Origin: Diphasiastrum complanatum
Taxonomy: Eukaryota > Streptophyta > Lycopodiopsida > Lycopodiales > Lycopodiaceae
Length of the DNA: 64,000 nt
Direction: 5' to 3'
NCBI GenBank assembly: GCA_029204225.1
Contig: CM055108.1
Span: 13,763,955-13,827,954 of the forward strand
The notes under the pieces are model-generated. The model ran no database searches, was not told where the DNA came from, and saw only the letters and a list, made by a program, of their open reading frames with translations. A program made the translations under genes and the position numbers. Numbering within the stretch: position 1 is the first letter of the stretch; each line of letters starts with the position of its first letter. Positions 1 through 64,000 of the stretch are shown in pieces.

Positions 1-760
1 AGTTCTACAGATCATTCGAAATCAGACGGTCAAACGGAAAGGACCAATCAGACGATGGAGGATATGCTTTGAGCATATGTGGGCCATCGACAGTCTGATT
101 GGGAACAATACCTTCCACTGGTGGAATTTGCATATTAAAGTGCAAAACATTCAGCGACCGGATTCAGCCCTTTCATGTTTATGTATGGTTTTCAACCTCG
201 ATCACCAATTAGTGTTGGCATGAAAAACCTACGGGTGCAAGCCACAGCTGATTTCCTTGCGGATATGCAAGAAATGTTATAGCTGGCTAAGATAGCATAA
301 GAAGTGCCCAGGACAGGGCAAGGCACTATGCTGATCTATCTCAGAAGTAGAAGGTATTCATGGTCAACGACTGGGTGTTTTTGAGAGTCCCTAGTCACTC
401 TAGGGGCTTGAAACTATTAAGTGTGCAAAGTTGGCGCCTAGGTATTGCGGTCCTTTTAAGGCTATCCAAGTGATTAACAAGGTCGCATACAAACTAGACC
501 TTCCAGCTAACGTTGGAATTCATCCTGTTTTCCACGTTAGTAAGTTGAAACCCTCATTGGGGGTTGGGGAGACCCTGGTCCCTATGGAAGATCTAGTGGA
601 ACTTCTTTGTGATGAGTCCGTGAGTGGACCACCTAAACCCGAGGCGATTGTTAATAGTCGGCAGAGAACTCTACGAAGTAGAGTGCTTTGGAAATTTTTA
701 GTCAGGTGGAGGGGCAAATCAAAAGAGGAGGATACCTGGAAAAATAAGGTTGATCTCTAG
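1..760 (+). pseudogene. Ty3/gypsy chromovirus integrase C-terminal end with chromodomain (degenerate)
   Basis: Bases 1-430 read, with frame changes, as the end of a retroviral-type integrase core: a QTDGQTER-like stretch around 20-60, then a phrase like EDMLRAYVGHRQSDWEQYLP. From about 431 a 109-codon open frame continues with the GPF/Y-type integrase module (APRYCGPFKAI, HPVFHVSKLKP) and a chromodomain (LWKFLVRWRGKSKEEDTW), ending at the TAG near 758. The chromodomain places it among chromoviruses, where it tethers the integration complex to chromatin. The rest of the element lies left of the window. The open frame has no ATG at its start because it is an internal part of a polyprotein. Confidence 0.85.
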
Positions 761-815
761 AAGAATTTTCCAAATTTTTTCCTACAAGGAGAAATTTAAG
801 TTTAGGGGGAAGGAA

Positions 816-1270
816 TGTTACATACCTATGTAACTAGCAGTACTTCAGACCCCTAATAGTCCATTTAGTGTTAGGGGCTAAATGGCCAGGTACCCTTAGG
901 ATTAAGGATATGTGTCCTTGGATAAGGGTAGGCAAGTGACTATATCTTAGTTGGAGGTATGCAGTCACGTGACCTTTGGATAAGGGATACCCTTAGTATT
1001 AAGGATAGGTACCTTAGATTAAGGTACTAGTGTCCTTGGTTAAGGACAAATAGGTGTCTATGCCTTGGATGGAGGTATGGAACCTACAGAGGTGTTAGAA
1101 AGTCATTGGATGACTATTTTTCTAAACCTTGGGCCTCAACCTTGAACCATATCACTTTATTGTTCTAGGACCAAAGTAGACTTGCACAACTTGGGCTCCA
1201 TTTATTTCTTTGCAGCATTTGCACGTAATAGGGATCTTCCCGCAATTGGCGAGGGCTGGCGACGTAACTC
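816..1270 (+). mobile_element. Probable 3' LTR of the chromovirus at the left edge
   Basis: A purine-rich tract (AGTTTAGGGGGAAGGAA, about 799-815) follows the integrase stop and is immediately followed by TGTTACATACC, a typical LTR start. The first bases form a small palindrome (TTACATA/TATGTAA). Degenerate repeats of a CCTTAGGATTAAGGATA-like unit fill about 893-1080. The right end is uncertain: GGCGACGTAACT near 1270 would roughly mirror the TGTTAC start, but there is no second copy to compare. Confidence 0.55.
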
Positions 1271-1317
1271 CTAATTGATTCCAGAGTTTTCTCAAAAACT
1301 GTGAGTCTCCATACCGG

Positions 1318-3571
1318 CTACTCTCCCAAAGTAGGTATTTTGTCCAACTCTTTGTCGGCCTCGATCTCGGAGGTCTTAAACTTTAGAATCCATCCACCAC
1401 GTGAGGACTCATGCGGATGTTGCTTTAAGAAGGCCTGGATCTGGTCCTCGATGCTGATGGGCCTTCTAAATAGAGGTGTTGTCCTTGATGAAGATAGACC
1501 CGCTTGTACTGCCGGTATGGTTGGCGGTTGGTCTGCTATATCTGGAGCTCCCCCCTGGTCCATGTTCGAATCAACCCCTATATCCATTGGTACGGCTTCT
1601 TGGCGCGGAGGGGAGAATTGCGGCATGACCGGTACGAGGATTTGTGGTCTGGCTTCCAACACTCGAGCGACTATTTTTTCATAGGCGGTGATGGTCTCTT
1701 TAGCCTTTGCCAACTCGGTTGAAGCTGCTCCTTTGAACCTGTCAAAGCGGCCTTGAAATCTTTGAAGGGCCACTTTGTATGTCTCCACTTTTTTGAACAA
1801 ATACGCAATCTCTGTCGGTGTGACCGGATGATCTGGTATTTGTGTTTGAAGATACGCATCACCCTCAAGGGTGGTCGCATCCAATTCATCTTGAAGCCAC
1901 GTGCGATCGTGTTCAGCCATCTGTAACTGCCCCTTCAGCAGCTGCACCTGTTGCTTTGCATCCTGCACGACCTTATCCACCTGATCATGTGCGATTGTCA
2001 GGGCGTTTTGCAGAGAGCTGATGTATTCTTCCAAGCGATTAGCTTATTGCTGGGCCAACTTCTTTTCGGCTTCAGTCTTGTCTTCATGTTGTTTGACAAT
2101 CTTCAACTCTCGATCCAGCTGGACAAGTTTTCGGACCCCAGATCAGAGATTCTCTGTTCCATTTTTTTCTTCTTATCCAGCATCGACTGGATCACTTGCG
2201 CAAGGCTTGAAACCAAACCTAGAGCATCTCCAAAATCGACGGTTGTGGAGGCGACAGTAGCAAGAGGACCTGATGGAGCTGTCCTTGGTTGGCATGGAAT
2301 AGGTGCCACTACATCTTCTTCTTCAAAATGGTCTTCCTCTTCAAACCCTTCAGGCATTGTGGCGTCAAACTGTTTCGTTGATTTTACAGCTTTGTTGACC
2401 CAAAGTGCGGCTGGACTATCTTCCGTATGAGGTTGACATCTTCAACACCAACAGTAGATTCATGGATATGTCTGAATCCTCTTCTAGGGGATTGGAGTTC
2501 AAAGGGCGCAGGGCTCTAGGGCATTTCAAAAATTTCGGTGGCCCCAAAGGGATCAAAATCATCGAACATATCCATAAAGAACTGTGTGTTTGGTGAGGTG
2601 GCTTCGATGTGTGGGGGTGAGGTGGCCTGGGCAGATGTGATGGGAATTGTAGGCCCAATGGTCACAGACTATCCTTGGTTGGAAGCGGAGGCGAGGAAAG
2701 CATCAAAGGTTGGGGGAATGGGAAGTTCAGTGTGAACAACAGTAGGGAGTGGAAGCGCAGCTGACGAGGTATGTCTAGTGCAACGTCGTGACGCAAAAGG
2801 TGAGTCAGGAATAATGATCTCGTTGCGTGGATGGCGACAACTATGAGAACTCGAGGCCTGGTGAGATGACTGGGTCGGTGCTTCTTCGTAGACCGAAAGC
2901 ACAGAATCTAGGTGGAAGCCATGGATTCTATTTTCTAAGTGAGAAGTGGCTAAGAGGGACAATAAAGAGCCGGCAACAAACTGTTGCTTAGTATTGGCCT
3001 TAATAGCTCGTTTGAACTCACCAGAAACAATCTTGAACCAATTATATGGTTCAAGAGGGGCTTTGGCTAGCTTGGTGTGGGACTCCACTATCAGGTTGCC
3101 AACCATCATGAAGTTGTTCAGTAGCTGAGCAGCAGCGTGGATTGAAGGCTCAGTGATGGCTTCCAGAAGATAGCCGTCATTGGTCTAGTGCAGATCGTTG
3201 GTGAGGTCAATATATGGCTTGATGGTCTGTTTGGCGTGCTTATGATTGGGTGAGACCTGCATATCAGATGCTATACATATAGCTACAAGGGCGGCCTCAG
3301 TGACGCGCACCTTATGTGTGGCTCCCTGGAAAGTGATATAAAATTTGGATTTCTCTTCCTTCCACGTATTGAAGACAAGAGTGATGAAATCCATATTGAT
3401 GTGACTCCAAAAGACTCTCTCATGAATACCCATTGTAGTGAGCAGCAGTTCCGCAAGGGTCATCCACTGAGTGACCATGCTTGTGCTAGGAAGAATCATG
3501 ATGTTGGTTGCAGATGGGACATCACGGTGGATAGTATAGTGTGAAGACTGAGAAGTATCGGTAGAAGACAT
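1318..3571 (-). pseudogene. Extra ORF 3' of pol in the Tat/Athila-like element (coiled coil), interrupted
   Basis: Reading right to left, an ATG at 3571 (MSSTDTSQS) opens a frame that continues through an in-frame TAG at 3187, further TAGs near 2669 and 2500, and at least two frame changes, to a TGA near 1318: about 750 codons in all. The N-terminal part includes a phrase MVTQWMTLAELLLTTMGIHE. The last 238 codons are rich in charged heptads (VQLLKGQLQMAEHDRTWLQD), predicting a coiled coil, followed by a Pro-rich linker and a C-terminal KFKTSEIEADKELDKIP. It lies downstream of integrase in the same orientation, where Athila env-like or Tat additional ORFs sit. I do not recognise the domain; the link to the element rests on position and strand only. 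Confidence 0.5.
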
Positions 3572-3643
3572 GATGATCAAAAAGAAAATATAAAACGCGT
3601 AAAAGTGTATCAGAAAGCAATGCAGAAATTTTTTTGGTCGCAA

Positions 3644-4409
3644 GAAAAATTTGCAAGAGCTTCGCTAGCACAAGTGAGGAATGAATCGAATTCAGTCAAC
3701 TTATAGGTGAATTTGGTGGGTCCATTACACTGAATCAGTTATGAACAAAAATTTGCAGGCATGTACAGTACTATGAAAATAGGCTATAAAAATCTCGACG
3801 AAGGTTTCTAGGGATTTGAACCTATCAGACGAATGTTTTTCAGGTTCGGCGAAGGATGAACCTTCGCCCAAGAGGGTCCTTCGTCCAGGTACTATCATAA
3901 ATATATTTTTTCACAATCTGAACCCATGGCAACCTAATTTTAACATCTTAAAATCATCTAGCAGGTCAGCGAAAGTTCATAATGAGGTTAAGATGCTTGG
4001 CGAAGGTTCCCAAAATGGCATATCAATGATACTTTGTCTAACTCAAAAACTGGATTTTATCTTGACAGGAACTTTCGCCCATCTCAAATTCGATGAATCT
4101 AGAGTGGATGTACAATCTGAGAGCTCAGCGAAGGTTTTTGGTACTATATAGGCCAAATCTGACCAAAACAATGATTTTCTAAGTCTTTTTCCATCAAAAA
4201 ATTACTGTGCTTTCTTTTTCCTATGCTGATGACTTTCTGACTTTTGCTCATCAGTCTTTTCTCATTTTTTGCTTTACCTTTTTTTTTCTTCTTTTTTTTT
4301 TTCTTTTTTTTTTTTGACTGTCTTTTTCCAAAAATCTCAACAAATTAAGTGCTGAAAACTAAAAATTGAAAAACAATTAAATTTTAAAAAAGTATTGAGA
4401 TCAGGCTTG
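3644..4409 (-). other. Non-coding spacer between integrase and the extra ORF, with GGCGAAGGTT-type motifs
   Basis: No coding sequence. The block contains many variants of GGCGAAGGTT or its complement (near 3797, 3846, 3860, 3963, 3998, 4073, 4127), a motif also frequent in the 5' leader of the same element. A long pyrimidine run on the plus strand (about 4262-4316) is a purine tract in the element's sense and could be a polypurine tract. Confidence 0.5.
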
Positions 4410-6950
4410 CTAAACTAGTGGAACAGGCTGCCAAAACTTGCGTAATCGGCTGCCATTCACCGGAGTATCAAATTGTTTTCCATCCAAATGCTCAAGAATT
4501 ATTGTGCCATAGTTCAAGATTTCCTTCACTTTATACGAGCCTTCATCAACAAACTTCAGCTTTCCCTTGATCAGCTTGGTTTTGTACATCAACACCGGAT
4601 CTCCTACTTTCAGATCTTTTTTGTGTAATCGACGATCGTGCCATGCCTTGCGGCATGTTTTCTCTGCTGCTAAGGCATGAACTGCCATCAATCGGGTTTC
4701 ACATAATTTGTGCAACGCTTCATGACGGAGTTGTAAAGACTTATCATCATTTAGTCGTTCCGTTGCCGCTATGCGTAAGGATGGGATCAAAAATTCAATT
4801 GGCATGACAACATCTTGACCATAAACCAGTTGAAAAGGTATTTGATTTGTACTATTTTTGTAAGCGGTTCTGAATGTCCATAGTGCTGCATACAGTTTAT
4901 GTTCCCAATCAGACCGACTCGCTTCAACTGTCTTTGTCATAATGGTGCAGAGAATCTTATTGGAAGATTCAGCTTGGCCATTCCCTCTGGGATAGTAGGG
5001 AGTACTAAATCTGTGTATAACAAAAAAATCTTTCAGTAAACACTTTATTGTTTGATTAGCAAAGTGTATACCCCGGTCACTGACAATCTCGATCGGACAT
5101 CCAAATCTGATTATAATATTTTCATATAAAAATCTGGTCGTAGATTTCGCATCAGCAACTTTGACAGTTTTGGCTTCAACTCACTTGGTCATATAATCAG
5201 TTGTGACGATAATGTATCGGGCACCACTAAATCCATCCAGGAAACTATAAGCTTCCGCTCCAACAAGGCGATCCAAAATGCTTTCAGTAAAAGGTAACGG
5301 AAAGTGATCCTTTCACATCACTTTGTTCAATGCTTTGAGATTCACATAGATCCGCAATTTTCCATTTTTCTTAGGAACAATGACAATCAGTGAAATCCAT
5401 TCAGTATGCTCGATCTCATAAATAAAATCGGTGTCAAGCAATCTCTGAAGTTCTTTCTTTATCAGGTCTGCCACATTAGAATTACAGCGATAGAACTTTG
5501 TAACCTTTGGAACTGCATCAGGTACTAAAGGTATGGTAAGTTCAATCACTGATGTCGGAATACCCTTCAAATCTTGATAAGTCCATGCAAAGCAATCTTG
5601 ATACTTTATAAGTAACAAGCGGAGTGCTTGATATCGTTCAAGAGTAAGTTGTGATCCAACTTGTACAATCTTTTCTGGTTCTCCTGGTTTGGCAAGATTC
5701 ATTGGCTGCGTCCTAGCTGGGCCATCGTAAACCTCTTTAGATTCTGGCATATGTTCTTTAGGTTCACGATGTGCTTTAGGTAACATGATAACCACATCAT
5801 CCTGTGTATAACATCTAAAATGTTCAGGCATATCATGCTGGACTACATCTGTTTGTTCTTTTTCGAAAGGACTTGTCTTGGATCTTCGCTTAGCCTTCTT
5901 AGCAGGAATTGATTGTGGAGGTGATGACTTTCGAGATGATAAATCTTTCTTCACAGGTGAAGACTTCCTAGATGATGATGTTTTACTAGAAATCTGACTT
6001 GAAGAATCATCCTTGACTTTTCCTTTGCCTTTATCCAATAAGGGTGGCACTTTCTCTGAATCAATCTTTCGAGGGGGATTTTCCCATTTCAGGACCGTAT
6101 TATAATGTTGCTTAGCTTGTTTCTTCGTCATTGATCCTATGATCATGTCTTCCTTTAATATAACTACTTTGGGCGGTTTTACTATGAGCTCATTAGGAAC
6201 ATTACGCACTCCAAATCTGATCGGATCCATATGATTTAGAATCTGCTCACCCATAAGTGCTGCATTGACATCATAAGTCAAGGCATGACTCACAGGAATG
6301 AGTTCATCCTCAATCGGATCTGGTATAGGTTCCGTTGATATCCAGGCTACATTCAGCACATTCAGTGGAAACGTGATTGGTGTATCCAAAGTTCGATCTA
6401 ATAAGAAAATCTTGCTCAAATCTGATTGATTATCTTGTTGACACATATATCCTACTGTACAGTCAATTGTTGCAAAAGCTTCATTTTAATTGACAATCGT
6501 AATGAACTCCCAAATTTTTCTCTGGTCAATCACAAGTATGATCTGTTGTTGACAAATTGTCATCCTCTTTTTGAACCACTAGTTTGATAGTCCAAGTTGT
6601 AGGATCAATTTTAACTGCACGTTCACGATTTTCAAAAGTGAATTTTCTGGTACCCCAGTTATGAATTACTTGTGCAACTCGTAACCATGGACGTCCTAAT
6701 AGAATTTAGTAGACATTTGGCGCTTCTGGTAAGTCCATCACTACGAAAGTAATGATGAACTGTACTCCCGCAATTCTGACAGGTCTATCTTCCACCATTC
6801 CTCATGGACGAACTGTCGTTTGATCAGCTAGCTTAATAGCAAAAGTAACAGGCTTAATCTTTGTAAGGCCCCGTTTTGCACATAGCTTTGTAGAAATCAG
6901 GTTAACTCCTGAACCTCCATCTATCACGGCTGCTTCTTTAGGAAATTGTC
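4410..6950 (-). pseudogene. pol of a Tat/Athila-like Ty3/gypsy element: protease, truncated RT fused to integrase
   Basis: On the minus strand, protease comes first: AVIDGGSGVNLIS around 6905-6940 supplies the D-G-G catalytic loop, and LGRPWL lies downstream near 6690. A long linker leads to the RT N-terminus (YQDCFAWTYQDLKGIP; VPKKNGKLRIYVNLKALNKV). RT breaks off after SILDRLVGAEAYSFLDGFSG near 5222 and the next codons are ARYIIVTTDYMTK, the start of the integrase catalytic core. The RT catalytic YxDD, RNase H and the zinc-finger part of integrase are missing. Integrase then runs with its second D (SDRG) and E region (YYPRGNGQAESSNK) to the end at 4410, without a chromodomain. TGA stops near 5315 and 5191 look like CGA-to-TGA and TGG-to-TGA changes. 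Confidence 0.85.
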
Positions 6951-8937
6951 TATGCTATATCGGCAGAGTGATATTCTTTTGTTCACTTTTCCAAGCGGCT
7001 CCAACATGGAGTACTTCGTTAGATTCTTCAAATCCAGCACAAAAAAGTGGCTCCTGATGGACTTCTGGTTCTTCTTGAGCTAACTTTTGTGCTAAGATTT
7101 CTTTTGCTTTTGGCACCAACTTCAGGAACTCTTCCAATGAAATATTGATCTTGCTAGACGAAATGTTAATGAGTAGTTTTGTATGCAGTGCTTCTGGTTC
7201 AATCATCTTGAAGGGTTCTTCAAGATGATGTAATTGATCATTCATATTTGTACGTAAATGTCTTGGCGGCTGCAATGGCAAAGACTGAACTTCACTTGTT
7301 GCTTTAGCAGCTTCAAGCTCCTCTTCTTCTTGCAGCTGTTTGATCCACTGTCTCATATCCTGATATCTTCGTTTTTCTGTATTAAGATTTGGATAAAATC
7401 CCAATGTTGTTGGTATATCATTCAATGGTATAGAATCTGCAGGTACTGGATCCATTACTGGTTCTTTCTGCTTCTGTGCTCTGGTGACCACCATCAAGGG
7501 TGCGCTTGGTTTATTCTGAGCTACTGGTCTTTGCTTGATTGTTATCAAATTTACAGGTGTTGTAGCTGGTGGTGGCTTTGGTCTTGCTGGACAGCCTTTA
7601 TAGCAATGCCCGTAACCACAGTCACGATAGGATGGCACAAATTTCTCTTTATTTGGGCATTCTGCAACTCTGTGATTTTCTCGACATGCAAAGCATCCGA
7701 GTGGTGCTCTGGTCCAATTTATGGAGGCTTGTTTTGAGCAGCAGCATAAATGGCATATTGTTCTGAAGATCCACCTGAAGATCCACTTGCTTGATTATTT
7801 CCATAGTTCCATTGCTCAGCATTTTCGTAAGGTTCCGGTTCCATCAAATTGGCTGGAGGAGCGGAGTGCTTTGGTGGGGCAGGTAAAGCTAAATGTTTTG
7901 GGTATCCAAGAGCAGATTGTCGCGGTCTTACTGCTGGATTACCTCCATATTGTGGTTTTCGATATCCCATCTGGGCATACTGTTGTTGAATTATCCGAGG
8001 GTTGAAGTTGCAAAAAGCAGTCTCATGATCAGGTGAATTACATAGATGGCAAACACTGATTTCCATTCGTTTTTTCAATTGAGAACACTCATTCACTGTG
8101 TGATTTCCTATACAAATAGAACACCAAACATTTGCCCTGGTAGGAAAAGTCTTTGCAAGCTTTTCAGGTTCCTTGTTTGCTTCCCCGTGGAAATTTTCCA
8201 ATGCTTTGCTCTTCTCATCAAATTGCAACTGAAACTTTTCCATCTATTTCTGCTGGTTCTTCCCAAGTTTTTCGAACTCATTGAGCATCAATGCCATTGG
8301 CCTTCGTTGATGCAATAGTGGTGGATGTCGTAGTAGTCTGCCCTGCTGTATAAGGCAACATACTGATATTTGGCTCCTCATCTGAATCTTCATCCTCCTC
8401 CCGAATTGCATCGTCCATAGCATTTTGCAAGAGTGCATACTCATTATGGCATTTCAACTCACGTCTGATCTGTTTAGGTAGACCTGACAAAAATCACGTA
8501 ATCATGGCATTTTCGTTAATTAGCTCAGGTTCGCATTCAGATCTAAGACGTTTCACCCATTCAATGTAATCTCGAACCATTTCCCACTTTCCCATTTTAA
8601 TTTTACTTAAAATTAGGAAAGGGTCTTCCATAAACTTTTGTGGTTTGAACCGTGTAATCAGAGCTCGCTTAACAACCTCCCAATCTATACGCTCAGTTTC
8701 ATCTTGATTATAATACCAATCTTGTGTTGCGTCTATTAAGGCCATAGGAAACAACTTAAATTTATCTTGAGGATAAATCTCACCATAGACTTCACAGGAT
8801 TCAGCATAGATCTGAAGAAATCTAACTGGATCTGTTAATCCATTATATTTGGGTAGATCCAATTGGGGTGCTTTTCTAACAATAATTGGATTGACTTCCT
8901 ATGGAGCACCTCCAGGAGCAGCACCAGGGGCAGCCAT
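6951..8937 (-). pseudogene. gag of the Tat/Athila-like element, three zinc knuckles, interrupted
   Basis: The likely start is the ATG at 8937 (MAAPGAAPGGAP), followed after 12 codons by a TAG. The capsid-like part reads PKYNGLTDPVRFLQIYAE ... MALIDATQDWYYN ... ALITRFKP, the usual retrotransposon gag pattern. Further on are three CCHC-like knuckles: CSICIGNHTVNEC, CHLCNSPDHETAFC and CFACRENHRVAEC, which would bind genomic RNA during packaging. The frame is broken by a stop near 8494, a shift near 8280 and another near 7720. Between 7640 and 6950 a Pro/Glu-rich linker leads to protease. Confidence 0.8.
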
Positions 8938-10149
8938 CTTCACAAATTTAGATCAAATAGATAATGAGATTGGATCTAGATTTTTCAAAAAACTTTCTCG
9001 GATTAGATCTACTAGATCTTTTCCACTTTTTAAGAATCTAATTCTATATAATGAAAAACTTTTTAAAATTCAATCAATCGATACTTCTCAAAATGATAAA
9101 TCTCTCAGATTCCAAATCAAAATATATCAGATTTGATCCAAATTTTGACAAAGACTTGCTCTGGAAAATCAGAAACTAAAAATAGGACTGGCGAAGGTTC
9201 ACTAGGCGAAGGTTGTCTCGACGAAGGTTCAACAATGCTATTTTAAGAAGAAAAAAAAAAACTCTCTAAATTTTTCTAACAATTTCTAGGGAAATAACCT
9301 TTGCCAACCTCTCAGATGAAGGATCTGACACAAATACAACCATGGAAAATTGGGCGAAGGTTTTTGACACAAGAAATTATAGTTTTTGTAGTCTGGTGAG
9401 GGTAAAACTCAAGAATTTTTGTGATCTGATCAAGAAGAATCTTTGCCAGACTCCAAAATAGTATTTTATTATAAATAGAATGTTTTGGAAACTCGGCGAA
9501 GGTTTTGGTGAAGGTTCAAGAGTGATACTGGTATTTTTGCAAAAAAGTGACTTTTTGGCAAAAATAGGGCAGTATGACAACTGATCCTCTGAAAATCTTT
9601 CTAATTTTGGTATTATTCTTCGTGGACCTGGCAGTAGATAGATCTGAATTACACCTAAGCACAATGAATAGAGCAAAGTTTCATTTTTTGTGTTTTTAGG
9701 GTTTTGGTGATTTTTTGGTGTTTTTTGACAGTTTTTCTGATGTTTCTGAAAAGCTGCTGGGAATCAATCTTCGCCCTTCAAACTGAAGGTTCTGTAAACA
9801 AAATTGAAGGTGTCTGCAACTCGGCGAAGGTTTCCTGAGAGAGGGTAAAAGGTTATCAGCTCTGATGACGCTTTTTGCCTTTTTTTTGACCAAATTTGGC
9901 AGATTTGACCAATTTTTGTTATTTTCTCTGATATCTCAGATTCAAATGGATCTTAAGATTGGTGATCTGAATAGATTTCCCTGTTTATCAATCAGATTAT
10001 ATTTCAAACAAGCCAATCCACTCAAATCAAGCAAAAGCAATCCCGAACTAACCTTAAAATGCAGATCTAACACTATTCATGCCACAACAAGATGCCTAAT
10101 GCAAGCTAACTATCCAACAATCATGCTGCAACTGAAAAATTGGCGTAGC
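8938..10149 (-). other. 5' leader of the Tat/Athila-like element
   Basis: Non-coding stretch between primer-binding site and gag ATG. It carries repeated GGCGAAGGTT-like motifs (near 9188, 9203, 9220, 9352, 9496, 9505, 9822) in otherwise AT-rich sequence. Short open frames here look like chance. Confidence 0.6.
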
Positions 10150-10168
10150 TCCCCGACAACAGCACCCA
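10150..10168 (-). promoter_or_regulatory. Primer-binding site, tRNA-Asp type, degenerate
   Basis: Directly inside the 5' LTR (minus sense) is TGGGTGCTGTTGTCGGGG. Athila/Tat elements typically carry TGGCGCCGTTGCCGGGG, complementary to the 3' end of plant tRNA-Asp. The present site differs by one extra G and three C-to-T changes, as expected of an old methylated copy. It sets the reverse-transcription start and the LTR boundary. Confidence 0.7.
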
Positions 10169-10171
10169 AAT

Positions 10172-10940
10172 TGTAGTGGGTTTCTTTCCTTGCCTAACCT
10201 GAATCCAAGATCTAGTCAATCTAGCATCAAAGAGACGGAGTTAGCTGTCACGCGTAGATTCGTTCCCATGAGAGCGATAGTTTAGTTCAGATCTCAACGT
10301 GAATGGAGGATTCACATTTATCTCTACATCCATTAACCCTACTCTTTAACATTACACATCCCTTAACACTTACAATCCCTTAACACTACACATCCACAAC
10401 ACAGATATCTTACTCTTTCTCTCTCTCCCATTCTCTCTCATAAAAAGTATAATAACATACAATCCCAATAACACTCAAATCCAACAATTAGCAAAATCCA
10501 AATAAGCATGAGAGATGGAGGAAAAGTGATAGAGAGCAAGGACATTCATCAATCCATTTCTGAAGAGAACCAATCTGCTTTATTGAAATGAGAAAATGAA
10601 CATGAGGAACAACTCGAGTAGATCCCTTCTTATAGTAGAGAGGAGGACCCTAGCCTCTGAATCCTATTGGTCCAGTCTTGCCTCTCTTTTTATTCAAATT
10701 TAAAAAAGTGTGGGAACCATCAAAATTGGAGGAAAACCCAACTTTATTCACTGACTTGACATTAAGGCCCTGCAACATTAAATGTCCCGCGAAAAGGCCT
10801 AAAGTCCTTTTATTAACTTTTAACTAATCAATCAAATAGCTATGTGATCATCGGGTTGGACTTACACACGTAGGGTGCCAAATCCCTCTCACTTATTAAC
10901 TAGAATTAGGGTTGCCTTGAGATCCACAAACCCTCCAACA
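10172..10940 (-). mobile_element. 5' LTR of the Tat/Athila-like element
   Basis: In minus sense the LTR starts TGTTGGAGGGTTTGTGG at 10940 and ends AACCCACTACA at 10172, next to the primer site, giving about 769 bp with TG...CA ends. A promoter candidate is CTATAAGAAGG (minus, around 10628-10636). No partner LTR was found in the window, so the left end of the element is lost or outside. The right end abuts copia sequence, suggesting insertion into that older element. Confidence 0.75.
10628..10636 (-). promoter_or_regulatory. Candidate TATA box in the 5' LTR
   Basis: TATAAGAAG in minus sense, about 300 bp into the LTR and in the element's transcription direction. Inferred from sequence only. 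Confidence 0.4.
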
Positions 10941-10998
10941 GTCGTAGCCTATTGCTGGAAGGTGGAGCTACTATGGCAGTCTCTTGTATTGGCTGTTT

Positions 10999-11631
10999 CT
11001 ATTTGAAATCGTAATATTTGTCTTCAAGGAAGACAACATCACGACTGACCGAGATATCGCCTGTAACCACATCGTAAACACGATATGCCTTGTGTGAAGT
11101 TGAATAGCTGATGAAGATGCTTTTATAGTTTACTGGGTCCAGCTTCTTCCTCAGATCAAATGGCACTTGTGCATAGCAGAGACATCCAAAGACACGCAGG
11201 TGTTTCAAATGCTAGAGTAATTTTGCAGATAGCAAGCTGTAGAGATAGCTTCCGTCCAAAAGGTTTGAGACAAATGTGAATTTGTTGTCATGGATCATGC
11301 AGCTTTCAATAGTGTGCGGTTCTTCCGCTCTGCTACTCCGTTCTATTGTATTAGAGGAGTTTTGAGCTCCAAAAAGACCCTTTAAGAATTTGTGCAAGAT
11401 GTAGGTTATATTATCAAAATATTATAACATAAAACTGTTAACATATCCCCATAACTCATTTTCAATCAGGATCATTCTCATTTTGAACTTCCACATGTGG
11501 AAGTCATCTCCGTTGAATTTATTGATCAAGCAGATCTCTGAGGTGCCTTCCATAGTGATCGAAATTATACACAAACAATTTAGAATAGTTTTTGGAAAAA
11601 GATCCTGGACTCTAGTAATCCACTGAACCAA
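10999..11631 (-). pseudogene. Ty1/copia remnant: gag start joined to integrase C-terminal part
   Basis: On the minus strand, right to left: a copia gag N-terminus (SEICLINKFNGDDFHMWKF ... ELWGYV) around 11560-11440. After roughly 40 bp the sequence jumps to late integrase: an AERKNRTIES-like phrase across a frame change near 11310, then HLRVFGCLCYAQVP ... KLDPVNYKSIFISYS ... KAYRVYDVVTGDISVSRDVVF. Most of gag, protease and early integrase are deleted, and RT/RNase H are absent because the Tat/Athila LTR begins at 10940. It is a dead fragment. Confidence 0.85.
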
Positions 11632-12082
11632 TACTCGGATTCCACTTTTGTTGGTGTATGAACGATGGTCTGCTTGGTCTACGATTGATTACGATTGCAG
11701 CGGAGATGACGGAAGCAGAACATGAGAGGCGATTACGATGTCTCTACCAACAGTTAAAAAATAATGAAGACTATGAACACAGTAATAATTGCGATTTCAG
11801 GAATGTGGACTGACTAGGGACATAATCAAAAGCTTGTTATCCTGTTGGGTTATTAGAGTAGGAGTCTAAGACTGCTGTAACAGTAGGATTGCAAAGCATT
11901 AGGCGTCTTGGACAGCCATGCGATCCTCTGTCTCTAATAACTGTGTTTGTGTGCAAGAGAGTGAGAAAGACAATTTCATTCAATCAAGAACATAGTAATT
12001 GAACAGTAGCAAATCTGTATAGTAGAGATAATTGGCTGATAAGCACGTATTCCTACTTACAAACTCTAAAACAATGGCTACA

Positions 12083-12083
<1 letters not shown>

Positions 12084-12158
<75 letters not shown>
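12084..12158. repeat. (CT)n microsatellite inside the copia LTR
   Basis: About 37 uninterrupted CT units on the plus strand (GA in the LTR's sense). GA tracts near promoters bind GAGA-type factors in plants; any role here is speculation. Confidence 0.95.
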
Positions 12159-12274
12159 AATCGCTAACTCTAAGGAGCTAGCTATTTAAGACCTTTTGGT
12201 CGTTTTGATTACTCTGTGCATACAGATTGTTCAACTTAACAATACCTACCACTCCTTCTCTTTGCTCAGATACA

Positions 12275-12282
12275 TATTTATA
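12275..12282 (-). promoter_or_regulatory. Candidate TATA box of the copia LTR
   Basis: A perfect TATAAATA on the minus strand, in the middle of the LTR and in the element's orientation. Confidence 0.5.
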
Positions 12283-13038
12283 GCTGTCAGAGTCTTTTGA
12301 TTTATTGTAATTACGGTTTACAAGATGATTAACAGCCGTTTAAACAAGATCTGTAGATCCGTTGTTGGAGTGTCGTGAAGGAGGAGAAGTACAAAGTAAC
12401 GTATCCTCCGTATGTGTCGTAGTGCAAGAATGTAGGCCGTGATGGCCGTAGTTTGTCCACAATCGTTTGAACAACCGTTGGTCGTTCGATCAGTTGTTGA
12501 TCATTTGCTTTGTAGGTGATCGTTTGTTTCCTTCGTTGATAACCGTAAGTGATAACTTACGGAGCTAAACGATGAGATGGGTCAACCGTTGTTAGTTGAC
12601 TTTGTAGGAACTCATAAATCGTTGTCGCTGGTCGACTTCGTTGATAACCGTAAGTAGGTTGCTTACGTTTAAAAACGGTTGAGGAGAGTTGACTCTGGTC
12701 ATAGCTTTCATCGTAGGAGATCGTAAGAAGGTCACTTGCGGTGGTCGACGGGATTTTACTTTTGTTGCCATTGAAAATTCCGCAAGTGCTCATATACGGT
12801 TTTTAATGACTCCCTGTGGTTTGCGGTTTGCGGTTTCTTGCTGTTTGCGGTTTGAGTCGTGCTTCTCCGTAAACGTTGATTTAACGGTTCCCTTCAGTCA
12901 GACTGTAATTTGGCGATGGCTTTGCAGTTATGCCTGATTTGACTTTGCGTGTATTTTGCAAACTGACTCAGAGAGATAGAATTCTTGAGAGTAGAAGGAG
13001 GGCGAAGGGATGAGTAGGAGAAGATTAGAATTCCAACA

Positions 13039-13615
13039 AATGTAGAGTGGTATTCTTAGATGATGTATTCATCTATAGTGTAACGCTTAAGGAGCATGAG
13101 AGAATTCAATAGCTAGAGGTATCTCTTGGAATCGATTGTGGATATGATCCTAAATTTGGGTATAGGATAGCCAGATAGTCTTTTTAACTTTTTGGTAAAC
13201 AGATCTAGAAGTAGAGAATTCTTGGAGGGAAAACTGGTGGTATGGGACATTAGTGATTCCTAAGGGAATGTGATCTGATGGCTAGTGAATACTGTAATGG
13301 TAATACTAACAGAGTAATCCATTAACTATTTAGTTTAGAGTATTTTGGAGATTATGAGATATAGATCCGGATCCCAAAAGGTATCTTATTGTTTACAAAA
13401 TCTAGAGAACCTTAAATCTATTTCTCTTTTATTGGAACTCATACTTTTTAGAAATTTCTTAAATATGAGACAATTGAATTGAGATTCATATACTATCCTT
13501 CCAGTGTGGAACTATGTTCCTAATTATTGTTATATGAAAGTGTACTTCCATATAATTGTGAATATGGCTCAGAATCTATTGACTTTTTCAATGGATTCAG
13601 TGGAATTTAGATCTC
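13039..13615. other. Spacer without a supportable gene
   Basis: AT-rich. A phrase VVFLDDVFIYSVTLKEHE in plus frame at about 13050-13105 recalls the catalytic region of a Ty3/gypsy RT, but nothing supports it on either side. Confidence 0.5.
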
Positions 13616-14888
13616 CTAAACCCAAATGATTATCTCTATTTGATAGTTGATTACCTTACCTTTTTCTTGATCATCAAAGATATGAATATCTTCAAACCTG
13701 AACCTCTGGAAATACTCCCTCTCAAACATATGATCTAGATCCAACAAGATCTCATCAATGCTTGATTCTGAATCTCCACAAGGATTAGAGAAAACACTGC
13801 CACCATTATAAATCAGAAGATAGATTCCAAACTTTCCATCCAACATGAAGTAGAGTAGGTGAAGATGAGTATCAAACCTAATAAATCCAGCCCTCCTGTG
13901 TCCATAACTAACCTCAATAAGATCACCAATGAGATCTCCCTTGTCTTGAAGAAATCGCCTCTCGATTCTCTTCATGTAGTCTTCTCCAACCAACCTTTTT
14001 CCATCTCGATCATGAGTGATCAATTCACAATCATAAAATCCTTTGAGTTAATGAAGAGATGTGAGATTCATGCCGTGGATATTCCCAAGAACCAATCTTC
14101 TATTGCTCTTTCCTTCATAAGACTCCCTCTTAATGATTGCATCATAAGAATAGAAACCTCAAAAACATTAGAAGCCATGAAAAAAATGATTAGTACCTTC
14201 AACATAAGGATGATTCAAGTACTCTCTTTTTTCAAACAAGAATTTCTACTCAATGATTTAGGTAATGACTCATATGATAATGATTCTTCCTCACTAACAT
14301 TCACAATGACATCATTCAAAGTACATCCTACTTTGGACTCTTCACATACTTCTCGTCTTCTTGACTTGTGACTATCTCCCTCACCAAGTCTCATGGTAGA
14401 ACCATTTGATCTACTCTCTTTATGAAGACATGTGACTCCACTTGCTGCAAAAATGACTTTCTTGGATTCATCACAAAAAAGTGTAGAAGAACCATCTCCT
14501 TCATGCATGCACCTAGAAACATCTTTTTCCATATGATCAAAGAAATCATTAGCAACCACCTTTTCCAAGGAAGAACTTTCACCACCTCCATTGATGAAGT
14601 TAGCTCTTTTCTTATCTTTTGCATGCTTGCACTTGCCATGAAGAACCATTGAAGAACCATCATTATTCTCATAACTAGCCAAGTTAGCACAAAGATGAAC
14701 ATCTCGAAGAAGCATATTAGATCTTGACCTAGTATTCTTTCCCTACTTACCATCGTTTTCCTATTAAGTTTCCCACCTTTCCAACCTATGACAGCTTGTC
14801 CGAGAGAGAGCCAAGGAGTCCTTGAAGTGGCATGTTGAGACCTCATACCACCTTCATTGGTTGGTGGACCAGCTAGCAAAATAGACAA
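13616..14888 (-). pseudogene. Unrecognised ORF remnant, probably from a repeat
   Basis: Three minus-strand open stretches follow one another with frame changes: 14888-14710 (WLSLGQAVIGWKGGKLNRK), 14715-14215 (a polar, Ser/Glu/Lys-rich segment with CKHAKDKKRANF) and 14023-13616 (RIERRFLQDKGDLIGDLIEV; DLDHMFEREYFQRFRFEDIH). None begins with a convincing ATG, and the opposite strand is also open over 13859-14371, so which strand was coding is not certain. I recognise no domain. Confidence 0.3.
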
Positions 14889-14914
14889 ACGAGCTTAGAA
14901 CGGCAAAGCAAGAC

Positions 14915-16231
14915 ATGTTGTTAAGAGACGCAGAGTTGCTGACGGTTATGGAAGAATTACAGAATGAAAGGGCCAAGAGACTGGAAGAGGAAAACCAGTT
15001 TTCAAATCAGCTCCAGTCTCTCCAAGAGGTACAAGACCAGTTCGAGCACTGGTTAAATTTCCTGACTCAAGAAAATAAGTGACTAACTGACGTGATGACA
15101 ACAGTCAAGCAACCAATCAAGCCAAAATACATAAATGTACCAGTTCCATCTTCAAGAGCAACAATAAAAATCGAGAAGTATGTCTCCTTAATCCAGAAAC
15201 GTGAACCCCTGAAGATCAATCATCAAATTTTAGAGGAAGAAAACAACAAGAAGTTGCCATCACTCCAAGAAAGCGTTGACAAGATCCAAGAGGAACTCCT
15301 CCACTCTAAACAACAGATGGACCTCATTTGGAATACGTCATGTAGACTCGACACAAGCATATCAGTGCAGAAAAAGGACGACAAAAACGATGATGCCGGA
15401 GCACCTGATTGAGCAAAGTCGATCCATCAACCAACTAGGTGTTGGTTTTGGCATGCCATATCAAGGTTCCACCGTTGGCTCTCTCCACACACCTGTCGTG
15501 GACTCCTCCACCTACACTCAATTTTCCCACTCATCTTCTTATTTTTCTGAACCATTTTTCTCTTACCAACCTTCATTTTTTTCCATTTGCTTATTCAACC
15601 ACCTCTACATCCACTTCTAACACCATACCACCACATCGTCTCTTAAGTCTGATGACCATTTTCTAAAACAGTTCGTATCGCCAACAGCTCAGTATAACCT
15701 CATAACTAACTCACTACCCTCTACTCATAAATTGTTTTCGCCTCCATCACCACCTGACTTTAATTTTTCTGATCAAGATCCACTTGATGAGACTGTGCAG
15801 CCTTCTATGGGACTTTCTTCATCCCCTCCAAAGAGAAAGAGCGACACCTTCACTGGATCAAGGTCTGAGGGTTCAACACCAAGGATTCCTGATACAAAGA
15901 GTGCCACAGCCTTGGACGACTATTTGGCAAGGCCCTCAAGAAAGCTGCTCGAGAAGTTCATAGAGAACATAAAAAGACAATATGATGATCGAAAAGAGTC
16001 TGATAAATTCCAAAAGACCTACAAGAAAGGAGAACAAGGGGGGGGGGGGCAAAGAATGTAACTACGGAAGAATATCTAAAGCTCAGCAGCCTCATGATCG
16101 CCTTACAACCACAACCCTCCTGGAGGATCGTGATGCTACTGAATAGTGACGAGCAGCTTCAGGAGTACCTAAGGGCACCAAGCTGGAAAAGGGTCCCCTA
16201 TTATGTGCCAATCAAGAGAAGAGACCCTTGA
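14915..16231 (+). pseudogene. Coiled-coil ORF remnant of unknown family
   Basis: From an ATG at 14915 the frame encodes strong heptads (DAELLTVMEELQNERAKRLE; NQLQSLQEVQDQFEHWLNFL) up to a TGA at 15080. It resumes at about 15092 with another helical, Lys/Glu-rich part (LPSLQESVDKIQEELLHSKQ) to 15412. After a Pro/Ser-rich stretch with shifts, 15732-16061 adds PPKRKSD and LARPSRKLLEKFIENIKRQY. A run of ten G near 16040 breaks the frame, after which EEYLKLSSLMIALQPQPSWR and LQEYLRAPSWKRVPYY run to a stop near 16230. It is built like an accessory or gag-like retroelement ORF but I cannot name it. Confidence 0.4.
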
Positions 16232-17000
16232 AAAAAAATGAAACCAGCCGAGCGACAAGTCAATTGGCCTATTATTCCAAGAATTGACTCAAGCTCAACT
16301 TTTGTTGTTAGCTGATGCCATGCCCCCAAGGTGTCGTTGCAAAACCTCTCCACTCAAAAGGGCTTCTACTGTAGATAGTCGAGTCCTGACAGATCTTATA
16401 ACCAAGATGAGCTACCATAGCTGAGATTCTGTTTTATCCATAATCTGTTTCATAGTGCGCCAATGTTTGTTAAGCTTCTCTCTCAGTGACAATTTGCTTC
16501 ACAATGTTAGCAAATTTCTGTCTGACAGAGTTGATATGTGTTTGTTGTGGCTGGAACTTATAGGTCCATGTTATTAGATGTTGGCACTTTTGGGCATGCA
16601 ATGTCCCCTCAAGAAGAGAAATGGCTCTTGTTCTACTTGGAGCGTTACAAGGACATGTAACTTTCAAAATGAGTTGTTATCTCAATTGAGCTTCGTAAAC
16701 ACATGTCAATGTGGAGTGTTATATCATCTTTCCTTTTGCTCCAATAATACTAGGAATAGATATAGCTTGTTAGAACAACCTATCTAAAAGGTATGAAGTC
16801 TCACAAAGCTTCTAGTTTACTTATTGATACTTCTTGGGAGAAAACTAGATTCTCACAAATGAAGTCTCACAAAGCTTCTAGATGCTCGCCTTCCTACAAA
16901 CCACAAAAACAAATAACTTATTGCTACTTCTTGGGAGAAAACTAGATTCTCCAAATGACTTATAGATAAAATTCAAACAGTTGGATTTTAATACAACACC
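16232..17000. other. Spacer with a short duplicated segment
   Basis: No gene seen. Between 16795 and 16955 two phrases occur twice: a 20-base GAAGTCTCACAAAGCTTCTA-type unit (about 16793 and 16860) and a TACTTCTTGGGAGAAAACTA-type unit (about 16830 and 16928), indicating a local direct duplication of roughly 65-100 bp. Confidence 0.6.
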
Positions 17001-18034
17001 AAGCATTGATACCATGACTTTTTTTGAAAAAAGTTACAATGCTAGATAGCTAAGGTATTGAACTAGAATTACGACAATGCCTCAAGCAAGAACTCGGTTA
17101 AAGTCAAGCCAACAATGTGAAACAAATGATATTTCTCCCTCCAACTATGGTAAGAAAATGAGAGATGAGCTTATTTATTTATGAGCAATCTCAATTGATA
17201 GATTGTTAAATAGATTTCACCCACTTGGAGCTTGCATGTGGTATGTGCTTGTATTATACTTCTTTGCAAACTCAAATTTTTTGTACGATCATGCAAACCG
17301 AACTATCAAATTCAAGTTTGGACTTCAAGCCACAAATAATTACTCCAATAATTACTTTGTCTTAAGTGTAGGCATGCTAGAAATGGTCCTTGACCCTGTA
17401 TAATTGACCTATGCATGCTTTCCTATATATTGATGAAGATAGCTAGTAGATTGCCAAAGGTGGTGGCTAAGGTTTTGCTTTTCTCTCCTTCTAAGCTTGT
17501 TCTTGTCACTAATTGAGGAACATAAATTTAAGAGTTCTTTAAAAAGACTATATCAAAATCATAGGACCTTCTTGAATAGATTGCATACATGTGGAGATAG
17601 AAAGGAAGCCAAAATTTCAAAAAGGTACAAAGAAAAGAGAGTGAAGAAGCAAATCAATTAATTAAAAGATTTTCAAAAGAAAATATCTCTAACAATAACA
17701 TTGATAAGTTTACTAGCAAATTCAAGAGATCTCAAAGAGAAGATACTACAAGAAGAGCAACAAATCTGAGAATCTACACTTAACTTCTCAACTGAATTGT
17801 TCAAAAAGATAAGAGCATTTGGAATTGAACCAAGTATAAGGTCAATCTTGTGATCAACAGACCTTTCGGGTGGTAAATCCTCCTTCCAAGGAAAATTCAC
17901 TAGAAAGAATATATATGTGATAGATAGCAAAAAAGATGAACAATAGGAGACCATGGAGTGGATTTGTAAAGCATTTCAAGATTGGTCAAAAATTGGAAAA
18001 ACCATTCACAAATAAAAAACTAAGCACAATTCTT

Positions 18035-18116
<82 letters not shown>

Positions 18117-19017
18117 TTAAGACCCGTAAGAGGTGAAAAAGAATTTCATCAAGAAAAATGACCTGAATTTAAAATGAAAAATATTACAATCAACTATTGA
18201 GACTATAGTAGTTACCACGTACATTTTTTATGTATAATCAACCCTAATAAGTGGACACCACACCTTAGAAAAGAACATTTTTTGTAGCATTTGACAAGGT
18301 GATTAAGTCGAATGATAATAATTGTATAGGAAGACACTCTAGTTGTAGCTAAGTATGAGCAATTGTCACTATTTCAATCAAATATAACATCAACTTGGTT
18401 GAAAGAACTATGTCTATGCACTTCCTTACTTTTTTTTTACTATTCTATTTTAAATTCTCTTAAACTCTAAAGACTTGGAAAATTTTCCCATAGTTAGTCA
18501 AAAACAACATTGCAACTATACTTGTAATAAGTTATCTTTATTATAATAGATGTTGGTAACAAATTTCATTCTTGAATTGTGCTATTTTGAGCGTTCCTTG
18601 AGTAATTTCACATTCATTGCTATTGATCTAATGAAAGATTAATAACAGGTTTGAGCAATAGAGAGCTGATCTAAAGAGATTCAATGTTTTTTTAGCTAGA
18701 CAAAAGTATTGCTTCTTAACACAAAAGCATCTTAAACTACTACAATGATCAACTGAGAGATAATTTGTTAGTTGCTAGATTTGCTAAACATGGTAAAATC
18801 TCGCATATGCTTTGTGAAGTAACAAGGAATTGTCAATTTTAGGCTCATATGCTTTGAGAAGTAACAAGGATTTAAGCTCACATATGATCGTTCCAATCTC
18901 TACATAACATGACATTTGAGCCCAAAAAGAGCCTTTTAAAAAACTATTGTCTATTTGTTTCCCCTAAAAAAAATTTACAAATGGCCCAATCAAAACACTT
19001 AGATTTGAAATCTACGT
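17001..19017. other. AT-rich intergenic sequence, no gene seen
   Basis: Only short open frames without recognisable domains. Contains the AT microsatellite listed separately. Confidence 0.6.
18037..18113. repeat. (AT)n microsatellite
   Basis: About 38 uninterrupted AT units. It reads through as a Tyr/Ile repeat in all frames; the overlapping small open frame is an artefact. Confidence 0.97.
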
Positions 19018-19025
19018 GATGTAAC
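19018..19025. repeat. Target site duplication of the MITE (left)
   Basis: GATGTAAC, repeated exactly at 19438-19445. Confidence 0.8.
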
Positions 19026-19437
19026 CATAGAACCCACGGTTACTAAAACCGTGGGTCTTAGGAACCGTGGGGTGAACCGTACCACGGTTCATGAACCGTG
19101 GTACGGTTTCTGTATTTAATTAATTAATTGATTTTTTGCCAGTTTCCCCCCAAAAGGCAGTTTTAGTCCTCATTTCACAGATTTTGTGGGGGAAGTAAAA
19201 AAAAAAGCCATTAATTAAATGCTATGGTCCTCTCCAAAATAAATAATTAAACTCCTTAAACGATTCTGATTTTTTTTGGCATTATTTTGGGCTTTTTTTT
19301 GGGGGTGGGAACTAAAAAAAAAAAATTAATTAATTAATTAATTGGTACGGTTCACCACTAAAATGTGTTTCAACTGTACAAGCTGCTGTACGGTTCTGAG
19401 AACCGTGGTGAACCGTTCACGGTTCTCAGATTCTATG
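19026..19437. mobile_element. hAT-type MITE with 8-bp target site duplication
   Basis: A 412-bp segment begins CATAGAA and ends TTCTATG (inverted), and is flanked on both sides by the same 8 bases, GATGTAAC (19018-19025 and 19438-19445). Eight-bp duplications and short CA-starting inverted termini are typical of hAT transposons. Both subterminal regions carry many copies in both orientations of an AACCGTGG/CCACGGTT motif, as hAT transposase-binding repeats do. The centre holds TTAATTAA-type runs and no coding sequence, so the element is non-autonomous. Confidence 0.8.
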
Positions 19438-19445
19438 GATGTAAC
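19438..19445. repeat. Target site duplication of the MITE (right)
   Basis: GATGTAAC, identical to 19018-19025. Confidence 0.8.
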
Positions 19446-19559
19446 TCGAAACTGGAAAAAGAAACGCTTTTAAGAAGATAGCAATTTGACTTTGAGGGTA
19501 GCCCGTAAGCATGACGTTTTGTATATAGTGTAAGTTGTAGTTCATTAAAAAGATAATAT

Positions 19560-19870
19560 AACTTGTCAACCGTAGTTTCGATTGAGACATTTGACCTGGT
19601 TTTGAGCTACAGTTGAAAAGTTATAGTCGATCAAAATCTAGTCAAAAGTTATTGCTCAACACCTAATATCTAATTTGTGCACAATTTGACCAAACGGGTC
19701 ACTTGCGTACAAATCTGTTTTTAGGTATTGACCACAAACTTTCACTAATTGCAACTTTCGAATCATAACTCAAAACCAGGTCATGTTGAATATCGTGCGA
19801 ACAAACGCTTTCTAATAGCATCAAAAACATCTTAGTTGGAGTTACGGTTGGAAAGTTATACTATTTTTTT
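19560..19870. repeat. Foldback-like inverted repeat
   Basis: GACCTGGTTTTGAG at 19593-19606 has its exact reverse complement at 19769-19782, and similarity continues outwards and inwards at a lower level. Termini and a target duplication were not found, so it may be an old MITE. Confidence 0.5.
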
Positions 19871-20573
19871 TAAGACCTACAAACCATATTATACACGGAA
19901 TAGTTAACTATCAAAAATAGTATAGGTGAAAATGGTTACTATTTGGGCCACTACTGCAGTATTTTGGCCCAAGCTATTTAAAAAAAAATTGAGATTAGAC
20001 CATGGTTTGGGCGAAAACAAATCCATCGTTTAAAAATTACCATTCCTTACTGAACCTTACTGATTTGTACTACTATATGGCCCTAATTAGGAACTCACAA
20101 ACTTAACATTGCTAGATAGTATAAGTAGGAGAGTGTGCCCTCATTTGAGTAGGTGATTAATCGATTGGAGAGTAGAGCTGTTTTCTTGTTTGTTCTTGGC
20201 AAGTTCATAGCTTTCAGCTTTATTCAATGATTCCTATAAAAGTCTTGACATATTGCTATCAATTCGATCAACCAGATACATTTCCTTTCAGTAAAATTTG
20301 CAATTCTTTAGGTGGTATTGATGTTCTTGCAATGTTTAAACTCTAAATCATAACGTACCACTGATCAAAGTAACTTGAGATTGCTAGAGGTTAGGTCAAC
20401 ACAAACATCTCACAAGTACAAAAGGAGCCTGTGTTTGCCATCGTCTTTGAATGAAAAAGCATAACATCTTGAACATAGAAAATGTATTGGGGATTTTTGC
20501 AGAAAGAATCAGCAGTGATTATAATCAGAAGAAAATTAAACTGCAAAAGGAAAAACTATAAAGTTTATTGATT
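19871..20573. other. Intergenic sequence beyond the 3' end of the host gene
   Basis: No gene or repeat recognised. Confidence 0.5.
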
Positions 20574-20579
20574 GCACAA
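20574..20579 (-). terminator. Candidate polyadenylation signal of the host gene
   Basis: AATAAA on the minus strand about 505 bp beyond the stop codon. The intervening sequence has no other feature apart from a local duplication. Confidence 0.4.
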
Positions 20580-20767
20580 GATAGCTGAATATAAAGAATG
20601 CAAAAAAGGAGACAGCCTTTTGAAATGCTTTAGTACAAGTTCAAGGAAACTTTACTTAGAAACCAGATGTTTACAACAGTAGAATAAATGGAGATATAGC
20701 AATGTATGCCGTCATGAAGGATACAAAAATCTAGCTGGATTGTTTTCTCAATTCAGCTACACTAGTG

Positions 20768-20881
20768 CTAACTACAGAAACAGACAGCTCTGTGATGAGC
20801 ATAAACTTTAATCACTTGCCTCACTAACTATAGAAAGAGACAGAGCTCTGTTCTGAACATAATCTTTAATCACTTGCCTCA
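20768..20881. repeat. Tandem duplication (about 57 bp x 2) in the 3' UTR region
   Basis: Two adjacent units, each starting CTAACTA(C/T)AGAAA and ending TTTAATCACTTGCCTCA, differ at several positions and by two bases in length. Confidence 0.75.
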
Positions 20882-21083
20882 ACTGAGTTAGCTAACATAA
20901 TGAAGTAATGAGGGAACTCTCTTATAGAAAGCCAAGATCAGCTCAAGCAAGTCCTTCAGAAAGTTCAGTGGAGTAATCTCCAGATGGACACACCAAAGTG
21001 CTACCAAGGACAATCTCTTATGACCACAGGACTCAAGACAACGGTGTGTCAAAACGAGCTTAGAAATGTGCTGCTCTTACATT

Positions 21084-21128
21084 TTAGATTTCTTCAACGA
21101 TTGTCCAGTTAAGTTTCTGTCCTGCATT
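21084..21128 (-). CDS. CCDC113: CCDC113-like terminal exon with stop codon
   Basis: 45 bp including the TAA at 21084-21086. Acceptor TCTATCGCCACAG. Encodes NAGQKLNWTIVEEI. Length and position fit a short tail after the KVEI helix, as in animals, but the sequence is too short to prove homology; phase and acceptor are the evidence. Confidence 0.55.
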   Translation of the reverse strand, partial: NAGQKLNWTIVEEI

Positions 21129-21491
21129 CTGTGGCGATAGAATGCCCCCAATAATAAATCGTTTGATTGGACATGAAATCCTTCAACTTTGTTTCTCAGC
21201 AATCCCACAGGCTAGTTTGGTGATGCTACTCTTTTCCTGAATTTCTTGTTTTTTGAACACAACCACAGGAAAAATTATTCTTAATTACTAAACGTAACTT
21301 GGATCATGACCATCCTTTCTGTTGAGCTTATTAAATAATGCTGGTTGCTTTAATCAACAGCGAGCACAAAAATCAATACAAATGTTTCAAAGGACTACCT
21401 TGAGGATCTGCAGGTCTTATCAGGCTATAACTTGAGTTTGATCAAAAATAGAACGGCAGGAAGCTGGGGTATAGAGTTTTTTTCTGATTAC

Positions 21492-21539
21492 TTTCACATG
21501 CTTCTCCAATTGCTGAGCCATCAGTTCTACTATCTCCAC
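21492..21539 (-). CDS. CCDC113: CCDC113-like exon with VEIVEL
   Basis: 48 bp, 16 codons, phase 0-0. Acceptor TTTGTACATACAG, donor AAA-GTAATC. Encodes VEIVELMAQQLEKHVK, completing the W-x-x-KVEI-x-E signature begun in the preceding exon. Confidence 0.7.
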
Positions 21540-21657
21540 CTGTATGTACAAACACAAAAGAGCACCAAGTTATTCTGACAAACACATTAATTTCCATGCA
21601 CAACCTGATACCTACCACAACAGACATGTTTACATTCATAAAAAGTAATGTCATTAC

Positions 21658-21786
21658 CTTCTTTTGCCAAGTATGCACCTCCTTTTTCAGAAAGCCAAGT
21701 TTGTTCTTTACTTGCATATAATCCAGGACTTCTGGTAGAGGTGGCCCATCGCCTTGGTGCATTGAAAGCATCTCCTCGAGTTTCTT
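21658..21786 (-). CDS. CCDC113: CCDC113-like exon with the VLDYMQ...WQKK motif
   Basis: 129 bp, 43 codons, phase 0-0. Acceptor TTTTTATCTGAATTCAG, donor AAG-GTAATG. Encodes KKLEEMLSMHQGDGPPLPEV then LDYMQVKNKLGFLKKEVHTW and QKK. The P-x-V-x-x-Y start followed by a helix ending in W-x-x-K-V-E-I is the most distinctive family segment; the final VEI comes from the next exon, which supports the splice. Confidence 0.75.
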
Positions 21787-21899
21787 CTGAATTCAGATAA
21801 AAATAAAATGACTGAGTCTCTCTCTCTCCCTCTCTCTCCCCCCCCAACGTGTACAAACATATATTTGTTCTTGTAAGCTGACACTGAACCTCCCCTTAC

Positions 21900-21950
21900 A
21901 GAAAATGATTGCACCCTTGAGCCTCCAAGTGAACTCTTTATGTTTTGAGA
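21900..21950 (-). CDS. CCDC113: CCDC113-like small exon
   Basis: 51 bp, 17 codons, phase 0-0. Acceptor TTATTATTTCAACAG, donor TCT-GTAAGG. Encodes a polar Ser-rich linker (SQNIKSSLGGSRVQSFS) with no counterpart I recall in animal proteins. Support comes from both splice borders and from phase. Confidence 0.6.
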
Positions 21951-22052
21951 CTGTTGAAATAATAAGGTCAGGTATGTAGCCTAGAGATAAAACTTGGGAT
22001 CTAGCAGACTAAACTTGCCATAAATTACTTTTAGCCATATGTGATAGTCAAC

Positions 22053-22079
22053 CTTGAACGATGATTTGATCCAGTATTT
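22053..22079 (-). CDS. Possible tiny CCDC113-like exon (doubtful)
   Basis: 27 bp, phase 0 at both ends, KYWIKSSFK. Donor AAG-GTTGAC is good; the acceptor GACACTAG lacks a strong pyrimidine tract. The neighbouring exons also join in frame without it. Confidence 0.25.
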
Positions 22080-22531
22080 CTAGTGTCATACGATTCTCCA
22101 CATCAGAATTTTTAAATTCATGGAAGCATCACTCGCTGATTTTGGACACCTTCATGATTTTCATGTGAAACTTCTTTTTGCCAAATCACCAAAAGAAGGG
22201 CTGCTTCCACATCTAACCTCAAGATGCAAGTAAACTGAGAAGCTGAAAAAGATGGATCTAACTACTCAGGGAATGCATCATGTATGCAATATTGCAATGT
22301 AGATTGGGAAAGAGATACAATCCAGAAAATGAAAAAATGTTCACAGATTGAGAGAACTTAATGTATAGTTATATGATACTTCATTGTACCATATTTCAGA
22401 CTTCCATGTCTGAGAGCAGTTTAGAGATTTTGTTTGGTCTTGACAGACCAATCATTTTAGCTAGTAGTTGTTTATGGAGACATTTATATGCTCCTTTTCA
22501 ATATCTGTCAAACTTGAGATGTATTTATTTG

Positions 22532-22574
22532 GTCTTATATGCCTTTTGGCATTAAAAGACGTTAATAAAGCGCG

Positions 22575-22624
<50 letters not shown>
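22532..22624 (+). mobile_element. 3' terminus of a LINE copy: stem-loop plus (CT)n tail
   Basis: GTCTTATATGCC-TTTT-GGCAT...AAAGAC forms a stem-loop followed by GTTAATAAAGC and a long CT run. The same signature ends two other LINE copies (24755 and 29022), so it marks the 3' end of an otherwise unidentified upstream copy. Confidence 0.7.
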
Positions 22625-22627
<3 letters not shown>

Positions 22628-22672
22628 CGCCATGCGCCCTCGCTGCCCCTCACCACACTCCCCCACATCATC

Positions 22673-22706
22673 GGCTGATGTGGCAGCCAGCGCTGCCACA
22701 TCAGCC
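22673..22706 (+). repeat. Perfect 15-bp hairpin in the GC-rich 5' region of the next LINE
   Basis: GGCTGATGTGGCAGC, loop CAGC, then its exact reverse complement. It opens a GC-rich stretch (about 22640-22830) with many TGGCAG/CTGCCA repeats, unlike the AT-rich surroundings. Confidence 0.85.
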
Positions 22707-23017
22707 GTGCTCCCACCCACCATGGCAGGTCTTCCTGCCACGCAGGTAGCGCAACCTGCCTGCGTGGCAGCACAGCCTGCCACGTGGCAGTGCATCCTGT
22801 CTGTGTGGCAATGTGCCACGCAAGCAGCCCTGCCGATGACCTCCTGCTTGCCTACTGCTCCTCCGTCTGTCGCTCCTCGTACCTTTTCCTCCGATTCCAC
22901 AGTTTATGCTCCTATTCTTCCCACTCCGATCACTGCCATCTCTTCTTCCCTCCAAGAACCACAACATACAGCAAATATACCATATATGCCCTCTAAATCA
23001 ACGGAACTTTTCTCATC

Positions 23018-23600
23018 TTGGCAGATCGATCAAATCAAGACAGATTTCCAAATTTTGAGTCAAAAATCTCACAGCTGAAGGCAATGGTAACCTCTTTGAT
23101 CAATGAGAAGAACATGTTGCACTCAAAAGTCGCATCACTCGAGCAATCGATTGGGACCAAGCAGGCCGCAATTTCGGAGACCACTACCACTATGATACGG
23201 GAACTAGAAACCAAGACCGAGAAGCTGATAGAAGAGGCCCTTTCTCGGGCATCAGTTTTGAAGAAAGGCACCAAACCAAGTGCCCCTATCTCCTCGGTCA
23301 TTTCAGCCACCATTTCGAAGGAGAAATCTCGAGACCAAAAAGGCCACAACATTAGGGTTCACAAAATTCAGGATACACATGATGCTTTGGCTGAAGCCAA
23401 ACGTTTTCTCGACACCACACTAGGGCACAGGACAGATGGATTAGATACCGCATGGAGGACCACCAGAGATGCAGCCACACTTATTATCCACTTCACTTCC
23501 CTAGAGAGCCGCAGAGATGCCTTGCGGTGTAGAGCTAAGCTACGCGGCACCGCTATCTATATGGATGACGATCTCAGATATATCTAGGTGGAGGAGAGGC
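23018..23600 (+). pseudogene. LINE ORF1 (coiled-coil nucleic-acid-binding protein)
   Basis: An open frame of about 190 codons with a coiled coil (ISQLKAMVTSLINEKNMLHS) followed by a globular part: HNIRVHKIQDTHDALAEAKR, then LDTAWRTTRDAATLIIHFTS and LRCRAKLRGTAIYMDDDLRY. This is the coiled coil plus RRM-like layout of LINE ORF1 proteins, which bind LINE RNA. A stop at 23587 (TAG after RYI) interrupts it, with EERHKAFQVARESGRQVIYR continuing beyond. No ATG was clearly identifiable at the start. A decayed homolog lies at about 52.95-53.47 kb. Confidence 0.7.
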
Positions 23601-23744
23601 ATAAGGCCTTTCAGGTAGCTCGTGAGTCTGGCAGACAAGTCATTTATCGGGATGGACAGATGCGCTTTTTTGATAGCGCTCCTAGCAGCTCTCATTGCTA
23701 GGAATTTGGGGTCCTCAAGTTCCGGAGTGCCCCAGGGTCCCATC

Positions 23745-23996
23745 CACACCACTTCCAGATTGGAGTGTGGAACTGTGATGGTATACACTCATTGTCCACA
23801 ATTGGAGACCTGATTGATTTCATCACTGGCCGCGACTTATTGCTTTTCATGGAGACACATGACATGAGAGTCAGGAGAGGAGACTACCCACTTTCCCGGG
23901 ATACAAATGGGATTCCGTGTATAGACCTGAGACTAGATCAGGTAAAGGTCATGGATCTGGAGGTGTTGCATTTAATTGAGCTAGACATAGCAGGGT
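23745..23996 (+). pseudogene. LINE ORF2 start (endonuclease) joined to a piece of the ORF2 C-terminus
   Basis: IGVWNCDGIHSLSTIGDLID then FITGRDLLLFMETHDM reads as the beginning of a LINE apurinic-type endonuclease (N near the start, ET later). After about 60 codons the text becomes HLIELDIAGF, which matches the C-terminal part of ORF2 at 28228-28260 (THFIELDIAGF). Most of the endonuclease and all RT are absent between them, so this copy is a deletion chimera. Confidence 0.6.
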
Positions 23997-24017
23997 TCTG
24001 TGTCTCTCGTAACCAAG

Positions 24018-24620
24018 ATGAATACGGATCTGTTGGCTCTTCAAGAACGAGTAATGGCACTTGAAACGAAAAATGCAAGCCTAAAAGCTCAAATGGACGC
24101 ATTTAGCAAAGCTCCAGAAGTGAACCCTGATCAGGTCAAAGCTTTGGAAAAAAGTATCCAGACCTCAACTAAAACCTGGGCTGACATGCTCAAAACTTCA
24201 CAAACACAGAGGAGTATGGTGGTTTCACAGGCTATGGAAGAACAATCAAAGTGAGAATACAAAAGCTACAATGTTCATGTGCGAGGTACCCCTCATGACT
24301 CTGATCCTTTGCTTACGACGAAAAACTTACTATCTTCACTCTCTCTTTCTGAAGAGGAATGCTCTGTTGAGAAAGCATGGAAGAGCAAGTTTGATGACTC
24401 TATCTTCATCCACTTTAAGTATACAGATGACAGGGATGAGTTTCTCAAGCGTTGCAGTCACCTCAAAGGCAGTAATATCTTGGTTCATGAGGATCTGACT
24501 GCTATGCAATGGAAGGAACGCAAGAAACTTATTGAGGAAGCAAATTCTAAAGGAAAGTGGGTTCCTTTTCGTGGTAGTCGGCACTTCTTTGTCACACCTT
24601 TAGTGTCGCCTCCTGTGTGA
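24018..24620 (+). pseudogene. LINE ORF1 of a second subfamily, one in-frame stop
   Basis: From ATG 24018 the frame reads MNTDLLALQERVMALETKNA (coiled coil), then after a single in-frame TGA at 24252, YNVHVRGTPHDSDPLL, IFIHFKYTDDRDEFLKRC, and EDLTAMQWKERKKLIEEANS with a final KGKWVPFRGSRHF: about 200 codons. The last part is the familiar C-terminal end of LINE ORF1 proteins. A short 3' UTR and the family stem-loop with CT tail follow, with no ORF2, so it is an ORF1-only non-autonomous copy. The TGA could come from CGA. Confidence 0.7.
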
Positions 24621-24754
24621 GAGCTCTGAGACGCATGATTATCCAGTTAGGTTGAGAGTTAGAGCACTGAAGAGATGCCCATTCTCTTCTTAGTTAGTTT
24701 GATTTTAGTTATGTTGTTTTGACAGCATTGTTCCGTCTTGGTGCGTCCTTGTTC

Positions 24755-24813
24755 GTCTTATATGCCTTTTGGCATGGAAAAGACGTTAATAAAGCTTTCT
24801 TTCTCTCTCTCTC
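24755..24813 (+). mobile_element. LINE 3' terminus: stem-loop plus CT tail
   Basis: Same ATGCC-TTTT-GGCAT stem-loop within GTCTT...AAGAC, GTTAATAAAGC, then TTTCTTTCTCTCTCTCTCC. It ends the ORF1-only copy. Confidence 0.75.
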
Positions 24814-25571
24814 CGGCGTAAGAAGCATTCCTATGATGATTCTGAAGGGAAACGTCTTATTGACCTTCTTTTCAATTCTTCTTCGGGCACTTTTTGGCCT
24901 GAGTTCATTCCTCGCTCTCCACCACCTCTCCTGGAGGACCTCCGCATTTGGACTGATTATGCTGCTAGCTTGTATACCGTCCCTACCGACTCACCTATCT
25001 CTATATCTCCACGACCATCTGAGTTCTCCTTCTTCACATCTGACATGGTACTTGCAGCCATTAAGAAGATGAAGTCTCACAAGGCGAGAGATATTGAAGA
25101 CCTTGAGTCTGAACTCCTTTCCCATGCCTCTGACTTACTCGCTCCCACCATAGCAACCCTTCTTAATTCCGTAGTTGTTTTTGGTTTCCCATCATCCTGG
25201 TGCACTAACATCATCCACCCCATCCATAAGAATGGTGACCCCATGATTCCGAGTAACTATCGCACCATCATGATTGGGCATGTTCTGGCGAAGCTATATG
25301 GTACTATACTTCAGTCTGTTGTGAGCTCAGAGGCGGAGACTAGGAGACTATATGCTATGGGTCAGGCAGGTTTTCGAGCCCATTATTCTACTGCAGATCA
25401 CATCTTCACATTGCAGGCCTTGATTGAGGAGGCTAAGCACAGGAGAGAGAGGGTTTACTGTTGTTTTGTGGACTTCAAAAAAGCCTTTGATTCTGTCCCT
25501 CGCTCATTGCTCATCCAGAGACTCCGAGACCTAGGCTTCTCCACCAACATCGTTCTTGTTGTGATGGCTCT
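24813..25571 (+). pseudogene. LINE ORF2 fragment, N-terminal half of reverse transcriptase
   Basis: An open stretch begins EFIPRSPPPLLEDLRIW, passes MKSHKARDIEDLESELLSHA, FPSSWCTNIIHPIHKNGDPM, SNYRTIMIGHVLAKLYGTIL, and ends with the RT motif CCFVDFKKAFDSVPRSLLIQ near 25500. At about 25571 LINE similarity stops and unrelated sequence follows. It starts directly after the CT tail of the preceding copy. The homologous part at 26.5 kb is very similar, so both come from one family. Confidence 0.85.
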
Positions 25572-26544
25572 GCTATCTATAAGGTTATGGAACTCGATAT
25601 CACTGAAAATGGCATCATAAGATCATTACCTATTCGAGAGTACTATGCTATCCTTATTTCTTACAATTGGAAGACGATGTTTAAGGCAAATACAATGAAA
25701 GAACGATGTGGTTTTCAACTTTCATTTTAAGGTTTGCCAAGTTTCCTTTTGAAACCATTATTGTAAGGTCTACTATTGTATTAACCTATGATGTGGCTCT
25801 TTGGTAGCATACTAGAAGGGTATCACGTTAGAAAGACAAATATGACTACCTCTCAGGAAATAACTCCTTAACTCTCACTCCGTGCTTACTACACAACCTT
25901 AAGGTTTTTCAAGCTGATACAATTCTTTACAAAAGGGACGCTTTAGCGATTGCATTTATGCTACTAAAACTACAAAAGCCGTTTTCAAACTAGCATAACA
26001 AAAACTAGGGTTTTAAAAGCTTTCTACACTTGATAAAACTATAGAGATAAGTCTATATGCACCTTTTGGACATTAAGAAAGAACCATATGCCTGTAGATT
26101 GAATAAATTTGTTTCTCCATTTGATTACAAGTAAGTTGGGAAGTTGGTGGGTTAGAAAGCATGGATATGCTCAGACCGTTCCACACTCGTACAAGACGAT
26201 TTGACAATTTTATGGATCAGTATGGTATGGATTTACCCTAATACCGACGAGGATGACCGCACCCTATTTTTTACAAAAAGACATGTAATAGGGCTATACT
26301 AGCATAATGGTTTGCAGGGTTGTGCTTATGTATTTCTTCCTCACTATACTAACTCGTGCGGTTTTGTTTGGTGGGATGGTGGCAGGTAACAGGTGAGTGT
26401 CCTAAGACTTGCTTCGCTTTATGGTACTCTATACTGTAAGTTTTTATACAGCTTTGTATAAGCCTGTTATACTATAAGACAAAAGGATTCAAAAGGTTTG
26501 GTCTTGACTTGTCAAGAGGGACTATGTGAAATTTGTGTTCTTTG
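25572..26544. other. Unassigned sequence between two LINE fragments
   Basis: About 970 bp without long open frames or recognised repeats. Confidence 0.5.
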
Positions 26545-28620
26545 GCGTGAATTTATCCCCCGTGCTCCACCACCTCTCCTGGATGACCTCCGCATATGGA
26601 CCGACTACGCTACCAGCCTATATACCATACCCACAGACACACCCATCTCTATCTCTCCACGCCCTTCTGAGTTCACCTTCTTCACCTCTGACATGGTACT
26701 TGCGGCCATCAAGACAATGAAGTCCCATAAGGCAAGAGATATTGAAGACCTCGAATATGAACTCCTAACCCATGCTTCCGACCTCCTTGCTCCCACACTA
26801 GCCACTCTCCTCAATTCCGCCGTTGTTTCTGGCTTCCCTTCATCCTGGTGCACCAACATCATCCATCCTATTCATAAAAATGGTGATCCCATGATTCCTG
26901 GTAATTACCGCACCATCATGATTGGGCATGTTCTCACGAAGCTCTATGGCACCATACTCCAGTCTGCAGTGAGTTCAGAGGCGGAAAACAGGAGTTTACA
27001 TGCATTGGGGCAGGCAGGTTTCAGATCTCATTATTCTACCACTGACCATATCTTCACACTCCGAGCTTTGATTGAGGAAGCTAAGTACAGGAAAGAGAGG
27101 GTTTACTGTTGTTTTGTGGACTTCAGGAAAGCCTTTGATTCTGTACCACGCTCCCTACTCATTCAGAGACTTCGGGACCTTGGTTTCTCCATAGATATTG
27201 TTCTAGTAGTGATGGCTCTTTATGAGAAGGTCTTGGGATGTTTCCGACATGACAGTGGCCTATCTGATCACATTTGGAGCACCATTGGGGTGAAACAGGG
27301 ATGTTCTCTTTCACCGGTTCTCTTTGGATTATACATTGATGAGTTAGAGCGAGTCACCTCACAGTGTGGCGGGGCTGGATGTAGACTTGGCACCATTCTG
27401 ATTGCTATTCTCCTCTATGCGGATAATGTGGTACTAGTATCCCCGACCAGAGAGGGATTACAGAGGCAATTGGATTGTTTACAGGGATTTTGTACTAGAT
27501 GGGGATTGGGGGTGAACACTGCGAAGATCAAGGTTATGGTCTTCAACACTTCTCGAGCTTTCATGCAGCGCCAAGAGTTCACCCTAGATGGACAGGCCTT
27601 AGAGGTAGTTTCCTCTTATACTTATTTGGGAATACTCTTTTCTGGTCCTACCTTTTGCATGCGACAGGTTGCCACCATCCGACTTGGGAAGGGGCACTCC
27701 TCTCTTGTTCGGCTTGAGCGGTTCTGCTTCAGGAAGCTCATCCGAGATGCTCGTAGTAAGTGTAGACTTTTTGATACTATTGTCACCCCCACTGCCATGT
27801 ATGCAGCAGAGACATGGTGTACAGGTCTCTCTTCATCACATTGGGCCAGCATTTCACGATTACAGACCACTATGTTAGCTCGTATGATTCGGGCGAAGCC
27901 CTCGGTTCCACACGAGATCCTTCTTGCAGAGTTTGTCGTTCCACCCATTCAGATAGATGCCGCTTTACAGCTTATCGCATATATTCAGAGAGTCCAAGCT
28001 TTGCCCGATGCAGATATGAGATATACACAGACAACACTTGTTTCCTCACACTCACTTCATGACCAGGGCTATCAACTGTCGTGGTTCTCCCAAGCATCCC
28101 ACTTCCTCCTTGAGTGATTTGGTATCCACACTACAGAGCTCCCCTCATCAGTATATCAGGCGCGACTTATATCGGGCATATCTTGATCGTACTTGGAGGC
28201 GACAGCGTGGGGTTAAACCCGACTATTACTGGACTCACTTTATTGAGCTTGACATAGCAGGGTTCCCAGTTTTGCCACACTATTTGGACTCAGGGTTATC
28301 ACACTCCTTCAGATTTACATTGGGACAGCTCCGCGTATCATCACATCAGTTGGCTATTGAGACTGGGAGATTTTAGGGTATCCTGAGAGCGGAGCGGATT
28401 TGTCAGTTATGCTCCTTGGATGAGGTGGAGTCAGAGGAGCACTTTATCTTTAGGTGCCCGGTATATTATGAGATCAGAGGGAGATACCGCTGTTTGTTCC
28501 GTGACATACCCGTCACCCTACGATCCCTCCTAGCCTATTAGGACTCCAGATGCGCTGCACTCATGATACGGGAGATGTTTATACTGCGACAGGACTTGTG
28601 TCAGACAGCATAGCAGAGTC
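26545..28620 (+). pseudogene. LINE ORF2, 5'-truncated: reverse transcriptase and C-terminal zinc motif
   Basis: The best-preserved LINE copy. An open frame to 28117 covers the RT: FPSSWCTNIIHPIHKNGDPM, CCFVDFRKAFDSVPRSLLIQ, IGVKQGCSLSPVLFGLYIDE and the catalytic box LLYADNVVLVSP, then a thumb/connection region to MRYTQTT. After a frame change near 28080 it continues with YRAYLDRTWRRQRGVKPDYY, THFIELDIAGF and a C-terminal CQLCSLDEVESEEHFIFRC zinc-binding motif. The catalytic YADD is YADN (27416-27427), which should abolish polymerase activity. TAG stops interrupt near 28375 and 28540. No endonuclease is present: a 5' truncation. Confidence 0.88.
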
Positions 28621-29021
28621 ATGTTTCTCAGCCTCAGATCACTTCTTTCTTCTCCAAGAGGAGAGGACGAGACCTAGTATTTGATGATGATGATGATGGT
28701 GATGATGACTTACCTGCCCATAGAGATCGGAGACAGTGCCCCACACATACCCATGTTGCAGCACGAGCTACTCGACTTATCACGACCCTCCTAGACGACG
28801 TCAGTGACCACCAGTGGCCCTCCATGCGGCCCGTATTACATCCTTTTATAGCATCAACAGGACAGGATTGGATGATAGTGTCATACCCCACTCATGACTT
28901 TTAGCAGTATACATGCTTCCACATGTTTCATATATCATCACATCTATTTCAGTGATTTGTTATTTATGTTACCGTTTTGGAGACGTTTCATACTCTCCCA
29001 TTGTTACATGTACATTTACTA

Positions 29022-29058
29022 GTCTTATATGCCTTTTGGCATGGAAAAGACATTAATA

Positions 29059-29112
<54 letters not shown>
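29022..29112 (+). mobile_element. LINE 3' terminus: stem-loop, (CT)n then (CA)n
   Basis: Third copy of the ATGCC-TTTT-GGCAT stem-loop, followed by CATTAATAAAGC and a CT run that changes to CA repeats near 29094. Confidence 0.75.
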
Positions 29113-29363
29113 GCTCAATTGCGCTCTCACAACAAAGGCCAAAAAAAGAGAGAGAAATGGGCTATGTAAGCGGGTCCCATGAGAAAAAAAAAATCGAGGG
29201 AAATCCGATTCGGAGATTTGAATCAGTCTATGGACACCACTATATGATTGCACGTACATCAACATTTTCATTATTGGGCAATGTTTTATCGTCAGGGAGG
29301 TGATACTCAAGCTTACAACAGGACATTATGTGTTGTGAAGTCATTTAAAATTTTAAAACCTTC
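29113..29363. other. Short unassigned stretch left of element A
   Basis: Nothing recognised; it ends at the target site of element A. Confidence 0.5.
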
Positions 29364-29368
29364 ACAAC
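29364..29368. repeat. Target site duplication of element A (left)
   Basis: ACAAC, matched at 41992-41996. Confidence 0.85.
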
Positions 29369-29833
29369 AGTTACGGACTACAGGATACAGGCCTACTGGG
29401 CTACTCTGCATATATTCCGCAGGCCTCTTTACATTTACTGTTGGTTATGTATATTTCTGGTTACGCATTTTATATTAGTCATGTACAGGCCCCAGAGCCT
29501 TTCTATATGCTTATGACCCGCACTGGGTCTTTTTTTATGACATTGACTGGCCTTGGGTCCTTATTATATGGTTATATGTGGAGTGGGGGCCCGTAGGAGG
29601 GCGCACTATTTTCCCTCCACATTTTGCCTCCCTTTACTTTTGAATTCCTATTTTAGGGTTCATTGGTAGGGTATTTATAGGGGCATTTGTACACTCATTT
29701 TTCAGATTATTGATTGGTATTGCTTGGGCTCTACGTGGGAGAACCTATTGTCTTGTCTATTGCTTGTAGGGCTTTAGTCTATTGCTGTCTTTTATGCTTC
29801 ATTGATTCAACACCTGAGATTTTGATCATAACT
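29369..29833 (+). mobile_element. 5' LTR of element A
   Basis: 465 bp beginning AGTTACGGACT and ending GATCATAACT; ends are inverted (AGTTA/TAACT) rather than TG...CA. A TATTTATAGG box near 29670 is the likely promoter. Same length as the intact LTR of element B. Confidence 0.9.
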
Positions 29834-29845
29834 TGGTATCAGAGC
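29834..29845 (+). promoter_or_regulatory. Primer-binding site of element A
   Basis: TGGTATCAGAGC, complementary to the 3' part of initiator tRNA-Met, starts on the base after the LTR. It confirms the unusual LTR end. Confidence 0.9.
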
Positions 29846-29922
29846 ACTTTCTTGATTGCTGAATTTCAGATCTGATTTTCTGATTGGGTGCCCATTTTCC
29901 TTGGCGGAGATTTAGCAGATAG

Positions 29923-29944
29923 TTAGCGGAAGTACTTCCGCTAA
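29923..29944 (+). repeat. 22-bp perfect palindrome in the leader of element A
   Basis: TTAGCGGAAGT followed directly by its reverse complement. Element B has the same site with one mismatch. Confidence 0.85.
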
Positions 29945-30059
29945 ATTTGGCGGCCGGAAAAAAAAAAATTGGGCAAATTATTTCCGGCGCCCAAGTTCCA
30001 AATCCTTTTCCCTCTTTTTTTTTTTGAATCCTCCATTTGATTCAGAGAAAGAATTCCCA

Positions 30060-30250
30060 GCCATCTTTTCAGCATTGATTGGAGGCTGTCCAGCGCCCTA
30101 CTTCATCACATTTTTCAGCCATTGTTCCAGCAGAGTTTCAGCCATATTTCAGTTTTGATTGGAGGCTGTCCATCGCCCTATTTCATCACGTTTTCCACAG
30201 ATTTCCAGCCATATTTTCAGCATTGATTGGAGGCTGTCCAGCGCCCACTT
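30060..30250 (+). repeat. Threefold leader repeat
   Basis: A unit containing TTGATTGGAGGCTGTCCA followed by (G/T)CGCCC occurs three times (about 30074, 30158, 30222), separated by TTTCAGCCAT-like text. Element B has the same repeats and element E a related GGAGG..CAGCGCCC pattern. Confidence 0.7.
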
Positions 30251-30487
30251 TCATTCTCCTTGTGGTCACATTTTTCAGCTAGCTCTTCGCACACGCTTGG
30301 AGCTCTATCGAGAGGTATCTTTGCTGGTTTTTCCTTGCTTTCCACACCTTTTCTTGACATTTGTCATTCCTTTCTTGCTCTTAGTGTCGTTTGTGTACCT
30401 AAAGCGTATTTGGGGTGACGACAAAAGTCCGCTCCCTCCGATATTAAGCTTTTCTTACACTCTCTTCACTTCCTGCATTCCTTGACC

Positions 30488-32308
30488 ATGGATACTTCCC
30501 CTACATCTTCTGAGCCTCGCATACCGTCTTCCACTTACCTTGACGAAGTACGGCATGAATTCCGAGATCATCTTAGGGAAGCCATGAGTGATGTATGCAC
30601 TGATTTACGCCAGGAGTTACGAGAGACGTTCACTGCTCTTTCTGCCCAGATTCCTACACTATCATTACAGTCCAGTGTTTCTCCACTATCTCCACCTGTT
30701 CCCCCACAGCGTACATTTCCACCACTCGAGACTCCTTCATCTTCTGGTCCTTTGCCACGAGACTTTAAGGATAAGGTTCAGCTTACTGTGTATTCTGGGT
30801 CATCCGATGGGAATGAACTCGAGAATTGGTATTCTAAGCTTGAGACCTACTTCCTTATGTTTCCTAAGACTGGCATTCAGCGGATACATTTGGCTGCTCT
30901 ACATTTGGAGGGCCGTGCTGCTACTTGGTGGCGCATGTTTCGCCAGACGACCTCACACCCTGGCCTTGCTAGTTGGACAGAGTTTATGACAGCACTCCGC
31001 CTAGCGATGATTGATCCTCAGTGGCTTATTCGACAGCGCGACATCTTTCGCAGTTTATCTCACACTGGTGACTTGGCTGCTTATACGACACGGTTTACAG
31101 AGCTTTCCTATCTATTCCCATATATTTCTACATTGGAGCTCATCCCTCGCTACGTTGGGTCTACGAGGCGCACTCAGGTACGATGTTTCTTCTTTTTTTC
31201 CACTCACTCTTTCTCACGCCATCTCCCTTGCTACCGCACTACAGCACAAGTACTCTCCCATTTCTTCCTCTGTTTCTCGTCCTTCGCGTCCTTTCACACG
31301 TCCTATTTTTTCCTCTCCATCCTCTGCTAGTCCCACATCTGTCAGTTCACCTTCGTCCACTCTTCCTTCTGCACCACGTCCTCCTTTTTCTCCTCGTCCT
31401 ATTTTTGTTCTTCGCTACTCACAGCCTGAGATGTCTGAGATCCGTGAGAAGCGCTTATGTTTCAACTGTAAGAGTCCTGATCATATCGCCCGTGATTGCC
31501 GACAGCCTGCCACTGCTACTGCCGTCTATTTCCATGATGCTGACACACCTGATGATAGTCCTGATTCTGCCATATGCCTTCATATTCTTGATGATGACCC
31601 ACCTGTTGATCAGTTTGCCACACCCACTGAGCCTGTTCTTGATCCCCCTGATCTAGATGTATGCCATGCTCAGCTTGCTTATGCTACTTTGGCTGGTAAG
31701 CCGGGCCCACGCCATATCCTTCTTCCCGTACGTATCACTGGTCGTGAGTTTATTGCCTTGTTGACACGGGTAGCACTCACTCGTTTCTCAGCAGTCATAT
31801 TACTACACACATTCGTGCTATGCCAGTCACTACGCCTCATCCCCTGCATGTTGAGGTTGCCAGTGCACACTCTTTTCCTAGCACGCAGATGTATCAACAG
31901 CTTTCATATCAGATTGGAGACTTCCTTGGTCGGGCAGATTTTCATATTATTCCACTTACACAGTACGATCTTATCCTCGGTGCTGATTGGTTTGCATCCC
32001 TTGGTGCGGTTACAGTAGACCTCCAACAGCAGACATTGACATTCTCTCATGATGGTACTCAACATATATTTTCCGGTATTGATTCTCGACAGGACTATCA
32101 ACTTATTTCCGGAAAGCAGTTCATACGGAGCCTCCCGAAGGCTCACTGTACGGCTATTCTTTCTGTTCAGCCAGTTCAGCCTATTGCGGATGCACCACCT
32201 TTGCCACAGGTATTTTCGGAACTGTTGCGTGAATTTGAGCATGTTTTTAGAGAGCCGACTCAGTTACCACCTTCACGAGATGTCAACCACCATATAGACC
32301 TTGTTTCC
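30488..32308 (+). pseudogene. gag and protease of element A, two frameshifts
   Basis: ATG 30488 opens MDTSPTSSEPRIPSSTYLDE. The capsid-like region reads VQLTVYSGSSDGNELENWYS, LEGRAATWWRMFRQ and AMIDPQWLIRQRDIF. Near 31157-31170 the frame shifts by one base and continues LGLRGALRYDVSSF to the zinc knuckle CFNCKSPDHIARDC (31458-31499). The protease loop should read VDTGSTHS near 31757, but one base is missing, so the frame changes again; YDLILGADWFASLGAV follows. The first shift is also in element B, the second is not. Coding is interrupted at 32308 by element C and resumes at 38769. Confidence 0.88.
32304..32308. repeat. Target site duplication of element C (left)
   Basis: TTTCC, repeated at 38764-38768. 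Confidence 0.85.
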
Positions 32309-32787
32309 TGTCACAAGCCAGTCTCTCCAAGCTCGTGAATCCTAGAAGCCGGTGTGTAGAATAAACCTCCCAACCATAGGCACCCCCTCCTTGAGTCCTT
32401 CTACCTGCTATTCTCGTCAACTGGCACATGGCATCCACCTGTGGGTGATCAGTCCACTTGGCATGCCTAGCCCCTGTGACCTGTGAATACTGAGTGACTC
32501 ATAGGGTACCACCCCCGTGCCCCGCCAAAGACCTGTGACCCTCTTGGTCACCCCGACTACTTGCCGGCTAGCATCTCGTCACTGACGGCTAGGGTCCCGA
32601 AGGTCAAGACACACCGCATCTCTGACAACTTGTCAGGCGGCCACACCGGGTCACTGCTCGTGACGCATCGGTTCCAACTTGGGACTGATGTCCTCCTCGG
32701 TCACTGGCCCTTGCCAATACTTGGCCTTAGGCCCTCTGGTGACCGGCCGTGCCAAGGTCATGATAGAGTCGTAACTGGAATTTAACA
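32309..32787 (-). mobile_element. 3' LTR of element C
   Basis: 479 bp; in minus sense begins TGTTAAATTCCAGTTACGAC and ends GGCTTGTGACA. The polypurine tract is at 32788-32802 on its inner side. Confidence 0.9.
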
Positions 32788-32808
32788 ATCCTTCCCTCCT
32801 CTGGCAAG

Positions 32809-35800
32809 TCATCGGTCCTCGATGGCAAACTCTGGGTAAGACTTCTGCAACGCCTGTCGTGTCTCCCAGGTAGCATCTGACAACGGATGCCCTTTCCAAG
32901 TTACTAGATACTCTTGAAGGAGACGATTCTGTAATCGTCTTTGATCTAGGATTATGTCTGGCCCATAACCTGTGGTGTCTTTCTCCACAAGAGACACTAG
33001 ACCTTCCACCAGGCTATCGCCATCATGCAAACATTTCTTCAGTTTGCTAACATGGAATACTGGATGCACCTTGCATCCAACAGGTAGCTGTAGCTTATAA
33101 GCTACTTGGCTCACCTTCTTAATAATCAACCATGGTCCACAATACCTAGGAGATAACTTGGCGCACTTTCCTGTGCGTAGCACCTTCGACTTCGAAGGGA
33201 CTAGTAAATACACCCAATCTCCATTCTCAAATTCCCGATAGGTACGGTTCTCACGAGCATAACTCTCTGCCCTAGCTACAGCTTTGGACAAGTTATCTCG
33301 TGCCAACTCTAGCTTCTGCTGCATCTGAGCCAAAAACTCTACAACACTAGGTACCCTATGCGGAATTCCTATGATTGCAGGACTTAGTGGCCTAAAACCA
33401 TAATTGAACTCAAATGGACTCAATCCAGTGGACGCATGTCTCTTATCATTGTACGTGAACTCCAATAGCGGTAAATGCTTTACCCAGTCTGTTTGCGTAC
33501 TACTCACATATGCCCTAAGCATATCTTCCAAGATCTGATTCACTCGCTCTGTCTGGCCATCTGTCTGAGGATGCTCAGAGCTACTCATCCGCACCTGTGT
33601 TCCCAACTTGGCGAACACCTCAATCCAGAAATTTCCCGTAAACTTGGGATCCCTGTCAAAAACTATGGACTTCGGAAGACCATGTAACCTGACAATATTC
33701 TGAATAAACAACTCATCCACTTGCGGAGCTGTGACCTTCTTGGTCGTTGCGATGAAATGAGCCATCTTGGAAAACCTGTCTACCACTACCATAACGGAAT
33801 TGAATCCATTCTGGGTCTTGGGTAGCCCAACAATAAAATCCATAGAGATGCTTTCCCACCTTCCTGTAGGTATCTCAAGTGGATGTAGCAAGCCCGGAGG
33901 ACTTACTCTCTCGGCCTTGTTCACCTGACAAGCCGTGCAACGCTGGACATACTCTCTTACATCCCGCTACAATCGTGGCCAGAAATAATGCCTTCTCAAA
34001 AGCTCATTGGTCTTAGCAATACTAGGGTGCCCTGCGCAGGGACTATCATGGCATTCATGAAGTATCTTACGACGAAGATACTTCACGTCTGGCACGAAAA
34101 CTTTTTCATTTCTCAATAACATACCATCTTTCACGGTGTATGTTAAATATGTACTGGTGTGTGCCTCTACGGAAGCGACAGCCTTGACTGACTCTTCCGT
34201 TTGGTCGACTACTACCTTGCGCGCATTAGGCCACACACGCTGACAATGCGGGTCCTTTTCTTGAGCCTTCTTAATCTCCTCCATGAGACCACTATCAACC
34301 ACAGTAAAGCTCATCTGATGCAGTATACGAGATAGTGCATTAGCGACCACATTTTCCTTCCCTCTTTGGAAGCGAATTTCCAAATGAAATTCCTGCATCA
34401 GCTCGGCCCACCGAGCTTGGCGGCCCTTCAAATCTGGCTGAGTGCAGAAATACCTTAAAGTATGATGATCAGTGTACACATAAAACTCGGCGCCATATAA
34501 ATAATGTCTCCACACCTTGAGCGCATGTATAATCGCATATAGCTCTTGCTCGTGTGTAGGATATCTCTGTTGAGCTGGTGTCAACTTCTTACTTTCAAAG
34601 GCTACTGGTCTACCCTCTTGGCTTAACACTGCACCTACGGCAATGCCACTTGCATCCGTCTCTAGGTCAAAAGGTTTCTGGGTATCCACAATCTTGAGAA
34701 CTGGAGCCGTGGCCACAGACTCCTTCAAGTTTTCAAAACGTTGCTGAGCTTCAGCATCCCATCGAACCACGGTGTTGTTTTTCCTTAACTGGTCCGTTAA
34801 AGGAGCAGCTATCCAGGAATAATTCCTAACGAACCGCCGGTAGAACTTACAAAAGCCTAAGAAAGACTGTAATTGGCGTATATCGGCAGGCCTCGGCCAC
34901 TTCTTAACCACAGCCACCTTGGCTGGATCAACCGAAATACCCTCAGCTGTCACTACGTGACCCAAATACTCGACACGAGTCTTACACGACTCTGTCTTCT
35001 GAGCATTGGCATACAAGACAGAAGCTTGTAACTTGCCCAAAACGGTCTTGAGATGAATTTCATGCTCCTCAACCGCTTTACTAAAAACCAATATATCGTC
35101 AATAAAATTGACGACAAACTTGCCCATATAGTCTCACAAGACATCGTTCATGAGCATCATGAACGTGGCTGGGGCATTGGTTAACCCAAATGGCATAACC
35201 AAAAATTCATAATGACCGAAACGGGTTCGGAAGGCCGTCTTCTGGACGTCTTCATCTCAAATCTGTATTTGATGGTATCCACTTTTGAGATCTATCTTAC
35301 TAAAAATGGTTGCACCTTGCAACGCATCCAGTAGATCATCAATCCTAGGCATCGGATACCTGTGCTTTACAGTGATCTTATTCAATCCCCTGTAATCTAC
35401 ACACATCCGGAAACTACCATCCTTTTTCTTAACAAGTAAAGTAGGAAAGGCGAAAGGTGAATAACTTGGACGGATGTACCCCAACTTGAGATACTCCTCC
35501 AACATCTTTCTGACTTCCTCTTCCTCTTTTAGGCTCATCCTATAAGGAGGCCTACATACCGGACTTGCCCCTGGAACAAGCTCAATACGATGATCAACGT
35601 TCCGACTAGGCGCCAATCCCTTTGGCATAATACTAATTAGCACGTGTTTGAACTGCATGCGGATGGACTTCTCCAACTCATTTGCTGGGTCACATCTAGA
35701 CTGTAATGCAAATACATGTGCACTAGGGGATGCAAAAGTAAATGAAGCTTCTTGTGGTTTATTAGTGAGTGTGCTTATCTGATTATTACCAACATAAGAA

Positions 35801-37475
35801 TCAAAACTGGAATCAACATTCACATAACACAACCACAAATACTGAATCTCCATTCTCTTTATTTGCATATAGGTAACAAGAGGACCCTCAACAGATGGTC
35901 TCTCCCCCTTTAAGACATGAGACATACCCTCATGCCCGAACTTATACACATGTGATTTAAAATCTATAGCGGGCTGCTTACTTGCATGCCACCGCTTACC
36001 AAGTACAATATCAAACTTAGCTAGTTTAGTGATTTCAAAATCTAACTTCTCGGTATACGTCTGAATAGACAAAGATGCCCGAGAGATTCTTTCATCCCAA
36101 ACCTCTGTTCCCTTACCATCTGGCATCTCAACAGTATACCGGTAATCAGATGGAACAGTAGCCAAGTGAAATTTCTTCACCACACGAGAATTGATGATAT
36201 TATGCGAGGAACCGGTGTCAAATAAGACGAGCACTTCATGACCTTCCAGTTTTCCCCTCATGCGTATCAGTTCACTATCTGGAAACTAATAAGCTTCCCG
36301 CGCTTTGGTGGACAAGAAACAAACTGGTGCCTCTGGAACAAGCTTCCACACCGAAATAGTCATGACACGACGAGTGTCCTCATCATCACTTACCAACAAG
36401 TCATCCAGAATTTCCTCATCCTTGCCCTCATCTTGACGTTGCATAGTATGGAGCTTCTTGCCCGTACGTCGAGGACAATCTTTGAAAAGATGCTTGCCAA
36501 GACAGAAAAAACATAATTCGTCTTTCTTGGCCTTTTCCTTTTGCTCAGGACTGAGGGGAGACTTGTCGTAAGCACGACGAGCCATAGGAGATCCCGCCTT
36601 GCACTTCAAAGTCTGCTGCATCTGGATAGGATCCTTCTGCGAAAAGCCTTTCTGACCAGCTTGGCCAGACTTTCGCGAACCCTTCTTCTGAGGCCAGCTT
36701 GGCGCTCCAGACTCAGCCTTGGTACGCACATTACCTTCAAAGTTGAGAGCTGTAGCAATTGCCTCTTCTAAGGTCTTGCACCCTTCATTAAGCATCGAAG
36801 GCCTCAACTCTTCACGAAGGCCAAATATGAACTTGTGGACTACCAGCCACTCGGGAATCTCTTCCGTAATCTTGATAAGTATCTCACGATACCTGTCAGC
36901 ATATTCCTGCACCATGTACTGCCTCTGACGATGCAAAAGCCAAGCATCCGTCGCACGCACATGCTCATGTGGAGGAATAAACTGAGCTCTAAAAGCTCGC
37001 TTAAACTCAAGCCAGGTGGATGGAGCCTGGTTAGACTTCAACAACTTGCGCCACCACCTGTCAGCAAAATCAGTGAAATGGTAAGCAGCTTTGCGGACCC
37101 GCCAACCCTCATCAGTTGGGGACCGTTTCAAATCAAAATACTCTTCCCACTTATGCAACCACTGATCTACGATATCAGTATTGCGTTGGGGAGTGTTTCC
37201 AGTGAAACGGGTAGGTTTAATATCTTTGTCTTCTGGATAGGGTGGAGGTAACATAGGACGAACAGCAGAAGACGGATAAGGCGGAGCATACTGCGAGGAA
37301 GACGCATAACCACCAGCTACCATCATTGCTAGCATCTCTGCGACGGTCTTTTCCACACTATCCATGCGAGCTTGCACAGAAGGGGAAGTACCAGCAGGCG
37401 TATGGGCAGCCACTGTAGGCGGATTATGGGCAGGACTAAGCACAGGGCTGGGTGGTGGTGATGGAAGAGCAACGG
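32809..37475 (-). pseudogene. gag-pol of element C with four in-frame stops
   Basis: A single frame runs from near 37475 to 32809. In order: capsid-like gag (LHKWEEYFDLKRSPTDEGWR; TWLEFKRAFRAQFIPP), zinc knuckle CFFCLGKHLFKDC, protease [15 protein letters not shown] ([20 protein letters not shown]; catalytic FIDDILVFSK), RNase H (DASGIAVGAVLSQ; YTDHHTLRYF), integrase (HECHDSPCAGHPSIAKT; MDFIVGLPKTQNGF; EHPQTDGQTERVNQ) and chromodomain (QEYLVTWKGHPLSDATWE). Stops at 36286 (TAG), 35257 (TGA), 35134 (TGA) and 33967 (TAG) each fit CAG-to-TAG or CGA-to-TGA. The ATG near 37475 is out of frame with the rest, so the start is uncertain. All catalytic residues I could check are present. Confidence 0.92.
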
Positions 37476-38267
37476 GTGGACATTATGAAACACAACAGAG
37501 ACAGCACGGAATCAAGCTAAAAATTGGACTTATTGAAACACAGTCAGGAAAAGAAATGTTCAGCCTATTGACAATTTAGAACTGAAAGAGACAAAAGGCA
37601 ACTGGAAAGTAACAAAGCCAAGGACAGGTAGTACTTCCCTTGCGTCCTACGCTGGTACACAAGTCAGTAAAGAACTTAATTTGGGCACCAAATCGGCTTG
37701 AAAGTCGAAAAAAAAACAGGAAAAAAGCGGGCTGTTTGACGTCAAATTTCTTCCAAACGGCAAAAACTTTTCACGAACGGTCAATTAGCAGTAGGTCGCC
37801 CTCCTACTAGGCCCAATCTGAAACTCTAACAGCAGAAATCGGAGATAAATCAGAGAAGTTATGTCCAATCCAAAAATCTGACCTGTTTTGTGCTTGGAAA
37901 CCGACTTTTAAGTGAAACAGAGGCAAATCTGCTCCAAAACCAGCGTATAATGGCTCTAAAGGTCGCTATGGATACTAGAAACATGCTCCCAAAATCTGAT
38001 CAGGATCTGAGAAGGCTCCGGAAAGTTATGAGCGAAAATCCTTCTAAAAAAATGCGCTGGAGCATCTGATTTCTTTTGCCAAGTTTTTCCTCCCTCAAAC
38101 AGGTGTTTGCGGGCTCCCTGTATGCTGGAACAGCAGCGCTGGAGGCCCACCTTTCTTCTCCAATCTGTCTCCCACGTTTTCTCCCTCCAAAATCCTTCAA
38201 ATACAAGCAAAATCTGACAATTTCTACACTTTCTCTCTCTAGAACGACGTTTTCTCTCTCTAGAACG

Positions 38268-38281
38268 AGGCTCTGATACCA
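38268..38281 (-). promoter_or_regulatory. Primer-binding site of element C
   Basis: In minus sense the LTR end GTGACA is followed by AT and TGGTATCAGAGC, complementary to initiator tRNA-Met. Confidence 0.85.
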
Positions 38282-38283
38282 AT

Positions 38284-38763
38284 TGTCACAAGCCAGTCTC
38301 TCCAAGCTCGTGAATCCTAGAAGCCGGTGTGTAGAATGAACCTCCCAACCATAGGCACCCCCTCCTTGAGTCCTACCTGCTATTCCCGTCAACTGGCACA
38401 TGGCATCCACCTGTGGGTGATCAGTCCACTTGGCATGCCTAGCCCCTGTGACCTGTGAATACTGAGTGACTCATAGGGTACCACCCCCGTGCCCCGCCAA
38501 AGACCTGTGACCCTCTTGGTCACCCCGACTACTTGCCGGCTAGCATCTCGACACTGACGGCTAGGGTCCCGACGGTCAAGACACACCGCATCTCTGACAA
38601 CTTGTCAGGCGGCCACACCGAGTCACTGCTCGTGACGCACTGGTCCCAGCTTGGGACTGATGTCCTCCTCGGTCACTAGCCCTTGCCAATACTTGGCCTC
38701 AGGCCGGGCCCTCTGGTGATCGGCCGTGCCAAGGTCATGATAGAGTCGTAACTGGACTCAACA
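38284..38763 (-). mobile_element. 5' LTR of element C
   Basis: 480 bp; in minus sense begins TGTTGAGTCCAGTTACGAC and ends GGCTTGTGACA. Confidence 0.9.
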
Positions 38764-38768
38764 TTTCC

Positions 38769-41506
38769 TCTGCATCACCTCCTTCTCGTCCTCCTTTTCG
38801 TATGTCTATTGTTGAGCGCGAGGAAGTCCAGCGTCAGGTGTCTGATTTATTACGTCAAGGCCTTATTGTTCCTAGCCACAGTCCTTTTGGTGCTCCTGTT
38901 TTACTTGTTGATAAGAAGGATGGTACTAAACGTCTATGTATAGATTATCGTGCTTTAAATAAACTTACTATCCGTAATCAGTACCCTATCCCTCATATGG
39001 ATGACCTGTTTGACCAGGTAGGCCAAGCCAAGATCTTTTCTAAACTTGACCTCCGTTCCGGTTATCACCAGATTCGTATGCATCCTCCTGATGAGCACAA
39101 GACAGCTTTCCGTACCCACGTATGAGTTTCGTGTCCTTCCTTTTGGTGTTACCAATGGCCCGCCCACTTTTCAGAATGTCATGAATAACATCTTTCGTCC
39201 TCTGCTTGGAAAGTGTGTCATTGTTTATTTTAACGATATCCTCATTTATAGCACCACTCTCTCTCTTCATGTTCAGCACGTTCGTTCTGTTTTTGTTTGT
39301 TAGTTACTCATCATCTGTATGCTAAACGTTCTAAATGTTCTTTTGTTGTTGTACAAATCGAGTTTTTGGGCTTCTTTGTTACTAATGGTACTGTTCGTCT
39401 CGACCCTCGTAAGGTCCGTTCTATTCTTTCATGGCCTGTGCCTGCTGATGTTCATGATGTTCGTATGTTTCTTGGTCTTGCTATTCATCTTTGTAAACCA
39501 GTTGCTCAATTTGCCACTCTTGCATCTCCTTTGCATGCTCTGTTGAAAAAGGAAACTTCGTTTGCTTGGACTCCCGCATGTCAGTCAGCTTTTGATACTT
39601 TGAAGGTTAAGCTTACCACTGCCCCTGTTTTATGTCTTCCAGATTTTTCCCAGCGTTTTGTTGTTGAGACTGGTGCTAGTTCCACAGGATAAGGTGCTTT
39701 GTTACGACAGCGTCAGTGTGTTATTGCATATGAATCCCGTCGTCTTCGTTCGTATGAGCAACGTTATTCCGCTCATGAAAAAGAGTTGCTTGCTATCATT
39801 TTTGCTTTAAAGAAGTGGCGTCATTATCTGTATTGTATTCCGTTTGATGTTTTTACTGATCACCAGTCACTTCGTTATTTGTATACACAAAAGGATCTTA
39901 GTGATCGTCAGTACCGTTGGCTTCAATTTTTACAGTCCTTTCATTTTGATATTCATTATAAGCCTGGTAAAAGTAACGCTGCTGCTGATGCTTTGTCTCG
40001 TTCACCTGCTCTTACTTACAGTCTTGTTACGTCTCCCCACTCTTGGTATGATGATCTTCCTCGGGCTTATGCCACATGTCCAGACTTTCGTGATGTTATG
40101 TCGTCTGCCTCTCGTCCTTCCTCTCACCCTCACCAGGTTTATTCCATTGTTAATCATCGTTTGTTTCACTATGGTTCATTATGTATTCCCAGCACTCTCG
40201 ACATACGTCCACAGCTCCTTGATGCCCATTCCTCTCCTGTTGGTGGCCATTTTGGTTTTCAGAAGTCCTTGTTCCGTTTGAAAGAACATTTTTATTGGCC
40301 TTCCATGAAGTGTGAGCTTTCCCACCTTATTCATACTTGTGATTTTTGCCTTCGTAACAAGTATTCCCGTGAAAAACCTGGTGGTCTCCTTCAAAGTTGG
40401 CCTATTCCTTCCCGCCAGTGGACTGATATATCTATGGACTTCATTTTAGGTCTTCCCCGTACTGAGCGTGCTCATGACTCTTGTTTGGTGGTAGTTGATA
40501 GGTTTTCTAAACAAGCTCGTTTCATACCAGTCAGACGTGCTATTATAGCAGAGCAGTGTGGTCGTATATTTATTTCTGAGATTTTCCACTTACATGGTCT
40601 CCCACAATCTATACTTACTGATCGAGATACCAAGTTTACATCAGGTTTTTGGACAGAGCTTATGCGTATCTTGGATGTTAGGATACTTATGGGCACTGCT
40701 TATCATTCTTCTGCGGATGGTCAGTCTGAGGTGGGTATTGGAGGATTATTTACGACATTATGTTTCTCCTTCTGGTCGTGATTGGGATCAGCATTTATGT
40801 TTGGCTGAGTATAGTTATAACAGTTCTGTTAGTTCCAACACAGGTGTTTCTCCTTTCCTGCTTGCTCATGGATACTCACCAGTTCTACCCGGTATACCTG
40901 CTCCTCTAGATGATGCACCTGTTACTATTTCATCTTATCTTTCGAGTGCTCGGGAGATTATTACTAGAGCTGCTACTCATTTACAACATATTCAGCAGCG
41001 GTATAGGACCATTGTTGATCGTCATCGGTGCCATGTTGAGTTTGCAGAGGGAGATACTGTTTTTCTCCGGTTACGCTTTGCTCGCCATCGTTTTGTACAG
41101 GGTCTTGCGCCGCACTATTATGGGCCTTTTCAGATTCTTGAGCGCCTCAGTCCAGTTACATATCGTCTTGAGTTACCTGCTGCTACTCGGGCTTGTGATA
41201 TCTTTCATGTCAGTTTATTAAGGATGATGCTCCTCGAGATTCCTCATTTCCTACAGATCCAGAGCTTTTTCCATTCCTGCTGCTGCTATTTTACAGGTGC
41301 GCCTATTGCATAGTCGTCGCCATCGGCAGGTTCAGTTTTTGGTCCAGTGGGATGGTCGTCCTATTGAGGAGGCTACTTGGGAGCCCATTGATGTTTTTTA
41401 TCATACCCCTATCCTGGCCGATCAGGCTCGATCACTTGCAGCTACCATTGCTTCTCGGGATGCTCCGGCTTCTCTTGATGTTCCGTTCTCAGATGGGATA
41501 TCTTGA
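38769..41506 (+). pseudogene. RT, RNase H, integrase and chromodomain of element A
   Basis: Continuation of A's pol after element [43 protein letters not shown]; a net 8-bp loss near 39115 puts a TGA in frame. The catalytic box reads YFNDILIYS (39226-39237) where B has YFDD, so an active-site Asp is lost. RNase H: RYSAHEKELLAIIFALKKWR, FTDHQSLRYLYTQKDLSDRQ. Integrase: HTCDFCLRNKYSREKPGG zinc part, MDFILGLPRTERAHDSCLVV, LTDRDTKFTSGFW, ADGQSEV, where a frameshift near 40735 shared with B follows. Then YYGPFQILERLSPVTYRLEL and a chromodomain QVQFLVQWDGRPIEEATWEP ending at the TGA near 41506. Confidence 0.9.
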
Positions 41507-41581
41507 TGCAGTATTTTTCTCTAGCACTGGTTCTTATCTTATTTTGCCTACATTGGGGGCAATGTTCTTTATAGCCAGGGA

Positions 41582-41991
41582 GAGTTACGGACTTTAGGAT
41601 ACAGGCCTACTGGGCTACTCTGCATATATTCCGCAGGCCTCTTTACATTTACTGTTGGTTATGTATATTTCTGGTTACGCATTTTATATTAGTCATGTAC
41701 TTGACTGGCCTTGGGCCCTTGTTATATGGTTATATGTGGAGTGGGGGCCCGTAGGAGGGCGCACTATTTTCCCTCCACATTTTGCGTCCCTTTACTTTTG
41801 AATTCCTATTTTAGGGTTCATTGGTAGGGTATTTATAGGGGCATTTGTACACTCATTTTTCAGATTATTGATTGGTATTGCTTGGGCTCTTTGTGGGAGA
41901 ACCTATTGTCTTGTCTATTGCTTGTAGGGCTTTAGTCTATTGCTATCTTTTATGCTTCATTGATTCAACACCTGAAATTTTGATCATAACT
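41582..41991 (+). mobile_element. 3' LTR of element A
   Basis: 410 bp, AGTTACGGACT to GATCATAACT, preceded by the purine tract CCAGGGAG. It lacks about 55 bp of the U3-like part found in the 5' LTR. Confidence 0.9.
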
Positions 41992-41996
41992 ACAAC
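41992..41996. repeat. Target site duplication of element A (right)
   Basis: ACAAC, as at 29364-29368. Confidence 0.85.
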
Positions 41997-42499
41997 CATT
42001 TATAATTCTAGTGGCCCATTCATATTCTAGGAGACATTTATTGTTTTATCTATAGGCATGTGTATGAGAGTATAGGAGATCATAGGAAAGGTTTAGGGAA
42101 TTTGCACGAACTTTAGCCTCCCTGCCTAGGGTGATTTAACCTTAGTCTATAGGGTATCAATAGATGTTGCATTATTCATTTGGCAGCATAAGATCTTGGT
42201 TCTTTTTCCTCTTTGTAGGAGACTCAACATATCTTCCTTAGGACTTTGTACACGAATAAATAATCAAGTAATGTTTTTCTATCAACTTAGAATCATGTAC
42301 GCACCAAAATTAGTTAACATATATAAGAAACTTAGGGCTTGAGCAAAATCTAGTTAACATCCATAATAATTCTAGGCACATGCAATACATGCATGCCAAT
42401 AAAGCAACTCAAAATTCTAAGCTGAAAATTACTACCTAAAAGCAAAGGTCTAAATAGATGCAAGGCAAAATTTAAACTCCATAAGTAGAGAGTGGCGTG

Positions 42500-42651
42500 G
42501 AGAATCAAAACATATTATCATTTGCGCTCTTGCCTAATCTTGAACAATGGTGTATGAGTAAAAACATCATCAGCCAGAGAATCAAACATATTATCATTTG
42601 CGCTCTTGCCTAATCTTGCAACGATGGTGTATGAGCAAAAACATCATCAGC
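42500..42651. repeat. 77-bp tandem duplication
   Basis: Two adjacent units starting GAGAATCAAA(A)CATATT and ending AAACATCATCAGCC differ at only a few positions. The rest of 41997-42833 shows no feature. Confidence 0.85.
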
Positions 42652-42833
42652 CTACTGTGTGCCTCATCGATGGCCTACCATCCCACTAATCCAAATGTCA
42701 CTCATGTTGGCAATGACATCTATGATTAACTCAAACCTAAAGAATAGAAGCTAGAACGAATATAAAAAGATCTTAAATGGTAGGCAAGTTAGCATCGTGG
42801 GGCTCATCACACCCAATAGTGGCACAGTGAATA

Positions 42834-43031
42834 CTAACATGATAGTGTCACATGCTTTTGTGGTAGGAAGTTGTAACCAATATGTGACCGTCCTAAGCTT
42901 TTGCGATAGCTAAAGGGTCCATAATAGCCAAGAGCGAGCTTCTCTACCAGAGGCCAGCCTTGTGCAAATTTGTGGTAAGCAAAGAAGAGTTCAAGGTTTA
43001 AGTGTACATTTTGCACCTTATTAAACTGCAA
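42834..43031 (-). pseudogene. Fragment of a gypsy integrase C-terminus (A/B-like family)
   Basis: Minus-strand text VHLNLELFFAYHKFAQG ... VEKLALGYYGPF parallels VFLRLRFARHRFVKG ... TEKLAPRYYGPF in element B. Heavily decayed. The following 480 bp to 43516 shows nothing recognisable. Confidence 0.55.
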
Positions 43032-43516
43032 ATATTGCAGACAACCTTTATATTAATATTGAACATGATGTAGACGCCTTATTGCATCGTCGTTAATCTC
43101 ACAAGCATCAGATAGAGAAGAGGCTAAGGTGATTGGGACATCCTATGGTGGTATTGGCATACCTACTAAATTGGTGAATAGCCATTTGCCAACCCCAGAA
43201 ACATCATTATATCGGGCCATACCAACCTAACCCCAATCTTGTTTCTCCCACTGATTCGATTATTGTTCTTCATACAATTGAGGCACCAAGAGTCTTGTTC
43301 CACCTCATGGGCATCTTGTCCATGATATTTGGAACAAAATTTCTTCTTCAGTCTATTCTAATTCTTAAAACAGCAATCTGTTACAAAATTGGTTCATCCA
43401 CATGGAGGATTACTTCAAGCCATCTCCTTGTGATGCTGATCAACAAATTTAGCTTGCTACATTCCATCTCTCTAGGCCTGCCTTAATGCGGTCCTAAAAC
43501 GCACACAATAAGAAAT

Positions 43517-44674
43517 GTGTTGAATTTTTGTCTCTTTCTCTCACTTGTTGAGGCCATTGCTCATTATATTGCTAGTTTGTGTGGTGTGCTTCACTTTGAC
43601 ATCCAATCCTTTCAGCCCACTTACCTTTCTCGGCCTCTGTTTTCCTCTTCTATTAGTCCCATCCCTTCTAGTGTTGCTCCCCTTCACACTGACGACTGTG
43701 CCTAATCATCTCCAGCCTTCTCCTTGTAATGTTTTGCACATTGTTATAGTTCACTCGAAATGACTAAAATATGAAAGAAACAACTTTCCCTTAATTGTTG
43801 AAGCCCCAATTATCATTGCAAAGACTGCACTTCTAGATACCCCTGCTACCAATCACGTTCATGACATTGATGATCTTGATGATTTTTCTTTATGTATTGT
43901 TGAAAAATTTACTGCTCCAGAACCTGTTGCTGTTAAGAAATGTTTAACGAACTTGCCTACACTACTTGTCTTGGCAAGCTTGACTTTAGGCTACATCTTC
44001 AAATTACTGGAAAGGAATTTGATGCCTTAGTCGATTCTAACAACACCCACTCCTCTGTTAGTAGTAAGGTTGTTTCGCACATTCACACATTCATGCTATT
44101 CCTATTACTGCCCCAAATTCGATACATGTCCAAGACTCAAGTTGCTAGGTCTCCTTCCTTTCAGAGTACACATTTTTCAAGGGCCTTGCCTTATAGATCA
44201 CATAGGTGATTTCACTGCTCACATAATATCCCTATTGAGTGCTATGACCTTATTCTTGGTGCTGACCAGTGACTAGTCTGCTACCCTTGGAGATGTTACT
44301 ATCAACCTTACGTAGTAGTGTATTTCCATCTCTCTTGATGGTATAGAATATACATCCCTTATTTGCATTCATAGCACTTCTACCTTCTGCTCTCGATGTT
44401 ACTGCTCCTGCTATATCTTATTTACTTCACACCTCTCATAATGTCCTTATCGAACCCCCATCATTACCCCCTTTATGTGCTATCAATAATCGTCTTGATC
44501 TTTAGTATCATTCCTGTTTATTTAGCTGCTTATCGCTTGTCTCATCTTGAGCAACTTGAGGTCCAACACCATGTCAAAGATCTGTTACAGTATGGCCTCA
44601 TTGTTCCTAGTCAGAGTCCCTTTGGTGCCCCTATTTTACTCATTATGGGACACATTTGTGTTTTGTTATTGTGA
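43517..44674 (+). pseudogene. Decayed gag-protease-RT fragment of the A/B family
   Basis: Plus-strand pieces in changing frames match element A in order: a Ser/Pro-rich gag tail, the protease region (LAYTTCLGKLDFRLHLQITG, KEFDALVDSNNTHS, where A-type has VDTGSTHS), YDLILGAD near 44255, and the RT start LSHLEQLEVQHHVKDLLQYG then LIVPSQSPFGAPILLI near 44540-44640. It ends there. An older, diverged member of the family. Confidence 0.7.
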
Positions 44675-45242
44675 CTTTGATCACCTTACTATCTATAAAA
44701 TTAATGACTCGCATATATAATTGTCTAAGGTTTATTAAAATTGGACCCAAGGGCACTATTTACTTTGTTGAAGGTATTTCCATAAAGTCAGCCTGTTAGC
44801 TTAAGGTAGTTACAAAAGGGGTACACGTACACATGATCAATAGCCTTACCGGCACTTTATGCTCAGCTAGAGATCTTGCAATGGGGTGATGGTTTTTATT
44901 GACCATGAACTTGTTGGGGAAAGTCCATACACAAAATACAAGCAAAGATATTTTTTACCAGAGGTACATCAAAAGTCTGAAAATCTTAGAATATGCTTCC
45001 TAGCATGTACTTGTGCCTATTTCAAAAGAGCAAGGGTGGTTACTTCAAGTAAATCCTCTTGAAAAAGTATAAATATTTGAAAATAGTACTTTCTTCCATA
45101 TCTCAAATAAAGCAGTTAATTTGAGACATTCTGTTACAAAATACAATTTATTTAGCTAGAGTTTCTACTACAATTATTGAGGTTATCTTTTAAAAAGGGT
45201 GAAGGAAAAATTTGCATCCTTATTGTTGACACAGTCATTAAC
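44675..45242. other. Intron sequence left of the 45.2-kb exon
   Basis: AT-rich, no gene or repeat seen. Confidence 0.5.
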
Positions 45243-45374
45243 CTTTTGCTTGCTCGCTGTAATAATCTGCTCCTTGACATTACTAAGTTGGGGCGCATGC
45301 TCAAGAAGGCATTGTTTCAAATGTCTCGCCTCTTCAACTGAATCATTTAATTGCAATCTCATTGCATCCAAAGC
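45243..45374 (-). CDS. CCDC113: CCDC113-like exon following the VDF exon
   Basis: 132 bp, exactly 44 codons, phase 0 at both ends. Acceptor GCTGTTTGTAG, donor CAAAAG-GTTAATG. Translation begins ALDAMRLQLNDSVEEARHLK and continues KQCLLEHAPQLSNVKEQI to ASKQK. Joined to the previous exon the border reads VAQ-ALDAM, aligning without gap to the family's LQVLNAYKSKL region. It stands alone between a degraded gypsy fragment and element E, which explains why ORF-based annotation would miss it. Confidence 0.72.
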
Positions 45375-46091
45375 CTACAAACAGCATTGCTTGAAAAGAG
45401 GCTTCCTTGCAAGCAATTAAAATAGATTTTACAGTTGTGCGATTTCTTTACAGGTTGAGAAAAAGCACCCAATTGCATGCATATAATGAAACAACAAGGT
45501 CAATATTAATCAAAGATTCCCAAAATAGTTACCCAAGCTCTAGCTAAGTTACACTAAATTCATTTCCAGCTCAGACCAAATTGTAAATCAATTGAGTAAC
45601 TGTAAGATCCCTTAACTCCTCATTCAAAAGTCTACCAGTAAGTTTCTTCTTTCTTGAATATAAACACTATCTTATAAGAGGCTCAATTAATTAGGGCCAA
45701 ACATGAATAGTTGAAAGACTTGGGACCAATGCACCAACAATTCTATAAGAATGTGATAACCCTTGTATTCTGAAAAATGTATTGTCTGTAGTTTTGCTGA
45801 AACATATTAGCCACGTTACCAAGCGTGTAGCCTAAGAAACATGAAATGATCTAGGTAGGTGATAATAAGTGTTCATTTATAAGAGGACCTTTGAACTAGT
45901 CTTTTGTTATTCCCCTTTATCTTTGCAAGTGATTGGTACTCAATTGATGGTTTATTGCTATATTATTATAACCTATGGATGTGTTTTTATTTTAGAAGCC
46001 ATTTACATATAGTGATTTTGATATTTGTAAGTAAGAAAATCGAAATTAATCGTTTAAGGATTTTCTAGCATTCCATTTTCATGTATTGGAG
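45375..46091. other. Intron sequence right of the 45.2-kb exon
   Basis: No feature recognised up to the LTR of element E. Confidence 0.5.
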
Positions 46092-46474
46092 AGTTATGGC
46101 CTCGGCTCATTACATTCGCCGCGTCCATTCTTTTATTCTTTACTATGCATAAGAAGGTCTATGGGCCCCTTTTATTCATGTATTGGCCTTTGGCCCTATT
46201 TGGTCACATTTTTCGGACTTGGTCATATTGATTTGGAGTGGGGGTCCTCTTATTGGGGTGGTACACTATTTTCCCTCCAAATCTTCTGCCTCCCTCCTAC
46301 TTTAGGGTTCATCAGTAGAGTATAAATAGGGCAGCATTGTAATCTTTTGATGATATGGATCTCTCTCTCTCTATTCTCTTTAAGCATTCTCTCTTCCTGC
46401 TTTCTAGACTAGTTTCCTGCTATGTGCTGCTTTCCTAGCTTAGCCATTAGTCTATTGTGAATCAGTTCATAACT
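46092..46474 (+). mobile_element. 5' LTR of element E
   Basis: 383 bp from AGTTATGGCCTCGG to GTTCATAACT, again AGTTA...TAACT. It shares GGAGTGGGGG...ACTATTTTCCCTCCA and TTTAGGGTTCAT with A's LTR but is clearly diverged. A TATAAATAGG box lies near 46321. The primer site TGATATCAGAGC (46475-46486, one change from the consensus) follows directly. Confidence 0.85.
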
Positions 46475-46486
46475 TGATATCAGAGC
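46475..46486 (+). promoter_or_regulatory. Primer-binding site of element E
   Basis: TGATATCAGAGC, initiator-Met type with G-to-A at the third base, adjacent to the LTR. Confidence 0.75.
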
Positions 46487-47316
46487 ACTTTCCTTGGCTG
46501 GAGGCTTGTGCATATTTCAAATCTGATTTTTCTCCAGGAGGGTGCCCATCTACAGCTTACATTTTCTACCTACGGATCAGCTTTTTGCCAGGATTTCGTC
46601 GTCGATTGGAGGCGGATCAGCGCCCATTTTCAATAGCTTTCACCTATTTTCAACAGGTTTTTCGTCGCCGTTTGGAGGAGGACTGACGCCCATTTTCAGC
46701 CAGCCCAATGTCCATTTTTCAGCCAGGTTATTGCCTATTTCTAGCAATTTCCAACGCCCATTTCCAACGTGCATTTCCAGCCAGTAAATCACCTATTTCC
46801 AGCTCCTATTCTCAGCAATTTTTAGCGGCCATTTCAGCCAATTTCCAGCGCCCATCTCATCCCATTTTTGTCGCCCATTTATAGCCATTTTTCTCCCATC
46901 ATTTACCGTCACTTTCACACCTCCTTCCAGCACCCATATACATCTTCTGTTGGTGCCTATTTCTGGTCATGTTTTTCCAGCCATTACCTCTTCTACGTTG
47001 GTGACAGTTTTCAGCGTTACGACAGCCTTTTTATTGGCGGCGTGGACACTTCTCTTCAGCTATCACTATGCATTACTCACACATTCGGAGGTATTTTTCC
47101 AGCATTGTTTTATCGATTGTTACGAGTCCTTTGTGTGTTCTTTTGGCTTACCTGTTGTGATGACTTATGTCCTCTCCTTCAATATGTCCATTTGTTCATG
47201 CATTGTGTCTCCTTTCTTATGAGTATATGCCCTTCTCCTCTTTCTTGGTTGTCTATCTTCGTTGAGTTTTTTACTCTTCAAATAAACTACTTTTTTATTT
47301 TGTTACTGTTTTGTTG

Positions 47317-49208
47317 ATGGCTACCACCTCTCCATCTACTAGTGTGCCTCCTCAGGAAGTATTACAGGATCACATTCAGGAGGCCATTGAGAGAGCTATT
47401 TCCGAGATTTCTTCCCGTTTAGATGTTGTGATGACTGGCTTCGCCTCTCTACAGTCACAGATTGATTCCTTGCAGCCTCATGGCCCTGGCAAGGCCCCCA
47501 TGACACCTACCTTTGGAGCTGCTTCATTGCATACTCCTATTAGTAGTCCTTTTACTACTCCGCCTCCTGGGTTTTTCCCATTTTCACGTCCTCCGGGACC
47601 CAAGCCTCACTTTGCTCGTGACTTTCGTGATAGGATCCAACTTACTACCTATTCTGGTTCCTTTGACGGGAATTTGTTAGAAAATTGGTTTGCTAAAGTT
47701 GGAAACATACTTTCTGATGTATCTCAAGACCGACGTCTAGAAGATCCAGTTAGTTGCCCTACACTTGGACGGACGAGCTGCTACTTGGTAGCGTGTCTTT
47801 TGTACTGAGCCTGATTGAGAGGGTATGCATGTCTAGACTGCTTTTTGCCATGACCTCCACTATGCTATGATTGATCCTCAATGGTTGCGTCGTCAACGCG
47901 ATATTTTTCTTAGCCTTACTAAGACTAGTGATTGGCTCTCTACACAGATTAGTTTACGGCGTTATTTTATCTCTTTACAGATCTACGGCCTACTGAGCTT
48001 ATTTCCTACTATATTGCTGGAAGTCGGGGTCCACGACGCTATGATGTTGCATCTTTTCAACCGCTCCCACTTTCTGATGCTATATCACTTGCTACTACAT
48101 TACAGCATAAGTATCCTAAGACTTCTTTCTCTACTCGTTTTTCCCGTCCTTGTCCTACTAGCATACTTGCCCCTTCTACTTCTGTTATTTTTCCACCTAT
48201 CTCTTCTTCTGTTGTAACTACCTCTTCTTCTGTTGTACCTTCTTCTTCATCACAGCCTTCTATACCTCGACCTGCTTTTGTCCGTTGTTACACGGCTGCA
48301 GAGTTCGCTGAGAATCAGCAAAAGCGTCTCTATTTGTGTTGTGAGAGTCATGATCACCTTGCTCGTGATTGTCGTCATCCTCCTTTTGCTCCTACTGTTG
48401 TTTTCTATCATGAGGGCGTTGATGCCGATGAGTCTGATATTTATATCCAGATACTTGATGAGCCTGACCCTGCTTCTGAGACTCCTACTGAGACACTTCC
48501 TGCTACCTGCCATGCTCAACTTGCTTATGCTACTTCGGCTGGGCGTCCTAGTCCTCACTCTATTCGGTTACGTGTGCACATTACTGGGCGAGAATATATT
48601 GCCTTGGTCGACATGGGCAGTACTCATTCTTTTATCAACAGTTATATCTCCAGTCGGATTCGTGCTTCACCTGTTCCGGCTCCACAGACTCTTAGTGTTG
48701 AGGTTGCCAGTTCTCATTCTTTTACCAATTCTCATATGTTTCAGGGATTGGACTACTGTACTAGGGGATTTATTGGACAGGCGGCGGACTTTTACATTCT
48801 TCCTATGGAGTGCTATGATCTCATCCTTGGTGCTGATTGGTTTGCTTCACTTGGTGCGGTTACATTGGATTTGACTCAGCAAACACCTACTTTCATATAT
48901 GGTACTCACCCATTCACTTGTTGGCATTGATTCTCAAGGGGATTACCAGCTGGTTAGTGGGAAGCAGTTTATGCGCAGCCTGCCGAAGGCTCATTGTGCC
49001 GCTCTTTTATGTGTTCTGAGTACTTCAGTTGCTACTTCTGCTACGCCAGCTCCGACTCCTATACCTCAGATGATTTTTGATTTATTATGCCAGTATGCTC
49101 AAGTTGTTTCGGAGCCTACATCTTTGCCACCATTATGTGATGTCAACCACCATATTGATTTACGTCCTGGTTCAACTCCTCCCTCTCGTTCCCCTTACCG
49201 TATGTCTA
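47317..49208 (+). pseudogene. gag and protease of element E, truncated
   Basis: ATG 47317 opens MATTSPSTSVPPQEVLQDHI, homologous to element A's gag. Capsid-like IQLTTYSGSFDGNLLENWF is followed by several shifts and a TAG in place of the second W of ATWW. Then come AMIDPQWLRRQRDIF, a knuckle missing its first conserved N-side residue (LCCESHDHLARDC), and protease VDMGSTHSF, where the catalytic DTG is DMG (48610-48618). YDLILGADWFASLGAV and DVNHHIDL follow, and the sequence stops at SPYRMS, exactly where fragment F begins. RT and downstream parts are absent. Confidence 0.85.
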
Positions 49209-49209
49209 A

Positions 49210-49552
49210 AGTTACAATAGGGCAAACACTAACTGATCCACCCAACCTTGCCAACTCCCTGACATAGAGTAAGCCCCTCCTAGCCCAGTGTGAGGACCGG
49301 TAGCATGCAACCGCCAAGTGTCGTCCACGTGGCACTGACGTGGCCGACTGCACGTCGGGACCCAACTGGGGGCCATGTCCTGTTGACAGGGTCCCTAGAC
49401 TGTGTTAGGCCCGCCATGGCTATGGACCGTGCTGGGGTGCACTACTCACACTGTCTTGCCCTGTTGGTCGTGTATGCTGGACACGACCCTGACTGTGGTA
49501 TCTGACCTATCTGTGTTCTCTAGGGTTCGGCACTGGTTACGAGCTCGTAACA
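49210..49552 (-). mobile_element. 3' LTR of chromovirus fragment F
   Basis: In minus sense begins TGTTACGAGCTCGTAAC (nearly a palindrome) directly after a polypurine tract (AAGGGGGAGGGAG, 49553-49565). The far end lies between 49203 and 49210; no second LTR survives to fix it. Confidence 0.65.
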
Positions 49553-49563
49553 CTCCCTCCCCC

Positions 49564-50285
49564 TTAAGAACCGTCTTGGTCCTCTAAGACAAAGTCTGGA
49601 AAAATCTTGCGAAGGACGCTGCCTCTTTCCCAAGTGGCATTCTCAACAGGCTGATCATTCCACTTGACCAGATATTCTCGGTATAGAGTATGACGAGTCT
49701 GCGTCTCTCTACTATCAAGAATCTCTTCTGGTTCATGTGGAGGTTGTTGAGGATCCAATGGGAGAACTAGAACATTGTCCTCTACCAGATTGTCTGATCT
49801 GGTTAAGGCTTTTCGTAACTGACTTACATGAAAGACTGGAAAAACCTTACTGTTGTGTGGGAGTTCTAGTTCATAGGTGACCTCGCCTAGTCTCCTACTG
49901 ATGGTAAAGGGACCACAATACCTAGGAGACAACTTAGCACACACTCCTGATTTGAGGGTTTTAGAGTCAACTGGAACTCTCAAGTAGACTTTCTCACCAG
50001 CGGAGAACTGCACATCCCGTTTGTGTGGATCTGCATAATGCCATAGCTCAATCCTGGGACTGCCTAATGCTACGCTTAGCATGTTCTATCATCTAGTTTA
50101 GGTCCACTTAAACGTTTCTAGCTGCTTCAACTTTTTCTTGTTTAAACCCTACAGCTGTGGGTGAGCGTGGCTGAAAACCGTACATCAGCATAAATGGGCT
50201 GTATCTCGTAGCTGAATGTTTGGTACTATTGTAAGCAAACTCTAATATCGAGAGATACTCCTCCCAATTATTTGGGTTTGCCTCT
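49564..50285 (-). pseudogene. Fragment F: chromovirus integrase C-terminus with chromodomain
   Basis: Minus strand: NWEEYLSILEFAYNSTKHSA and SPFMLMYGFQPRSPTAVGF (integrase end, with two stops near 50100), then 50082-49564 open: KVYLRVPVDSKTLKSGVCAK, LSPRYCGPF, HPNSK-type HNSKVFPVFHVSQLRKAL, and a chromodomain YREYLVKWNDQPVENATWE. It is cut off at about 50285 where LINE sequence starts. The phrase LSPRYCGP resembles element C more than A. Confidence 0.85.
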
Positions 50286-50289
50286 CAAG

Positions 50290-51690
50290 ATGCGACATTG
50301 GCTTGGACAGAGATCTCTTTATTGCAGCTTGCTACTTCCCCCCATACTCCTCTTCCTTTATGGAGGGTATTGGTTCTCTATATGCTGATCTTTCTATGGA
50401 TATTATTAGATTTGCTGATCGAGGGCATGTTCTTCTCACTAGCGACTTTAACGCCAGAACCATTGCGCAACAGGTTGACTTTCATGATGTTGCTAATCAG
50501 TTACGCATACGAGCCATTGATTGTGATGACATGGGAGTTACCAAGATCTCAGCCAATTCACTAGGACCTATCATTGGATATGGAGAGTATTTGTTGCAGC
50601 TTGGTGAAGCCCATGAGTTAGCCATTTATAATGGCCTAGCTTGTTGGCTTGATTCGAGCAACTACACGTGCCATCCCCACAATGGCGGACACAGTGTCAT
50701 CTACTAGTCCCCATGGGTCACCATCCCTTAACCTCACCACCTCCTTCCCACTCCCTCATTGACCATGCACCCAAATATATTAACACATACCTATATCAAA
50801 ACGTACCAAGACACCCTTATTTCCTTACTACACGACTTTCCCCATGATAGCCCATTGGAAACACAGGCTGACTTTCTCACCACATCACTTCATACTGCTG
50901 CTTCATTGTCCTTCCCATCGAAAAGCTATTGACATCCTTCCAGCTCCTCTTGTCCCACTCAGTCTCCTTGGTTTGATGCTGAGTGTCGCTCCTTACACCT
51001 CTATGTTGCCCATGCACGTCTATATGATTGCTCATAGAAATCTCGATCGTACACTTCGCCGCAAAAAGTATGCCTTCAAAGAATGAGAAGGGAGATGCCT
51101 TATCGACGCCCTATATAGCTCTTCAACAAGTGCCCTTCGGCACACGTCCATTCTTCATGCTCCACCTCCCCTCCTCAATGACTTACAGACATGGACCACA
51201 TATGCCACCTCACTATACACTATACCCACTGATTCACCCATCTCTATGTCCCCACGCTCATATGAATTCACTTTGTTCACTCCCGACATGGTTCGTGGCC
51301 ATTAAGAGACTGAAGACTCATCGTACCAAAGATATTGAGGACCTTGAATCTAAATTGTTGATCCACGCCACTGTCCCACTCTCTCCCTTCTTAGCCACTC
51401 TACTCAACCATGTTGTCTCTGGTTTCCCATCTTCCTGGTGTACTAACATTATAAACCCCATTCACAAAAATGGTGACACCATGAACCCTAGTAACTACTG
51501 TACTATCATGATTGGGCATACTATTGAAGTTGTATGGCACTATTCTTCAGTCAACGATAAGGTCTGAGGTAGAGATCAAGTGATTACATGTTATGGGCCA
51601 GGCAGGCTTCCGAGCTCACTATTCCACTATAGACCACATCTTCACTCTTTGAGCTATCATCAAGGAGGCTAGACATAGGAGGTCACCACA
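50290..51690 (+). pseudogene. LINE fragment G: endonuclease and decayed RT start
   Basis: RDLFIAACYFPPYSSSFMEG then MDIIRFADRGHVLLTSDFNA with ART is the middle of a LINE apurinic-type endonuclease (the DFN box). An open run ends at the TAG near 50706. From 51140 the RT region follows in several frames: SLYTIPTDSPISMSP, FPSSWCTNIINPIHKNGD, and an HYSTIDHIFTL-like phrase, homologous to the copies at 24.8 and 26.5 kb. It stops near 51690. Too damaged to be active. Confidence 0.8.
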
Positions 51691-51724
51691 GGCTTTTGTA
51701 CTTTACAAAAAGTACATTTGTGCA

Positions 51725-52282
51725 TCAAACTGTAAACAACCGGGATAGGGAGTAAAAGTTGTAATAGCATATGTTGTTAATATGGTTAGTCAATTTATGG
51801 CTAACCCTAAGCAGATTCACTGGAAAGCTGCTAAGCGAGTATTCGGATATATCAAGGGTACTTTGAGGTTTGGTATTTTCTATGGAAGACAAGATGTTTT
51901 GCGATTGTAGGGACATGTGGATGCTGATTGGGCTCGAGATGCAGAAGATCGAAGATCTACTACAGGTTCTATCTTTAGTCTTGGTTTAGGTTCTATATCT
52001 TGGAGTTCAAAGAAGCAGCATACTATTGCATTATCATCTACAGAGGCAGAGTACCAAGCTACTACGAGTGCAACAAGTGAAGCAATATAGATCTTCATAT
52101 GGTACAGGATACACCTACAGTACTTCAACGTGATAATCAAAATTGTCTTAAATTGGCAAAGAATCTAGTTTTTTTGAGAACAAGTTGCAAATATCTTTAC
52201 CAAAGGACTTGGCAAAAGAAAGTTTTAAAAGTTTAGAGAACTTTTAGGAGTAATAGATAATAAAGTATACATTAAGAGGGAG
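51725..52282 (+). pseudogene. Copia 3' fragment H: RNase H
   Basis: Reads MANPKQIHWKAAKRVFGYIK, VDADWARDAEDRRSTTGSIF, ISWSSKKQHTIALSSTEAEY, the standard Ty1/copia RNase H end, with TAG stops near 51908 and 52089. Then an IFTKGLGK phrase near 52195 and the polypurine tract ATTAAGAGGGAG lead into an LTR at 52283. Confidence 0.88.
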
Positions 52283-52620
52283 TGTTAGAAATTAATGTTT
52301 ATTTGCACCCCTAATGTTGGTTTTAGGGGCCATTTCCATTTTTAGTATATCAAAGTCAAAATCCTAAAATCGATAATTAGTTTTGCATGTGGGCATACTA
52401 CTTTAAGAATAAAACATGACTTTTCACTTAGAAATTTAATAAGGGTCTTTGCCCAAAATAGAGAGCAACTATAGTAATCAGCTTTTTGCTTTTTGCTTTA
52501 TGCTTTTAGCTTTTGCTAAGGAATAGAGAAAATTATATAAGAAGGGTTGTTGCTTCACCTCCATTCATTCCATTGTAGAGAGCTATTCTCATTCTTCGAT
52601 TAATCCTAAGTTGCAATGGA
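52283..52620 (+). mobile_element. 3' LTR of copia fragment H (right end uncertain)
   Basis: Starts TGTTAGAAATTAATG right after the polypurine tract, similar to the LTR at 55903 (TGTTAGAAATAAATG). The end is not determined; a CA near 52615 is a guess. Confidence 0.5.
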
Positions 52621-52949
52621 ACGTCGTTTCGGACCCCCATGATCCGAAATGTAGAGTTCGCAACGTTCTAAAACTCTGCGTGAAAAAAACCTAGAATTTT
52701 TTTTGAAATAGCCGTGAAGCCCCATTTCCAACGCACTTTGTTGGAGAGAAACAAACTGGTGGAGAGAGGAATAGGAGACCAAATGGGTAGTGTGAGCACT
52801 CTATGTGAAGGCCATGGTGAGTGGAAGGTGAATGTAAAACATAGAAGAGGGCAACAGTGACTATGTGGAGATTTGCAAGCAAAGGAACTTCTTGACGCTA
52901 CAGTACTACCAAGGTTGCTAACCAGTATATGACCACATGGCAAGCAATA

Positions 52950-53477
52950 GAGCAGTTAAGCATGAAGTTTCAATAAATGAAAGCTTAAATAACCTTGCTC
53001 AACTATAAGGTAAATACATTGCAAGAGGGAAAAGCAGTCATGAGCGACATATTTGATCATCTTGAAGTGGAATTGGATAGGACGAAGAATCCCACCACTA
53101 CAAAACTCCAAGGACTTGAGACAAAATTATAGCCACACTTTTAAAATAGAAATTACGTGAGCAAAAAGCTCACAATATCAGAGTTCATGGTATACTAGAT
53201 ACCCAAGACACTGACAATGAGGCCAAATGATTTCTAGGAGCCACACTTAATAACCATAGTAAAGGCTTAGAAAAGGCATGGAGAAGCAAGAAGAATAATA
53301 CCACATTACTTCTTTGCAATCACTCAAGGAAAGTAAATGGCTTTACACCAAAGGGCTAAACTACGTATGGAACGTAACGATGTTCGCTCTTCAGCAACAG
53401 TAGGGGGTTTAGCAGATTTTATTTCACATGGACGTTCTTCATTTTATGGAGACACACAAGAGCCAGCAACACAAGGG
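52950..53477 (+). pseudogene. LINE fragment J: decayed ORF1 and start of ORF2
   Basis: Near 53170-53330 the text AHNIRVHGILDTQDT and GLEKAWRSKKNNTTLL parallels HNIRVHKIQDTHDA and GLDTAWRTTRDAATLI of the ORF1 at 23 kb. Near 53400-53455 GGLADFISHGRSSFYGDTQE recalls the ORF2 start there. The TRIM array is inserted into this fragment at 53478. Confidence 0.6.
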
Positions 53478-53482
53478 ATTAC
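53478..53482. repeat. Target site duplication of the TRIM-copia composite (left)
   Basis: ATTAC, matched at 56873-56877. Confidence 0.8.
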
Positions 53483-53626
53483 TGTTGGAATATCAATCCA
53501 CACTCTAGAGAGAACTATCAAACAGGGCAGATAGCTCAGTGGTAGAGCATCCCATCCGGTATGAGGGAGGTCCTGGGTTCGAATCCTAGTCTGTCCATCC
53601 ATATTATGATTTATGGATTTCTAACA
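53483..53626 (+). mobile_element. TRIM LTR copy 1
   Basis: 144 bp, TGTTGGAATATC to GATTTCTAACA. Contains a tRNA-like module (53525-53597), then a stem-loop ATCCATA...TATGGAT before its end. Confidence 0.85.
53525..53597 (+). tRNA. tRNA-like module in TRIM LTR1
   Basis: 73 bases. Acceptor arms GGGCAGA and TCTGTCC pair fully with one G-U, followed by A. The D arm is GCTC/GAGC, A box TAGCTCAGTGG, T arm CTGGG/CCTAG around TTCGAAT, B box GGTTCGAATCC (perfect). The anticodon arm pairs only partly (CCC/GGG) and the anticodon cannot be assigned with confidence; GGT or CCG are possible readings. I regard it as tRNA-derived, with pol III promoter elements intact, not as a proven working tRNA. Confidence 0.65.
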
Positions 53627-53742
53627 TGGTATCATAGCCAAGTTAGACCTAACAGTTCATGGTGTCAAAGCCATGGTTAGGTGGCCCAAGTTGTAGGGCA
53701 GGTGACAGCTAGGACCCCAACCAAGTGTGGCTTGAGGGGGGG
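53627..53742 (+). mobile_element. TRIM interior 1
   Basis: 116 bp: primer site TGGTATCATAGC (one change), a non-coding core with CATGG-rich text, and a final purine tract GAGGGGGGG. No coding capacity. Confidence 0.8.
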
Positions 53743-53884
53743 TGTTGGAATATCAATCCACACTCTAGAGAAAACTATCAAACAGGGCGGATAGCTCAGT
53801 GGTAGAGCATCCCATCCGGTATGAGGGAGGTCCTGGGTTCGAATCCGTCTGTCCATCCATATTATGATTTATGGATTTCTAACA
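53743..53884 (+). mobile_element. TRIM LTR copy 2 (precedes copia interior)
   Basis: 142 bp; identical layout to LTR1 but two bases lost in the T arm of the tRNA-like module. It occupies the position where the copia element's own 5' LTR would be expected. Confidence 0.85.
53785..53855 (+). tRNA. tRNA-like module in TRIM LTR2, T stem damaged
   Basis: As copy 1, with acceptor GGGCGGA and a 2-base deletion turning CCTAG into CCG, which breaks the T stem while leaving both A and B boxes. Confidence 0.5.
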
Positions 53885-53896
53885 TGGTATCAGAGC
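53885..53896 (+). promoter_or_regulatory. Primer-binding site shared by TRIM LTR2 and copia interior
   Basis: TGGTATCAGAGC; left of it is TRIM LTR sequence, right of it copia leader. Confidence 0.85.
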
Positions 53897-54423
53897 TCCC
53901 GGATCTGCAGCAAGCTTGTTTGTTGGCGCCCTACCAGAAGAGGAGCTTCTCTGCTTTTTGTTGTGAAATTTCAGCATCTTGCTGATCTTTTAGGTGGAGT
54001 TTGGATCAGCTTTTTTGTCTCTTTTCAGGTTGAAGGAGGGCGGCCATCAGAGGTCTTGGAGGAGCAATTTTTGGCACCCAAAAATCAGAATCTCAAATCT
54101 GATTTTTATGCAACCAGTTTTCAGCAAGTTTTGTTTGGAGGGGGGCGCCCAAAAATCTGCTACTGATTTTTGGTTGTGGTGTCTCCTTATCTTGCAGTTT
54201 TTGTTTTCAGGTTTGCATTTGTGTAGGAGGGCGCCCAAAATCCAAGAAACCCTATTCACGGTTAGGTCAACTTGTGGCTGGAAATTTGTAGATTCTCAGC
54301 AAGTAGTAGGGCGCTTTCAACAGCCCTATTGGAGTGTGTGTTGATCACACTATTTGGCTAACTAATTGGATTTCGGTGTAGGCTTCAATCGAAGCTAACC
54401 TAATTTTCAAGAAGCTGGTTTTT

Positions 54424-55865
54424 TTGTGCAGAAAGACAGCCATCTATCCATTATCTTTTGGGCATTTTAGTCTATGGTTGAAAAGATCTATCTTACCTCA
54501 TATTAGGTCTTGTAAGACATCTAAAAGTGCGTGGGATACACTTTATACTATGTATAGAGTCAAAAATCCAGCAAGAGTTGTGTATCTTAGAAATCAGCTT
54601 TCTTTGTTGAAGATGCAAGAAGGGGATCAAGTGACCAATCACTTGACGAAGATCAAGGATCTTCGTGAGGAGCTTCTCAATATTGATGAGATAATTGAGG
54701 ATGCTCAATTTGTTTCCATTACTCTCAACTCATTACCTTCATCTTATCTTCCATTTGTTTCATCTTTGAGTATCTCTCTTAGGGGATAGCAACTCTCCTT
54801 TGATGAACTTGTTGGGCTGCTTTTTCAAGAGGAGCAAACGAGGCAAAACTTTGCGGGTGACACTCAACAAAGAAAGGGAAGTGCCATTATTGCAAAAGGT
54901 ATGGGCACTTCATCAAGGATTGTAAGAAGAAGCTTGCGAAAGAGGAGAGTAAAGGAATTGATACTAGTGCTTCACTTGCTACTTTGGAGCAAGAGCTTGA
55001 AGCTAGTGGTGATCTCTTCAACCAAGACTATGCTTTTGTGTCTAATATTGCTTCTACTAGTACTTCGACATCTATGAGGAATTCAGATTCTGTTTTGCAA
55101 GTTGCTGATTTTCAGCCCATTGAATGGGTGATTGATAGTGGTGCTACTCGTCATATGACTTCTCGCAAAGAAGCATTCACTAAATTAGTGAAAGTGCAAA
55201 ATGGAAGTAAGGTACAATGTGCGGATGATGCATCTTATTCTATTCACGGAATTGGAATTGTAGCCATCATTTTGCTTAATGGTGAAGAAAAGTACATTAA
55301 GAATGTGCTTTATGTTCCGGGAATCAAGAAGAATCTTCTTTCGGTTTCAACTATGTTGAAGCAAGGACTAGTTGTTGAGTTCAAAGAAGATAAGTGTCTT
55401 ATCAAGGATCCTAAAAGATCACTCTTGATTATTGTTTCGGGAACGATGCATGCTGGCTTATTCATTATGGATACCTATGAGCGACGAATTCCCTTTACAT
55501 GTCTTGTTGCTTCTACATCACAATCATTGGAGTTGGCTGAATTGTGGCACGCAAGGTTTGGGCATCTCAACTTTGCAAGTTTGAAGAAGCTGAAGACATT
55601 TAATATGGTCGAAGACATTCCTACTATTGAGCAGCCGGAAGGGCATGTATGCGCACGGAATCCTGTTTTTCATGCAAGGACGAAGCACATCAAGATCCAT
55701 TATCACTTTGGTCGGGAGAGACTTCATGATGGCGACATTTTACTTGAATATTGTCCTACGGAGGATAATATTGCGGACCTCTTCACTAAAGCATTGCCTA
55801 GAGTCATATTTGAAGCTTTATGCAAAGCTTTAAATTTGATACCACGTGTTGGTTTTGTTACATAG
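54424..55865 (+). pseudogene. Copia element I: gag-protease fused to the RNase H C-terminus, internal deletion
   Basis: gag (54424-54789) shows the copia pattern RVKNPARVVYLRNQLSLLKM and LTKIKDLREELLNIDEII, ends at a TAG, and shifts frame near 54870. The next frame, open from about 54882 to 55865, holds the zinc knuckle CHYCKRYGHFIKDC, protease WVIDSGATRHMT, the GAG-pre-integrase region ELWHARFGHLNFASLKKLKT, and then at HVCARN jumps to RNase H/C-terminal text PVFHARTKHIKIHYHF, EYCPTEDNIADLFTKALPRV. Integrase, RT and most of RNase H (some 3 kb in a full copia) are deleted yet the reading frame is kept across the junction near 55660. The product cannot reverse transcribe. Confidence 0.88.
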
Positions 55866-55902
55866 TGAAGATTTCAGTTTTTGCATTGTCATTTAAGGAG
55901 GG

Positions 55903-56351
55903 TGTTAGAAATAAATGACTATGCTAAAGTTAATCCATAGGTTACTTTGACCCAAAAGGTCGAGATTTGTGTAACCATGGGTATTTAGTTATTTAGGCCA
56001 TCTTAAGTTTGTCTTAAGTTCAGTTGGACCCAATTTTGGTCATGTATTGACTCGTGGGTCCTTAGGGGTCTAATTTTGTTTAGGGGCCCTATCTTGACTT
56101 TTGGGGGTGCCCTACATTTAGTAAGTGGTTAACCTTAGGGTTTGGTGACATTTGGCCACATCCAGGTAGAGTACTTAGATGCTCATTGTGTATTCCATTT
56201 TTACAGTTTGGCTAAGCATTGCTCTCCATTGCTCTTGTTGTTGTTTTCCCTCTCTCGGTCTTAGAGTTGGGCGCCCAGCCTCTTCTCTCTTGTTTCTTGT
56301 AGAGATTGATTGATAACTAGATCTTGGTGACTTGACTCTTGCTTTCCTACA
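55903..56351 (+). mobile_element. Copia-type 3' LTR of element I, followed by TRIM interior
   Basis: 449 bp, TGTTAGAAATAAATG to TTTCCTACA, after a purine tract AAGGAGGG. Immediately downstream is TGGTATCAGAGCC and then TRIM interior, not genomic flank, so this LTR acts as the upstream LTR for the next TRIM unit. Its ends resemble the TRIM LTR ends (TGTTGGAATA...TTTCTAACA). Confidence 0.8.
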
Positions 56352-56467
56352 TGGTATCAGAGCCAAGTTAGACCTAACAGTTCATGGTGTCAAAGCCATG
56401 GTTAGGTAGCCCAAGTTGTGGGGCAGGTGACAGCTAGGACCCCAACCATGTGTGGCTTGAGGGGGGG
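56352..56467 (+). mobile_element. TRIM interior 2
   Basis: 116 bp; primer site TGGTATCAGAGC, same core as interior 1 with few changes, ending in GAGGGGGGG. Confidence 0.8.
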
Positions 56468-56611
56468 TGTTGGAATATCAATCCACACTCTAGAGAGAAC
56501 TATCAAACAAGGCGGATAGCTCAGTGCTAGAGCATCCCATCCGGTATGAGGGAGGTCCTGGGTTCGAATCCTAGTCTGTCCATCCATATTATGATTTATG
56601 GATTTCTAACA
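56468..56611 (+). mobile_element. TRIM LTR copy 3
   Basis: 144 bp, same boundaries as LTR1. Confidence 0.85.
56510..56582 (+). tRNA. tRNA-like module in TRIM LTR3
   Basis: 73 bases. First base of the acceptor is A rather than G and the D loop has G-to-C in the A box; the B box is perfect. Confidence 0.55.
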
Positions 56612-56728
56612 TGGTATCAGAGCCAAGTTAGACCGAACAGTTCATGGTGTCAAAGCCATGGTTAGGTGGCCCAAGTTGTGGGGCAGGTGACAGCTAGGAC
56701 CCCAACCAAGTGTGGCTTCAGGGGGGGG
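56612..56728 (+). mobile_element. TRIM interior 3
   Basis: 117 bp; primer site TGGTATCAGAGC and purine tract of eight G. Confidence 0.8.
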
Positions 56729-56872
56729 TGTTGGAATATCAATCCACACTCTAGAGAGAACTATCAAACAGGGCAGATAGCTCAGTGGTAGAGCATCCCA
56801 TCCGGTATGAGGGAGGTCCTGGGTTCGAATCCTAGTTTGTCCATCCATATTATGATTTATGGATTTCTAACA
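56729..56872 (+). mobile_element. TRIM LTR copy 4
   Basis: 144 bp; its end CTAACA abuts the right ATTAC duplication. Confidence 0.85.
56771..56843 (+). tRNA. tRNA-like module in TRIM LTR4
   Basis: 73 bases, same as copy 1 except a C-to-T in the 3' acceptor arm (TTTGTCC). A and B boxes intact. Confidence 0.6.
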
Positions 56873-56877
56873 ATTAC
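56873..56877. repeat. Target site duplication of the TRIM-copia composite (right)
   Basis: ATTAC, as at 53478-53482. Confidence 0.8.
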
Positions 56878-57577
56878 CAAAGTTTTAGGGATTTAGATGT
56901 ATATCACTCAGAGAGTAGATCCATGGGAGGAAGAGGCTCGAGTGCGGTCGCATGCCTATACATGGATATATTACAGCCTACCATTGAGACAATGCATGAT
57001 AAGCAAGCAGGATTAAAAACCCAAACCATATGGTCTAGTGTCATAATTACATGGCACCCAAGTGGTTGTCTATAGTATGCCTACAATAGGTTTGCTTCAA
57101 GATGACAGCCTACATTTCCGTAGAGAAAGCTCATCTTCATGGTCTCCTTCTTGCTCTTCATCCAATAAGCTCTAAAGTGGCCATCTTCATTGAGGGACTC
57201 TATTCATGATGGCATATTATCGACAATCATATTTTGATCTCCATATGACCCAGGGCCCTAGGGGTTCCAAGTTTTGGCCTTGCACCACCAAGGTTATCTT
57301 TGATTTGCGAATATTCTTACTAGTCACTCTAGGACTTACAAGCTGCATGGACTTCCAAGCTCCAAGTGCACAGGCATCATCCTATGAGAAAATAGTGACT
57401 ACTACACTCTATGAAATAACTAGATCCTACTAGCATTCACCAAAACTACAACAGCAGTTAACACAATGGAGAAAACAAATCTCCAATAGAAGTGTTGCAC
57501 TTGACCCCATGTTTATAATGAAGCCAAGGTCTCCTACATGTGCAGAATCAGAGCCTTTTTCTAAGAAACATGCTCTA
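56878..57577. other. Intron stretch between the TRIM array and element B
   Basis: Some 700 bp. A 75-codon frame at 57206-57433 has no recognisable domain; part may continue LINE fragment J, but I could not confirm it. Confidence 0.5.
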
Positions 57578-57582
57578 TATCC
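57578..57582. repeat. Target site duplication of element B (left)
   Basis: TATCC, repeated at 63506-63510. Confidence 0.8.
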
Positions 57583-57664
57583 AGTTATGATCAAAATCTC
57601 AGGTGTTGAATCAATGAGGCATAAAAGACAGCAATAGACTAAAGCCATCCTGTAGTCCGTAACT
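57583..57664 (-). mobile_element. 3' LTR of element B, internally deleted
   Basis: 82 bp keeping both termini (in plus sense AGTTATGATC and GTCCGTAACT) but missing about 383 bp between TAAAGCC and ATCCTGTAG. Outside flanks are intact. Confidence 0.85.
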
Positions 57665-57740
57665 CTCCCTGGCTATAAAGAACATTGCCCCCAATGTAGA
57701 CAAAATAAGATAAGAACCCGTGCCAGAGAAAAATACTGCA

Positions 57741-60462
57741 TCAAGATATCCCATCTGAGAAAGGAACACCAAGAGAAGCCGGAGCATCCCGAGAAGCAAT
57801 GGTAGCTACAAGTGATCGAGCCTGATCGGCCAGGATAGGGGTATGATAAAAAACATCAATGGGCTCCCAAGTAGCCTCCTCAATAGGACGACCATCCCAC
57901 TGGACCAAAAACTGAACCTGCCGATGGCGACGACTATGCAATAAGCGCACCTGTAAAATAGCAGCTGGCATGAATGGAAAAAGCTCTGGATCTGTAGGAA
58001 ATGAGGAATCTTGAGGAGCATCATCCTCAATAGCAGCACGTAATAAACTGACATGAAAGATATCACAAGCCCGAGTAGCAGCAGGTAACTCAAGGCGATA
58101 TGTAACTGGACTGAGGCGCTCAAGAATCTGAAAAGGCCCATAATAGCGCGGCGCAAGTTTCTCAGTAGAAGCAAAGCCCTTTACAAAACGATGGCGAGCA
58201 AAGCGTAACCGGAGAAAAACAATATCTCCCTCTGCAAACTCAACATGGCGTCGATGACGATCAACAATGGTGCTATACCGATGCTGAATATGCTGTAAAT
58301 GAGTAGCAGCTCTAGTAATAATCTCCCGAGCACTCGAAAGATAAGATGAAACAGTAACAGGTGCATCATCTGGAGGAGCAGGTATACCGGGTAGAACTGG
58401 TGAGTATCCATGAGCAAGCAGGAAAGGAGAAACACCTGTGCTGGAACTAACAGAATTGTTATAACTATACTCAGCCAAACATAAATGCTGATCCCAATCA
58501 CGACCAGAAGGAGAAACATAATGTCGTAAATAATCCTCCAATACCCACCTCAGACTGACCATCCGCAAAAGAATGATAAGCAATGCCCATAAGTATCCTA
58601 ACATCCAAGATACGCATAAGCTCTGTCCAAAAACCTGATGTAAACTTGGTATCCCGATCAGGAAGTATAGAACGTGGGAGACCATGTAAGCGAAAAATCT
58701 CAGAAATAAATATACGACCACACTGCTCTGCTATAATAGTACGTCTGACTGGTATGAAATGAGCTTGTTTAGAAAACCTATCAACTACCACCAAACAAGA
58801 GTCATGACCACGCTCAGTACGGGGAAGACCTAAAATGAAGTCCATAGATATATCAGTCCACTGGCGGGAAGGAATAGGCCAACTTTGAAGGAGACCGCCA
58901 GGTTTTTCACGAGAATACTTGTTACGAAGGCAAAAATCACAAGTATGAATAAGGTGGGAAAGCTCACGCTTCATGGAAGGCCAATAAAAATGTTCTTTCA
59001 AACGGAACAAGGACTTCTGAAAACCAAAATGGCCACCAACAGGAGAGGAATGGGCATCAAGAAGGAGCTATGGACGTATGTCGAGAGTGCTGGGAATACA
59101 TAACGAACCATAGTGAAACAAACGATGATTAACAATGGAATAAACCTGGTGAGGGTGAGAGGAAGGACGAGAGGCAGACGACATAACATCAGAAAGTCTG
59201 GACATGTGGCATAAGCCTGAGGAAGATCATCATACCAAGAGTGGGGAGACGTAACAAGAGTGTAAGTAAGAGCAGGTGAACGAGACAAAGCATCAGCAGC
59301 AGCATTACTTTTACCAGGCTTATAATGAATATCAAAATGAAAGGACTGTAAAAACTGAAGCCAACGGTACTGACGATCACTAAGATCCTTTTGTGTATAC
59401 AAATAACGAAGTGACTGGTGATCAGTAAAAACATCAAATGGAATACGATACAGATAATGACGCCACTTCTTTAAAGCAAAAATGATAGCAAGCAACTCTT
59501 TTTCATGAGCGGAATAATGTTGCTCATACGAACGAAGACGACGGGATTCATATGCAATAACGCACTGACGCTGTCGTAACAAAGCACCTAATCCTGTGGA
59601 ACTAGCACCATTCTCAACAACAAAACGCTGGGAAAAATCTGGAAGACATAAAACAGGGGCAGTGGTAAGCTTAACCTTCAAAGTATCAAAAGCTGACTGA
59701 CATGCGGGAGTCCAAGCAAACGAAGTTTCCTTTTTCAACAGAGCATGCAAAGGAGATGCAAGAGTGGCAAAATGAGCAACTGGTTTACGAAGATGGATAG
59801 CAAGACCAAGAAACATACGAACAGACATGAACATCAGCAGGCACAGGCCATGAAAGAATAGAACGGACCTTTCGAGGGTCGAGACGAACAGTACCATTAG
59901 TAACAAAGAAGCACAAAAACTCGATTTGTACAACAGCAAAAGAACATTTAGAACGTTTAGCATACAGATGATGAGTAACTAACAAAACAAAAACAGAACG
60001 AATGTGTTGAACATGAAGAGAGAGAGTGGTGCTATAAATGAGGATATCGTCAAAATAAACAATGACACACTTTCCAAGCAGAGGACGAAAGATGTTATTC
60101 ATGACATTCTGAAAAGTGGGCGGGCCATTGGTAACACCAAAAGGAAGGACACGAAACTCATGCAGACCAAAGTGGGTACGGAAAGTTGTCTTGTGCTCAT
60201 CAGGAGGATGCATACGAATCTGGTGATAACCGGAACGGAGGTCAAGTTTAGAAAAGATCTTGGCTTGGCCTACCTGGTCAAACAGGTCATCCATATGAGG
60301 GATAGGGTACTGATTACGGATAGTAAGTTTATTTAAAGCACGATAATCTATACATAGACGTTTAGTACCATCCTTCTTATCAACAAGTAAAACAGGAGCA
60401 CCAAAAGGACAGTGGCTACATACGAAAAGAAGGACGAGAAGGAGGTGATGCAGAGGAAACAA
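57741..60462 (-). pseudogene. RT, RNase H, integrase and chromodomain of element B
   Basis: RT begins after a 68-bp deletion relative to A (between the codons RM and SHCPFGAP near 60416), which shifts the frame. It then has [20 protein letters not shown] and an intact catalytic YFDDILIYS (60046-60057). RNase H: HYSAHEKELLAIIFALKKWR, FTDHQSLRYLYTQKDLSDRQ. Integrase: HTCDFCLRNKYS, MDFILGLPRTERGHDSCLVV, DRDTKFTSGFW, ADGQSEV, with the frameshift near 58545 shared with A. The 326-codon frame to 57741 finishes with TEKLAPRYYGPFQILERLSP and the chromodomain VQFLVQWDGRPIEEATWEPI. Confidence 0.92.
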
Positions 60463-62275
60463 GGTCTATATGGTGGTTGACATCTCGTAAAGGTGGTAAC
60501 TGAGTCGGTTCTCTAAAACCATGCTCAAATTCACGCAACAGTTCAGAAAATACCTGTGGCAAAGGTGGTGCATCCGCAATAGGCTGAATTGGCTGAACAG
60601 AAAGAATAGTCGCACAGTGGGCCTTCGGGAGGCTCCGTATGAACGGCTTCCTGGAAATAGGCTGATAGTCCTGCCGATATTCAATGTCGAAAAATATATG
60701 CTGAGTACCATCATGAGAGAATGTCAATGTCTGCTGCTGGAGGTCTACTGTAACCGCACCAAGGGATGCAAACCAATCAGCACCGAGGATAAGATCGTAC
60801 CGTGTAAGTGGAATAATATGAAAATCTGCCTGACCAAGGAAGTCTCCAATCCGATATGAAAGTTGCCGATACATCTGCGTGCTAGGAAAAGAGTGTGCGC
60901 TGGCAACCTCAACATGCAGGGGATGAGGCGTAGTGACTGGCATAGCACGAATGCGTGTAGTAATATGACTGCTGAGAAACGAGTGAGTGCTACCCGTGTC
61001 AACAAGGGCAATAAACTCACGACCAGTGATACGTACGCGAAGACGGATATGGCGTGGACCCGGCTTACCAACCCAAGTAGCATAAGCAAGCTGAGCATGG
61101 CATACAGCTAGCTAAAGGGATCAGGAACAGGCTCAGTGGGTGTGGCAAACTGATCAACAGGTGGGTCATCATCAAGAATATGAAGGCATATGGCAGAATC
61201 AGGACTATCATCAGGTGTGTCAACATCATGGAAGTAGACGGCAGTAGCAGTGGCAGGCTGTCGGCAATCACGGGCGATATGATCAGGACTCTTACAGTTG
61301 AAACATAAGCGCTTCTCACGGATCTCAGACATCTCAGGCTGTGAGTAGCGAAGAACAAAAATAGGACGAGGAGAAAAAGGAGGACGTGGTGCAGAAGGAA
61401 GAGTGGACGAAGGTGAACTGACAGATGTGGGACTAGCAGAGGATGGAGAGGAAAAAATAGGACGTGTGAAAGGACGCGAAGGACGAGAAACAGAGGAAGA
61501 AATGGGAGAGTACTTGTGCTGTAGTGCGGTAGCAAGGGAGATGGCGTGAGAAAGAGTGAGTGGAACAAAAGAAGAAACATCGTACCTGAGTGCGCCTCGT
61601 AGACCCAACGTAGCGAGGGATGAGCTCCAATGTAGAAATATATGGGAATAGATAGGAAAGCTCTGTAAACCGTGTCGTATAAGCAGCCAAGTCACCAGTG
61701 TGAGATAAACTGCGAAAGATGTCGCGCTGTCGAATAAGCCACTGAGGATCAATCATCGCTAGGCGGAGTGCTGTCATAAACTCTGTCCAACTAGCAAGGC
61801 CAGGGTGTGAGGTCGTCTGGCGAAACATGCGCCACCAAGTAGCAGCACGGCCCTCCAAATGTAGAGCAGCCAAATGTATCCGCTGAATGCCAGTCTTAGG
61901 AAACATAAGGAAGTAGGTCTCAAGCTTAGAATACCAATTCTCGAGTTCATTCCCATCGGATGACCCAGAATACACAGTAAGCTGAACCTTATCCTTAAAG
62001 TCTCGTGGCAAAGGACCAGAAGATGAAGGAGTCTCGAGTGGTGGAAATGTACGCTGTGGGGGAACAGGTGGAGATAGTGGAGAAACACTGGACTGTAATG
62101 ATAGTGTAGCAATCTGGGCAGAAAGAGCAGTGAACGTCTCTCGTAACTCCTGGCGTAAATCAGTGCATACATCACTCATGGCTTCCCTAAGATGATCTCG
62201 GAATTCATGCCGTACTTCGTCAAGGTAAGTGGAAGACGGTATGCGAGGCTCAGAAGATGTAGGGGAAGTATCCAT
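60463..62275 (-). pseudogene. gag and protease of element B
   Basis: ATG 62275 opens the same MDTSPTSSEPRIPSSTYLDE as A. Capsid-like region, then the same one-base frame change near 61600-61620, zinc knuckle CFNCKSPDHIARDC near 61290, another shift near 61115, protease with intact VDTGSTHSF near 61000, and YDLILGADWFASLGAV at about 60780. It ends in [19 protein letters not shown] before the RT deletion; this text is the uninterrupted form of the site where C entered A. Confidence 0.9.
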
Positions 62276-62879
62276 GGTCAAGGAATGCAGGAAGTGAAGA
62301 GAGTGTAAGAAAAGCTTAATATCGGAGGGAGCGGACTTTTGTCGTCACCCCAAATACGCTTTAGGTACACAAACGACACTAAGAGCAAGAAAGGAATGAC
62401 AAATGTCAAGAAAAGGTGTGGAAAGCAAGGAAAAACCAGCAAAGATACCTCTCGATAGAGCTCCAAGCGTGTGCGAAGAGCTAGCTGAAAAATGTGACCA
62501 CAAGGAGAATGAAAGTGGGCGCTGGACAGCCTCCAATCAATGCTGAAAATATGGCTGGAAATCTGTGGAAAACGTGATGAAATAGGGCGATGGACAGCCT
62601 CCAATCAAAACTGAAATATGGCTGAAACTCTGCTGGAACAATGGCTGAAAAATGTGATGAAGTAGGGCGCTGGACAGCCTCCAATCAATGCTGAAAAGAT
62701 GGCTGGGAATCCTTTCTCTGAATCAAATGGAGGATTCAAAAAAAAAAAGAGGGAAAAGGATTTGGAACTTGGGCGCCAGAAATAATCTGCCCAAAAAAAA
62801 AAAAAAAAAAAAAAATTCCGGTCGCCAAATTTAGTGGAAGTACTTCCGCTAACTATCTGCTAAAGCTCCGCCAAGGAAA

Positions 62880-62995
62880 ATGCTCTGATGGGAGTTGGTC
62901 CTCCTCCAAACTGTGCTGAATGTTGCTAAAGCAAAGAGATGAAAGCCCTCAACAAAAAGAGAAAAATCAGCAAGGAAAATGGGCACCCAATCAAA
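62880..62995 (-). repeat. 107-bp insertion flanked by an 11-bp repeat in the leader of element B
   Basis: Compared with A, B has extra sequence between two copies of AAGGAAAATG, with no similarity to A. The 11-bp repeat suggests a template switch or slippage event. Confidence 0.6.
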
Positions 62996-63028
62996 AAATC
63001 AGATCTGAAATTCAGCAATCAGGAAAGT

Positions 63029-63040
63029 GCTCTGATACCA
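63029..63040 (-). promoter_or_regulatory. Primer-binding site of element B
   Basis: In minus sense TGGTATCAGAGC directly after the 5' LTR, as in A. Confidence 0.9.
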
Positions 63041-63505
63041 AGTTATGATCAAAATCTCAGGTGTTGAATCAATGAAGCATAAAAGACAGCAATAGACTAA
63101 AGCCCTACAAGCAATAGACAAGACAATAGGTTCTCCCACGAAGAGCCCAAGAAATACCAATCAATAATCTGAAAAATGAGTGTACAAATGCCCCTATAAA
63201 TACCCTACCAATGAACCCTAAAATAGGAATTCAAAAGTAACGGGAGGCAAAATGTGGAGGGAAAATAGTGCGCCCTCCTACGGGCCCCCACTCCACATAT
63301 AACCATATAATAAGGGCCCAAGGCCAATCAATGTTATAAAAAAGCACCCAGTGCAGGTCAAAAGCATATAAAAAGGCTCTGGGGCCTGTACATGACTAAT
63401 ATAAAATGCGTAACCTGAAAAATACATAACCAAAAGTAAATGTAAAGAGGCCTGCGGAATATATGCAGAGTAGCCCAGTAGGCCTGTATCCTGTAGTCCG
63501 TAACT
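63041..63505 (-). mobile_element. 5' LTR of element B
   Basis: 465 bp; in minus sense AGTTACGGACTACAGG to GATCATAACT. Confidence 0.9.
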
Positions 63506-63510
63506 TATCC
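63506..63510. repeat. Target site duplication of element B (right)
   Basis: TATCC, as at 57578-57582. Confidence 0.8.
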
Positions 63511-63690
63511 ACAGTAGCCGCTAGCGTGTAGTCAGCTTTAACTTGTAGCTGAACCAGACCTAACTCACACAAGAATAGTATGAAGTTCTAAAAGAGACCA
63601 AACAATAAACTATAACATTAGGGGCTACTAATTAGATTAGAAATGAGCGTGCCAAAGGGTGCAGTGCAGCCATATTTGGAGTGAATCAAC

Positions 63691-63937
63691 CTGTGCAACC
63701 TTCTTGCTGTCAGCTTTTAAACTTTGCAATTCAGCATCGTGATCTTGAATCTTCATTCCTAGCTGTTGATTCTGTATGTTGATCTGGTCAAAATCAACTG
63801 CATGTAATACATCTCGGAGATCTTTTTTAGAGGCAAATCGATTTTCTGCTTCTAAAATCTGCTTTTGCAACATGATATTTTTCTCTTGTAGTTTTTCTAT
63901 AAATCTACACTTGCTTTTGAACTTCGCCTTCACAAAT
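63691..63937 (-). CDS. CCDC113: CCDC113-like exon, central coiled coil
   Basis: 247 bp on the minus strand. The acceptor is TTTTTGACCTATAG and the donor CAG-GTTGAT. The first base completes a codon from the previous exon, then 82 codons run to the border, so it ends in phase 0. Translation includes FIEKLQEKNIMLQKQILEAE, then HAVDFDQINIQNQQLGMKIQ and AELQSLKADSKKVAQ. The VDF-Q-x-I-x-NQQ core matches the family's conserved coiled-coil region. An alternative donor (AAG-GTTGCA) nine bases upstream would drop VAQ, which the family conserves. It is flanked on the left by 180 bp of intron and then element B. Confidence 0.75.
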
Positions 63938-64000
63938 CTATAGGTCAAAAATGCACAATTTGTTAACATGAAAGTGGTGTTTGTACTAGATTAAGAGTGA

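Follow-up and report, generated by a model that had tools for sequence, protein, structure and literature searches.

A TRIM retrotransposon with tRNA-like LTRs and its probable Copia partner, mostly joined at the primer-binding site, in Diphasiastrum complanatum

Results

Structure of the composite insertion

Positions 53483-56872 of the stretch analyzed here (64,000 nucleotides, hereafter the window) had been described in a first-pass annotation as one TRIM retrotransposon. The TRIM parts proved to be real, but the span is a TRIM/Copia composite made of several elements in the order TRIM, Copia interior, Copia LTR, TRIM and TRIM, the Copia parts being 2.0 kb (interior) and 449 bp (LTR) long. 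A single ATTAC target duplication (53478-53482 and 56873-56877) brackets the entire composite and none of the TRIMs individually. The parts are as follows:

53478..53482, no strand: left target-site duplication, ATTAC, read from the sequence and identical to the five bases 56873-56877
53483..53626, + strand: TRIM LTR 1, 144 bp
53525..53597, + strand: tRNA-like module of LTR 1 with A and B boxes (ARAGORN; Rfam 52.4 bits)
53627..53742, + strand: TRIM interior 1, 116 bp, from primer site TGGTATCATAGCC to polypurine tract GAGGGGGGG
53743..53884, + strand: TRIM LTR 2, 142 bp, directly abutting the Copia interior
53785..53855, + strand: tRNA-like module of LTR 2, two bases shorter than the other three (Rfam 35.3 bits)
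53885..55902, + strand: Copia interior with an internal deletion, comprising primer site, gag/pol remnants and polypurine tract AAGGAGGG
55903..56351, + strand: Copia LTR, 449 bp, TGTTAG...CCTACA, directly abutting a TRIM interior
56352..56467, + strand: TRIM interior 2, 116 bp, primer site TGGTATCAGAGCCA
56468..56611, + strand: TRIM LTR 3, 144 bp
56510..56582, + strand: tRNA-like module of LTR 3, one A-box change (ARAGORN, Rfam)
56612..56728, + strand: TRIM interior 3, 117 bp
56729..56872, + strand: TRIM LTR 4, 144 bp
56771..56843, + strand: tRNA-like module of LTR 4 (ARAGORN, Rfam)
56873..56877, no strand: right target-site duplication, ATTAC

All four TRIM LTRs have TGTTGG...CTAACA ends, and the first 28 LTR bases occurred four times in the window with no mismatches, whereas none of 100 shuffles gave an occurrence at three mismatches or fewer. 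The primer site of interior 1, TGGTATCATAGCC, differs by a single change from the usual TGGTATCAGAGCC. Tiles of 250 bases from 53885-55902 matched the Copia interior of two other loci (L040 and L082), and an ORF at 54861-55865 carried the Pfam domains Pol_BBD and gag_pre-integrs. With the Copia LTR as query (55904-56351), 40 scored matches were obtained at 96-100% identity, 36 of which covered the query from end to end.

The tRNA-like module

A tRNA-like module in each of the four 142-144-bp LTRs, with A and B boxes and in the place that 5S takes in Cassandra, had been proposed from the letters alone and was borne out by both programs (ARAGORN 4/4; Rfam RF00005 4/4, with 52.4, 50.1, 40.0 and 35.3 bits, all above the gathering score of 29); the A-box change noted for copy 3 is also present in the sequence. 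At the gathering threshold, Rfam gave no 5S match in the window, and four tRNA matches instead. Among 107 complete LTR copies (first locus from each of 62 flank groups, plus L082), ARAGORN called a tRNA in 102, with several different isotypes, and the exact A-box and B-box motifs, TAGCTCAGTGG and GGTTCGAATCC, were each found in 88. The longest exact complementarity between the module of LTR 1 and the primer site was 4 nt, which indicated that the tRNA-like sequence is not the primer.

The stem-loop ATCCATA...TATGGAT described earlier formed when the entire LTR was folded to minimum energy; the LTR folding energy itself was not unusual (z from -0.60 to -1.17 in the four sequences folded). The reported lack of a TTTT run was true of LTR plus interior, but chance could readily give such an absence (P of zero TTTT 0.46 for 260 bp and 0.24 for the 402-bp unit) and five of the 107 LTR copies carry TTTT; selection against this motif was not significant. 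Within-family selection on the module was not seen either, per-site variation being higher in the module (2.4%) than in its flanks (1.1 and 1.2%); CpG decay may be the cause of this higher variation. LTRs missing most of the module occurred in L011/L046 and L043. Precise tRNA loss through transcript cutting by RNase P/Z was set aside on the evidence of these loci, where the breakpoints vary and do not coincide with the module ends, and ordinary deletions seem enough to account for these LTRs.

Distribution of the TRIM and a second family

The element of about 404 bp (LTR-INT-LTR) is repeated across the 1.74-Gb host genome, and its LTR boundaries and target duplications, as first drawn, held in further copies. 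Thus, among 33 flank-distinct simple copies the 5-bp duplication was perfect in 22, agreed at four of five bases in 6 and was lacking in 5, whereas mismatched flanks agreed in 1 of 1056 control pairs. The exact primer site TGGTATCAGAGCCA was present in 54 of 66 interior copies. The element possesses the features by which TRIMs are recognized, namely two LTRs, a short non-coding interior (<1000 bp in total), a primer site, a polypurine tract and 5-bp duplications.

A second, diverged TRIM family with tRNA-bearing LTRs was found in the same genome, with perfect duplications at all seven loci fetched and all 14 modules exceeding the Rfam threshold. The two families agree throughout the D stem and almost throughout the A- and B-box cores, and no single pairing register of the anticodon arm is common to both. 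Both partners have changed in two acceptor pairs, a number of pairs not above shuffles (276/500 reach it); the number of cells with two-sided acceptor changes was above shuffles (0/500 reach it). Family 2 has one broken acceptor pair.

The Copia family and its joints with the TRIM

The Copia was identified from L082, whose unaltered ORF pieces carry gag_2, gag_pre-integrs, rve and RVT_2. In its ordinary copies the Copia LTR leads directly into the Copia interior (L075-L077, L080), and the LTR was found in ordinary Copia context in L075-L081. The primer site TGGTATCAGAGC is common to the TRIM and this family. When TRIM pieces were compared with the Copia LTR and with both ends of the Copia interior (500 bases at the start, 400 at the end), the longest exact match was this 12-nt primer site, the next being 8 nt.

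Eight TRIM/Copia composites were found with perfect duplications of eight different target sequences:

Window: ATTAC
L026: TAGAT
L035: GTGCT
L059: GTTAT
L040: GATAC
L058+L082: ATATA
L066+L084 (about 2.4 kb of mid-element outside the fetched sequence): GACTG
L068+L085 (about 2.4 kb of mid-element outside the fetched sequence): AAGCA

By manual count, 11 of the 15 TRIM/Copia joints in these composites lay exactly at the primer-binding site, the other four being one each in L068, L026, L035 and L059. Mirrored mixed elements were seen, TRIM-ended or Copia-ended, with one target duplication each. A 100-base query across the junction from TRIM LTR to Copia interior gave 41 matches, 39 of which crossed it, starting no later than base 13 and ending no earlier than base 97. 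Another 10 junction loci had different upstream sequence or Copia LTR-INT; upstream of the TRIM interior, the search was for the LTR of this Copia family. Other mixed loci were incomplete: L042 has a joint within the integrase region and its far end lies beyond the fetched sequence, L065 has a mixed joint and its far end was not found, and no target duplication was obtained for L002/L007. The outer TRIM LTRs showed no differences in L040 and L026 and one in the window (2-4 in the window's other pairs); those of L058+L082 were not near-identical (4 differences), and the outer pair, with 6 differences in L035 and 10 in L056, was not the closest one in either. In L028, read by eye, a TRIM lies in Copia by ordinary insertion with the duplication ATTCT. 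Such an insertion does not fit the primer-site joints.

Discussion

TRIMs with tRNA-like LTRs have already been named Helenus (TRIMp3; Kojima, 2024, PMC10886601), where the only plant entry given is from Selaginella moellendorffii (LTR 120, interior 85). The TRIM of the window is a new family of this kind: its LTR holds tRNA-derived sequence with an A box (TRGCY, YGG) and a B box (GGTTC), and the tRNA-like sequence is not the primer. As in the Helenus elements described there, primer site and polypurine tract accompany the boxes, and 5-bp duplications occur in plant and fungal members; a probable Copia partner is reported in fungi and tandem arrays in zebrafish. Fusions with a partner, observed in our family, are not mentioned in the available part of that text ('chimer' has 0 occurrences), which states that pol III transcription of Helenus was itself not validated. 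Cassandra resembles our TRIM in its LTR pol III unit, the primer-site pattern TGGTATCAGAGC and tandem arrays, and differs in carrying 5S rRNA in place of tRNA (PMC7215508). The complex insertions of Sabot and Schulman (2007, PMC1950507) share at least three LTRs, one target duplication and similar outer LTRs with our composites; as far as that account goes, template switching there relies on R regions that are homologous among the RNAs of like elements, whereas TRIM and Copia have little but the primer site in common and most joints fall there. The tandemly arrayed TRIMs of Gao (2016, PMC4717578) also form LTR-interior arrays with duplications, but 'trna' has 0 occurrences in the text and related large elements were identified there through LTR and interior similarity.

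Eight composites with one Copia family, each inside one duplication, point to Copia as the putative trans-mobilizer. Because the composites join mostly at the common primer site, this family is, judging from sequence, probably the partner of the TRIM and its copying machinery. The account as a whole, which we regard as likely, is that of a Helenus-type TRIM with a Copia partner, a pol III TRIM RNA, copying by Copia and joining at the primer site. With an LTR of 144, an interior of 116 and a second LTR of 144, the TRIM is too short to encode the proteins needed. Its tRNA-like internal promoter would probably direct RNA polymerase III transcription from the 5' LTR through the interior to the 3' LTR. 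The fusions suggest that one Copia family takes this RNA into its particles, where it would be primed at TGGTATCAGAGC, observed in that Copia as well, and copied by the Copia reverse transcriptase; the TRIM DNA would be inserted with the 5-bp target duplication that is observed. TRIM and Copia DNAs would sometimes be joined at the primer site because they have little else in common, giving TRIM LTR followed by Copia interior and Copia LTR followed by TRIM interior under one duplication, which are the structures seen. The most likely route, to which we give about an even chance, places the joining step within reverse transcription: the plus-strand strong-stop DNA made from one element would pair with the minus strand of the other at its primer-site end. 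That pol III TRIM RNA and pol II Copia RNA are co-packed, with the primer-binding site as their main common feature and strong-stop DNA of one completing the other, we propose tentatively, as somewhat short of even.

The main alternative for the joining step places it after insertion: cDNA or a circle of one element would anneal to a copy of the other already in the chromosome, at its primer site, by integrase-independent, Rad52-type single-strand annealing, the older duplication being kept. This predicts the identical end structure, both mirrored forms and a kept duplication, and it has a precedent in Tf1, whose IN-defective insertions are reported in a 2025 review to lie mostly at the PBS, the PPT or full-length elements and to yield tandem copies (PMC12786077); the unequal outer LTRs of L056 and L035 also fit. 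Against it, a mere 12 nt were found in common, and the identical outer TRIM LTRs of L040 and L026 fit one recent event, although a young target would look alike. We consider this alternative possible, at below an even chance. It is very improbable that the mixed structures are artefacts, produced by misassembly or segmental duplication of repeats: several matches duplicate each other and some lie on small contigs, but eight composites carry eight distinct perfect duplications and 10 further junction loci lie in different upstream sequence or with Copia LTR-INT.

A separate doubt concerns the tRNA-like unit, which might be carried along as a passenger after an old SINE or tRNA insertion was trapped in the LTR, with transcription by pol II. 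Module conservation within the family is not in excess, and both the several ARAGORN isotypes and the anticodon arm without a common register in the two families are as for a non-functional tRNA. The module has nevertheless stayed within the LTR of two diverged families, where D stem and box cores are preserved as described; the two-sided acceptor changes count against a passenger by cells, though not by pairs and with one pair of family 2 broken. A passenger appears rather unlikely.

According to Kojima (PMC10886601), there is no indication of any partner for Cassandra, and how TRIMs maintain dependence on a partner is not known. Here TRIM and Copia LTRs and interiors showed no similarity beyond the primer site and are yet joined there in single duplications, which makes the shared-primer idea directly testable and suggests a general route to partners, by cataloguing the sequences upstream of a TRIM's primer site. 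Two TRIM families with tRNA-bearing LTRs are added, in a second plant host. Gene counts for tRNAs will come out too high where such elements occur, ARAGORN calling 102 of 107 LTRs. If the co-packing proposed above is right, a common tRNA primer would suffice to parasitize a retrotransposon. The mixed elements would then record intermolecular second-strand transfer as footprints in the genome, naming the partner of an orphan TRIM.

Structure of the window element

The first-pass annotation had read 53483..56872 as a TRIM with a tRNA-like unit in each LTR. TRIM LTRs and interiors (INT) are present, but the span also includes a Copia interior and a Copia LTR, and the ATTAC target duplication encloses the entire composite, in the order LTR1-INT-LTR2-[Copia interior]-[Copia LTR]-INT-LTR3-INT-LTR4. 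The TRIM LTRs begin with TGTTGG and end with CTAACA, whereas the TRIM interior begins with TGGTATCAKAGCC and finishes in a run of 7 or 8 G.

Components of the window composite
53483 (start), TRIM LTR 1, 142-144 bp
53743 (start), TRIM LTR 2, 142-144 bp
53885-55902, Copia interior
55903-56351, Copia LTR
56468 (start), TRIM LTR 3, 142-144 bp
56729 (start), TRIM LTR 4, 142-144 bp

The modules, A and B boxes and hairpin described earlier were correct: ARAGORN called four tRNAs in the window, one per LTR, and the Rfam tRNA model scored the four modules at 35.3-52.4 bits, above the gathering score of 29. Elsewhere in the window, 29969-31646 and 61117-62794 are 1678-bp inverted copies of each other, 100% identical and separated by 29 kb (one of the 15 such pairs listed), and 32809-37482 (minus strand) holds Gypsy-type pieces with gag, RT/RNase H and chromodomain integrase in separate ORFs.

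Family 1 across the genome

The search covered 1,744,706,496 bases in 5176 contigs. With the TRIM LTR as query, the 40 matches scored, of 1092 first-look candidates, were full length and 99-100% identical (13 at 100%); with the interior, 40 of 1124 candidates were scored at 98-100% identity, candidate numbers not being copy numbers. Loci (L numbers) fetched for all 80 matches held 76 arrays, placed in 62 groups by their flanks; L040 and L058 fell in one group despite differing target duplications. The boundaries held in other copies: among 33 simple LTR-INT-LTR copies, from a sample chosen by likeness to the window copy and biased toward intact elements, the 5-bp duplication was perfect in 22, matched at 4 of 5 bases in six and was absent in five, compared with agreement in 1 of 1056 mismatched flank pairs. 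Family 1 is a genuine recurrent element. No LTR pair was identical in these 33 copies (median difference 2.8%), and thus they are not brand new.

The tRNA-like module

ARAGORN found a tRNA in 102 of the 107 complete family 1 LTRs (91 typed Thr-GGT); 88 LTRs have the exact A-box string and 88 the exact B-box string. Variation per site was 2.4% within the module as compared to 1.1% upstream and 1.2% downstream, thus giving no sign of extra constraint on the module within family 1 across these 107 LTRs. The run TTTT was absent from the window LTR and interior and present in 5 of the 107 LTRs; its absence is unremarkable, as 46% of 260-bp and 24% of 402-bp shuffles also lacked it. The predicted RNA fold has acceptor, D and T arms, and the folding energy of the LTR RNA was not unusual. 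Complementarity between module and primer site reached at most 4 nt, which excludes the module as the reverse-transcription primer. TRIM LTRs at L011:1617-1676, L046:1601-1660 and L043:1280-1361 are without most of the module, which adjacent LTRs retain; L011 and L046 resemble one duplicated locus.

A second TRIM family with tRNA-like LTRs was revealed in L022 (477-838; G000:C6:7454476 onward in genome coordinates), with further copies in L097-L103. Its genome search gave 78 matches, with 40 scored of 659 candidates, and seven loci were fetched for their paired LTR matches. Spacing was 225-226 bp in the seven loci, all with perfect 5-bp duplications; the LTR measured 153 bp and the interior 73 bp in two copies, and 14 of 14 modules exceeded the Rfam threshold (39.6-57.8 bits). 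Fourteen chosen modules (six from family 1, eight from family 2) were aligned and their acceptor, D and T stems counted, the anticodon arm being excluded for lack of a single pairing register. No variation was seen in the D stem; two acceptor pairs were changed on both sides and one was broken in family 2. Pairs with double changes were no more numerous than in shuffles (276 of 500 reached their number), whereas cells with double changes were more numerous (0 of 500). In effect a single comparison of two families, this does no more than suggest retention of the tRNA-like fold; origin of the two modules from different tRNA genes would give the same pattern.

The Copia family and its fusions with TRIM

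The Copia LTR query (448 bp, 55904-56351) gave 40 scored matches of 1918 candidates at 96-100% identity; 36 covered the whole query. In ordinary copies the LTR runs directly into the Copia interior, as in L075 and L076, which resemble one duplicated locus, and in L077 and L080, which resemble another; the 3' LTRs terminate in flanking DNA (L078, L079, L081). ARAGORN found no tRNA in the five ordinary loci scanned (L075, L077, L078, L079, L081). ORF pieces of L082, taken unaltered, gave matches to Copia gag, gag_pre-integrase, integrase and RVT_2.

The sequences show directly the structures, the target duplications, the primer site common to TRIM and Copia, and the repeated fusions with this one Copia family. 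Eight composites had both ends seen and perfect duplications; L066+L084 and L068+L085 were each read without about 2.4 kb in the middle.

Composites with perfect target duplications (a plus sign joins two fetched pieces of one element)
TRIM-ended (LTR-Copia interior-Copia LTR-INT-LTR): L040, GATAC; L058+L082, ATATA; window, ATTAC, with extra TRIM units
Copia-ended (Copia LTR-INT-LTR-Copia interior-Copia LTR): L066+L084, GACTG; L068+L085, AAGCA
Shortened: L026, TAGAT; L035, GTGCT; L059, GTTAT

Of the 15 TRIM/Copia joints in these composites, 11 lie exactly at the primer site. L068 (about 12 bases upstream of that site), L026, L035 and L059 each contribute one of the remaining four. At the left end of L059 the Copia LTR is cut down to its first 35 bp. 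Partial composites were L065 (far end not found), L002 and L007 (no duplication) and L042 (one end seen). With the L068 joint slightly off the primer site and that of L042 far from it, joining is not confined to this site. L035:99-2744 arrays seven TRIM LTRs and a Copia interior fragment within its one duplication. In L002 (1646-2011) and L007, a TRIM interior that is broken at base 85 comes after a divergent Copia LTR (79% identity), perhaps the trace of an earlier fusion involving a Copia subfamily.

Searching with 100 bases that span the junction from TRIM LTR to Copia interior gave 41 matches, possibly including duplicates. Of these, 39 covered at least bases 13-97 of the query, one reached base 65 and one covered the LTR side only. 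Ten matches were sampled for what lies upstream of the TRIM LTR: three had Copia LTR-INT, six lacked any element piece over about 240 bases, and one (L090, G000:C6:14185220-14185620) had an inverted TRIM interior directly upstream, head-to-head. The 40 interior matches led to 39 fetched loci, in which this Copia LTR lay directly upstream of the TRIM interior in four copies (L058, L065, L066, L068), neither LTR did in three (L059, L060, L072), and the TRIM LTR did in the remainder; as these two LTRs were the ones sought, the survey does not show absence of other Copia families as partners.

Formation of the joints

Pol III would begin transcription close to the 5' LTR module and, with no run of four T in the way, could read through the interior and the 3' LTR. 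Reverse transcription would be primed by initiator-methionine tRNA, whose 3' end the primer site presumably fits, and Copia proteins would copy and insert the TRIM. In TRIM-ended composites, T runs stand in the Copia interior shortly past the joint and would be expected to terminate a pol III transcript, so that these composites are probably dead ends.

Exact matches were sought between the TRIM pieces and three Copia regions: the LTR, the first 500 bases of the interior and its last 400. The longest, 12 nt (TGGTATCAGAGC), opens both interiors, and no other exceeded 8 nt. This leaves little substrate for the template switch which, in Sabot and Schulman 2007 (PMC1950507), uses the R region, whereas TRIM and Copia match here mainly at the primer site. 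Plus-strand strong-stop transfer between TRIM and Copia cDNAs would produce primer-site joints; single-strand annealing of cDNA at a chromosomal primer site, as described in PMC12786077, would yield them as well. The outer TRIM LTRs, identical in L040 and L026 and with one difference in the window composite, favour one recent event; such support is missing from L035 and L056 and, to a lesser degree, from L058+L082.

Relation to known elements

Kojima 2024 (PMC10886601) names tRNA-bearing TRIMs Helenus, within a wider class TRIMp3, and lists one plant. Family 1 thus belongs to an already named kind, in a host that this list does not include. Among the titles and abstract openings listed from open-licence literature, none reported other plant TRIMs with tRNA-like LTRs, or TRIM and Copia joined at the primer site, which is weak evidence of absence. 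What D. complanatum adds to this known kind is its repeated fusion with a single Copia family, for the most part at the sole stretch found common to both.
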